Shown here in pieces: positions 1 to 45,933 of a DNA stretch of 45,933 bases; positions within the stretch are counted from its first letter, which is position 1; each line of letters opens with the position of its first letter. The DNA comes from Cytophagaceae bacterium (GTDB taxonomy: Bacteria > Bacteroidota > Bacteroidia > Cytophagales > Cytophagaceae), in contig JALONM010000074.1 in assembly GCA_025454925.1 (NCBI GenBank), positions 1-45,933 on the forward strand, written 5' to 3'. Both the position numbers and the translations under genes were made by a program. Under the pieces are notes generated by a model. That model saw only the letters and a program-made list of their open reading frames with translations. It did no database searches and was not told the origin of the DNA.

Positions 1-3000
1 TACCCCGGAATCCAATACCTTTCCCGATTGATCTTTGCCCGTCCAATCGTTGCGGTAATCCGAAACCTGGAATACCTCATGGCCATTGCGATCGTAAACT
101 ACCAGCGAATTATCGATGGTATTGTCTAGAAACGCGATCACAAACGTATCGTTCAAACCGTCCCCGTTCGGGGTAAATACTTCTTTCGTTTCCAGGGAAG
201 GAATTTCCTCCTTGCTTTTAAATTCATATACAATTTTTAATTGACTTACTTCGGAAGTAATTCCTCTTCGATCCGAAACCACAAAATCCAAAAAGGCTTC
301 CCCTGTAAATCCATAGTTAGGCAGAAACGATAACATACCTGTTGTATCGACACGGAAGATGCCATACTCTGGAATTTTGATGTATGATTGAATCCCCGGA
401 GTACTGGGATCGAGGTCTATGGTTTTAATTTCCACAGGAGCGCTTTTCCCTACCACAATCTGATTGAGATCAAACGCTGTTGTATCGCCGATGGAATTAG
501 TAATCACCACTGGATTAATTTCCGGCGGAATTGGAGTCAGGTAAATGGTCACTAAAGCACTGGCCGATACAGACAAATAATTCGTGGTAGTTGGAATCGT
601 GATGGTTACTGTTGAACTTCCTGCCGCCTGAGGGGTAATAGTTCCTTCATTCGTATCGAGGATAAATGAAGATGAAGTACCTCCTGCGGATGAAAATAAT
701 GCCAGAGATGTATCCGAATTACTGGTAAACGCTAACTTGAAGAGGGCATCCCCCACCACAGCTCCCTGGTTGTTGAACACCAGGAAGGGTGTAGCTTTGG
801 CGATGGTAACGGTAGCCGTAGCCTGATCTGCACTGAATATAGAAGTGGCAGCCTGACTTGCTGTTACTGTAACCGTACCCGCGCAGTTAATCACAAAATT
901 ACTATCCCTGTCAAAAGACAAGCAAGGACCTTGAATAGTATAGGTAATAGGAGCCGGATTAAGCGAAGTCGCCTTCATGGGAAATGGCTTATCACCAAAC
1001 ACTTTATTTACATCAGGAAGTGAAATGGATGGATCAATTAATGTTGAAGTATTGATTTCTGTTAAGAACTTAGTTATCTGCACATCGTCATCATTGCTAG
1101 GAGACTGCCAACCATTACCGATAAAAAGCGCCCCATTTCCTGCTACCGAAGTATAAAAAATTTCTTCGTTCATGATGACTTGAAAAACAAACTTACCATC
1201 CAAGTCAAAGTTTGTATCTAAATTCCCATTCAAATCTGATTTTATAATGGTAGCATTTAATCCCTCCTGAGCCACCCCGTATAAATTATTTCCAATGACA
1301 TGAATAATAGATAAATAATTACTAGTGGATGGTTGTGTGATGTTCAAAATTCCCGAATTTCCAAAACCAGATACCGGTCGGCCTGTATTGTCTAATTTAG
1401 CAATTGCATAGCTATACGATGTTGTCTCGGCAGCCAGTGGAATATATAAGTTTCCCGACGCATCCATGGAAGAAAAACCCATGATATTATCAGTACCATT
1501 GGAGAGTTGCTGAACTCCTCCGGTGCCATAGGCAGTCTCCACCACTCCCAATTGATTTAAGCGAATAACCTTTACAATTCGAGAACCCTGAAGGCCATCA
1601 GGCATAATACAAATGATCTTATTAGGATCTACATCTTGCACGATGTCAATTAATTCAAATTGATTGATTACAAAATCGGATAAAAAGATACCTCCCGTAC
1701 CAAATGTGTTTACAAGATTCCCTCCTGAGTCAAACATTACAAGGCACATATATCTTGATCCATTACTACTGTCACGGCTGCACGAAACCACAAAATTGCC
1801 ATTGTTCAACGGTAAGATTTTATATACGTCACTAATTTTATTCTGATAGTTAAACATTACATAGCCACCATCTCCAAAGGTCGTAATCAAATCACCATTA
1901 GCATTCAATTTTGACAACAGTATTTCTGTAACCGGAGACATTTGTACAGTGATTCCAGCCAATATCAATTCTCCTGTTGAGAGTAATCCAAACGATTTAA
2001 CATCATCTCCCGGATTCAATTTAGGCCAGATAGAAATTCCATCTGAAGAAAAATCTGTTGCTAAATTCCCTTGATTATCGAGCTTACAAAATTTGTATTT
2101 ACTACCAGAAATAATAAATTCCTTATATCCAAAATATACAGCATTGTTGGTTGCAGCAACACCAAAGATCGCATCTTGTGAATTCGTAAAATACGAAGTG
2201 ATATAACCATTGGGAGCATACTGGCTGTTATCAAGGTTAGCATTAACATCCATCTTTGTAATAAGAATGTCAAAAGATCCATTGGCATCTTTATTACTTC
2301 CTACCGTATGAAAACCAGTTGTTAAAGGATTATAAAGCAAGTTCTCAGTATATTCGCTGGTACCCGTAGGAAGATTTAATTCACTAAATACAAATTGTCC
2401 GGTACCATTATTATTATAAGCTGTAATAATTAAATTCTGATCGGTAGGTAAAGCCACAAATCCAGTGACAAAAAATCTATTGTAGGCAGTAACAAAATTC
2501 AGGTCCGTAATTTTTAAATCTCCTGCTAGAGGCTGGATATTTAAAACCCCTGCAAAAGCGAAGGTGTTATCCAGTGTAGCATCCTTATTGAACCGGATCA
2601 CTTTGCCTGAATGAGCGCCGTTCGCTCCAACGGAAGAAGCTATAATTACCTTATCGTCTGGCAAGACCGCTATTCCACCTGGCTCTGCATCCCCTAATAC
2701 TCCATGATAATGCGTAACCATACTTCCTCCATTATAAGAGGAATCGATACCTTGGTCTACTCCTTCTACCAAAAATTTTCTAAGGAATAAAGTGTCTTGT
2801 ACCGTTTGGTCGATAAATCCGGATACATATAACGAGTCACCGTATAGAACCGAAACTGTGGCATTATGCGGCGTACTGCGATTTTCCACAAAATATCCAA
2901 GAGTTTCGAACGATAGATCAAGCGCAAAACTATTATTGCATTTGGCAGTAAACATTCTGCGTACACCAGATACATCGGCATATCCAGCACCAACATAATT

Positions 3001-3504
3001 TCCAGCACTAGTGATATGTACCGTATTAAAAACGGCATGATCAGTTGGATTAATAGTACCAAATGTAGTTTCCCCAGACCAGGCGCCTGCAGTAAATACG
3101 GACATAAAGGGTAACTTAATCGTTCCATTATCAAAATAGCCGCCTACCAATACATCATCGCCTAAACTAACATCAATAGCATTAATGTTCACAGCAGGAT
3201 TTGAAAATCTATAGTGGCCATTATTAAATGCGGTATTGAGCGTTCCATTCGGTAGATAAGAGGCTACAAATGCATAATCAATACCTTCTATTTCCTCAAT
3301 ACCCGCCACATAAATAGTACCATTACTTGGGTTAATTTTACCACAAGTAACGATCTCATTTGCCGCATTTTTAAAACCAGGAAATGTTACAATACCTCCT
3401 CCATTGAACTGAGGATCCAGAATATCCTGTGCATAGCTAAATGGTATTGCAAAAAACCAAATCAATATCTGGAAAATAAGATTACTTTTAGTCCGCTTTT
3501 TCAT
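1..3504 (-). CDS. Secreted delta-60 repeat / T9SS C-terminal domain protein (partial)
   Basis: Open frame of 1168 codons from an ATG at 3504 that runs through base 1 without a stop, so the C-terminus is cut by the window edge. Residues 1-26 are a signal peptide (KR-rich start, hydrophobic core, ending SYAQ). Residues about 27-850 hold many copies of a motif like LDxxFgxgGxv (for example LVNTFGTGGI, LDNTFAFAGV), which matches the delta-60 repeat family thought to form a beta-propeller. Beta-sandwich, Ig/cadherin-like segments follow (about 850-1090). From about residue 1105 comes a CHU_C gliding-motility-associated domain (PNGDGLNDTF, then VVYDRNGHEVF and DWTGK), the signal for type IX export and surface attachment. 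Only roughly the last 20 residues are missing. It starts 13 bp after the TPR-CHAT gene and probably shares its transcript. Role of the exported propeller is unknown; adhesin-like is a guess. Confidence 0.85.
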   Translation of the reverse strand, partial: MKKRTKSNLIFQILIWFFAIPFSYAQDILDPQFNGGGIVTFPGFKNAANEIVTCGKINPSNGTIYVAGIEEIEGIDYAFVASYLPNGTLNTAFNNGHYRFSNPAVNINAIDVSLGDDVLVGGYFDNGTIKLPFMSVFTAGAWSGETTFGTINPTDHAVFNTVHITSAGNYVGAGYADVSGVRRMFTAKCNNSFALDLSFETLGYFVENRSTPHNATVSVLYGDSLYVSGFIDQTVQDTLFLRKFLVEGVDQGIDSSYNGGSMVTHYHGVLGDAEPGGIAVLPDDKVIIASSVGANGAHSGKVIRFNKDATLDNTFAFAGVLNIQPLAGDLKITDLNFVTAYNRFFVTGFVALPTDQNLIITAYNNNGTGQFVFSELNLPTGTSEYTENLLYNPLTTGFHTVGSNKDANGSFDILITKMDVNANLDNSQYAPNGYITSYFTNSQDAIFGVAATNNAVYFGYKEFIISGSKYKFCKLDNQGNLATDFSSDGISIWPKLNPGDDVKSFGLLSTGELILAGITVQMSPVTEILLSKLNANGDLITTFGDGGYVMFNYQNKISDVYKILPLNNGNFVVSCSRDSSNGSRYMCLVMFDSGGNLVNTFGTGGIFLSDFVINQFELIDIVQDVDPNKIICIMPDGLQGSRIVKVIRLNQLGVVETAYGTGGVQQLSNGTDNIMGFSSMDASGNLYIPLAAETTSYSYAIAKLDNTGRPVSGFGNSGILNITQPSTSNYLSIIHVIGNNLYGVAQEGLNATIIKSDLNGNLDTNFDLDGKFVFQVIMNEEIFYTSVAGNGALFIGNGWQSPSNDDDVQITKFLTEINTSTLIDPSISLPDVNKVFGDKPFPMKATSLNPAPITYTIQGPCLSFDRDSNFVINCAGTVTVTASQAATSIFSADQATATVTIAKATPFLVFNNQGAVVGDALFKLAFTSNSDTSLALFSSAGGTSSSFILDTNEGTITPQAAGSSTVTITIPTTTNYLSVSASALVTIYLTPIPPEINPVVITNSIGDTTAFDLNQIVVGKSAPVEIKTIDLDPSTPGIQSYIKIPEYGIFRVDTTGMLSFLPNYGFTGEAFLDFVVSDRRGITSEVSQLKIVYEFKSKEEIPSLETKEVFTPNGDGLNDTFVIAFLDNTIDNSLVVYDRNGHEVFQVSDYRNDWTGKDQSGKVLDSGV

Positions 3505-3517
3505 AACGTTATCTGAA

Positions 3518-6500
3518 TTAATTAACACCCATCATTATAAATGACCCCCAAAACTTGGGCGATGGATATTTTTTCATTATTTCCTTTTTGGCATTGGCAA
3601 ATGCGTCTCGTTTCGATTCACCACTTTGCCAACGTTTATAAAATTCCAGCATGAGAGCCTTTGTTACTTCATCGTTTACTTTGAACAAACTCATTACTAT
3701 ACTTTGAGCTCCTGCAACTAAGAAGGATCGTTGTAAACCATAAACCCCTTCTCCGATTTTAACTTCACCAAGCCCTGTTTCACAAGCACTCAACACTACC
3801 AATTTGGTATTATCGAAGTTTAAGTTCATGGCTTCGTAAGCGGTAAGCACACCATCTTCTTTATTGATCGCATACATATTCTCCTGTTGCAATAATTGAC
3901 CACCATTTTTAAGCAGTAATCCAGAACGCAATAATGGATTCTGCACCTCCTGATCCATCCCATCTTCTGGTTCGTCTACATCACTCATGAAAAAGCCGTG
4001 TGTAGAAATATGAAATACTTCCGGATATTGCAATTCCTTGACACGCGCTTCTGAGGCTTCTCCCAACAGCATTACTTGAGTGGTTTTATTCATAGCAGAC
4101 AATTCCTGTGCGATGGCTTTTACTTCGGCTTCGGCCCCCTCCAATTGTGCTACGTTTTTATTCTTTTCAAAATTGGCGCTGTAGTAAAGTGGGTTGCCAA
4201 TTAAAACATAGGGGGCGCTAACAATATTTTTATCTGTCGTCTTTTTCGAAGAATTTACTTCCAAAATATCACGGGCAGTTCCAATCAAAGCGATGGTATA
4301 TTTATCCAAAAGATAATTCCCCTCTGGAGTTTTGAATGTTTCTACATTGAGCTGATTGTATACACCATCTGAATCAAACAATATTGTTTTGGTGCCGGCA
4401 GGTATTTTTTCCTGAATAGGTTCCCAATACTTTTTGTAGGAATAATCATCATTCATCTCAAAGCGCACACAGTTGCGGTAATATTTCAAGTAGCGATTGG
4501 CGAGTAAGTGACCATCTTTTATTACGGTATAATTAATTTTACTTTTACCGTTCTCCAGGAATAAAAAGGCATACCAGGTAGTATCGGTAAACTTTTTCTC
4601 GAAATACCTGAAAGGAATCACTTCGATTAGCAACTCTCCCGGTACGAGCGCCTTGCGAAGAGCATCGGTAGAATAGTTTTTCTGTTCAAAGCTTTTGGCA
4701 AACAACTCACTGGAAGCGCTCAATTTTTTCTCCAGCGATTCAATTTGGTTCTGCAAATCTTCTACCTCAATACCGGCCTCCTTTCGTTGCTCACTGCTCA
4801 TGGAAAGTGCTGTGGCCAAATTCTCCCTGTTGGCCTGCCAATTAAGATAAGTTGAAATAAGTAAAGAATCTCCACTGGCCAATATTCTCTTCTTCACCTT
4901 AATCGAAGAGTTTAGAAGAATTGCCTTGGTCTTGATTTGAAGATCCATCAGCTTTACCAGTAATTCTGGTTTTGCTTCCGCATTGATGACGGCTATAGTT
5001 TTAAAGAAATCAAAATTGTGCTGCACTTTTTCCCAGTAGGCAGTCTTTCCGCGTTCGCTTAAGCCAGGAAAAATTTTATCAATATATACCAATGATTTGT
5101 CGATGGTTTGAAGCGATAATTCTATTGCCTCTTTTTGATTGCCGGAGATGTATTGAAGTTGGGCGCATTTCCCGGTGGCTGCTACATAATCAGGATGATT
5201 TTCATCAAAGATTTTTGCGAATAAGGATCTTGCCTGTTGCATAATCTTCAATGCTTCGGCGTAAGCACCTTTACTTTGAAGTACTCCCCCTTTGAGCACC
5301 AGAAGGCGGGCTGACCGCAAATTACTTTCCCCTAACCTTGTATTCCAAATGCGAAGAGCCGCTTCGATGGACTCCAACGCTGGATTGTATTGTTTGTTAT
5401 ACAGGTGATAGTTGGCTGCACTTTCAAGTGCCTCTGCCAACATCGGATTATTATCACCCAAACTATTTTTAATTGTTGTAATGGATAGTCCAATCAAGGG
5501 TTCTGGCTCATGAGGTAACTCTGTATTTTGTTTAGGAACAACTTTCTTTTTTTCTTCCTTCTTCTTTTTCTCTTTATCCTTCAACCCTCTTGTTTTATCG
5601 TTTCCTCCATCCTCCGACTGCACAACGATTGTATTTTTAGCCTGAAAGCCAGAATTCATATACCTGGATAATGCCAATTCATGCAACAGGACGCCGGTTC
5701 GGACATGCTCGCGTCCGAATTTAGCGATTGAAATCTCCACAGCATCCTCTATAGCCTTTTGGGCTTTGGCGTAATCACCGGCGAAGGTGTACAATTGCTT
5801 TTGAAGCAGAAACGTTTCTGATAATTTTACAGATTTTTCACCGTAAGTGCGTCTCGCAATGGATAACGATCGTCCCAACAAATCCTCTGCTTCCGCAAAA
5901 GCACCCGTAATGATTTTGAGATAAGCCAACTGATTTAATGGAGACAATAAAATCCGATGTTCCTTTCCGAATTTTTTTTCTCGAAGCGCAATGGCTTCTA
6001 TTAACGTGGCCTCGGTTTTATTGAATTTTCCAAAATAAATATTTAAGCGTGTAAGTTCATCGAACCCAGCACCCGACGCATCCCCTTCTGTACGTTTCAG
6101 TAATTTCCCCGCTCTGATCACTTGCTTGTTAGCGCCTAAAAAATCACCCTGAATAATTGACAATCTGGCTGAAGCTTCCAGACAATGAACCAGGTCTTTT
6201 TTAAATCGCTCTGCATTTGTTTTCTCCAACATGGCAGTAGCGTTTTTAATTCGTGTATCCGCTTGTGCATATCGTCCCAGGAATATATCCAAACCAATTT
6301 GATGCGATAATGTTATGGCATAAGGTAAACTTGAATCGCCAGGGTATTTGGTGAGCTCTTGAATTAATGCATTCCAGGCGGTTTCAGCTTTTTCGTACTC
6401 CTCAATTTCAAGATACAGTTCTGCTTCGTGATTTAAAAAATTCACCAATTCAGGATGACAGGGAGCAAAACTTTTTCTTAAACTCGTAATGGAAGATTCA

Positions 6501-7816
6501 AACAAATCTACCGCTTGCTTCAATTGTTCGGTATAGGTCGCCAAATAATGCGCTTTCTCCAATTGGATCAATTGATATCGTGGAGATTCTTCTCCGAATT
6601 TTGTGGAGGCTAATACCAATAAGGAGTCTAATACCTTTTCGGCTTCTGTTAACTTATTATTCTTCAATAAAATTCTGCAAAGATCTAAATCTGATTTTAA
6701 GCGAAAGGCATGTGTTAGCGGATAAGTAGACTTTACTTTTGAGAAGTCAGACAATTCAGATTCTGCCCTCTTCCAGGCATGATTCATGAGCAAATGCTCA
6801 ATATCTATATAATTATTTCTCTTATACCAAAAGCCTGATTTACCATAATAGCCCAGCACTTTTACATCCAGGTCATTATTATAAACCTCTGCCTCTGTAA
6901 ACTTTTCATCGGCCAGCAGAGAATTAATCAGCAATTCCTGTATTTCGATTCGAATGGGAGCGTGCTGCAAATAATACTTGAGCGAAGCACCACTCGCTTT
7001 GCGAGCAAAATCCAGTGTACGATCCCGATTATCAAGTTGTTCGAAGGATAAGGCCATCAAAAAATAGATATTGGCCAAGGCACCTTCTTGAAAATGAAGA
7101 TTCTTTTTCACCCAGCGTTCATGCTCTGTAAGAATGCTAATGCACGAATCGTAATACCCATTTTTGGCAAATGCGGCGGCTCTCAGTTGCACCAACTCTG
7201 AATACCTGGCTCTTCTCGCTCTTACATCGTATGCAGGCAGCTTTACCAATTTCATTTTGCTTCTGACCTGCACGCTGTCTTTAAGCATAATGGAAGCCTG
7301 GGCTTGCTTTATATAATCCGGTAGATGTTGTTGCAACGCCAAGTAATCCCCATTGGCAAACTCCAAGGTAGCGTTTGACAATTGAACTATATCCAGTGCC
7401 TTTTTTTCGAATCGAATGCTTGCCCATTTCGATTTCCATTCCAAAGCTTCTTTCACTCGTTCATCCGCCAGCAGTGCTTGTATGAATGCCTGATAGGCAT
7501 ACGCATTTAAGTCATTCGCTTGCTGAATGGTAAAATTTTCTTTTGCCTTGGATAATGAGGTTAAATAATCTTGTTCTTTGGAAAGTTGTTTTGCAAAACT
7601 AGCCTTGAATGCATACAGCAACAAGAGTTGCTGAGACCTGGAGGAGTCTTTACTCCGCTCTGCATTTCGAATCTGATCCTTTATAAGAATTAATCCTGCC
7701 TTATAATTAGCAGTTCTATAATACTTATGTAATTGAAGTATATCTGCCTCCGATAATTTTGCGAAAGCATTTCCAATGCTCCATACGAATACAAAAATTA
7801 AGTATAAGGTTTTCAT
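3518..7816 (-). CDS. TPR-CHAT (caspase-like) protein, exported
   Basis: 1432 residues. An N-terminal signal peptide (residues 1-19, ending NAFA) is followed by a long helical region of tetratricopeptide-like repeats to about residue 930, interrupted by a very basic/acidic linker (KDKEKKKKEEKKK, about 735-760). A coiled coil lies near 1040-1070 and a CHAT domain fills about 1080-1430. The CHAT catalytic pair is visible: His1273 in HISTHGFF and Cys1345 in LSACETG; the typical C-terminal block KFWGSFIMMG closes the protein. CHAT domains are caspase-fold cysteine peptidases usually joined to TPRs; here export to the periplasm or surface is predicted, so the substrate is probably not cytosolic (inference). 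No start competitor is closer to the signal peptide. Its downstream neighbour is the T9SS protein at 1-3504. Confidence 0.92.
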   Translation of the reverse strand: MKTLYLIFVFVWSIGNAFAKLSEADILQLHKYYRTANYKAGLILIKDQIRNAERSKDSSRSQQLLLLYAFKASFAKQLSKEQDYLTSLSKAKENFTIQQANDLNAYAYQAFIQALLADERVKEALEWKSKWASIRFEKKALDIVQLSNATLEFANGDYLALQQHLPDYIKQAQASIMLKDSVQVRSKMKLVKLPAYDVRARRARYSELVQLRAAAFAKNGYYDSCISILTEHERWVKKNLHFQEGALANIYFLMALSFEQLDNRDRTLDFARKASGASLKYYLQHAPIRIEIQELLINSLLADEKFTEAEVYNNDLDVKVLGYYGKSGFWYKRNNYIDIEHLLMNHAWKRAESELSDFSKVKSTYPLTHAFRLKSDLDLCRILLKNNKLTEAEKVLDSLLVLASTKFGEESPRYQLIQLEKAHYLATYTEQLKQAVDLFESSITSLRKSFAPCHPELVNFLNHEAELYLEIEEYEKAETAWNALIQELTKYPGDSSLPYAITLSHQIGLDIFLGRYAQADTRIKNATAMLEKTNAERFKKDLVHCLEASARLSIIQGDFLGANKQVIRAGKLLKRTEGDASGAGFDELTRLNIYFGKFNKTEATLIEAIALREKKFGKEHRILLSPLNQLAYLKIITGAFAEAEDLLGRSLSIARRTYGEKSVKLSETFLLQKQLYTFAGDYAKAQKAIEDAVEISIAKFGREHVRTGVLLHELALSRYMNSGFQAKNTIVVQSEDGGNDKTRGLKDKEKKKKEEKKKVVPKQNTELPHEPEPLIGLSITTIKNSLGDNNPMLAEALESAANYHLYNKQYNPALESIEAALRIWNTRLGESNLRSARLLVLKGGVLQSKGAYAEALKIMQQARSLFAKIFDENHPDYVAATGKCAQLQYISGNQKEAIELSLQTIDKSLVYIDKIFPGLSERGKTAYWEKVQHNFDFFKTIAVINAEAKPELLVKLMDLQIKTKAILLNSSIKVKKRILASGDSLLISTYLNWQANRENLATALSMSSEQRKEAGIEVEDLQNQIESLEKKLSASSELFAKSFEQKNYSTDALRKALVPGELLIEVIPFRYFEKKFTDTTWYAFLFLENGKSKINYTVIKDGHLLANRYLKYYRNCVRFEMNDDYSYKKYWEPIQEKIPAGTKTILFDSDGVYNQLNVETFKTPEGNYLLDKYTIALIGTARDILEVNSSKKTTDKNIVSAPYVLIGNPLYYSANFEKNKNVAQLEGAEAEVKAIAQELSAMNKTTQVMLLGEASEARVKELQYPEVFHISTHGFFMSDVDEPEDGMDQEVQNPLLRSGLLLKNGGQLLQQENMYAINKEDGVLTAYEAMNLNFDNTKLVVLSACETGLGEVKIGEGVYGLQRSFLVAGAQSIVMSLFKVNDEVTKALMLEFYKRWQSGESKRDAFANAKKEIMKKYPSPKFWGSFIMMGVN

Positions 7817-8137
7817 TCAATGCTACCTGTTATCGTCGTTTCTAAAATTTCTTGCCACGTAGAACGTCTTATGCTAATTAAAATACGCTTCATACATAAG
7901 GTACATTGCCTGCAACATTACTTAGGGGCCTAACGTCGCATGCTTTCAGCATATCTACATTCGATTAAAGATACATAAAGTAAACTTTTATAGAAAGTTT
8001 TTTAATTCACAAGGGTCATTCTACCTAATGAATCCTACATAAATCACCCCTTTAATAGGAAAATCCTGAAGGATATTTTCCTTCAGGATCAAAGTTTTTA
8101 CGAAACATCCATTTCCTCACTATGTAGATGAAATCCT
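7817..8137. other. Intergenic gap upstream of the TPR-CHAT gene
   Basis: About 320 bases between two minus-strand units. It must contain the promoter of the TPR-CHAT gene; no TAnnTTTG box with a well-placed TTG was found. A small inverted repeat (AAACTTT/AAAGTTT, about 7983-8001) and the terminator of the upstream zinc-ribbon gene (8063-8089) are the only structures seen. No convincing gene. Confidence 0.5.
8056..8089 (-). terminator. Intrinsic terminator of the zinc-ribbon gene
   Basis: A perfect 11-bp stem (8063-8073 with 8079-8089, ATCCTGAAGGA) with a 5-nt loop lies about 50 bases past the stop of the minus-strand gene ending at 8138. On the minus strand the stem is followed by TTTT, a short U-tract. 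It would separate this unit from the TPR-CHAT gene. Confidence 0.6.
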
Positions 8138-9244
8138 TTATTTCAATACCGTGAATAGCAACACCAGGAAAATTGCTAACATCACTAATCCAATGGCAGG
8201 TCCTGCTTGAGCGAAAGCAAAGATTACCACCAATACAGAAAGTACAGTACTGATAATTTTTCCGGTACTCCAGGGTCTATCCCCTTTTGTTTCGCCTGTT
8301 CTTCCGTTTACCAAAAACTTATAGGCCTTACCGTTGTATTTGTAAGCACTTATCCAGATAGGAAGATGTATCCGCTGATCGTCTCCTCCGATATCGCTTC
8401 GAATAGTAGATTCAATGGTGGATTGCATCTTTTCTTTGGCATGTTCAAATCCATCTTTCAATCCAATCTGATAGCTTTCGGTCTGAAAACCTGTCAGGTA
8501 TTGCTCGTTGAATGGTTGCAAATTTTCAAGATCCCAAGGTTCGAGTGCGTCTGCGTATTCGCGTGGCAGGGAATTACTGGCGTTTACTAAAACATCATCA
8601 AACGAATTGTGTACATGACCCGAAACGGAATACCAATCGGTAACGGTGCGGGTACGGGTACGTTGTTGTCCATTTTCAGAATAATACTCCACTTCCTGAC
8701 GGTGAATTCCTCGCTGTCCGGAATAATGTGTCCCCACCTCTGAATCATAGGTCCAGTAAGGAATGTACATTCCATGCAGTTTGCTATCGGTGGAGGCATA
8801 TTTTTTTAATCCGATGGGGGCAAACCACAAGGATTTTATCCATTGATGAAAAGACTCTTTCGCTTTCTTCTGATCTATCTTAAAGGGTAAAACTGATTTG
8901 GGCTTTAGGGTAGTGGTAATTTCGGCTTTGGTAAGCACCAAGGCTGTACCACAAAAGGCGCACTCATCGGAGGTAACATTGGGCCTCAAGGAAGTAACAG
9001 CGCCACAACCGGTACACTTCACGGTGCTTACTTGTTGTGTTGATTGCTGATTAGAGCTATCATGATTCAAATGACTATGAAAATCTAATTCCTGTATGGG
9101 TTCCGCATCTGCTTGAGCGCTGATTTCATTTTCAGCGCCACAATAATCGCATTTGAGATGTTGGGTACCAGGTGCGAACTTCAAAATTGCACCGCAACTT
9201 TTACAACCTACTGAATTAAGAGTGGAACTAATTCTTTCGTCCAT
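8138..9244 (-). CDS. TFIIB-type zinc-ribbon membrane protein, YdjG-like
   Basis: 368 residues. Two zinc ribbons open the protein: CKSCG...CDYCG (about residues 14-36) and CTGCG...CAFCG (about 76-98). A long middle domain with aromatic-rich strands (HGMYIPYWTYDSEV...) follows, and the last 45 residues carry two transmembrane helices (IISTVLSVLVVIFAFA and IGLVMLAIFLVLLF). The architecture and the upstream SPFH neighbour resemble the B. subtilis YdjG-YdjI pair, which recruits a PspA-like protein in an envelope-stress complex (established for Bacillus; transfer to this organism is inference). No pspA-like gene is present in the window. The gene starts 94 bp after the SPFH gene, with a terminator-like hairpin between. 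Confidence 0.8.
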   Translation of the reverse strand: MDERISSTLNSVGCKSCGAILKFAPGTQHLKCDYCGAENEISAQADAEPIQELDFHSHLNHDSSNQQSTQQVSTVKCTGCGAVTSLRPNVTSDECAFCGTALVLTKAEITTTLKPKSVLPFKIDQKKAKESFHQWIKSLWFAPIGLKKYASTDSKLHGMYIPYWTYDSEVGTHYSGQRGIHRQEVEYYSENGQQRTRTRTVTDWYSVSGHVHNSFDDVLVNASNSLPREYADALEPWDLENLQPFNEQYLTGFQTESYQIGLKDGFEHAKEKMQSTIESTIRSDIGGDDQRIHLPIWISAYKYNGKAYKFLVNGRTGETKGDRPWSTGKIISTVLSVLVVIFAFAQAGPAIGLVMLAIFLVLLFTVLK

Positions 9245-9298
9245 ACGAATGCATCCTTTTTATTTTCCCTTAGGGAGTATTTTTAAAAAACATATGAG

Positions 9299-9332
9299 AA
9301 AAATGGGCCCTTCCCAAGAAGAGGAAGAGCCC
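9299..9332 (-). terminator. Terminator/attenuator between SPFH and zinc-ribbon genes
   Basis: Stem 9305-9314 with 9323-9332 (GGGCCCTTCC against GGAAGAGCCC, one mismatch), loop of 8, followed on the minus strand by ATTTTTC (9299-9304). It sits 7 bases past the SPFH stop codon and 55 bases before the zinc-ribbon start, so it may limit read-through within an operon or mark two separate units. Confidence 0.7.
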
Positions 9333-9338
9333 GGTTTA

Positions 9339-10433
9339 TTAGCCAATAGGAGGAGGAAGTGGCGGAGGTACATTCATGAATAGCTCTGCCAATTCAGGCA
9401 CGGTGCCGGCTTGTGCCCAGGCCGCCATACCATTTTTCCAAACCAAACTTTCTTTTTTCAGCGAACCTGCCTGCACCTGCTGCGATAGTGCAGCCATATC
9501 GAACGGTCCAGTCTGCTGTCCGTTTACCGCCACGTAAAACGACACCAACGGAGGTGGTGGTGGCATATTGGTTTGTTTATTTTGATTGTTCTGATTGTTC
9601 ATCATCTGATTGGCCATATTCATGCCCATCATCATGCCCATCATATCACTTGCATTACCGCTTCCACCGCCATTTTCCAAACTTTTAGCAAATTTCATTT
9701 TTGCCAATTTATCCAAATCCACTTTATCCAGGCGACTCAATTCCATAATCTCCTTTTTCACTTCGTCCGGCATCGAAAGATTTTCGATGTAGAACTTAGT
9801 TAACGTGAGACCATAATCCTTTTCGAAAACCGGATTTAATACCTGCAACAACAATTCTGAAAGCTCGCTCATATTGGCAGCAAGTTTTTCCACAGGAATG
9901 GCTGCTTCTCCCAGTTTGTCCGACATCTGCATGACCACCAAACTTCTTAATTGATCTTTGATCTGGTCGGTGGTAAACTCGTTGTCCGCAGAATTGAATT
10001 TTAGAAAAAATTGTTTGGGATCGGCAAATTTGAATGCATAGGTTCCAAATCCTCTGAGCTCTATCATTCCAAAACGATCGTCGTTTACTATGATGGGATT
10101 CTTTAAGCCCCAAGGCATATTTGTAAACTCAATCATGTTAAAGAAAAAGACATCGGCTTTGAAAGGGCTATTAAAACCATGCTTCCAACTATTCAAGGTA
10201 GTCATAATGGGCATGTTCTGAGTGGTAAGAACATGGCGTCCTTCCTCGTACAAATCTGCAGGTGTACCTTCGTTTACAAACAATGCCTTTTGCGCGGGAC
10301 GCACGGTAAGTTGTGCTCCGTTTTTAATTTCGTTGTTGTATCTCGGAAACTTGTAAATCATGACATCGGGTTCTGATTTCGGCCAGTCAATGACGTCAAT
10401 AAATTCACCTTTCAGTTTATCAAAAAGTCCCAT
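9339..10433 (-). CDS. SPFH (band 7) protein with C-terminal GYF_2 domain, YdjI-like
   Basis: 364 residues. Residues about 1-225 form an SPFH-type domain of the 'virion core protein' / YdjI branch (MGLFDKLKGEFIDVIDW start, then RPAQKALFVNEG and GTYAFKFADP). A Met/Asn/Gln-rich linker (about 255-290) and a PPPPP stretch lead to a GYF_2 domain (VNGQQTGPFDMAALSQQV...LVWKNGMAAW, about 300-355), a fold that binds proline-rich peptides. The protein ends in another proline run (PPPLPPP), so self- or partner binding is possible. No signal peptide, so cytoplasmic-face membrane association is expected. It lies upstream of the zinc-ribbon gene as in YdjI/YdjG pairs. Function in membrane-stress scaffolding is inferred from the family. 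Confidence 0.85.
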   Translation of the reverse strand: MGLFDKLKGEFIDVIDWPKSEPDVMIYKFPRYNNEIKNGAQLTVRPAQKALFVNEGTPADLYEEGRHVLTTQNMPIMTTLNSWKHGFNSPFKADVFFFNMIEFTNMPWGLKNPIIVNDDRFGMIELRGFGTYAFKFADPKQFFLKFNSADNEFTTDQIKDQLRSLVVMQMSDKLGEAAIPVEKLAANMSELSELLLQVLNPVFEKDYGLTLTKFYIENLSMPDEVKKEIMELSRLDKVDLDKLAKMKFAKSLENGGGSGNASDMMGMMMGMNMANQMMNNQNNQNKQTNMPPPPPLVSFYVAVNGQQTGPFDMAALSQQVQAGSLKKESLVWKNGMAAWAQAGTVPELAELFMNVPPPLPPPIG

Positions 10434-10548
10434 TACATTTTATTTTAAAAAGTTAAACATTAAACCCAGGCTGCATTTTCAAAAATTACACCAAAAACTG
10501 GAAGACCCTACATGATATCCAACCTTTGGTACTGGAAACAAGAAACAA

Positions 10549-10591
10549 TAAAAAAGCTGAAAATTCTATCATGGTAGATAAATTTTCAGCT
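10549..10591 (-). terminator. Strong terminator after the 61-aa gene
   Basis: Perfect 11-bp stem AGCTGAAAATT (10555-10565) with AATTTTCAGCT (10581-10591); the inner loop has a second short self-complementary stretch. On the minus strand the stem is followed by six T. It lies 22 bases past the stop of the small gene at 10614 and supports that gene being transcribed. Confidence 0.8.
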
Positions 10592-10613
10592 AATTATTAC
10601 ATTCTAGAATCTG

Positions 10614-10799
10614 TTACTTAAAACAAGAATTCAATATGGGAGCGTGGCTATCCGAAAATTGTTCGTAACACCATTTTTTAAGCTCCAGAATGTCTTCTCG
10701 AAGCAATTCCTTTAGATTTTTCCGTAACTCTTTCTCAAAAAGGTTTTCATCGAAGCTCACCTTTTGAAGGATAAGTTTTACATAGTCCAGCATTACCAT
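10614..10799 (-). CDS. Small conserved-looking protein (61 aa), function unknown
   Basis: 61 residues, rich in Leu, Lys and Glu (VSFDENLFEKELRKNLKELL...), predicted mostly helical, with two Cys near the end (KKWCYEQF, NSCFK). No signal peptide or membrane segment, so cytoplasmic. I recall similar 60-residue proteins in other Bacteroidota, but cannot verify this. Two in-frame ATGs (residues 1 and 3) are possible starts and no ribosome binding site decides between them. It is followed by a near-ideal terminator, which suggests a monocistronic transcript. Function is not known. Confidence 0.7.
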   Translation of the reverse strand: MVMLDYVKLILQKVSFDENLFEKELRKNLKELLREDILELKKWCYEQFSDSHAPILNSCFK

Positions 10800-10931
10800 A
10801 GGTTAAATTGGGTTAAATGTTGGTAAAATATTACATCAAAAGTTACTACGTTTCAATTAAGCACTTCTTTCCGTTTTTTACAAACATCTTATTGAAAATC
10901 TTTAATATTCACGGATATTTACGATTGAACT

Positions 10932-10948
10932 AGGAAAAGGTTGGATTG
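10932..10948 (+). promoter_or_regulatory. Ribosome binding site deciding a TTG start
   Basis: AGGAAAAGG at 10932-10940 lies 5 bases before TTG at 10946. It is one of the few good Shine-Dalgarno-like sites in the window. The TTG opens a proper signal peptide, and there is no in-frame ATG before it. Confidence 0.6.
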
Positions 10949-12301
10949 AAAACCATTTTTTACATAATTATTACATTGATTTTTCTTCCTCTTTGTGCGC
11001 AGGAAATAAAATTCTTACCTATTCCAAATGAAATAAGGTTGCATGAAAAAATTGTAATAAGCCTCGAAATACCCAAAAAGTTTAAAAGAGAATATAAACT
11101 ACTCCAGCAATACAGGTTCCCTGACATCCCTGACCTTATAAAGGAGAATACAGACTTTATAGAATCCGATCAATTCTACGTTATTAGTCAATATTACAGA
11201 GCCTTAGAGCCTGGGAATTATACCTTAAGTGTGTTTCGTATCCCCCTTAAAAGCCAGGAATTGGTTTTTAACGAAAAGATAGTCCGGGTGAAATCAGGAA
11301 AACTGAACATTCGACCAACACCTAAGTCTTTAGAATTGCAGCTGGCGGCACCCGACCTTCAGTTTAAAATCCAGGCAAGCCAACAACAGGTGCTGCAAGG
11401 TCAGGCCTTGCAGATACAAGCCGCATTGTGGATACCTTACGAAAACACCAAAGAATTTTCAGTAATAAAAATAAACCAGCAAAAAGTAGCGCTGCTTCAG
11501 AAAATCAAATCACAACCTTGCCTAGTGGCGGAATCCGCGGCAGAGGACCTTCAAGTTGATTCTCTTAAACTCAATGGGCAATCTTACCGGCGTTGGACAC
11601 TTCTTAATTTGGTGGTTTTCCCTCTGGACAGTAATCGCTTTTCAATCCCCTCCTTTCCTTTCGAAATAGTCTGCTATGAAGCCGCCAAAACGGAAACAGG
11701 CATCGAACGAAAAGCAATTCGACGTGTGTATGAAGCCAATGGCAGCACCATCAAAATCAACAAAAACACACATGGCTTGGCCGTGGGATCGTTTATTCTT
11801 CAAGAAAACCTTAGCACCACAAAACTTAAAACCGGAAAAAGTTTCGCATTGACCCTGACATTCCAAGGCGAAGGGAATTTCATATCATTGCCGGCACCCA
11901 CCCTTTCTGGCAGCGAGATTCTAGACATTTATCCTCCATCCGTATCGAATGGTTGGCAACAAAACGGTTCTACTCTGAAGGGCTATAAACGCTTTACCTA
12001 CCAGATAACTCCAAAAGAACCGGGGGAATACAAGGGGCAAGACTTTTTTACTTTGGTTTATTTCAATCAAAAGACTCGCTCTATTGACACCTTGAGTCCG
12101 AAGATAGTATTTAAAATAAAAGGGGAAAGCCTAAAAAACACGTATATTTCGACCAATCATCCGGATGATTTTTATAGTGGCGTTCACTCTGCATCCAATG
12201 CGCTTGAACCCTTGAAAAAAAAGGATCCCTTGGCCATTTACGCCAACATTCTGATCTTGTTGATGTTGTTAATTAGTGCAGTGATCGTAATAAAAAAATG
12301 A
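10946..12301 (+). CDS. BatD-like membrane-anchored Ig-fold protein
   Basis: 451 residues from a TTG start. A signal peptide ([19 protein letters not shown]) precedes several beta-sandwich segments and one C-terminal transmembrane helix (about 431-448, [15 protein letters not shown]) with a short basic tail. This matches the plan of BatD-type proteins of the Bacteroidota aerotolerance (Bat) clusters and related anchored proteins: periplasmic, inner-membrane bound, binding partners unknown. The family assignment rests on architecture and segments such as [22 protein letters not shown]. No BatA/B/C/E genes are next to it, so it is an orphan copy. Its stop TGA overlaps the ATG of aroC (ATGA, 4 bp), implying translational coupling with chorismate synthesis, although no functional link is obvious. 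Confidence 0.7.
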
Positions 12302-13386
12302 GTAGTAGTTTTGGTAAACTTTTCCGAATCACCACGTTCGGAGAATCACATGGTAAGGCTGTAGGGCTTATTTTGGAAGGTTGTCCGGCAGGCTTGGAAA
12401 TTGATGAAGATTTCATTCAATACGAATTGGATCGCCGCAAACCAGGTCAATCCAAGATAACCACACAACGGAAAGAAGAAGACAAAATGCAAATTCTTTC
12501 CGGAGTATTTGAAGGTAAAGCTACAGGAACTCCCCTGGCCATGATGGTTTGGAACGAAGACCAACGCAGCAAAGACTATTCGCATATTGCCGACAAATTC
12601 CGCCCCTCGCATGCAGATTTTACCTATCATGTAAAATATGGACTTCGCGATTATCGAGGAGGAGGAAGAAGCTCTGCCAGGGAAACCATTGCCCGGGTGG
12701 CTGCGGGAGCTGTGGCCAAGCTATTCTTAAAAAAACTAGGCATTACCGTTCAAAGTTATGTAAGTCAGGTGGGTCCTATGAAACTGGGTAAAAGCTACCA
12801 GGATCTCGATTTATCTACGATTGATGATAACATCCTGCGCTGCCCAGATCAATCCATGGCTGCAACGATGATCGAATTCATCGACCAGATTCGCAAAGAC
12901 CAGGATACCGTTGGTGGAATCATTTCATGTGTCATAAAGGGATGTCCGGCAGGACTTGGTGAGCCCGTTTTTGATAAATTGCATGCAGAACTCGGCAAAG
13001 CCATGCTTAGCATAAATGCTGTGAAAGGGTTTGAATACGGAAGTGGTTTCGAAGGAATTGCCTTGAGAGGATCCGAGCATAACGACGAATTTTTTGTCGA
13101 AAATGGTTCCGTTAAAACCAAAACCAACCATTCCGGTGGCGTCCAGGGAGGCATCAGTAACGGACAGGATATCTTTTTTAACGTCGCTTTCAAACCCGTG
13201 GCCACAATTATGAAGGACCAGGCCAGCATTAATGAAAGTGGCGATACAGTAACCGTCAGTGGCAAAGGTCGCCATGACCCTTGTGTTGTGCCTCGTGCGG
13301 TGCCTATCGTTGATGCCATGGCAGCCTTGGTAGTAGCTGACTTTCTGCTGCGCAACAAGTCCATACGCCTCGATTCTTTAATATAG
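12298..13386 (+). CDS. aroC: Chorismate synthase
   Basis: 362 residues, full length. It converts 5-enolpyruvylshikimate-3-phosphate to chorismate using reduced FMN, the last shikimate step and the common precursor of Phe, Tyr and Trp. Family blocks are intact: N-terminal [10 protein letters not shown] (about 14-23), RRKPGQS (46-52), the basic [16 protein letters not shown] (about 114-129), SHGGV-type loop ([13 protein letters not shown], about 276-288) and the C-terminal [18 protein letters not shown] block. Start ATG overlaps the upstream stop. Together with pheA and the aminotransferase 0.7 kb downstream it makes an aromatic amino acid neighbourhood, though the latter pair has its own promoter. 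Confidence 0.97.
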
Positions 13387-13410
13387 TCAAAGCGACACAT
13401 AAACTTCGAT

Positions 13411-13542
13411 TTAAACATTAGATTGAAGTTTACTTTTCTGGTAGAGCAACCATTCCTCTAAAGGGCGCATCATGTTAACAGAATACTGATAGATATCCAT
13501 ATCGGAAGCTATTGGTGTTCTGGTTTGGTCTTTATATACCAA
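13411..13542 (-). pseudogene. Possible gene remnant or tiny ORF in aroC-pheA gap
   Basis: Minus-strand open frame of 43 codons ending at a TAA (13411-13413), bounded upstream by TGA. It reads like the end of a real protein (DMDIYQYSVNMMRPLEEW..., then LLYQKSKLQSNV). The only ATG near the front (13500) would give 29 residues; no ribosome binding site is seen. I do not recognise it. Could be a decayed gene end or chance. Confidence 0.3.
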
Positions 13543-13698
13543 TCATTGCATGGGAATCTTTGTGCACAATCACAAAGACTTATTACAAGAGGTTACCATT
13601 AACAACTTGTTTGTATTTATCCCCAAAGAGCAATGGTCAAGGCTGTAGCAAAGACCGGGCACTATATTCACAGATTGTTAAACTTAAAAAGCACACGT

Positions 13699-13848
13699 AT
13701 GGAACTTCTGAGAAACTTTTTTAACGACGGCCAAAGCTCTTATCTTTCCTTTACTTTGTTCATGCTGGTCTTTATTGTGTTTATACTGGGCACTGTATCA
13801 CTCATGGATTTCATGATTAGCAAGTTTTTTAACAGACAGCAGGAATAA
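13699..13848 (+). CDS. Small single-pass membrane protein (49 aa), hypothetical
   Basis: From ATG 13699 the frame gives MELLRNFFNDGQSSYLSFTL and a strongly hydrophobic helix (FMLVFIVFILGTVSLMDFMI, about residues 20-39), ending in a basic-polar tail KFFNRQQE. The frame is open further upstream to 13633, but that extension has no hydrophobic or family features. A hairpin with a short T-run starts at its TAA stop, which supports it as a real short transcript. No ribosome binding site or family was recognised. Confidence 0.5.
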   Translation: MELLRNFFNDGQSSYLSFTLFMLVFIVFILGTVSLMDFMISKFFNRQQE

Positions 13849-13871
13849 GGCCTGGATTTGGGGCCTCTTTT
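13848..13871 (+). terminator. Weak terminator after the small membrane protein
   Basis: AGGCC (13848-13852) pairs with GGCCT (13862-13866), followed by CTTTT. Short stem, but placed exactly at the stop codon of the 49-aa frame and upstream of the pheA promoter. Confidence 0.45.
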
Positions 13872-13882
13872 AGAGATAATAA

Positions 13883-13912
13883 TTGCTTATTCAGTGTAAT
13901 ATTCTATATTTG
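13883..13912 (+). promoter_or_regulatory. pheA operon promoter (TTG-N19-TATATTTG)
   Basis: A perfect Bacteroidota -7 box TATATTTG (13905-13912, consensus TAnnTTTG) with TTG at 13883-13885, 19 bases upstream. Expected transcription start is about 13916-13920, i.e. at or next to the ATG of the leader peptide. Confidence 0.8.
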
Positions 13913-13916
13913 CGTT

Positions 13917-13970
13917 ATGTTTTCGGCAATTCATCCATACTTTTTCTTTTATCATGGCAGCGCCAGGTAG
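13917..13970 (+). CDS. Phe/Tyr-rich leader peptide of the pheA attenuator
   Basis: 17 codons, MFSAIHPYFFFYHGSAR and TAG. Codons 8-12 read Tyr-Phe-Phe-Phe-Tyr (13938-13952), with another Phe at codon 2, an enrichment typical of leader peptides that sense charged tRNA-Phe (and perhaps tRNA-Tyr). The stop codon (13968-13970) overlaps the first strand of the antiterminator. Ribosome stalling on the Phe/Tyr run would leave 13969-13974 free to pair with 13996-14001; completion of the peptide would cover it and let the terminator form. The ATG is nearly at the predicted transcript start, so translation would be almost leaderless. Confidence 0.8.
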   Translation: MFSAIHPYFFFYHGSAR

Positions 13971-14019
13971 GGACTTAGTATGTAAATAAGTGACGGTCCC
14001 TGGTAGGGACTTTTTTTTT
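13963..14019 (+). promoter_or_regulatory. Antiterminator/terminator switch of the pheA operon
   Basis: The 11-base sequence GGTAGGGACTT occurs twice (13966-13976 and 14002-14012). Between them GGTCCCTGG (13995-14003) can pair with either copy: AGGGAC 13969-13974 (antiterminator, extendable with CCA at 13963-13965 across a bulge) or AGGGAC 14005-14010 (terminator). Mutually exclusive pairing follows directly from the sequence. Confidence 0.78.
13995..14019 (+). terminator. pheA leader terminator
   Basis: Stem GTCCCT (13996-14001) with AGGGAC (14005-14010), 3-nt loop, one extra G-U pair, followed at once by nine T (14011-14019). It lies 25 bases before the pheA ATG, so termination here would silence the operon. 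Confidence 0.8.
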
Positions 14020-14044
14020 GCCAGAAAATATAGAATATCACCTT

Positions 14045-14887
14045 ATGAAAGTAGCCATACAAGGAGGTCCAGCCTCGTTTCACCATATTGCCGCCAATCT
14101 GTTCTTCCAGCAAGAACCAGCATTACTGTGTTGCAATTCTTTCAAAGAACTATGTGAATCATTGAAGGATGGACAAGTGGATTATGCCGCCATGGCAATT
14201 GAAAATTCCATCGCTGGCAGCATTCTGAATAACTATCACTTACTATTGCAATACGATTTAAAGATTATCGGGGAAATACAATTGCGCATCGAACAAAACC
14301 TGATGGCTTTGCCTGGTACGCAGTTGCAGGATGTAAAAATTGTGCGATCGCACTATATGGCCTTGGCCCAATGCGATGAATTCTTTTCTCAGCATTCCTT
14401 TACCCTCGAAGAATATCATGACACCGCGGATAGCGCGCGCGATTTAAAAAGAGATTGCGAATCGCGCAACAAGGTAATTGCCGCAGTAGCCAGCAGAAAA
14501 GCAGCCTCCCTATATGAATTGGAGATTCTAGCAGAAAGCATTGAAACCGTGAAAGAAAACTATACCCGTTTCTTTATCCTTTCCAACGACAAAAAAATCA
14601 AAATAGAAAACTCCAATAAAGCCACCTTATGCTTTAATCTTCCCAATAAAGTGGGAGCCCTGGCTGAGGTGTTGGCCATCATTGTTGAAAATAAAATTAA
14701 CCTTACTAAAATTCAGTCACTGCCACTGTTGGGCAAGCCCAATCAATACACATTCTATGTTGATTGTGAGTGGAATGACTACGAAGACTTTAAAAGAAGC
14801 ATTCGCATCAACTCAATTGTAGAAAATCTTAAAATCCTTGGTGAATACAAGAAAGGAGAAATGATTCATGATTATTCCAGCCGCTAA
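14045..14887 (+). CDS. pheA: Prephenate dehydratase with ACT domain
   Basis: 280 residues. It decarboxylates and dehydrates prephenate to phenylpyruvate. The catalytic domain covers about 1-180 with the hallmark TRF triplet at Thr174-Arg175-Phe176 (ENYTRFFIL) and the GxxxSFxH-type start (IQGGPASFHH). A C-terminal ACT domain (about 195-275; NKVGALAEVLAI, LTKIQSLPLLG) is the usual Phe-binding feedback site; the ESRP-like motif reads QSLP, so feedback strength may differ. No chorismate mutase domain is fused. I chose ATG 14045: a longer frame begins at a TTG inside the terminator T-run and cannot be translated sensibly. It overlaps the downstream aminotransferase by 20 bases and is controlled by the leader attenuator just upstream. 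Confidence 0.95.
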   Translation: MKVAIQGGPASFHHIAANLFFQQEPALLCCNSFKELCESLKDGQVDYAAMAIENSIAGSILNNYHLLLQYDLKIIGEIQLRIEQNLMALPGTQLQDVKIVRSHYMALAQCDEFFSQHSFTLEEYHDTADSARDLKRDCESRNKVIAAVASRKAASLYELEILAESIETVKENYTRFFILSNDKKIKIENSNKATLCFNLPNKVGALAEVLAIIVENKINLTKIQSLPLLGKPNQYTFYVDCEWNDYEDFKRSIRINSIVENLKILGEYKKGEMIHDYSSR

Positions 14888-16046
14888 CAGACTTCAAAAT
14901 GTTAAAGAATATTATTTCGTTAAGAAGCTAGAAGAAATTGCGCGTCTCAATAAAGAAGGTAAAAATGTTATCAGCTTTGGAATTGGGAGTCCGGATTTAG
15001 CTCCATCCGCTGCTACGCTTAAAGCACTCAGCGAAACTGCCTCCATGCCTCATGTGCACGGATATCAGCCGTACCGTGGTATTCCTGAATTACGCGAAGC
15101 CATTGCCCGTTGGTACAGTCAAACCTATGATGTTAGCCTAAATCCTGCCTCTGAAGTTCTGCCGTTGATGGGATCCAAAGAAGGGATTTTGCATTTGTCA
15201 ATGGCATTTCTGAATCCTGGCGAAAAAGCATTGGTGCCTAATCCTGGATATCCGACCTATACCTCGCTTACTACATTAATAGGAGCCCAGGTGCAGCATT
15301 ACGATCTTACCGACGAACACCATTGGTACCCTGACTTTGAAAAGCTGGCCGATAGCGATTTACAAGGAGTGAAACTTATGTGGGTAAACTACCCTCACAT
15401 GCCTACGGGCACGCCTGCACGTAAAGATGTCTTCGAAAAGTTAGTCCGGTTTGCACACGACAAAAAAATATTAGTTTGTCATGACAATCCGTATAGTTTA
15501 GTGCTGCAACAAGCCAAGCCTCTTAGCTTGTTATCGATAGATGGCGCAAAAGAAGTAGCCGTGGAATTAAACTCCATGAGTAAGTCGCATAACATGGCAG
15601 GCTGGAGAATTGGCATGCTGCTGGGCGAAGCTTCGTACTTAAACCTCGCCCTTACGGTAAAAAGTAATATCGATTCCGGTATGTTCCATGGCTTGCAAAA
15701 AGCAGCCATTGAGGCATTTCAAAATGGCGAGCCATGGCACAACGAACGCAATGACATTTACCGCCGCAGACGGGAATGGGTGTATAAAATTCTTGATCTC
15801 CTCGATTTTGAATATTCACGCGAACAAGTCGGTATGTTTGTTTGGGCAAAACCTAAAAAACAGATAGGAGATATTCCATCGTTGGTGGATAAAATATTAT
15901 ATACCACGTATGTTTTCTTCACACCTGGAGAAATATTCGGCTCCAATGGAGCTCAGTTTATGAGAGCCTCCTTGTGTGTGCCGGAAGAAAAAATGGAAGA
16001 GGCCTACCATCGATTAGTGAACGCTAAAAAAGAAGGCCTGATCTAA
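14868..16046 (+). CDS. PLP-dependent class I/II aminotransferase (aromatic/prephenate type)
   Basis: 392 residues, fold-type I aminotransferase. The PLP-binding lysine is Lys239 in NSMSKSHNMAGWRIG; other family blocks are GIGSPDLAP (N-terminal), NPGYPTY, the YPHMPTG substrate/PLP loop and the C-terminal MRASLCVPEE (carboxylate-binding Arg). An AAGGAG-type ribosome binding site at about 14852-14858 fits the ATG at 14868. It overlaps pheA by 20 bases, so it most likely supplies the transamination for Phe (phenylpyruvate) and perhaps Tyr or prephenate; the exact substrate cannot be read from sequence. It resembles the aspC-like gene that accompanies pheA in other Bacteroidota. A terminator follows 26 bases later. 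Confidence 0.9.
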   Translation: MIIPAANRLQNVKEYYFVKKLEEIARLNKEGKNVISFGIGSPDLAPSAATLKALSETASMPHVHGYQPYRGIPELREAIARWYSQTYDVSLNPASEVLPLMGSKEGILHLSMAFLNPGEKALVPNPGYPTYTSLTTLIGAQVQHYDLTDEHHWYPDFEKLADSDLQGVKLMWVNYPHMPTGTPARKDVFEKLVRFAHDKKILVCHDNPYSLVLQQAKPLSLLSIDGAKEVAVELNSMSKSHNMAGWRIGMLLGEASYLNLALTVKSNIDSGMFHGLQKAAIEAFQNGEPWHNERNDIYRRRREWVYKILDLLDFEYSREQVGMFVWAKPKKQIGDIPSLVDKILYTTYVFFTPGEIFGSNGAQFMRASLCVPEEKMEEAYHRLVNAKKEGLI

Positions 16047-16072
16047 GCATTCACCAATTCATCCGCACAACC

Positions 16073-16101
16073 AAGCCACCTATTTCTTATGGGTGGCTTT
16101 T
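16073..16101 (+). terminator. Terminator of the pheA-aminotransferase operon
   Basis: Perfect 8-bp stem AAGCCACC (16073-16080) with GGTGGCTT (16092-16099), 11-nt loop, followed by TTTTCCTTT. Placed 26 bases after the aminotransferase stop. Confidence 0.75.
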
Positions 16102-16186
16102 CCTTTAACCGTAATTCCCTCATGGGTTTATGCTTCTCTGTTTTTACACCTTAGAAGTGCAAAATTGATACGTACATTTTCCTGTT

Positions 16187-16292
16187 GGGCGTGCCCCAAG
16201 CGGCCTGTCGGCCGCTCTGGGTCGGGCTATACGCTCCGGCGCCTTCGGCGCCACGCTTCTATCCCTCACGCATGCCGGCGCTACGCGCCAGC
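16187..16292 (+). repeat. Dispersed GC-rich multi-hairpin repeat, copy A
   Basis: Begins GGGCGTGCCCC, then hairpin GCGGCC-TGTC-GGCCGC (16200-16215), conserved CTGGGTCGGGCTATACGCT, hairpin GGCGCC-TTC-GGCGCC (16238-16252), CTATCCCTCACGCA, and hairpin GGCGC-TAC-GCGCC (16277-16289). It is near-identical to copy B and partly matches copy C. Strongly GC-rich against AT-rich surroundings. No ORF is implied. It may be a REP-like mobile palindrome or a structured RNA; orientation is named by the GGGCGTG end. Confidence 0.88.
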
Positions 16293-16483
16293 ACCTCTCA
16301 AGGTGATTTTTATCCATAAAAAGCTACACAACCATGAATTCAGTTTGAACGAGATCTACAGGCATTCTAACACAGTCTTCGTATTCAATATGCAATAAAC
16401 CTCCCATCACATACATTCCGAATTCTACATGAATTAATGAATTTAAGCGTATATTCATTCTTCTAAATGACAACCCAACAAGA

Positions 16484-16512
16484 TTGACATTTCAACGTTT
16501 ATTCTCTATACT
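16484..16512 (+). promoter_or_regulatory. Candidate TTGACA-N17-TATACT promoter
   Basis: TTGACA (16484-16489) and TATACT (16507-16512) are exactly 17 bases apart, an E. coli-like sigma-70 promoter rather than TAnnTTTG. A transcript from about 16519 would place the ATG at 16535 correctly, which argues against a TTG start at 16484. Confidence 0.45.
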
Positions 16513-16534
16513 TAGGCTACGATTAATAGTGTTT

Positions 16535-18451
16535 ATGCAAAAATCTTTCTATTTATTTTTTACGCTCTTATCCTTGGCAGCAGCCAAGGCTCAATTGAAT
16601 CCCCTGGATAGCTTGCGAAAATTGTATCCCGATAAAAAAGCTGTCTATCTAAAACAAGAAGTCACCTTGCGCTACGTGTTCAAAAACGATTCACTCAGGT
16701 TGCTTACAGATCATCATTTCGACAAATGCATCATGAATGAAAACGCAAGCCTATACTCCGAAAAAAGTGTGTATCACTCCGGATTGATCAAATTGAACAC
16801 ACTTGCCGGAAAAACTATTGTAAGCCAAGGCAAAAAAGAAAAAGTATATAAGAACATTGAAACAGAAGTAAAAGACGCCTTGGAACCCGGCATCTTTTAC
16901 GATGATTTAAAAACCACCAAAATTCAATTCCCCAATGTGGTACCAGGCGCTCGCATGGTACTCGATTATCAATCGGAATACCTGGAACCAACCATGTTTC
17001 CACCCGTTATGCTAGCCGCTGAATATCCTATTTTGGAATCCACCTATACAGTGATTGTTCCTGCTGGCGTAGCCATCGATTATTCTTTATTGGGCATCAG
17101 CGAAAAGGAGTTGCGATTTCAAAAAACAAATTCAGCCAAAGAAACTACTTATCAATGGAAGTGTTCCCGCATGAAGGATTATGAATATTATTCCAACGGC
17201 CCTAATCCTAAAAAATACATCCCACAGTTGGTTATTCTCTTAAGAGAATATTCTGCTAAAAACATTCGTAAGACTATAAAGCCTGGGACCAAAGGTTTGT
17301 ACGAATGGTGCTATTCTTTCTCCAGCAAAGCCAAGCAAAACGAAACAAACCTATTAAAACCTTTGGTAGATAGCTTGACTGCATCCGCTCAAAATGAAAA
17401 ACAAAAATCGAAAAATATTTTTTACTGGGTGCAAGATAACATACGCTACCTGGCATTTGAAGATGGATACGGCGGATATATTCCCAGGCATGCCGAGGAT
17501 ATTTACCGTAAAAAATATGGCGATTGTAAAGACATGGCCAACCTGATCACCACCATGCACCAATTAGCAGGATTGAAAGCGTATCTGGTATGGATCGGAA
17601 CAAGAGAAATTCCTTATTCGCTACAACAAGTACCTTTGCCTTGCGCCTTTAACCATATGATTTCGGTAGTAAACCTGGGCAACGAATGGATCTACCTGGA
17701 TGCCACTGGAAAATATACCCATTTCGGTTTTCCTACAGATATGATACAAGGAAAGGAAACATTGATTTCAATATCGAAAGACAGCTCACTCACCTTGCAG
17801 GTACCCATAATTGAAGCAGACCGAAACGTGAACCGCCACCAATTGCAACTAAGCATACAAGACAATTTTTTAATAGGGCAAGGAAAAAGAAGCATTACCG
17901 GATTACCTAAAGCCAACTTTCTAGCTTCGTATCATTTCACACAAACTTCCGATCAAAATACATTCTGGAGTAACAATCTCCGTTATGGGAATAACAAGTG
18001 TGAAACATCTCAATACAAATTATTGAATCCAGATTATAAGGAAGAAGAAATGGCGGTGGAATTTTCCATTAAACTTCCCGATTACATTCTTAAAGTAAAC
18101 GATGAAACCTTCGTCAACATGAATTTGCGGAAGGATTATTACGATTCCAAAATCGAAGATCCTAATCGCACAGTTCCTTTAGAGTTTGAACTAAAATCCA
18201 CCTCCATTCAGCAATTCAACCTTCGCATTCCTGCCGGATACAGCATATCGTACATGCCTGAAAAAGCTAGTTTTGAACATCCTGATTTTTCATTTTCTAT
18301 TTGGTATGAAAAAAAGAATAATGAAATAATATACAATAAAAAAATAACCCTAAACACTTTAGAAATCAAGCCCAGTCAGTTTGCTGAATGGAATGCCATG
18401 ATTTCGGCATTAAACAAAGCATATAAAGAATCGATCACTTTAAAAAAATAA
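16535..18451 (+). CDS. DUF3857 / transglutaminase-like secreted protein
   Basis: 638 residues from ATG 16535. A signal peptide (MQKSFYLFFTLLSLAAAKAQ) gives export; a longer frame from TTG 16484 is unlikely because that TTG is part of a promoter. Residues about 40-230 are a DUF3857 beta domain; about 290-400 a transglutaminase-like core with an intact triad: Cys331 (KYGDCKD), His374 (FNHMISV) and Asp389 (YLDATG). The C-terminal 200 residues are a beta-rich domain. Such proteins are common in Bacteroidota and occur in tandem; peptidase or amide-crosslinking activity at the cell envelope is plausible but substrate unknown. The next gene, 20 bases downstream, is a paralogue that has lost the triad. 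Confidence 0.88.
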   Translation: MQKSFYLFFTLLSLAAAKAQLNPLDSLRKLYPDKKAVYLKQEVTLRYVFKNDSLRLLTDHHFDKCIMNENASLYSEKSVYHSGLIKLNTLAGKTIVSQGKKEKVYKNIETEVKDALEPGIFYDDLKTTKIQFPNVVPGARMVLDYQSEYLEPTMFPPVMLAAEYPILESTYTVIVPAGVAIDYSLLGISEKELRFQKTNSAKETTYQWKCSRMKDYEYYSNGPNPKKYIPQLVILLREYSAKNIRKTIKPGTKGLYEWCYSFSSKAKQNETNLLKPLVDSLTASAQNEKQKSKNIFYWVQDNIRYLAFEDGYGGYIPRHAEDIYRKKYGDCKDMANLITTMHQLAGLKAYLVWIGTREIPYSLQQVPLPCAFNHMISVVNLGNEWIYLDATGKYTHFGFPTDMIQGKETLISISKDSSLTLQVPIIEADRNVNRHQLQLSIQDNFLIGQGKRSITGLPKANFLASYHFTQTSDQNTFWSNNLRYGNNKCETSQYKLLNPDYKEEEMAVEFSIKLPDYILKVNDETFVNMNLRKDYYDSKIEDPNRTVPLEFELKSTSIQQFNLRIPAGYSISYMPEKASFEHPDFSFSIWYEKKNNEIIYNKKITLNTLEIKPSQFAEWNAMISALNKAYKESITLKK

Positions 18452-18471
18452 AATTTTATACACTTTTTATC

Positions 18472-20463
18472 ATGCAACGAGTTTTCAATTGGGGATGGAT
18501 CATCCTGCTTTCAACGATCGTATTTACCAGCTATAGCCAGGTATTGCCATCCGATTCTCTTCGTCCATTTGGATCAAATTTAAAAGCGTATTCCTGGGAT
18601 AAAAATCCCAGCTTGAGCATACTTAGTAAAGACGATCAGAAAGAAGATGCCGTCGTTATTAAAGAAGTCCGAATACTTGATTTCGAGCAAAACAATAATC
18701 AATTACTATTGAATTATACATTACACAAACGGGTTCGTGTAAGCAATGAAAAAGCCATTGCTGAATTCAGCAGGGTGTACATTCCTATCAGCAACATTCA
18801 AGGCGAAATTGATCTGTCGGTGCGCACCATACAAGCCAATGGAAAAGTAATTCTTTTGGATAAAAGTAAAATCAAAGAATTGAAAAACGTAGAAGAGGCA
18901 GGTGATTTTACCATTTTTGCCTTCGAAGGGGTAGAGCCAGGTTGCGAAGTGGAATACCTACTTAAATATACAAAACCAGCCACCGTGGTGGGCCGTGAGA
19001 TGCTACAGACCGAATACAAAAAACTGAACAGCATGATTTATGTAGAAATTCCGGAAACATTTTTCTTTCAGCCCGTATTTTATAATTGTAATTATTCTTT
19101 TTATAGGAAAGAAATTGAGTTCAAGAACTGCTTTTTCACGGGCAGTTTGAGTGTTCCCAAATTGAAAGAAGAAACTATGGCGTATTATACCAGTCATTTG
19201 GCACGATTCGATTATTCTATTAAATCAAAATACGCATCGAAAGATATGAGCTGGAAAGAAATGAGCAAAACAGTGATGAACCGATTGCTTCCAGCATACA
19301 ACAGCAAAATTGAAAAATTATCGAAATCGCTGGGGATATTTGAAAAAACCGGAACCGCAGATAAAATCCAAGCCATAGAAAATTATATTAAAAATAATAT
19401 CGCGCTTACAGGCAATGTTGCAGAAGAATCGGTTTCCAGTATTTTAAAAAATAAATTCGCCAGCGAATCTGGTTTGATCCAGTTGTATATGGCATTTTTT
19501 AAGCATGCGGAAATTGACTATCAATTGGTTTATACTACCGACCGCACCCGTTCTAACTTTGACGGCGAACATCCTTCCTGGTTTTTTCTGGAGCAAACGT
19601 TGTTTTATTTCCCTTCTACCAAACACTATTTATCCCCTACGTCCATCTACCTGCGTTATCCCATGTTCCCAACCAGTTGGGCGCTTAACCAGGGACTTTT
19701 CATCAATGTGATTCAAAAAAAGAAAACGCCGAAAGACCAAATCGTTATGGAAGAACGCTTAGATACTATTGCTCCGCTTTCTTACGATTATAACTTCAGT
19801 AAGCTGGATATAAAAACTAGTTTTGATTTAGAAAAAGAATCGGTTCGTTTAGAATTAATGGAATCCTTTGGTGGGGAACCAGCCATTTACTATCAACCGT
19901 ATTTTGGATTAGTAGAGGAAAGCAAGCAGAAAGAAATTATTAATTCGATTCTAAAAAAACCATCTGAAGAAGGTACTCCAGAAAAGGGCGAAGTACTGGG
20001 CTATGACAGAAACATTAGTCCAGCCATAAAACCTTTTGATGTAAAAGGCATCCTGAATTCAACCCAATTACTTCAACGCGCCGGAGGAAAATTCATATTT
20101 AATATAGGGGATGTTATCGGACCACAAAGCGAATGGTATGCTGACACCATGAAACGAGTATTGCCTATTACTCCACGCTATGGTCACTTCTACATTCGCA
20201 GCATAAGCATAGAAATTCCCGAAGGATACCAGGTGAAAAATCTTGAAAAACTAATCATGGATGTAAACATGGCGTACAAGGACGATCCTAAATCCTGCTA
20301 CTTCAGTTCTAAGTATGTGCTGGAAGGAAGTAAACTTAAGATACGCGTAGAAGAATACTATAAATTGCCGGAGTATCCTGCGTCCACCTACGAAGCATTC
20401 AGAAAGGTGATCAATGCGGCGGCGGATTTTAATAAGATAACGCTACTCTTAGAAAAAAAATAG
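18472..20463 (+). CDS. DUF3857 protein with degenerate transglutaminase core (pseudoenzyme)
   Basis: 663 residues with a signal peptide (ending SYSQV). The same order of domains as the upstream gene: DUF3857 (about 45-240), helical link, transglutaminase-like region (about 300-420), C-terminal beta domain. Ungapped alignment of KYGDCKDMANL with KFASESGLIQL shows Cys replaced by Glu; YLDATG is YLSPTS, so Asp is replaced by Ser; a His (GEHPSWFF) may remain. Catalysis is therefore not expected. It starts 20 bases after its neighbour and is surely cotranscribed, suggesting that the two act together, with this one as a scaffold or regulator (inference). A bidirectional terminator follows. Confidence 0.86.
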   Translation: MQRVFNWGWIILLSTIVFTSYSQVLPSDSLRPFGSNLKAYSWDKNPSLSILSKDDQKEDAVVIKEVRILDFEQNNNQLLLNYTLHKRVRVSNEKAIAEFSRVYIPISNIQGEIDLSVRTIQANGKVILLDKSKIKELKNVEEAGDFTIFAFEGVEPGCEVEYLLKYTKPATVVGREMLQTEYKKLNSMIYVEIPETFFFQPVFYNCNYSFYRKEIEFKNCFFTGSLSVPKLKEETMAYYTSHLARFDYSIKSKYASKDMSWKEMSKTVMNRLLPAYNSKIEKLSKSLGIFEKTGTADKIQAIENYIKNNIALTGNVAEESVSSILKNKFASESGLIQLYMAFFKHAEIDYQLVYTTDRTRSNFDGEHPSWFFLEQTLFYFPSTKHYLSPTSIYLRYPMFPTSWALNQGLFINVIQKKKTPKDQIVMEERLDTIAPLSYDYNFSKLDIKTSFDLEKESVRLELMESFGGEPAIYYQPYFGLVEESKQKEIINSILKKPSEEGTPEKGEVLGYDRNISPAIKPFDVKGILNSTQLLQRAGGKFIFNIGDVIGPQSEWYADTMKRVLPITPRYGHFYIRSISIEIPEGYQVKNLEKLIMDVNMAYKDDPKSCYFSSKYVLEGSKLKIRVEEYYKLPEYPASTYEAFRKVINAAADFNKITLLLEKK

Positions 20464-20485
20464 AGCTACCGTTTTGGTTAAAAAC

Positions 20486-20531
20486 AAAAACAACACCCTT
20501 GAATAATGATGCCTCAAGGGTGTTGTTTTTT
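20486..20531. terminator. Bidirectional terminator between convergent genes
   Basis: Perfect 14-bp stem (20489-20502 with 20514-20527, AACAACACCCTTGA), 11-nt loop, flanked by A-run on the left and TTTTTT on the right, so it works on both strands. It separates the DUF3857 gene (plus) from the chitinase gene (minus). Confidence 0.9.
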
Positions 20532-20532
20532 A

Positions 20533-23160
20533 TTACTGTTTCAGTATGACGTGTCGAAAAACACGATCACCTAGTTGAACTTCGAGGTGATACATGCCCG
20601 GCTCCCATTGCTCACCCATCCATCCTTCAGAGGAATTAAAAACACCGGTTTCTTGCAATTGCCCCAAGGCATTACTTACCCGATAGCGCGCACCTTCCAA
20701 ACGATCCGCACTAACATAAAACCCATGGGCTGCAGGATTTGGATACACCCTTATCGCGTTGACATTGATCAAACTTAGCAGGCCAGAATAATGAATACTT
20801 CCATCCTGATCTCTTTGAGCAAGGCGGTAATACGAAATTCCAGCCAGCGGTTCCTTGTCTGTGAAGGCATAAGTCCTTGCCTCATTGGAATGAAAAGCCC
20901 CTTCTACTCTTCCGATCGTGTAAAATTCAATTCCATCAGCAGAACGTTGCACTTCAAAATAAAGGTTCTGATGTTCCTGAGCAGTTGTCCATTGCAGGTG
21001 CACCCGATCTGATTCTTTCGAAAGTGAAAAATCAAGGTATTGCACTGGTGCCGGTACAGAACATCCACCCACTTGTGCAAGTACACCCAATCGAGCGCAG
21101 GCCGAGCTACCTCCTATTTTCCAATTATAAGCAAAGGGCCAGGAGGCAACACCAAACATGGAAGTAATGGAAACATCGTTCACCGAGTATGGGAATGTTC
21201 CACCAACTCCATGTTTTAAATTTCCCGTGGAGCGCACCACCAATCGGTATGTTCCGGGTGCCAGGCTTGCACCAACCGGAACAATTACTTTGGTCACTGC
21301 ATTCGTTTGATTGCTGTAGGAAAGGGAAGGTCCAGTAAATAACGTGGTACTTCCGGAAGCATTTAAAATTTCGACAAACACATTGGTTACATCCGTCCAG
21401 ATAGGAACATAAACATCAACCTCCACCAGCGTAATGGTATTGGTTGATACCGTAAAATTTAAACCTTCTGTAATCGATCCAGGACCATCCCAGCCCGATG
21501 GAGTTCCCGTAGGGCCTACATAATAGCTGGCGCCGGTTCCTTCCTGCACCCAAAACGTATCGGTGGAACTAACCGTTGGGGCGTAGGAAACTCCTGATGC
21601 TAGGGCTGTACCTCCTGTGGCATTGGCATACCAGGCATACGGACCGGCACCAGTATTAGCAATGGATAACGAGACTGGTCCAGGAACACTAATGCAGGCA
21701 TCCACAGGGATCGGCTGGGTGGATGTTATTATAACTTCGTCAAAAGTGCTGGAACAGCCACTGATGTTTGCAGTAAGTCGATAAGTGCCACTGCTGCGTA
21801 CAAACGAAATCTGGCTGTTTAATATTCCCAGGCTTGTTCCATCCTTAGACCAGGACCAAAGGGTAGAAGGAGGAAACGAAGCCAGGTTAGAGGGAATTAA
21901 TGTGAAATGAGAAGGGGAACACAATGCTTTGTCGGGTCCCAGATTGGGTGTGGGCAAGGTGGCCGTAATGATGATCACATCCGATTTGCTGCACGTACCT
22001 TCTGTTACTATTACCTCATAGGTACCGGCACTGTTAGCCACGTACGTATTGGCGCTGGTCGAAGCATTTACCACCGTGCTACCATCTTTCTTCCAGGTAA
22101 ATGTTCTCGAAGGGGCGTTGGTAGCAATACCCGGTGAAAGCGTTATACTTCCTGCCGTTCCGCACAACGATTGATCTGCCCCAAGGGAAGGATCTGAAAA
22201 AGGGCATGCACATGCCATGACAGCGTCGTACATGGCTGACGTAAGATTGAGTGCATTAGAGCCTGGTAAATCTTGCGACAGTTCCCAGGTCATGATGCCG
22301 GGAGCTCCCATGGTACACATGGCCCAATTCGTTTTTGCCTGAATAGTAGGTTTGGAATCAAAATGCAAGCCTCCATCGATTCCGTCCGCATCATTGAATC
22401 GTGTAGTCGATGCAAAATTCTTCCACATCTCTACCATAGTTCCCCTGGAATAAAATGCCATGCCCGGAATCATTTTAGAGTATGGACACCCCAATGCATT
22501 CCATCCCATCATTGCCCGCTGCATGAAATCCAGAGAGGTGTGATTGGAAAAACATACAGGAGCATCGTAGGACATGATGTTAAAAAAATCAAGGTGCGTG
22601 AATGCTGCAGCCTCCACTCCTACCGCATGACCCGAAGATACACAACTGTAATTAAACGATTCCCCACCCAATGCCGCCGATAATTTATAGGTAGTTCCTA
22701 ACTGGCCCTTTATGGCTGCTAACATCGCTGTAAAATTTGTTTTGTCTGAAGCTAAAGGAAACTCCCAGTCAATATCAATGCCGGCTAACCCATGGGCTAT
22801 GCACAAATTGCGACAAGCATTGGCTAGGGTAGTTCGTTTGACCGGATCGGCAGCCACTCCAGGGAAATTGCCCGATAAGCCCCAACCTCCTATTGCAATC
22901 CACAAGCGAACACCATTGGAACTACAATTGGCTTTCAGCGGATTAAACAACGATAAATCGTTGGCTCCGCCCGGACCTGTAATGGTAAGATTACCATTGG
23001 CGTCTAAAGCGGCAAACGCATATATAACATCCGTTAATTTGGTATACTGAACGGCACTCACATCTGCCAGCGACCGGTAGTAAGGAAAGTAGCCTTTTAT
23101 CATTTGAGAAGAGGCCGCCATTGAACAACACAGTAAGAGTAAATAAAGTCGTTGCTTCAT
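20533..23160 (-). CDS. Secreted GH18 chitinase-like enzyme with T9SS sorting domain
   Basis: 875 residues. Signal peptide 1-19. The GH18 barrel spans about 20-315: IKGYFPYY start, WIAIGGWG (SxGG-type) strand, and the catalytic block GIDIDWEFP with Asp129, Asp131 and proton-donor Glu133; then MSYDAP (Asp/Tyr of strand 6) and IMTWELSQDLPG. The first Asp of DxxDxDxE is Ala126. After it come Ig/PKD-like segments (about 320-480), Ig-like_T9SS and a carbohydrate-binding-like beta sandwich (about 540-690), a fibronectin-like segment (about 700-790) and a type A sorting domain (VYPNPAAHGFYV ... GMYHLEVQLGD ... HVILKQ), so it is exported by the type IX system. Expected to cut chitin or another GlcNAc polymer. 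No linked SusCD or other GH genes. Confidence 0.92.
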   Translation of the reverse strand: MKQRLYLLLLCCSMAASSQMIKGYFPYYRSLADVSAVQYTKLTDVIYAFAALDANGNLTITGPGGANDLSLFNPLKANCSSNGVRLWIAIGGWGLSGNFPGVAADPVKRTTLANACRNLCIAHGLAGIDIDWEFPLASDKTNFTAMLAAIKGQLGTTYKLSAALGGESFNYSCVSSGHAVGVEAAAFTHLDFFNIMSYDAPVCFSNHTSLDFMQRAMMGWNALGCPYSKMIPGMAFYSRGTMVEMWKNFASTTRFNDADGIDGGLHFDSKPTIQAKTNWAMCTMGAPGIMTWELSQDLPGSNALNLTSAMYDAVMACACPFSDPSLGADQSLCGTAGSITLSPGIATNAPSRTFTWKKDGSTVVNASTSANTYVANSAGTYEVIVTEGTCSKSDVIIITATLPTPNLGPDKALCSPSHFTLIPSNLASFPPSTLWSWSKDGTSLGILNSQISFVRSSGTYRLTANISGCSSTFDEVIITSTQPIPVDACISVPGPVSLSIANTGAGPYAWYANATGGTALASGVSYAPTVSSTDTFWVQEGTGASYYVGPTGTPSGWDGPGSITEGLNFTVSTNTITLVEVDVYVPIWTDVTNVFVEILNASGSTTLFTGPSLSYSNQTNAVTKVIVPVGASLAPGTYRLVVRSTGNLKHGVGGTFPYSVNDVSITSMFGVASWPFAYNWKIGGSSACARLGVLAQVGGCSVPAPVQYLDFSLSKESDRVHLQWTTAQEHQNLYFEVQRSADGIEFYTIGRVEGAFHSNEARTYAFTDKEPLAGISYYRLAQRDQDGSIHYSGLLSLINVNAIRVYPNPAAHGFYVSADRLEGARYRVSNALGQLQETGVFNSSEGWMGEQWEPGMYHLEVQLGDRVFRHVILKQ

Positions 23161-23616
23161 ATCAACTTGGTATTAATCGGAGTAATTTTAATCTTCAAAG
23201 AATATATTACTCGTGCTCCAAGAGTAAGCATCCGAGCCTGTTTTTCTGTCTAAACCAAGCTTAAAGAACCAAGGATCTGGTTTAGAAAATGGCGTTTTAC
23301 TTTCTAAAGAATTCCTGTAAACCAAATCATTACAAAAAAATCATCGCTTTTAATTTTCTTTCTTTTCTTTCATTCAAATCTTGGCGATAAATCGTACTGG
23401 GTCATCAACCCAACCAGCAGGTGCAGGCATTTTCCACATCACAGTACACGGGAATCCGGAATGATTTGTACAATTTTATAATCCGCTAATTATCTAGTAA
23501 GTTCGTACGCTGGGAGGATAACTAAGGCAGGATGAAAAATGGGTTATGTCTGATACGCCTTCCTTAATTAAAATTTTCCAACGACTTAGGGTACTATACC
23601 TTGAACCAAAGCATAC
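23161..23616. other. Intergenic gap upstream of the chitinase and GT-C genes
   Basis: 456 bases between divergent genes. It must hold both promoters; no clean TAnnTTTG pair was identified. The minus strand of its left part contains a protein-like open frame (23188-23340, listed separately). Nothing else recognisable. Confidence 0.5.
23188..23340 (-). pseudogene. Possible gene remnant upstream of the chitinase
   Basis: Minus-strand frame of 50 codons ending at TAA 23188-23190 and bounded by TGA upstream. It reads NDLVYRNSLESKTPFSK, then PDPWFFKLGLDRKTGSDAYS and WSTSNIFFED. No ATG; a TTG could start it. Protein-like composition (W, D, P, G mix) is unusual for AT-rich non-coding DNA, but no family is recognised. 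Confidence 0.28.
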
Positions 23617-24912
23617 ATGAACGATTTTTTTTACCGACATCTAACCTCTAAACAAAAAACATTCTTTTGGTTGGTCTTTTTTATCTCCTACACTTGGATT
23701 GCCGGAAGAGTGATACTAGTAAGTATGTATGAGGATGGGAAAATTCGTGATTCAATACATGGAGATGCCTATAGCGATGTGAATACGCATTCTGCGGTTC
23801 GGTACTTTTATGATTTTGGTTTTAGTAAATCCTCCTTCTTGCCCGTTCATCAATACGGTGGTAATCTTAGCACCAAGGATGTAAAAGCTTATACACACTA
23901 CCCGGCATTGCCGGATATTTTAGCCGGCTGCTATGCTTATCTATTTCAATCAACCGACGAAGTACTTCTCCGTATCATCCCGGTACTTTTATCCATGGGG
24001 TTCTTCTTTCTTATCTTTCAAACCTTATGGACGGTTTTAAAAAACATAGAAATGGTACTTTGGGGCGGAATGATCCTGGTGTGTTCTAATTATTTTCTGT
24101 TTTGGGCGGATAATTTACATAAGCATTTATATGAAGAATTATTGAAGTGGCTCTATTTCCTGATGTTATGGAATTATTATCACACAAGTTCCTCCAAACG
24201 ATACGGTTGGTTCGCCATGGCATTCATAATTTTTCTGATCATTGCAAACATAAGTTTTGAGCCGATCACTTACCTGGCGGTATTGACCGTTGGATTAAGT
24301 TGGATCTTTACGCGCAGAATCATTTGCATGGAAACTATCGTTCTGGCAATAAGTCCCATCCTTGGATTTGGCCTGCATCTTTGGCAAAATGCTATTCACC
24401 TAGGATCAATGGAATTGGCATTGTTGGATCTAAAAGACTCAGCCTCTATGAGAACTTCTGGCGGCAACTTTGCAGCCAACGAATTGCATCGCAGTTTAAA
24501 CTGGGAAGATTATTTAAGTATTCCCTGGCTTTGGTTGATTCGCATAGAACGTTTTTTCCTGATTCCGGGGATTGCGATCCTGGTATTCGGCTTCTATTAC
24601 GTCAACTATTGGAAGCAACAATCATTTAAAATCGCGATTCCGTTATTAAGTGTACTGATCGTATCTACCTTGAGTTGGAGTATTTTCATGAGCCAACATG
24701 CGTTGGTGCATATTTTCACTACCAAACATGCAGGCATTTGTATAGGAATGATTTGCGGAACGGGCATTTATCATTACAGAAGAAATTTAATTTCTGACTG
24801 GCAAAAGGGGCCCTTGCTTAAAAAACTTTTTCATGTTGCATTACTAACGTATATACTGGTAATGGCCTTAAGCCAACAGTTATGGGATTATATACGATAT
24901 AGCGGATGGTAG
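23617..24912 (+). CDS. Multi-pass membrane protein, GT-C (GT39/ArnT-like) glycosyltransferase candidate
   Basis: 431 residues with about 9-10 hydrophobic helices (first about 17-36, last about 404-420). The first periplasmic loop contains an acidic DSIHGDAYSDVN followed by THYPALPDILAG, the order seen in polyprenol-phosphate-sugar dependent GT-C enzymes (catalytic Asp/Glu in loop 1, then a helix starting with YPP-like residues). This supports a sugar-transfer role on the outer side of the inner membrane, but the family call is tentative and the substrate is unknown. It stands alone, with a convergent broken lpxH-like gene 15 bases downstream. Confidence 0.65.
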   Translation: MNDFFYRHLTSKQKTFFWLVFFISYTWIAGRVILVSMYEDGKIRDSIHGDAYSDVNTHSAVRYFYDFGFSKSSFLPVHQYGGNLSTKDVKAYTHYPALPDILAGCYAYLFQSTDEVLLRIIPVLLSMGFFFLIFQTLWTVLKNIEMVLWGGMILVCSNYFLFWADNLHKHLYEELLKWLYFLMLWNYYHTSSSKRYGWFAMAFIIFLIIANISFEPITYLAVLTVGLSWIFTRRIICMETIVLAISPILGFGLHLWQNAIHLGSMELALLDLKDSASMRTSGGNFAANELHRSLNWEDYLSIPWLWLIRIERFFLIPGIAILVFGFYYVNYWKQQSFKIAIPLLSVLIVSTLSWSIFMSQHALVHIFTTKHAGICIGMICGTGIYHYRRNLISDWQKGPLLKKLFHVALLTYILVMALSQQLWDYIRYSGW

Positions 24913-24927
24913 TAAAAATCTGTTGGA

Positions 24928-25660
24928 TCAGGGTCTAAACGCCGCTACCTCAATCCGATTATTATAACTGCATAACTGCAAGCCTTGCTCAGAAAATACA
25001 GCGTATGTATCGTAATGCACCCATTCTCCTAAATTAATATAGCGGCTATCTTCACCTAGTGAGATATCCAGAGGCAAGTGGCGATGCCCGAAAATATAAT
25101 AATGGTGATGCGATTTTTTTTGTTGCTCCAGTGCATAGAGATACAACCATTCTTTATCTCCCAGGTATTTTTCTTTTTTTAATCCAGAAATGCGACTTTT
25201 TCTAGACCATGCATTGGCGATACCAATTCCTATAGAGGCGGGCGTTACCCGGAACCATTCCTGAAAAAAGCGATTCGCAAAAACATGTTTTAGTGCTTTG
25301 TAAACCCGATCGCCAGGTCCAAGTCCATCGCCATGACCTAGGTAAAATTTCTTACCATTAAACACACAGGATTGTGGTGTGCGAATCATTTTAACTCCTA
25401 ATTCCTTTTCGAAGTACGAGAAAATCCACATGTCGTGGTTGCCAGTAAACCAATACACAGGAATACCTGCGTCGGTAAAGGATGCGATTTCAGCTTGCAA
25501 TCTTACAAAACCTTTATGCGGCATCGACTTTGATCTCACGCATCCATGCTATGACGCGGAGTTCACGTTCTTGGCTGGTGGAATAATCCGGTACTCCCAA
25601 ATGAAAATCGGAAGCAAAATAAATCTTCTTACCGCTTTCGAGATTAATATTGGGTATCAT
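24928..25660 (-). pseudogene. lpxH: Broken UDP-2,3-diacylglucosamine pyrophosphatase-like gene (lpxH family)
   Basis: Calcineurin-like phosphoesterase of lipid A synthesis, split in two frames. The N-terminal frame from ATG 25660 reads GKKIYFASDFHLGVPDYS (metal motif DxH intact) and stops at TAA 25514-25516 after EIKVDAA. The other frame continues directly with PHKGFVRLQAEI, then the GNHDMW motif (25425-25460), HGDGLGPGD, WSRKSR and FGHRHLPLD. By comparison with the family, about 20-24 residues between KVDAA and PHKGF, including the GDxxDFW metal/catalytic motif, are absent and the frame is shifted. This fits a deletion of roughly 65 bases. Start overlaps the LUD gene by 17 bases. Either a genuine pseudogene or an assembly error. 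Confidence 0.78.
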
Positions 25661-26273
25661 TCCAGAGAAATAAATAAAGTTCTTTGGGGCCATGGGCACC
25701 GAGTACCAAGGTTTTTTCGATGTCTGCTGTGCGACTGGGACCAGTAGTTAAGGACAACATTGAAGGGATACGCTTGTATTTACGTTTTACCAGTTGCAAT
25801 GCATCTTCGATATCGTCTACCACTTGTGAATAGGAAGCTACCACTACATGAATGTGAGCAAAAGCACTTATGGCTCTACCGGAGGCCGTAGCAGAACTTA
25901 TGAGCATACTTCCGGTTCTTGCCACCAGGGATTCACAGGAAGTTATTCCGACTTCAATTTCTTCTAAGTTTTCCCTTCCTTCTGTTTTCTTTTGAGTGGA
26001 AGGAAGAGGCAAGGTTTCTTCCATAACTACATGCGCAAAGCCTTGGCTGCTGATCCATTCGGAAAGGGCCAGGTCCAATTTTTCAAGAGTCTCAAACTTG
26101 AATACAACGCCTTTTGTTTTGGTGAAATTCTCACAAAAAAAATCTAACGCATGGTACTCTTCAGGTTTAAAATAAATTGGAGAAACCATATCTGGCATTG
26201 CCTGAGGTTGAACATCGTCTCCTAGTGCCTTGCGAATTTTCCCCAATATTGTTTCTCTTCCTCTATCGCTCAT
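25644..26273 (-). CDS. LUD-domain protein (LutC/YkgG-like)
   Basis: 209 residues from ATG 26273 (MSDRGRETILGKIRKALGD, the usual LutC-like start); an in-frame ATG at 26309 would add 12 residues. LUD domain blocks are seen: GITSCESLVARTGSM, then ASGRAISAFAHIHVVVA, and near the end TTGPSRTADIEKTLVLGAHGP. LUD proteins are linked to lactate utilisation in LutABC, but lutA/lutB are absent here and the ftsH-LUD-lpxH order in Bacteroidota suggests a different job. It lies 75 bases after ftsH and overlaps the lpxH-like start, so it is in the rsfS-ftsH-LUD-lpxH operon. Function not established. Confidence 0.85.
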   Translation of the reverse strand: MSDRGRETILGKIRKALGDDVQPQAMPDMVSPIYFKPEEYHALDFFCENFTKTKGVVFKFETLEKLDLALSEWISSQGFAHVVMEETLPLPSTQKKTEGRENLEEIEVGITSCESLVARTGSMLISSATASGRAISAFAHIHVVVASYSQVVDDIEDALQLVKRKYKRIPSMLSLTTGPSRTADIEKTLVLGAHGPKELYLFLWNDTQY

Positions 26274-26348
26274 AATTAAGTTGATTTGTGATAAAACAGG
26301 AATGGCCATTGAAATTCAACGGCCATATGCTGCATAAGTTAAATATTC

Positions 26349-28391
26349 TTACTTGATATCTTGAGGAGGCGTATCCGCAGGTATTTCAGGTTGAGGCACG
26401 GTCTCTTCGGCTTTCTTCTCGGAACTTCCGCTAGTAAATGCCTGATATGTTGTTTGCTTCTCAAATGGTCTCTTGCCGATCAACGTCTCCAAATCACTTT
26501 GGAAAATAATTTCTCTTTTCAATAATTCCTGCGCTACAATCTCCAGTTCGTTGCGTTTGTCACTCAACAACTTTTTGCTCCTTTCATAACAAAACTCAAT
26601 CAGCTTGCGAACTTCTTCATCAATGGTTTGAGAAGTGGATTCAGAATATGGCTTAGTGAAAGAATATTCAGATTGTTTGGAATCATAGAAAGAAATATTT
26701 CCAATTTTATCGTTCATTCCATAAACGGTAACGATGCTGTAAGCCATTTTGGTAATGCGCTCCAGATCACTTAAGGCACCTGTTGAAACCTTACCGAATA
26801 CGATATCTTCGGCCGCACGTCCACCCAAAGTCATGCACATTTCGTCCATCAATTGTTCTTTGGTATACAAGAACTGCTCTTTAGGTAAGTATTGAGCATA
26901 ACCCAATGCCGCTACTCCACGTGGCACTATACTTACTTTTACGAGTGGGTCTGCATGCTCCAGGAACCAGCCCGAAACGGCGTGCCCTGCTTCATGGTAA
27001 GCGACAATTTTCTTTTCTTCCGGAGAAATAATTTTATTCTTTTTCTCCAGTCCACCAATGACGCGATCTACCGCGTCCTGAAAGTCAGACATATCAATCT
27101 GCTCCTTATTTTTTCTGGCTGCAATTAGAGCTGCTTCATTACAAACGTTTGCAATTTCGGCGCCTGCAAATCCTGGTGTTTGTGCTGCCAGTTTTTTAGC
27201 ATCTACGTCTGTTGACAGTTTCAACGGCTTCAAATGCACTTTGAATATTGCTTCCCGGCCTACAATGTCTGGTTTGTCGACCGAAATCATTCGGTCAAAA
27301 CGGCCAGGTCTGAGTAAAGCAGAATCTAAAATATCAGGACGGTTGGTAGCAGCAAGGATGATGACACCGGAATCAGTGGCGAAACCATCCATTTCCACGA
27401 GTAGGGAGTTTAATGTATTTTCACGTTCATCGTTGGCTCCTGGCATGCTGCCCTTTCCTCTCATACGACCGATGGCATCTACCTCGTCGATGAATATGAT
27501 GCATGGTGCTTTTTCTTTGGCTTGTTTAAACAAATCGCGAACGCGAGCAGCTCCTACACCTACAAACATTTCCACGAAATCAGAACCCGAAAGTGAAAAG
27601 AAAGGAACATTTGCCTCTCCTGCCACCGCTTTAGCAAGCAAGGTTTTACCTGTACCTGGAGGACCTACCAACAATGCTCCTTTGGGAATTTTACCTCCCA
27701 GCTTGGTAAACTTAGTAGGGTTCTTTAAGAAATCTACGATTTCACGAACTTCTTCTTTCCCTTCTTCCAAACCTGCAACGTCAGCGAAAGTGATCTTCAC
27801 TTTATTTTCAGCATCAAACAAAGCCGCTTTTGATTTGCCGATATTGAAAATTTGACCTCCCGGACCCGCATTGGTCATGCGACGCATTAAGTAAAAGAAT
27901 CCAACAAATAACAACACCACGAAGGCAATGTTGAAGAATTGATAGGAGCTATCCCGATTATTCTCGATTACCAGTGGCAACCTGTCGGATGAAGGAACTC
28001 GTTTTTCTTCGTTTAGTTTATCCAACCACTCTTCAAACTTATCGCTATTACCAATATTGAAATGATAATGAGGGCCTCTTTCTAAGGCGAATGGACTTGG
28101 GTCGATATTCAGGTTTTTATTTTCAGAGTAGAATTTATTTTTCTGAAACCCTTTCTTCATGTACACTTCTACCGTCCGGTCGCTTACTACCATGATCTTT
28201 TGAACGTCATGCCTCAGATAAATTTCCTCGAAATCTTTTTTCGTGATTTCTTTGGTAGAGCCTGATCTTCCAAAATAAATAATAGCAAATATGACAGTCA
28301 GCAGGGTCACAATGATCCATACCTGATAATTCGGACGATCGCCTTTGGGTTGTTTGCGTTTCCGGTCTTGGTCTTTGGTTAAATCTTCCAT
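26349..28391 (-). CDS. ftsH: ATP-dependent zinc metalloprotease FtsH
   Basis: 680 residues. Two N-terminal transmembrane helices (about 24-41 and 155-172, [18 protein letters not shown]) flank a periplasmic domain. The AAA+ module has Walker A GPPGTGKT at Gly243-Thr250, Walker [14 protein letters not shown] with RPGRFDR, and pore motif FVGVGA. The peptidase motif is HEAGH with His466 and His470, third ligand in DLERIT (Asp). A proline/glutamate-rich tail ends the protein. It degrades misfolded membrane proteins and regulators such as LpxC in Gammaproteobacteria. 43 bases after rsfS, same strand. Confidence 0.97.
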
Positions 28392-28434
28392 ACGATTACC
28401 CTACTATAGGTGGTATTACAATCCTGTTCAACAA

Positions 28435-29373
28435 TTATTTCTTCTTACTTGTTTTTGAAGCTGTTTTTTTCTTCGCCGTAGCGGAAGATTTTTTCACAAC
28501 TTTCACAGCTTTTTTGGGAGTACTGCTTGTCTTCTTCGTTGCCGAAGCCTTTTTGGTGGCTTTGACTGAGGAAGCAGACTTTTTCGCTTTGGCAGTTCCA
28601 GTCTTGGAAGATGCTTTCGTTGATTTTGTCACCTTAGCCTTGCTTACCTTAGAGGCTTTTGTTTTGCCTGCAGCCACGGTAGTTTTTTTCTTCGCTACAG
28701 TTGCCGATTTCTTGGTAGACGAAGTTCCTGAAGCAACTTTCTTCTTAGCTTTGGCTGTGCTTTTGGCTTTTGGCTTAGACACAGAGCTCGACTTCGTTTT
28801 CGTTTTAGCAGGAGCCGTTTTCTTTTTAGTCGAAGAAACTTTTACCGAGGATTTCCTGGTGCTCTTAGAAGCAGTAGCGGAGGCTTTCTTGGTAACTTTC
28901 TTCTTGGCATCCGGATTTTCAGCCAATTTAATCACTTTAATTTCCTCTACAGATTTCTTAATTTCTTCGGGCTCTCCCGCCAATCTGCGATACAGGGCTT
29001 TCTCGAACTCTTCGTCGGCTTCTACCACGATGGCATCGCCCCATAGTTCCTCAAGTGCATAAAACTCACGGCGATCTCTTCTGAAGATATGCGCTACCAC
29101 ATCGCCGAAGTCAAGTAATATCCATTCTTTCTGCTGAAACCCTTCCTTTCCGTAAGGATGTATGCGTTTAGCTTTCCAGATTTCCTCCTGAACCGCGTGA
29201 CTGATGGCATCCACCTGTGTATCTGAATTAGCGGAACAAATCACAAAGTAATCTGTCACTGCTGTAGAAATGTTGCTTAGGTCTAGAATTACAACATCTT
29301 CCGCTTTTTTTTCTAACATTCCCTTTACCACTAGATCAAGGGTCGTTAATTCTACTTGTATTTCTTTAAACAC
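28435..29373 (-). CDS. rsfS: Ribosomal silencing factor RsfS with histone H1-like C-terminal tail
   Basis: 312 residues from a GTG start (29371-29373). The first about 120 residues are a complete RsfS/DUF143 domain (LTTLDLVVKGMLEKKAEDVVIL, ISTAVTDYFVICSANSDTQVDAI, GWILLDFGDVVAHIF-like block ending FYALEELWGDA). RsfS binds L14 of the large subunit and blocks 70S assembly during starvation. From about residue 155 to the end the sequence is almost only Lys, Ala, Ser, Thr and Val, roughly 40% Lys, with KKTA/KKSA/SSTKK-type units like eukaryotic H1 and bacterial HU/Hc1 tails. Normal RsfS is 105-130 residues, so the tail more than doubles it. No frameshift: one uninterrupted frame. Gene order rsfS-ftsH and divergent birA. 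Confidence 0.93.
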   Translation of the reverse strand: MFKEIQVELTTLDLVVKGMLEKKAEDVVILDLSNISTAVTDYFVICSANSDTQVDAISHAVQEEIWKAKRIHPYGKEGFQQKEWILLDFGDVVAHIFRRDRREFYALEELWGDAIVVEADEEFEKALYRRLAGEPEEIKKSVEEIKVIKLAENPDAKKKVTKKASATASKSTRKSSVKVSSTKKKTAPAKTKTKSSSVSKPKAKSTAKAKKKVASGTSSTKKSATVAKKKTTVAAGKTKASKVSKAKVTKSTKASSKTGTAKAKKSASSVKATKKASATKKTSSTPKKAVKVVKKSSATAKKKTASKTSKKK

Positions 29374-29398
29374 TCTTAACTTAAAACTTGAAGATTCT

Positions 29399-29406
29399 TA
29401 AATTTG
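29399..29406 (+). promoter_or_regulatory. Candidate birA -7 box TAAATTTG
   Basis: TAAATTTG matches TAnnTTTG, 20 bases before the birA TTG start, in a 52-base divergent region with rsfS. No TTG at the ideal upstream distance, so support is partial. Confidence 0.4.
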
Positions 29407-29425
29407 CCTAAAATTATAAAATTAA

Positions 29426-30187
29426 TTGTACAATATATCAGCCAATTCCCTTTTTGAGCAGGCAAAAGTACTATTTCTGCCAAGCTGTCATTCAACGAGT
29501 GCGGTAGCTATGCAACTAGCTCATCAGCAAGCTCTTGAAGGTACCGTTGTCATTACCGATTGTCAAACCGCCGGCCAGGGGCAGCGCGGAAATCAATGGG
29601 AAGCGGAGCCAGGTAAGAATCTTACCTTTTCATTCCTGTTAAAGCCCGCTTTCTTATCGATAAATGAACAATTTCTGCTTTCAAAGCTATGTTCTCTGGC
29701 TATAGTCAGCACATTAAAGTCGATGAATGTGCAAAATACTACGATAAAGTGGCCCAACGACGTCTATATCGGATATAAAAAAACGGCGGGCATCCTCATT
29801 CAAAACATTTTGTCAGGTACGCAATGGCAGTATTCCGTAGTTGGAATCGGATTGAATGTAAACCAGCACCTCTTTGCCACTGCTAAAGCCACGTCGGCAG
29901 GGTTGGCCACTCAGCGCGATTTTGTTCTTTCAGAAGTATTAAACTCATTGTTGCAACAAATCGAGTATTTCTACCGGCTTATTCAAAAAGATAAAACAGC
30001 ACTTAATCAAGCGTATTGGCTTCAGTTGTTTTTACTTGAAGAAACGCATACGTATACTCATGTGCTCAACGGAGATTTTACAGGTAAAATACTCGGCACC
30101 CACGATGATGGACGGTTGCAAATGCTTACTGATACCGGCATTGAATTCTTTGACATTAAGGAAATAATTTTTCCTTCGTTCAGTTAA
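29426..30187 (+). CDS. birA: Biotin-[acetyl-CoA carboxylase] ligase
   Basis: 253 residues. It activates biotin with ATP and attaches it to the carboxyl carrier protein of acetyl-CoA carboxylase. Visible blocks: CHSTSAVA (start of the ligase fold), QTAGQGQRGNQW (biotinyl-AMP loop, GxGxxG), TIKWPNDVYI and VVGIGLNVNQ. No N-terminal DNA-binding domain, so it is a monofunctional ligase. The start is TTG at 29426: an in-frame TAA lies directly upstream and the next ATG would cut into the catalytic domain. Divergent from rsfS. Confidence 0.95.
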   Translation: MYNISANSLFEQAKVLFLPSCHSTSAVAMQLAHQQALEGTVVITDCQTAGQGQRGNQWEAEPGKNLTFSFLLKPAFLSINEQFLLSKLCSLAIVSTLKSMNVQNTTIKWPNDVYIGYKKTAGILIQNILSGTQWQYSVVGIGLNVNQHLFATAKATSAGLATQRDFVLSEVLNSLLQQIEYFYRLIQKDKTALNQAYWLQLFLLEETHTYTHVLNGDFTGKILGTHDDGRLQMLTDTGIEFFDIKEIIFPSFS

Positions 30188-30372
30188 CGCAAGGAAGGAA
30201 CTTCTACAAGAATAAATCCCGACGAAATGTCTGCCGAAGCAGTATTTACGAAGGGTTGAGCAGCCATATTTTCCGGATCAGGTTCTATTTCACTTTCAAA
30301 AAAAGTCAATCTGACAGCATTTAAAGAGTGGTTTTGGATTTGAATAAACCAATGCACAGCAAAGTCATTTAC
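30184..30372 (-). pseudogene. Protein-like open frame filling the birA-clpB gap (possible gene remnant)
   Basis: On the minus strand the frame runs open for 62 codons from just before the clpB ATG to a TAA overlapping the birA stop (30184-30186). It reads [19 protein letters not shown], then RLTFFESEIEPDPENMAAQP and FVNTASADISSGFILVEVP, with coding-like codon use. There is no ATG near the front (a GTG at 30355-30357 would give 57 residues). Not recognised. Either an unannotated small gene or the surviving end of a lost one. Confidence 0.35.
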
Positions 30373-30374
30373 TT

Positions 30375-33014
30375 ATGAACTTTAACAATTATACCATCAA
30401 GGCGAAAGAGGTGATCCAAAAAGCCTCTGAACTGGCAGCAGCCAACGATCAGCAAGCCATTGAGACTGGTCATATTTTGAAAGCATTATTATTAACCGAC
30501 GAAAACGTATTGAGTTTTGTTTTCAAAAAGCTCAGTGTAAATAAAAAAGTCATAGAAGAAAAAGTCGCTTCGTTGGTACAATCATATCCAAAGGTAAGTG
30601 GTGGTAGTCCGTATTTTTCGAACGATGCAGCAGCGGCATTGGCCAAGGCTACCAACTTCTTAAAGGACTTTAACGATGAATTTATTTCTGTAGAACATAT
30701 TGTGCTGGGACTGATATCGGTGAAGGACCGTACCTCGCAACTACTAAGAGATTCAGGTATACAGGAAGCAGGATTAAAATCTGCATTAAAAGATTTACGA
30801 GGTAATTCGAGGGTAACTGACGACAATGCTGAGGCAAAGTACCGTTCGTTAGAAAAGTATTCTAAAAATCTGAATGAATTAGCGCGCTCCGGAAAAATTG
30901 ACCCGGTAATCGGCAGGGATGAAGAAATTAGAAGGGTCCTACAAATTCTTTCTCGTCGTACCAAAAACAATCCCATTTTGTTGGGTGAACCTGGAGTGGG
31001 AAAAACAGCCATCATTGAAGGCTTGGCGCAGCGCATTGTGCAGGGGGATGTGCCTGAAAATTTAAAAACCAAAACGCTTATTTCGCTCGACATGGGTTTG
31101 CTGGTAGCTGGGGCGAAGTACAAAGGGGAGTTTGAAGAACGCCTGAAAGCTGTTATAAAAGAAGTGACAGACTCCGATGGAGAGATCATTTTATTTATTG
31201 ATGAAATTCATACCCTAATAGGAGCCGGAGGCGGTGGAGAAGGAGCCATGGATGCGGCGAATCTCTTAAAACCAGCCTTGGCTCGCGGCGAACTGCACGC
31301 GATCGGTGCTACTACCCTGAAAGAGTACCAGAAGTATATAGAAAAGGACAAAGCCCTGGAGCGAAGATTCCAATCGGTATTGGTAGAAGAGCCGGATGTG
31401 CAAGATGCTATTTCCATTTTGAGAGGAATTAAAGATAAATATGAATTACATCACGGAGTGCGCATTAAAGACGATGCTATTATTGCATCGGTAGAATTAT
31501 CGCACCGATACATCAGCGACCGTTTTCTTCCGGACAAGGCCATAGACCTTATGGACGAGGCCGCTTCTAAACTGCGCATGGAAATAGACTCTTTGCCTGA
31601 AGAGCTGGATGAAATTCAACGAAAAATAATGCAGTTGGAAATTGAGCGGGAAGCCATACGCAGAGAAAACGACAAGGAAAAGGAAAATATACTAAGCAAA
31701 GAACTTAGTGAACTGAATGAAATCAGAAATCAACTGAAAGCCAAATGGCAATCGGAGAAAGGCCTGATTGAGGGTATTCAGAAGGAGAAAGAAAATCTGG
31801 AGCGCTTGAAACTGGAAGCCGAAAAAGCCGAGCGTTCGGGCGACTACGGAAAAGTGGCCGAACTTCGCTATGGCAGAATCAAAGAGAGTGAGGAGAAACT
31901 GAAATCCCTTCAAACGCAAATTTCAGAGCAAGGCAATAGCATGTTGAAAGAAGAAGTAACCTCTGAAAACATTGCTGAAATTGTAGCCAAGTGGACGGGC
32001 ATTCCTGTATCGAAAATGCTGCAGGGAGAGCGTGAAAAGTTGTTGCATTTGGAAGAGGAACTTGGCAGACGCGTAGCGGGTCAGCAGGAGGCCATACAAG
32101 CCTTATCGGATGCGGTTCGCCGAAGCAGGGCTGGTTTGCAGGATCCGAAGCGCCCCATTGGTTCGTTTATTTTCCTGGGAACTACCGGGGTGGGAAAAAC
32201 GGAACTTGCCAAAGCGCTGGCTGATTTTCTGTTTAACGATGAAAATGCTCTGGTGCGCATTGATATGTCGGAATACCAGGAGCGCCATGCCGTAAGTCGA
32301 TTGATTGGCGCACCTCCAGGATATGTTGGCTACGATGAAGGCGGACAACTGACTGAAGCCGTCCGGAGAAAACCGTATTCGGTTATTTTGCTTGACGAAA
32401 TAGAAAAAGCGCATCCGGATGTGTTTAATATTTTGCTTCAGGTATTGGATGATGGAAGACTTACCGATAATAAAGGCAGGGTTGCGAATTTTAAAAATAC
32501 CATCATCATCATGACTTCCAACACGGGTGCTCCGCTCATACAGCAGAATTTTGATGAGATGAATGAACGCATTGCCACCTTGGGAGAAAATACACGCGAA
32601 CAGTTTGAGTTTGAATATGCTGAAAAAGCCAAGAAACAAGTACTGGAACTTTTGAAAGCCACTATCCGTCCGGAATTCCTGAATCGTATCGACGAACTTA
32701 TTATGTTCAGACCTTTAGGAAAAAATGAGTTAAGAAAAATCGTGGATATTCAATTCAAGATTATTCAGAAACGGATGAATGAAAACGGAATCAAGATTGA
32801 GGCTACGAACGAAGTGCTGGATAAACTGGGAACGCTGGGATACGAGCCACAATTTGGCGCACGCCCTTTAAAGCGCGTCATGCAACGGCTTATCCTGAAT
32901 GAACTTTCCAAGGACATTTTATCCGGGAAAGTAAAAAAGGATTCGGTGATATTAATCACGCTGGATGCCCAGGATCAAATTAGTTTTGAGAATGTGGCAT
33001 CTGTAGAAATCTAA
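30375..33014 (+). CDS. clpB: ATP-dependent disaggregase ClpB
   Basis: 879 residues, normal length. With DnaK it threads aggregated proteins through its hexamer. N-terminal Clp repeat domain (about 1-145), NBD1 with Walker A GEPGVGKT at Gly204 and Walker B LFIDEIH, the coiled-coil M-domain (about 400-525, long Glu/Lys/Arg heptads), NBD2 with Walker A GTTGVGKT at Gly602, Walker [11 protein letters not shown] and arginine finger PEFLNRIDE. It lacks the IGF loop of ClpA/C, confirming ClpB. No CIRCE or HAIR-like element was recognised upstream. Repeat copy B lies 99 bases after the stop. Confidence 0.97.
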
Positions 33015-33112
33015 TTGCTCAAAAAATATCGTTGGACTAGAAAACTCATGAAGTCATTGATTGTAATCGTTGACTGACGATACACGGATTTGTAATTATT
33101 TAGAAAAGGAAA

Positions 33113-33214
33113 GTCGGCGCGTAGCGCCGGTGCGTGAGGGATAGCAGCGTGGCGCCGAAGGCGACAGCGTATAGCCCGACCCAGTGCGGCCGACAGGCCG
33201 CGCGGGACACGCCC
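33113..33214 (-). repeat. Dispersed GC-rich multi-hairpin repeat, copy B
   Basis: Read on the minus strand this is the twin of copy A: GGGCGTGTCCC (33204-33214), the hairpin GCGGCC-TGTC-GGCCGC, CTGGGTCGGGCTATACGCT, TCGCCTTCGGCG hairpin, GCTATCCCTCACGCA and GGCGC-TAC-GCGCC at its far end. Most positions are identical with copy A over about 100 bases; differences concentrate next to hairpins. It lies between the convergent clpB and saccharopine-dehydrogenase genes, 27 bases from the latter's stop. Confidence 0.88.
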
Positions 33215-33241
33215 AAGGAGTTTTTTCCATTGAACCCGGAA

Positions 33242-34573
33242 CTATACCTCTTCTTCGGATTCGGAAAAATGTATACCGTAGGATTCCAGTGCCTTGAGGA
33301 TGGGTTCGAACAACAGGGAATGCAAAGGGCGATGTAACCCTGTTAAGCTCAATTGACCTTCTGCGAGGAGGCGCGCCGCTATAAACATGGGTAAGCCCAC
33401 GGTTTGTGCCATAGCGGTTTGGTGCTGATTTTTTCCTTTGACGAGTAAGGTGGATTTAATTTTTTTGCGTCCATCCGAAAACTGCACGATCCACTCGTGC
33501 TGCATGGCAATTAAATCGCGGTCCTGAGAACTGAGTTTCCATTTGTCTTCGAGCAACGCTTGCAAGGCCATCGCCGGAGTGATGGATCCGGGCGGCAAAG
33601 GCCTATCGGAGGTGAGGTCAAGCCAATGCAATTTTTCCAGCAATGTTGGATCTGACGAACAATGTTTAGACAAAAACGCGGATAAACGCTGTGATACTGT
33701 GGCTCCCGGAATATGTGGCAAAAGTGCGTGCAATAATTCGGACCAGGTTTTAATACCTTCCGGAATGAGTACCTGATCATCGGTAAGGCCCAGTTGCAGC
33801 AAGGCATTCCAGCCTGCGCAATACCCGGGATAGCGCAAGGTACCTCGGATAAACGTACTTACCTCTTCCATTCCATACAAGGGCATGTAGGACACGGAAT
33901 CGCGGTTAGGGTATCCTTCCATAGTCCCCAAGCCAGGAACTTCCATGGAAAATGTTCTGCTAAATAATTGATGATAGGGAAGTAAGCGCGGGCTTCCCTC
34001 CTGTTTGAAACGAGCGGTTCCCTGGCCTGCCAATACTACATTTCTGGGGTTCCAACTGATTTTGTAATGCCAGGGATTTGTATCGGATTCAGGTGCAATC
34101 AATCCGCCGGTAAAGGAGGTAAAGGATTGTATAACGCCTTGCTTTTCTTTAATCGATTTGGTTACTGCCAACGCAGACATGTGATCAATACCAGGATCTA
34201 GGCCGCATTCGGTAAGGAATAATTTTCCGGTGGCTTCTATCTGCGGCCTTAGTGCTTCTATTTCCGGACTAAGGTAGGAGGCGTTGATGAAATGTTTTCG
34301 GAATTGAATACAATCGTGAATGATGGAAAGATGTAAGGCCGGAGGCATTAAGGATAGCACGATATCCGACCATTCGATCCATTTTTTTCGTGAGGATTCA
34401 TGATCCAGCAAAAAAATCTGATGTTGAATACCATTTTCTTCTAGCCATGATGGAATATGCGCATCGCATACGACCAGTACATGTCCGTGCTTTCTGCAAT
34501 ATGCAGATAATTCCAACAATAGACTTCCGGCAGAACGACCGGCGCCAAACACAAGAACATTGGCCATAGGCAT
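33242..34573 (-). CDS. Saccharopine dehydrogenase-like NAD(P)-binding protein
   Basis: 443 residues. Rossmann motif VLVFGAGRSAG (about 5-15) opens the protein; LTECGLDPGIDHMSAL and TGGLIAPESDTNPWHYKISWNPRNVVLAGQG match the saccharopine dehydrogenase / LYS9-like family, which joins or splits alpha-aminoadipate semialdehyde and glutamate in lysine metabolism. In Bacteroidota these enzymes often act in lysine degradation. Two in-frame ATGs (residues 1 and 3, MPMANVL) are possible starts. No lysine-ketoglutarate reductase partner is adjacent. Convergent with clpB; its 5' end follows the terminator of the A2M gene. Confidence 0.85.
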   Translation of the reverse strand: MPMANVLVFGAGRSAGSLLLELSAYCRKHGHVLVVCDAHIPSWLEENGIQHQIFLLDHESSRKKWIEWSDIVLSLMPPALHLSIIHDCIQFRKHFINASYLSPEIEALRPQIEATGKLFLTECGLDPGIDHMSALAVTKSIKEKQGVIQSFTSFTGGLIAPESDTNPWHYKISWNPRNVVLAGQGTARFKQEGSPRLLPYHQLFSRTFSMEVPGLGTMEGYPNRDSVSYMPLYGMEEVSTFIRGTLRYPGYCAGWNALLQLGLTDDQVLIPEGIKTWSELLHALLPHIPGATVSQRLSAFLSKHCSSDPTLLEKLHWLDLTSDRPLPPGSITPAMALQALLEDKWKLSSQDRDLIAMQHEWIVQFSDGRKKIKSTLLVKGKNQHQTAMAQTVGLPMFIAARLLAEGQLSLTGLHRPLHSLLFEPILKALESYGIHFSESEEEV

Positions 34574-34578
34574 TTTAT

Positions 34579-34611
34579 TAAAAAGGTAGGCGAAGTGATG
34601 CCTCCGCCTAC
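34579..34611 (-). terminator. Terminator of the alpha-2-macroglobulin gene
   Basis: Stem GTAGGCG (34586-34592) with CGCCTAC (34605-34611), 12-nt loop, followed on the minus strand by CTTTTTAAT. It begins 5 bases past the A2M stop codon. Confidence 0.75.
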
Positions 34612-34615
34612 ACAG

Positions 34616-37600
34616 TTATTTTACGGTAATTTTGCCTGCTCCGTTATAGGAATGATATTCTCCGTTATACATGGCATCGGAAGATGCAGGGCCTTGAATA
34701 AAAGTTCCTTTTGTAACTGCGCGTACCTGGTAATAATATGTTTTGGATTCGCTATTGCAGGAAGTAAAGAAATGAATGCGGTCGTCGCGTACATCAAAAT
34801 GTTCCGGATAGCCTTGATTTCTCAACCAATCGATGTCGCTGGTATTGGAAAGTCTTGGGTTTTCAATTTCAAATCCGGCAGGGAGCATATCGGTAATTAC
34901 TACATTCTCTACATACGAATTATCAGTAGAAACCAATTCCAATCCGATCACCAAAAGGTCATTTTGTTCGATGGCATTTTTATTGACCGGAGCACCATTG
35001 CGATCGTAAATGGTGCGTCGGATGCGGATGTAGCTGTCTTCTTCCTGAACTTTTCCATCGGCACTAAGTCCATTGGCTTGCCAGAAATAATAAAGTTCTC
35101 CGCTGCCTGTTGTTGATATTTCAACGGCATTTCCGGTAAGATCTTTGGTGATTTGCAAGGTGCCGTCGTTGTAGGTTCCGATGGTTTTACCGGCACTTTT
35201 AACAGTTGCCTTGATGTTGGACGCATTGGCGCGTTTTGCCAATTTACCTAGGGCCACATAGGTGAATGCGGCTTCCTGGGTATTGTAATAACGCGTTTTC
35301 TTCATTCCTTCGGAAAGATGTTTGGCCAATACCGGAATTTGAGGATTGGAAGGATCCGCATCCAACAAGCTGTTCAGGGAAATGGCTAAATCGCGGTGGT
35401 ATGAATAGAATGAGCCACCCATGCTGCTTTGCGATTTTTCGGTAAAGCCAGAAGGCAACAGACTTCTGAAACTTCCCTGGTCGCCCAATAACAGATAGGT
35501 ACAGGCCAGCATGTACTTAGAATCCATGGCTAAACTTCCTTTGTTGTTTTTATAATAATTCATTACCGAGAGGTCCTGACGGCCCGCCATGGCCAACACA
35601 TACAAGCTGTAGAAAATTTCTTTGGCAGGAATTTGTTTTACCTGATACGCATTGCCTTCCCACACGTAATAATCGTATGTACGCTTGTTTTTCACTCTTC
35701 CGGAGAGGTAGCTGTAAATTTTATTGAGAATATCGGTATTTACATCATAGCCTGCCTTTTTGGCTTCGGTAAGGAAGTGTGCGGCGTAGGTAGTTCCCCA
35801 CCAGTTCTCTTCGTATCCTCCGGGCCAATAGCTCAATCCGCCGTTATTCAATTGCATGGAATATAAACGATTGATGGCCAACTGCACATTGCGGGCAGGG
35901 TCTTGCATATCCTTGCGTTTTGCTTTTAGTAATTTTACCATTTCGGTAAAATAAAGTTGCGGAAATGCTGCTGAGGTGGTTTGCTCCACACAGCCATGCG
36001 GGTAGCCAAGCAAATAATCGAGCTGATCGGTGAATTGTACCAGGGGCGATTTACTTACGAGTAAAGTAGCATCTGTAGTAGCTGGAATCAGATTGGTTCC
36101 GATTACCAGAGAAGCAGCAGTATTGGCTTTGATGATACCGGAATTACTTTGCTTAATCAAAGAAGTAGCTGGACGAACGGTGATGTCATTCTTTTCAGTA
36201 AAAGATTCACCCAGGGCTTTCACGTTGGTAACGATGCTTGCTTCTCCAATGGCTTTGTCGGCAACTACAGTAAAGACAATCCTGTTTTCGGCATTTGCTT
36301 TTACGTTAGCACTCATGGTAGAGGATCCAACTACACGCAAAGGACCACTCACCTGAAGACTGGCCTGTGCATTTCCATCTTTGGCAGTGGTGTTAGACAA
36401 AGTAACGGGTACTAAAATAGAATCTCCCGGACTTAAAAATCTGGGCAAGGAGGTACTTACTACCAATGGGTCGGCTACTTTCATGTTTTTGGAAACGGAA
36501 CCAAAACTGTTTGCCTGATAGGCTACTGCCATGATTCGTAAATCGCCTGAAAACTGAGGAACATTGAAATCGATGCACACTTCACCATCGGAATTGGTGC
36601 GTTTAATACCACTCCAATAAGAAATTAATTTAACACGTTTATTCGCCAGTGGATTGGCTCTTTTGTTCATGTCGTAACCATCACCACCAACAGAGCTGTT
36701 CTTGCGAACCGATAATTCGGGCAAGAGTCTTGGATAAATATCGTAAGCATCTACGAGTAAGGATTTTTTTCTATAGAAGAATCCGTAAGGGTCTGGTGTT
36801 TTTGTATTTTTAATTTGAAGAATTCCTTCGTCTACAATAGCCACGGTAACTTCCACATCTGAGTCTTTGCCTGCTTTGATGCAAATTTTCTGTGTGACTT
36901 TACTTCTTGATTTTTCAGGCGCTTGAATAGACATCTCGATTTTCCGATTTGCCTCTTCGACCTTCAGGGATGCATAACCATGCCCTACGGTAAGAGGAAT
37001 GGAATTATCGGAATTCGGCTTGATTAGTGTTGCCGACACATAGACGTTTGGCAGATACTCGTCTTTCAAAGGCAAACTAAGTTCTGCCACTTTTTTATCT
37101 GTATCCAGGAAGAAATAATCATACACTTTATTCCGTTCTACTGTCACCAATAGTTTACCATTAAATGGTGCCTGGAACAATAATTTGGCAGACTCGCCGG
37201 GAGCATAAGTTTCCTTATCGCTTTTAATGACTACTTTACCTTCTGTGTCTACCTCAAAGGCCGCATTGCTTGTGCTGCCATAGCTATAGGCGTAGAAACT
37301 CCTGGAAACATAGGTGGTAGCACCCGGCAGGAATAAACGAATTTCATAGGAACCCGACTCCCTGGGAACAAATGTATACTGCGTATTGGAACCTGATAGC
37401 ACCACCACTTTATCCTCCAGCAAAATTTCTTTCCGCTGCGAAACATAACGATAACCATTGTACGTTTTTTCCATTACGGTAGGCCATTCAATCCGGATCA
37501 CCTGAACTTTAGCATTACTTCCGTTCAAAGCTTTTCCTTCTTTGTTGACTGCCACCATTGGAATCTTTAACGGGCTTTGTAATCCTACGTAATAGTCAAA

Positions 37601-40018
37601 ATACCCTATACCTAAAAACTGTTCCTGTGTTTTCACTTCAAATCGTTTGACCTGATGCACCGGTCTCCCGGATTCGTCGAACACAGTGGTGTAGATTGTG
37701 CCGTCAAGCAATCCGTAATTTTTGTATTGCTCTGAAAACGTAAATACTTCTTTGGCTTTCCCTTGTTCATCGGTGGTGCCTTCTCTCAAAACCCGTTCAA
37801 AATTGGTGGGACCGGTAGTAATGTCGAACGAATATGAATCAAAATCTGCGGGACTGAAATACGATTTCTCCAGCACCATTTCCATTTCATAGTTTCTATT
37901 GGAAGCCGGTGGTCCGAATAAATTGGTGGCGGTGGCTGTAGCAACGAGGTTCTGGTTTAATTTTATTTCATCCTTTTCAAAGGCCAGCTGCACTTTGATA
38001 CGATCTGGAATAAATTCTTCGACACTAATAGCAGTTGCACTCATCAGCAAGTCGTTGGCAGAATAGACTTCCGCCTGATAGCTGCCGGTTACCGAATTTA
38101 CAGGGAATGCTACTTGGGAGCTAAATGCTCCTTCGTTGTTGAGCTTGCCCTTTTGAGAAGAGAATTCTTTTCCGTTCGGCAATAATATTTTGACTTTCAC
38201 CGGCACATCTTTCACTGGCTCCCATTGCTGATTCCGGAAAATAACATTATAGTGCATGGTATCTCCAGGTCTGTAAATTTCTCTTTCAGAATAGAAAAAT
38301 GCATCATAGCCTGCACTGTTTTCTGTAGCACCGCCAACATCATAGCGAGAGCTTTCTACGCGGCTTTCATCAAAATGAAGGTAGTTGAAATCTCCATCTT
38401 TTATTGTCGTAATCATCTTGACTGAAAAGTTGGGCGCCTTTTTACTCATCTCTGTAAATTTGGCCACTCCTTTATCATCTGTGGTAAGTTTATACACGTT
38501 CTGATTATTATGACTGATTAAACTCACCTCTACTCCGGACAAGGGATCTGCTGTAAGTACCGAATTGGCAAATACCATCACCTCATCTGATGACCTTCGC
38601 ACGGTAAGTCCGATGTCTGAGATGGAAACAATTTTCGTGGCTTTCACCCAGGACTTTTCTTCTGAACTAACAGTTACCACATACAAACCTTTGTATGCAT
38701 TCGGATCATCAAAATTTAATTTCAACAAACTTATTCCCCCTGATTTTGGTAAATCGCGGGTAGATACTTTCTTATTATAAATCTCATCTCCCAATTCATC
38801 CATATTCCTGTAGGAACTGTTATACCCGTAATCGCTGTATTCATCATAATAATCGTCGTAGTAATAGTTATTATTCCCTTTTAAAAATTGAATAATGTTA
38901 TTTTCATAAATCTTATGAATCTGAACATTTACCGTGGGAACGTTGATCAGCTTTAAGCCAACATTCTTCTCCCCTTTCGAAGACAAATAAACTCCCTTCT
39001 TGGAAACAAAACTGATGTATGGTTCCTGCACCCCAAATACAACATCCTGTGAAAAATTTTCTTTTAGCATTCCACCGAAAACACCTTTAAGAGCCTTCTG
39101 GATAATAACTTTATACGTAGTCCCTTCTTTAAAATCACCTTTGATAATAAAGCCAGAACCATGCTTTTCTGTTTCTACTGATACATTGGGGCTAATAGTT
39201 AATAGAGCTTCAATATTTTGTTCCGCCAATTCCTGATTGGTAGAAACATTTATCAATCCTTTATCATCGTCAAAGCTCGAAACCATCTCTAAGATTTTGA
39301 AATCAGATTTATCCGACACTTGTGTTTCGTATACTAAATCTTCTTTCGTTACATAAGCACTTTCTTCGCATTTCAAGCCTGGCTTAATTGTTATTTTCAA
39401 TTTCTGGTTATCGAACTTTTGACTAGTTTCTACCACCACTACCTGTACTTCTGTATTCACACCGCTTCCATTGATTTGAACCGCTTGTGGTTTCCCGTCT
39501 ATTTCGATCTGAATTAAATTTTTCAGTTGGGCAATATTGATTTTGGAATTGAACAACAGTTGAGTTCTAAGTTCTACAACTGATTTATTATTCTCGTTAA
39601 GCGTCCAGTAACTGCTTCCGTTTTCAATGGCCAACCATGGAGTATGAATGGTAAGATCTTCAATTCCTATGCTATATTTCTTTACAGCATGCAGTAAGAG
39701 TTGGTCGGTAAATTCCAGCTTGTATTCTGTGCTTGGTGCGAAACCAATGGATGGAGAAAATACCAATTCATCGTTGGATGACCAACGAAAGCGTCCTTTA
39801 ACCTCAGGGGTAAATTTTATATAGCCTGTGTCGAGCCAGGAATTTAATAAGGAATCACCAACCAGATCTTGGTTAAAATTGAAAATTAAATTTTGCTGGA
39901 GATCAATTTCTTCTTCAAAATTTTTATTATCCAGTTTTAATTTTCCGCTGTTACAAGCAGTAACAAAAAGGAGCAGAATCATCGTCCAGGAGAGATTCTT
40001 CACACCAACTAAATTCAT
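34616..40018 (-). CDS. Alpha-2-macroglobulin family lipoprotein with thioester motif
   Basis: 1800 residues. Residues 1-22 are a lipoprotein signal (LLLFVTAC, lipidated Cys22). A chain of macroglobulin-like beta domains follows, including the MG2-like block (YDAFFYSEREIYRPGDTMHYN, about 570-590) and the A2M block. The thioester motif YPHGCVEQ has Cys1343 with Gln1346, so the reactive bond should form; the surrounding helical toroid (about 1330-1600, repeated LNNGGLSYWPGG-type motifs) is the thioester domain, ending in a receptor-binding-like domain. Bacterial A2M proteins trap attacking proteases at the cell surface or periplasm. In Proteobacteria they pair with pbpC; no pbpC is adjacent here. 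A TTAGT/ACTAA cluster lies in the upstream region. Confidence 0.93.
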   Translation of the reverse strand: MNLVGVKNLSWTMILLLFVTACNSGKLKLDNKNFEEEIDLQQNLIFNFNQDLVGDSLLNSWLDTGYIKFTPEVKGRFRWSSNDELVFSPSIGFAPSTEYKLEFTDQLLLHAVKKYSIGIEDLTIHTPWLAIENGSSYWTLNENNKSVVELRTQLLFNSKINIAQLKNLIQIEIDGKPQAVQINGSGVNTEVQVVVVETSQKFDNQKLKITIKPGLKCEESAYVTKEDLVYETQVSDKSDFKILEMVSSFDDDKGLINVSTNQELAEQNIEALLTISPNVSVETEKHGSGFIIKGDFKEGTTYKVIIQKALKGVFGGMLKENFSQDVVFGVQEPYISFVSKKGVYLSSKGEKNVGLKLINVPTVNVQIHKIYENNIIQFLKGNNNYYYDDYYDEYSDYGYNSSYRNMDELGDEIYNKKVSTRDLPKSGGISLLKLNFDDPNAYKGLYVVTVSSEEKSWVKATKIVSISDIGLTVRRSSDEVMVFANSVLTADPLSGVEVSLISHNNQNVYKLTTDDKGVAKFTEMSKKAPNFSVKMITTIKDGDFNYLHFDESRVESSRYDVGGATENSAGYDAFFYSEREIYRPGDTMHYNVIFRNQQWEPVKDVPVKVKILLPNGKEFSSQKGKLNNEGAFSSQVAFPVNSVTGSYQAEVYSANDLLMSATAISVEEFIPDRIKVQLAFEKDEIKLNQNLVATATATNLFGPPASNRNYEMEMVLEKSYFSPADFDSYSFDITTGPTNFERVLREGTTDEQGKAKEVFTFSEQYKNYGLLDGTIYTTVFDESGRPVHQVKRFEVKTQEQFLGIGYFDYYVGLQSPLKIPMVAVNKEGKALNGSNAKVQVIRIEWPTVMEKTYNGYRYVSQRKEILLEDKVVVLSGSNTQYTFVPRESGSYEIRLFLPGATTYVSRSFYAYSYGSTSNAAFEVDTEGKVVIKSDKETYAPGESAKLLFQAPFNGKLLVTVERNKVYDYFFLDTDKKVAELSLPLKDEYLPNVYVSATLIKPNSDNSIPLTVGHGYASLKVEEANRKIEMSIQAPEKSRSKVTQKICIKAGKDSDVEVTVAIVDEGILQIKNTKTPDPYGFFYRKKSLLVDAYDIYPRLLPELSVRKNSSVGGDGYDMNKRANPLANKRVKLISYWSGIKRTNSDGEVCIDFNVPQFSGDLRIMAVAYQANSFGSVSKNMKVADPLVVSTSLPRFLSPGDSILVPVTLSNTTAKDGNAQASLQVSGPLRVVGSSTMSANVKANAENRIVFTVVADKAIGEASIVTNVKALGESFTEKNDITVRPATSLIKQSNSGIIKANTAASLVIGTNLIPATTDATLLVSKSPLVQFTDQLDYLLGYPHGCVEQTTSAAFPQLYFTEMVKLLKAKRKDMQDPARNVQLAINRLYSMQLNNGGLSYWPGGYEENWWGTTYAAHFLTEAKKAGYDVNTDILNKIYSYLSGRVKNKRTYDYYVWEGNAYQVKQIPAKEIFYSLYVLAMAGRQDLSVMNYYKNNKGSLAMDSKYMLACTYLLLGDQGSFRSLLPSGFTEKSQSSMGGSFYSYHRDLAISLNSLLDADPSNPQIPVLAKHLSEGMKKTRYYNTQEAAFTYVALGKLAKRANASNIKATVKSAGKTIGTYNDGTLQITKDLTGNAVEISTTGSGELYYFWQANGLSADGKVQEEDSYIRIRRTIYDRNGAPVNKNAIEQNDLLVIGLELVSTDNSYVENVVITDMLPAGFEIENPRLSNTSDIDWLRNQGYPEHFDVRDDRIHFFTSCNSESKTYYYQVRAVTKGTFIQGPASSDAMYNGEYHSYNGAGKITVK

Positions 40019-40071
40019 AGGATATAATCAGATTTTTGGGTTTACAACTTTATCTTGGATGCTACCATCCT

Positions 40072-40115
40072 ACTAATTCCATAATTAGTTTGACTAAAAA
40101 TTAGTACTGGTTAGT
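40072..40115. repeat. TTAGT/ACTAA inverted-repeat cluster upstream of A2M
   Basis: Five copies of the pentamer in alternating orientation within 44 bases: ACTAA 40072-40076, TTAGT 40085-40089, ACTAA 40093-40097, TTAGT 40101-40105, TTAGT 40111-40115. The first pair makes ACTAATT-CCAT-AATTAGT. It is 53 bases before the A2M start codon and could be an operator, but AT-rich pentamers can cluster by chance. Confidence 0.35.
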
Positions 40116-40154
40116 TACTCATTTACTTTATGTCTTGCAATGAGTTCGGTTAAA

Positions 40155-40259
40155 TTATTTAATCTCATACATCTTGATGCCTGCAATCCCTTCGAAATCG
40201 AATTCCATTTCAAATAGCAGTTCTGTCGCAGCGAAACAAGCCCGGAAGAAACGAACAAA
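40155..40259 (-). pseudogene. Possible 3' gene remnant
   Basis: Minus-strand frame of 34 codons between TGA (40260-40262) and TAA (40155-40157), ending FAATELLFEMEFDFEGIAGI and KMYEIK. It looks like a protein C-terminus but has no start. Family not recognised. Confidence 0.22.
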
Positions 40260-40345
40260 TCAAATCGATCTATTCATAAATAAGCATAAAGAGACAATGG
40301 TTTATTGGAAAAATACAGCATTATATTACTATTTTCAAATTTCCA

Positions 40346-40376
40346 TTGTCTTAGCGATCGCTTTTTAATACTTTTG
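40346..40376 (+). promoter_or_regulatory. Acyltransferase-acs promoter (TTG-N20-TACTTTTG)
   Basis: TACTTTTG (40369-40376) matches TAnnTTTG; TTG (40346-40348) is 20 bases upstream. It lies 45 bases before the ATG at 40422, which also has AAGGA at 40417-40421. The palindrome AGCGATCGCT lies between the boxes and could bind a regulator. Confidence 0.6.
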
Positions 40377-40421
40377 GTAAACGCGTAATCCAATTCATCG
40401 TCTGAATTAAGTTATTAAGGA

Positions 40422-41516
40422 ATGGAAAAACCTGGAAGAATTCTTTCGGTAGATTTATTGAGGGGAATCACGGTGATGGCCATGATTTTGGTAAACAATC
40501 CCGGGGATTATTCTAATACCTTTGCTGTTTTATTGCATGCCGAATGGCATGGTTGCACCCCTACGGATTTAGTCTTCCCATTCTTTCTTTTCATAGTAGG
40601 CATTTCTGTTTCTTTTTCCTTGCGGTCCTATCAACAGCAACCAACGAAGGTATATGGAAAAATTATCAAACGCTCTCTGTTACTGATAGCCTTAGGTTTG
40701 TTCCTCAATCTATTTCCAACTTTTGACTTATCAACATTACGAATCCCTGGAGTACTGCAACGAATCGGGATCGTTTTTTTCTTTTCATCATTAGCCTTTC
40801 TTCATTTAAATAGTAAACAGAGAAATGGGCTGACAGCAATTTTATTGCTCGGGTATTGGGTCGTTATGTGCTTTATTCCAACTTCGATATCCGAAATAGG
40901 ACAATTGGATCCAGGAAAAAATGTGGCAGCCTGGGTCGATGATCTATTGCTGCATGGACACATGTGGGAATATTCCCAAACCTGGGATCCGGAAGGCATT
41001 TTATCCACCATTCCTGCCATAGCCACCGGATTGCTGGGGCTGAAGGCAGGAGAAATGCTAGGAAACACATTACTTTCTCCTTCGGAAAAAATAATTTCGA
41101 TTTTTGTGAGTGGCATTTCCCTGGCAACTGCTGGATGGCTCTGGGGCATGACTTTCCCAATAAATAAAAGTTTATGGACCAGCAGCTATACTATATATTC
41201 TGCAGGTTTGGCTTTTATTGCATTAGGCATGGTGTATTGGTATTTTGACTGGCGTCAAAATCGTTTTTATACTACACCGATACTCGCCTTTGGATCAAAC
41301 GCCATCACCGCCTACATGGTATCGGAAATTTTGGTCGATGTATGCAGCCATTTAGAATGGGCACAAAGATCTCTGCGCCAATATGGTTATGAATTTATAC
41401 GCCTGGGATTTCTTCCTGAAAAAATTAATTCATTGCTGTTCGCATTATGCTGGCTCAGCATTATTTATCTTGTTGTTTATTTCATGTATCGAAAAAAAAT
41501 ATTTTTGAAAGTATAA
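40422..41516 (+). CDS. HGSNAT-like (DUF5009) membrane acyltransferase
   Basis: 364 residues and about 10-11 membrane helices. The N-terminal block RILSVDLLRGITVMAMILVN and WHGCTPTDLVFPFFLFIVGIS are characteristic of the heparan-alpha-glucosaminide N-acetyltransferase / DUF5009 family, which moves acetyl from cytoplasmic acetyl-CoA to glucosamine-type sugars across the membrane. The likely target here is an envelope glycan (inference). The acetyl-CoA synthetase gene begins 24 bases after its stop and is probably cotranscribed, which fits a need for acetyl-CoA. ATG with AAGGA just before it. Confidence 0.85.
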   Translation: MEKPGRILSVDLLRGITVMAMILVNNPGDYSNTFAVLLHAEWHGCTPTDLVFPFFLFIVGISVSFSLRSYQQQPTKVYGKIIKRSLLLIALGLFLNLFPTFDLSTLRIPGVLQRIGIVFFFSSLAFLHLNSKQRNGLTAILLLGYWVVMCFIPTSISEIGQLDPGKNVAAWVDDLLLHGHMWEYSQTWDPEGILSTIPAIATGLLGLKAGEMLGNTLLSPSEKIISIFVSGISLATAGWLWGMTFPINKSLWTSSYTIYSAGLAFIALGMVYWYFDWRQNRFYTTPILAFGSNAITAYMVSEILVDVCSHLEWAQRSLRQYGYEFIRLGFLPEKINSLLFALCWLSIIYLVVYFMYRKKIFLKV

Positions 41517-41540
41517 CCCTTGAACCCAACTCGTATTTCT

Positions 41541-43451
41541 ATGTCCAATCGAATCAGAACTTTCGAAGAATATCAGAAAGAATATTCTTACAGCGTAGCC
41601 CAACCAGAGGAATTCTGGGCAGACAAAGCCAGTCAGTTTGTTTGGCAGAAAAAATGGGACCGCGTATTGGATTGGAATTTTGAAAAAGGCGATTCGAAAT
41701 GGTTCTCCGGAGCACAATTAAATATCACTGAAAACTGTTTAGACAGGCACTTGCCCGAAAAAGCCAACCAGGTAGCCTTGTTGTGGGAAGGAAATGATCC
41801 GGGTGAGGCTTCCCAAAAAATTACGTATCAGGAACTTTTAAATAAAGTCTGTCAGGTAGCCAATGTGCTTCTGGAAAAAGGAGTACAAAAAGGAGATCGT
41901 GTTTGTTTGTATATGCCTATGGTTCCCGAATTGGCCATTGGTGTGCTGGCTTGTGCCCGCATTGGTGCTATTCACTCGGTAGTTTTTGCAGGGTTTTCGG
42001 CCAGCTCGTTGGCCGATCGCATAGAGGACGCTGGTTGTAAGGTAGTGCTTACTTCGGACGGTGCTTTTCGAGGCAACAAAAAAATTGCAGTGAAGGCGGT
42101 TGTCGACGAAGCGCTGCTAAGGTGCCCAGGAGTACAATCGGTTCTGGTATTGCAACGCACTGGTGAAAAAATTGCAATGAAAGAAGGTCGCGATTGCTGG
42201 TGGCACGAAACGGTACCGGCAGCCTCCGCCAATTGTGCACCCGTGCCGGTGGAAGCAGAGCATCCTCTGTTTATTTTATATACTTCCGGTTCTACCGGAA
42301 AACCGAAAGGCGTGCTGCACAGCACCGCAGGATACATGGTATATGCTCACTATTCATTCCTCAATGTTTTTCAATACGATGCGGGCGATATACATTGGTG
42401 TACCGCTGATATCGGCTGGATCACCGGTCACTCCTACATTGTGTATGGACCATTGTTGGAAGGCGCTACCTCTGTTATGTTTGAAGGAGTACCCACCTAC
42501 CCCGATGCCGGAAGATGCTGGGAAATCATAGACAAACATTCTGTAACTCACTTTTACACCGCTCCTACCGCCATACGCTCGTTGATGGGATTTGGAACTG
42601 AATTGTTTTCCAAATACCAACTAAATTCTCTTAAAGTACTAGGCTCCGTAGGGGAACCAATCAACGAAGAAGCCTGGCATTGGTATAACGATCATGTTGG
42701 CAAAAAACGCTGCCCCATTGTTGATACTTGGTGGCAAACCGAAACCGGAGGAATTTTAATCTCTCCCCTGGCAGGCATTACCAAAACAAAACCGAGCTAT
42801 GCTACGCTGCCTTTACCTGGAGTACAACCAATATTAGTGGACGCAGAAGGAAATGAATTGAAAGGCAATAATGTAGAAGGCAATCTCTGTATCAAATTCC
42901 CATGGCCATCCATTATACGTACCACGTACGGAGATCATGAACGTTGCATTCAAACTTACTTTTCAACCTACAAAGGATTATACTTTACTGGAGATGGCTG
43001 CAAACGGGATGAGGAGGGCTATTACCGGATTCTTGGTAGAGTGGATGATGTGATAAATGTATCCGGGCACCGTATGGGCACTGCAGAGGTAGAAAATGCC
43101 ATCAACGAACACCCTCAGGTTATAGAATCGGCTGTGGTAGGATATCCGCACGACATCAAAGGGCAAGGAATTTATGCCTTTGTGATCTGTGAAAAATCAG
43201 ATAAAAGTGCCGAAGCATTGCGCCAGGAAATCACTTCCGTTGTTTCGAAGATTATTGGTCCGATTGCAAAACCGGACAAAATCCAGATTGTGAGTGGACT
43301 TCCTAAAACTCGCTCCGGAAAAATAATGCGAAGAATATTAAGAAAAGTAGCCGAAGGAGATATTTCCAACTTAGGCGATACTTCTACACTGCTCGATCCT
43401 GCTATCGTAGACGAGATCAAAGCAGGAGCCTTGGTTCCATTGAAAGCATAA
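41541..43451 (+). CDS. acs: Acetyl-CoA synthetase (AMP-forming)
   Basis: 636 residues from ATG 41541; a TTG at 41520 would add seven residues without a family match. It makes acetyl-CoA from acetate, ATP and CoA via acetyl-AMP. Blocks: adenylation motif ILYTSGSTGKPKGVLH (about 250), WCTADIGWITGHSY, VDTWWQTETGG, TGDGCKRDEEGYY and RVDDVINVSGHRMGTAEVE (hinge), then SGLPKTRSGKIMRRILRK with the conserved Lys of the A10 motif that is acetylation-regulated in other bacteria. Full length. Downstream of the acyltransferase in one unit. Confidence 0.96.
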   Translation: MSNRIRTFEEYQKEYSYSVAQPEEFWADKASQFVWQKKWDRVLDWNFEKGDSKWFSGAQLNITENCLDRHLPEKANQVALLWEGNDPGEASQKITYQELLNKVCQVANVLLEKGVQKGDRVCLYMPMVPELAIGVLACARIGAIHSVVFAGFSASSLADRIEDAGCKVVLTSDGAFRGNKKIAVKAVVDEALLRCPGVQSVLVLQRTGEKIAMKEGRDCWWHETVPAASANCAPVPVEAEHPLFILYTSGSTGKPKGVLHSTAGYMVYAHYSFLNVFQYDAGDIHWCTADIGWITGHSYIVYGPLLEGATSVMFEGVPTYPDAGRCWEIIDKHSVTHFYTAPTAIRSLMGFGTELFSKYQLNSLKVLGSVGEPINEEAWHWYNDHVGKKRCPIVDTWWQTETGGILISPLAGITKTKPSYATLPLPGVQPILVDAEGNELKGNNVEGNLCIKFPWPSIIRTTYGDHERCIQTYFSTYKGLYFTGDGCKRDEEGYYRILGRVDDVINVSGHRMGTAEVENAINEHPQVIESAVVGYPHDIKGQGIYAFVICEKSDKSAEALRQEITSVVSKIIGPIAKPDKIQIVSGLPKTRSGKIMRRILRKVAEGDISNLGDTSTLLDPAIVDEIKAGALVPLKA

Positions 43452-44065
43452 CTGCTTATCCTTATAAAGAAAGAAGAGCATTTTATTCCTGAATCCAGGA
43501 TATTGATAACGGTTGGTTATGCAGCTAAATCACCAATCAATAGGTTGCCTTGATTTTGTATTCAACCGTATGTTTATTTGGGGCGTGTCCCGCGTGGTGG
43601 CGCCTAAGGCGCCACGTCACTTGGGCCGGGCTATCGCTGCAAGCCTTTGTTGGTGTGTTGGGGGGGAAAGGAATTTATCTTTAGAATTTCTTTTATTCAA
43701 AAACGACTCAAATACCTATCGGCTTCAGTAGGAATAGAACGCATACACTTCCTTTCCATGCCTATCATTTTCTATGTCGGGATTACCGGCCATAGATCTA
43801 AGGTCCATGAGCTTCCTCCATCCTGCGCCTCGTTAATGCGGAGAAAAGCCAGTGGAACAGGAATCGCTCTTCTATGTTAAAAGCTAACTTCAATTCTTCA
43901 TGGATAGCAGATCGTGAGTTCCCCTTAGGGTTCTGAACCATTGATTGTTCCTATGTCCCCACGGATGTTCCAAGTATCGCAAATCCACGAAAAAAATTCA
44001 GAGGGATATCTCTTTTTTATTCTGCCTGCTAAATGCTAACTTCACCATTAGCTGAAAGATTTTTT
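43452..44065. other. Intergenic gap with repeat copy C
   Basis: About 600 bases between acs and hemB. It contains repeat copy C (43581-43646) followed by an unassigned stretch (43650-44030). Frames across it (for example 43647-43880 plus, or a minus-strand frame 43767-43871 reading AIPVPLAFLRINEAQDGG) have no start signal or family match. The hemB promoter must be here but was not pinned down. It may contain degraded DNA. Confidence 0.5.
43581..43646 (+). repeat. Dispersed repeat, copy C (divergent, different stem)
   Basis: GGGCGTGTCCCGCG (43581-43594) as in copy B, then a hairpin GTGGCGCC-TAA-GGCGCCAC (43597-43604 with 43608-43615) that is unrelated in sequence to the GCGGCC hairpin of copies A and B but has the same place and shape, then TTGGGCCGGGCTATCGCTGCAA. 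Similarity then fades. It confirms a family with conserved flanks and a variable stem. Confidence 0.75.
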
Positions 44066-45052
44066 ATGAAATTAGAACTCCCACGACGCCCCAGAAGAAA
44101 CAGAAAGTCTGCTGTCATTAGAGATTTGGTGCGCGAACATGAAGTAACTGCATCGGATCTTATATTCCCCATGTTCCTCACCGCAGGACAATCCATACAA
44201 CATCCGATTGCTTCCATGCCTGGCATCTTCAGGTTTTCAGAAGATCTTCTTTTGAATGAAATAGAAGCATGTATGAACCTGGGACTAAAGTCTTTTGCTT
44301 TATTCCCTCACCTCGAAGATTCCTTCAAGGACAGCATGGCCACCATCAGCTATAATAAAAATAATATCTATCTGAAAGCAATCCGAACAATTAAGAAACA
44401 CTTTCCCGAATGTGTATTAATGACGGATGTAGCGCTGGATCCCTATAGCTCCGATGGACATGATGGCATTGTAAAAAATGGAAAAATAATCAACGACGAA
44501 ACCATTGATGTGCTCTGTAAAATGTCACTTGCCCAAGCAGAGGCGGGCGCTGATATTCTTGGACCATCGGATATGATGGATGGTAGAATTGGCGAAATTC
44601 GCTCGGTGCTTGAAGAAGCCGGATTTAGTGAAACGTCTATAATGTCTTACTCTGCTAAATATGCCAGTGCCTTTTATGGTCCTTTTAGGGAGGCATTAGA
44701 CTCTGCTCCCAAAAATGGCGATAAAAAAACCTACCAAATGGATCCAGCCAATCAAGCCGAAGCGCTGGTAGAAGCTGAACTGGACTATGATGAAGGTGCG
44801 GATTTCCTAATGGTTAAGCCTGCCCTTGCCTATTTGGATGTTATCAAACTATTGTACGACAACTTTGAAATTCCTATTGCAGCCTATCAGGTAAGTGGCG
44901 AATACGCTATGGTCAAAGCTGCGGCCGCCAACGGTTGGTTGGATGAAGTTAAGGTCAGAAATGAAATGCTCACCTGTATTAAACGATCTGGGGCCAAAAT
45001 CATACTAAGCTACTTTGCTAAAGATTTTGCAGCATGGAAGAAAAACCAATAG
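44066..45052 (+). CDS. hemB: Delta-aminolevulinic acid dehydratase (porphobilinogen synthase)
   Basis: 328 residues from ATG 44066 (MKLELPRRPRRNRKSAVIRD, the usual family start); an in-frame ATG at 44033 would add 11 residues (339). It condenses two 5-aminolevulinate molecules to porphobilinogen for heme. Both active-site lysines are in their blocks: SYSAKYASAFYGPFREAL and DFLMVKPALAYLDVI. The metal-site segment reads DVALDPYSSDGHDG, without the cysteines of the zinc enzymes, so a magnesium (Asp-type) active site is expected. Convergent with murI. Confidence 0.95.
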   Translation: MKLELPRRPRRNRKSAVIRDLVREHEVTASDLIFPMFLTAGQSIQHPIASMPGIFRFSEDLLLNEIEACMNLGLKSFALFPHLEDSFKDSMATISYNKNNIYLKAIRTIKKHFPECVLMTDVALDPYSSDGHDGIVKNGKIINDETIDVLCKMSLAQAEAGADILGPSDMMDGRIGEIRSVLEEAGFSETSIMSYSAKYASAFYGPFREALDSAPKNGDKKTYQMDPANQAEALVEAELDYDEGADFLMVKPALAYLDVIKLLYDNFEIPIAAYQVSGEYAMVKAAAANGWLDEVKVRNEMLTCIKRSGAKIILSYFAKDFAAWKKNQ

Positions 45053-45089
45053 GCTAAATTTTCTATCAAGTAAAAGTCAGCCTTAAGAA

Positions 45090-45902
45090 TTATTCCCACA
45101 AAGGATAATGTTCCAAATTTACTTCTTCCTGGAAAAATATTTTCGTGGATTCAGCAAAGGAATGGGTATAGTCAGAAACATAAAACTTATGAATATTACC
45201 TCCTTCACTGTTTAGTAGATTCTCATTTGCTAAAAAATCCTTTAATGCCTCCGCAACTATATAAGAAGTGTCAATTACCTTGACACTTCCCTGGTAGTAC
45301 TTTTCAATTTGATTTTTAATAAGAGGATAATGGGTGCATCCTAACACCAGCGATTCTATCTCCTGCAAAGAGGCATCAGAGAGGTAATTAATAATAATCT
45401 GTTCGGAGATGGTATTATTAAAATACCCTTCCTCAATCATAGGCGCCAGAAGCGGAGTTGCCAAGGATTTTAATTTGATATCGAGATTTAGTTTGTCGAG
45501 TTTTTTCTGGTAAACATTTGATTTTACAGTTCTTTTCGTGCCAATAAGTCCGATAGAACGATGAGCATAGTGAGCTCCCAAATACTGGATTACTGGATCA
45601 ATAACATTAATAACCTTAGCCCTGCTACCAGCATATTCTTTAGCGAGTTGGTAAGCCGCCGAAGAGGCCGAGTTGCAGGCAATCAGAATTACTTTGCAGG
45701 AGTTCTTAATTAAAAGATCACAAATTTTAACAGTATACGATTGAATGGCAGCAGCAGATTTATCTCCATAAGGAAGATGGGCCGTATCGCCAAAGTAAAT
45801 CAAGTTTTCATGAGGTAATAACTCTCTAACAGCTCGAGCCACGGTGAGTCCACCAATTCCACTATCAAAGATTCCTACCGGATTTAATGGATTCACTTTC
45901 AT
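45090..45902 (-). CDS. murI: Glutamate racemase
   Basis: 270 residues. It interconverts L- and D-glutamate for peptidoglycan. The two catalytic cysteines are Cys76 (LIACNSASS) and Cys189 (LGCTHYPLI); the N-terminal GIFDSGIGGLTVARAV and the YFGDTAHLPYG loop are complete. Start ATG 45902. Convergent with hemB, with 37 bases and no clear terminator between them. Confidence 0.96.
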   Translation of the reverse strand: MKVNPLNPVGIFDSGIGGLTVARAVRELLPHENLIYFGDTAHLPYGDKSAAAIQSYTVKICDLLIKNSCKVILIACNSASSAAYQLAKEYAGSRAKVINVIDPVIQYLGAHYAHRSIGLIGTKRTVKSNVYQKKLDKLNLDIKLKSLATPLLAPMIEEGYFNNTISEQIIINYLSDASLQEIESLVLGCTHYPLIKNQIEKYYQGSVKVIDTSYIVAEALKDFLANENLLNSEGGNIHKFYVSDYTHSFAESTKIFFQEEVNLEHYPLWE

Positions 45903-45933
45903 AGAATGATAAGGTTATTTGGGAGGGAAGTAA

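Follow-up and report, generated by a model that had tools for sequence, protein, structure and literature searches.

The pheA locus and its leader

The window, meaning the whole 45,933-base stretch of DNA analysed here, carries a short operon in which pheA is followed by an aminotransferase gene (Table 1). Between this operon and the upstream aroC lies a small ORF, for which no Pfam match above the cut-off was obtained and which has a terminator-like hairpin of its own, located by eye at about 13848-13871. ORFs resembling it by eye are present upstream of pheA in the loci L003, L004, L006, L007 and L009-L012. The tyrA gene of the window's genome is on another contig, with no Phe/Tyr leader in the 1500 bases upstream of it.

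The preliminary description of this DNA had placed in front of pheA a Phe/Tyr leader peptide, a stop codon overlapping one strand of an antiterminator, a terminator stem and a run of nine T, and the sequence contains each of these elements where it had put them. Strands 2 and 4 are identical, and strand 3 can pair with either, with hairpin energies of -9.9 kcal/mol for 2:3 and -9.0 kcal/mol for 3:4. The T run ends 25 nt before the pheA ATG (14045). Folds calculated in the absence of a ribosome add a further element to that description, a 1:2 structure whose inner helices hide strand 2.

Table 1. Features of the pheA locus, in positions of the 45,933-base window
Feature	Position	Strand	Description	Basis
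aroC	12298-13386		upstream of pheA	
49-codon ORF	13699-13848	+	between aroC and pheA; small, hydrophobic, probably a membrane protein	
Predicted Bacteroidota sigma-A promoter	13882-13912	+	ATTG 13882-13885, 19 nt, TATATTTG 13905-13912	consensus match
Leader ORF	13917-13970	+	MFSAIHPYFFFYHGSAR, 17 sense codons; ATG 13917, TAG stop 13968-13970	sequence
Control codons	13938-13952	+	Tyr-Phe-Phe-Phe-Tyr (TAC TTT TTC TTT TAT), codons 8-12	sequence; antiterminator predicted with the A site there
Ribosome-free 1:2 structure	13936-13982	+	CATACT 13936-13941 / AGTATG 13977-13982; strand 2 hidden by inner helices	minimum-free-energy folds
Strand 2	13969-13974	+	AGGGAC, starting inside the TAG stop; antiterminator with strand 3	sequence and folds
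Strand 3	13996-14001	+	GTCCCT, common to antiterminator and terminator	sequence and folds
Intrinsic terminator	14005-14019	+	strand 4 AGGGAC 14005-14010, then T9 14011-14019	sequence and folds
pheA	14045-14887	+	prephenate dehydratase with ACT-like end	PF00800, E 1.6e-54; PF01842 match below the curated cut-off
Class I/II aminotransferase	14868-16046	+	second operon gene, overlaps pheA	PF00155, E 3.3e-57
Probable intrinsic terminator	about 16073-16101	+	hairpin with T, closing the pheA-aminotransferase operon	by eye

Promoter and predicted leaderless start

Promoters of Bacteroidota carry a TTG element at -33, and a predicted promoter of this type precedes the leader. Its downstream box, TATATTTG, matches the -7 consensus TAnnTTTG given for Bacteroidetes in the available text of PMC9723704. 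The last base of the box is only 5 positions before the leader ATG, a spacing that predicts transcription starting on the leader AUG or no more than a few bases from it, and hence a leaderless or nearly leaderless mRNA. The four leaders of genus g7, which belong to the window's family, have a TAnnTTTG box at a distance of 6 from the ATG. The box lies 9 to 45 positions from the ATG in 12 leaders of other families, and the exact motif is absent from the 60 bases before the ATG in the remaining 22 of the 39 leaders described below. Because of these longer distances and missing boxes, the leaderless start is predicted to be a trait of the window's family, and not of the whole leader set.

Recurrence of the leader upstream of pheA

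The arrangement was searched for with a detector that takes an ORF of 7-45 codons starting with ATG, with four or more Phe/Tyr among 7 codons, and that additionally asks for a terminator-like hairpin (score at least 22, at least 6 T in 9) no more than 110 nt from the end of the ORF. On both strands of the window, the leader before pheA is the only match, with 5 Phe/Tyr in 7 codons and a terminator score of 24.7. The energy of the leader fold is unremarkable by itself (z -1.51, with 17 of 200 shuffles folding as well), and the signal is instead the combination of elements, together with their recurrence in relatives.

A Phe/Tyr leader with its terminator was detected in 39 of 109 selected regions upstream of pheA, against none of their 109 reverse complements and none of 1090 shuffles. 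These regions were taken in four parts: the best 30 loci and 16 more from 108 genomes matching the window's pheA (L017 being dropped because its pheA starts on another contig); 27 new loci plus four, excluding G637, G549, G159 and G547; 30 loci that were the best among 340 matching genomes, every one of them from another class of the phylum; and three additional loci. As all were chosen by similarity or score, the group fractions should not be read as prevalences: the leader was found in 5/18 regions of the window's own family (two genera, the window and all four g7 genomes), 12/27 of other families of the same order, 21/31 of other orders of the class, 0/30 of other classes, and in one of the three additional loci outside those groups. 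The leader ORF of L019 was set by hand before the fold test described below, the automatically picked one being wrong. The number of 39 may be an undercount, with weaker cases such as L089 (3 Phe/Tyr in 7) missed by the thresholds. The preliminary description had held that a lack of conserved Phe/Tyr codons, or of both stems, in relatives would speak against the attenuator; the relatives do not present this picture, and the codons return upstream of pheA in many families of the class, although in only 5 of 18 regions of the window's own family. The leaders constitute a set, so far unnamed, that recurs across many families of Bacteroidia.

In L023 and L024, from genus g71, a strong GC-rich terminator is found about 50 bases before pheA. 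The ORF ahead of it is poor in Phe codons and under the detector threshold, and is perhaps a decayed or a different leader.

These results bear on whether the hairpin could simply terminate an upstream transcript constitutively, or mark the end of a small RNA, with an ORF before it by chance. Short ORFs are common, and an Rfam search extended to E 10 gave four sub-threshold matches to small RNAs, the best being STnc220 with 21.8 bits against a gathering threshold of 60. Still, when the window's upstream region was shuffled 3000 times with its dinucleotides preserved, only one shuffle combined 5 or more Phe/Tyr in 7 codons with a terminator score of 24 or higher, the arrangement recurs before pheA in many families, and the small ORF upstream already has its own terminator-like hairpin. 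We give this explanation almost no credence.

A predicted ribosome-dependent switch

The behaviour of the leader was modelled by folding, for each position of the ribosome, the RNA that lies between the front edge of the ribosome and strand 4, strand 4 itself excluded, and reading out the probability that strand 3 pairs upstream (sequestration). The ribosome footprint is assumed; in the window its edge was set 14 nt from the first base of the P-site codon, and edges of 11 and 16 gave a similar result. In the window, placing Tyr8, Phe9, Phe10, Phe11 and Tyr12 in the A site gives a predicted sequestration of 0.97, 1.00, 0.99, 0.77 and 0.79, respectively, and from Ala16 to the stop it is 0.11-0.12. 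None of 20 shuffles of the window's spacer reached its own contrast. In these folds, made before strand 4 exists, a stalled ribosome exposes 13969-13974 to pair with 13996-14001, which lends in silico support to the pairing that the preliminary description had proposed as the release of the terminator.

Stalls at Ala4-Pro7 or at His13/Gly14 are also predicted to antiterminate (0.96-1.00). What the fold test locates is the downstream edge of the control region, and it does not tell where that region begins. In folds that include strand 4, the terminator becomes the minimum-free-energy structure for stalls with Tyr8, Phe9 or His13 in the A site, and of the four stalled positions tested Tyr12 alone keeps the antiterminator. 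According to the model, the antiterminator of the window must then win by timing, forming before strand 4 emerges. This is the order of events in textbook attenuators, in which the antiterminator forms before the terminator strand is out.

A similar pattern is predicted for the set on average. Over the 39 leaders, mean sequestration amounts to 0.80 for a ribosome at Phe/Tyr codons, 0.22 for one at the stop and 0.72 without a ribosome. The contrast between the last Phe/Tyr codon and the stop is 0.55, compared to 0.08 with shuffled spacers, for which the largest of 20 set means is 0.126. Taken one by one, 22 of the 39 leaders, including that of the window, were matched by no shuffle of 20, and 38 by at most 4 of 20. 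Sequestration falls below half between one and four codons after the last Phe/Tyr codon in 38/39 leaders, the exception being L033. The logic of pheL and trpL, which had been suggested for this leader from the start, thus finds in silico support in a predicted switch located just behind the Phe/Tyr codons.

A different possibility is TnaC-like arrest, in which the nascent peptide itself halts the ribosome on sensing a small molecule and codon starvation plays no part. The position of the predicted switch, just behind the codon run in those 38 leaders, argues against it. So do the peptides themselves: outside the aromatic run they differ between families, as judged by eye, and several close with Ser-Arg-Asp or Ser-Arg-Gly, a stretch whose codons make up RNA strand 2. 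Peptide arrest is therefore a very improbable explanation.

Leaders without a ribosome deserve separate mention. Ribosome-free sequestration exceeds 0.5 in 35/39 leaders, which suggests, within the fold model, that the untranslated transcript reads through in most of them; in the textbook trp leader, the untranslated transcript does not read through. The window is among the four exceptions, with the 1:2 fold present but strand 3 still sequestered at 0.39.

The pairing geometry was also assessed by exchanging spacers between unrelated leaders. Own spacers gave a strand 3 sequestration of 0.77 and swapped ones 0.60 over 1318 pairs, with the own value above the median swap in 31/38 leaders (L033 left out); in the case of the window, 21 of 37 swaps did as well as its own spacer or better. 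Swapped spacers perform nearly as well because many leaders share a GTCCC/GGGAC core. The fold model strongly supports the geometry of the leader, and independent base-pair covariation does not follow from the swap test. Within the family, the window and the four g7 genomes were aligned; they comprise two lineages with an identical GTCCC/GGGAC core.

Proposed mechanism

We read the element as very probably a ribosome-mediated attenuator that controls transcription of the operon of pheA and the aminotransferase gene. This reading is based on the leader sequence, which has no second of its kind in the window, on the return of the same design in relatives and on the pairing switch that the folds predict. 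We infer a start of transcription, translation of the leader, termination and a response to Phe and Tyr that would proceed as follows. RNA polymerase would start at or just before the leader AUG. With ample charged tRNA-Phe and tRNA-Tyr, translation would proceed to the UAG at 13968 and the ribosome would cover strand 2, leaving strand 3 to pair with strand 4, and transcription would end in the T run at 14011-14019. When either tRNA is short, the ribosome would stall in codons 8-12 and strand 2 would emerge, taking strand 3 before strand 4 is made, so that no terminator forms and pheA is transcribed. On a leader with no ribosome, the 1:2 structure would hide strand 2 and partly favour termination.

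Phenylalanine and tyrosine coding

With L033 set aside, each of the 38 leaders tallied contains Phe as well as Tyr, even though the detector had no such requirement. Their 809 residues include 165 F, 135 Y and 7 W. The genes downstream of pheA were read in 12 leader-bearing loci. In eight of them (L160-L162 and L164-L168), pheA and an aminotransferase are followed by TyrA-like and DAHP-synthase-like ORFs in either order, and in three (L157-L159) pheA is followed by DAHP-synthase-like, EPSP-synthase-like and chorismate-synthase-like ORFs. The remaining locus, L163 from genus g7, has pheA and then an aminotransferase alone, and the operon of the window, like that of g7, is limited to these two genes. 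BLAST matched the aminotransferase in nine loci and TyrA in four (L161, L162, L164, L167). Pfam, which was also run on the L163 aminotransferase, confirms the assignments in L164 and L157; the other downstream assignments are by N-terminal resemblance, judged by eye.

As every tallied leader contains both residues and the operons of relatives often include tyrA-like and DAHP-synthase-like genes, sensing of Tyr besides Phe is plausible from the sequences. In the window's own species it is uncertain, since tyrA lies outside the operon and the 1500 bases before it contain no such leader. Joint sensing fits the longer operon well and may have been passed on to the short one.

In a Phe-only attenuator, the Tyr codons would be mere passengers and Tyr starvation would have no effect on pheA. 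In its favour, the leader of E. coli pheL reads only Phe, and the operon here has just two genes, with tyrA located elsewhere and preceded by no leader in 1500 bases. Against this, Tyr makes up 135 of the 300 Phe and Tyr residues and is present in all 38 leaders, and the run in the window starts and ends with Tyr, with a stall at either one predicted to antiterminate. A Phe-only reading is for these reasons unlikely.

Tandem leaders

In genus g22, which belongs to the same order as the window, at least one Phe/Tyr leader is present in all 30 loci read, out of 35 matching genomes among 41 searched. Two leaders in series, each with its own terminator, were found in 12 of the 30 (L126-L128, L131, L134, L136, L138, L147, L148 and L151-L153), or in 15 at relaxed thresholds. 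Both are predicted to switch: in the fold test, sequestration drops from 0.78 to 0.21 in the distal leaders and from 0.70 to 0.18 in the proximal ones (12 each). Two leaders before pheA were also found in L101, from the same genus, and in L111, from another family. If confirmed, two attenuators in series would multiply their termination probabilities and sharpen the response, and a tandem reading the same signal within one genus would constitute a natural experiment on response steepness.

Such pairs resemble mgtCBR from Salmonella in having two leader ORFs in one leader (PMC3641672). According to the available text, mgtCBR reads two different signals, ATP and proline, whereas both members of the g22 pairs are rich in Phe/Tyr. 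In the available text of the literature searched on tandem attenuators, no report of a same-signal pair was found.

Other loci examined

Besides pheA, several loci of the window's genome were inspected for leaders. No leader of the expected kind was found in the 1500 bases upstream of the matched domain for hisG, tyrA, pheS and one DAHP synthase. About 1 kb upstream of a second DAHP synthase (L170) there is a weak ORF with a TTG start that encodes Phe-Phe-Phe and lies beside a terminator-like hairpin. For the homoserine dehydrogenase (L124), the stretch begins inside a long reading frame and so excludes the true upstream region. Before trpE (L121, 640-820) there is a leader-like ORF, MNTTSNVQVWRWQMN, which ends in VWRWQMN and is accompanied by a strong terminator with nine T. 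The fold test gave no switch for it, staying flat at 59-61% throughout, the stop included, and it is not put forward as an attenuator. The genome has no match to RF01692, the Trp leader family discussed below.

Outside Bacteroidota, the Lentisphaeria MAG contig L033 holds a pheA relative preceded by a leader-like ORF ending in FEYGYAYVFAF and by a terminator. This candidate passed the scan and was rejected as a switch, as 16 of 20 shuffles did as well in the fold test.

Implications

The broader proposal, which we consider evenly poised between holding and failing, is that these unnamed, Bacteroidia-wide attenuators read Phe and Tyr jointly on behalf of the Phe/Tyr branch, that they act on a leaderless mRNA with no ribosome-binding leader in the window's family, and that they are doubled in series in one genus. 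Such a design predicts joint control of the aromatic branch by the supply of Phe and Tyr in Bacteroidia. Ribosome-mediated attenuation requires a ribosome close behind RNA polymerase on the leader and, to our knowledge, Bacteroidia largely lack Shine-Dalgarno sequences. A recurrent and precisely spaced attenuator across the class would thus imply close coupling of transcription and translation, and would be a ready reporter for it. For flavobacteria, Shine-Dalgarno sequences are described as largely dispensed with in the available text of PMC9723704. Similarly, Bacteroidota are not among the phyla classed with runaway transcription in the accessible part of PMC13323073, an omission that agrees with attenuation working there.

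Comparison with known systems

One close relative of this design is the pheL attenuator of Enterobacteria, represented in Rfam as Phe_leader, which shares with the window a Phe-rich leader ORF in front of pheA, a stop near the antiterminator and a terminator before the gene. The window differs from it in the mixture of Tyr with Phe, the predicted leaderless start, the pheA-aminotransferase operon and the lack of an Rfam match. At the gathering threshold, Rfam gave no matches in the whole window, and on 20 related loci it gave one tRNA and no leader.

The preliminary description knew of no family member described in Bacteroidota, and this point has to be corrected. RF01692 (Bacteroid-trp) is listed for Bacteroidetes (PMC2864571) and described as a Trp leader (PMC6414381) in the portions available. 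It is, like the element in the window, a leader attenuator in Bacteroidota, but with Trp codons and before the trp operon. Within the window's family, RF01692 scores over the cut-off in five genomes and below it in a sixth. No match was obtained in the window, nor, with filters that lose weak matches, in its genome, G000. The six genomes matching RF01692 (G007, G010, G012, G013, G014 and G016, one of them below the cut-off) are without a pheA leader, and those with a pheA leader (G000, G006, G011, G015 and G018) have no RF01692 match; in such small numbers, this exclusivity may follow ancestry.

From the same phylum, and before the same gene, is an element from the Flavobacterium psychrophilum transcriptome (2021), which is conserved 5' of pheA in Flavobacteriaceae and has no Rfam hit (PMC9723704). 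The available text gives its scope as the family Flavobacteriaceae and mentions clues for leader-peptide attenuation before amino-acid operons there, without tying the pheA element itself to attenuation. In a survey of five genomes (PMC6429828), the accessible part describes two shikimate-linked uORFs that, like the leader in the window, contain both Phe and Tyr beside shikimate genes, and sORFs reminiscent of leader peptides are reported for Bacteroides thetaiotaomicron in the available text of PMC7366714. The trpL of Sinorhizobium meliloti provides a precedent for the start of transcription, as its transcript is described, in the portion available, as beginning with the ATG of the attenuator leader ORF; it is leaderless as predicted for the window, but belongs to Alphaproteobacteria and reads Trp.

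A study by Lopatovskaya from 2010 on attenuation across bacteria, cited in PMC4833913, may include cases from Bacteroidetes. The principle of attenuation is already in print for the phylum, and so, probably, is the pheA case in Flavobacteriaceae. For the class-wide extent, the consistent coding of Phe together with Tyr, the predicted leaderless start in the window's family and the tandem form, no report was found in the available text of the open-access literature searched, and it is these four features that the present analysis adds to the known systems.
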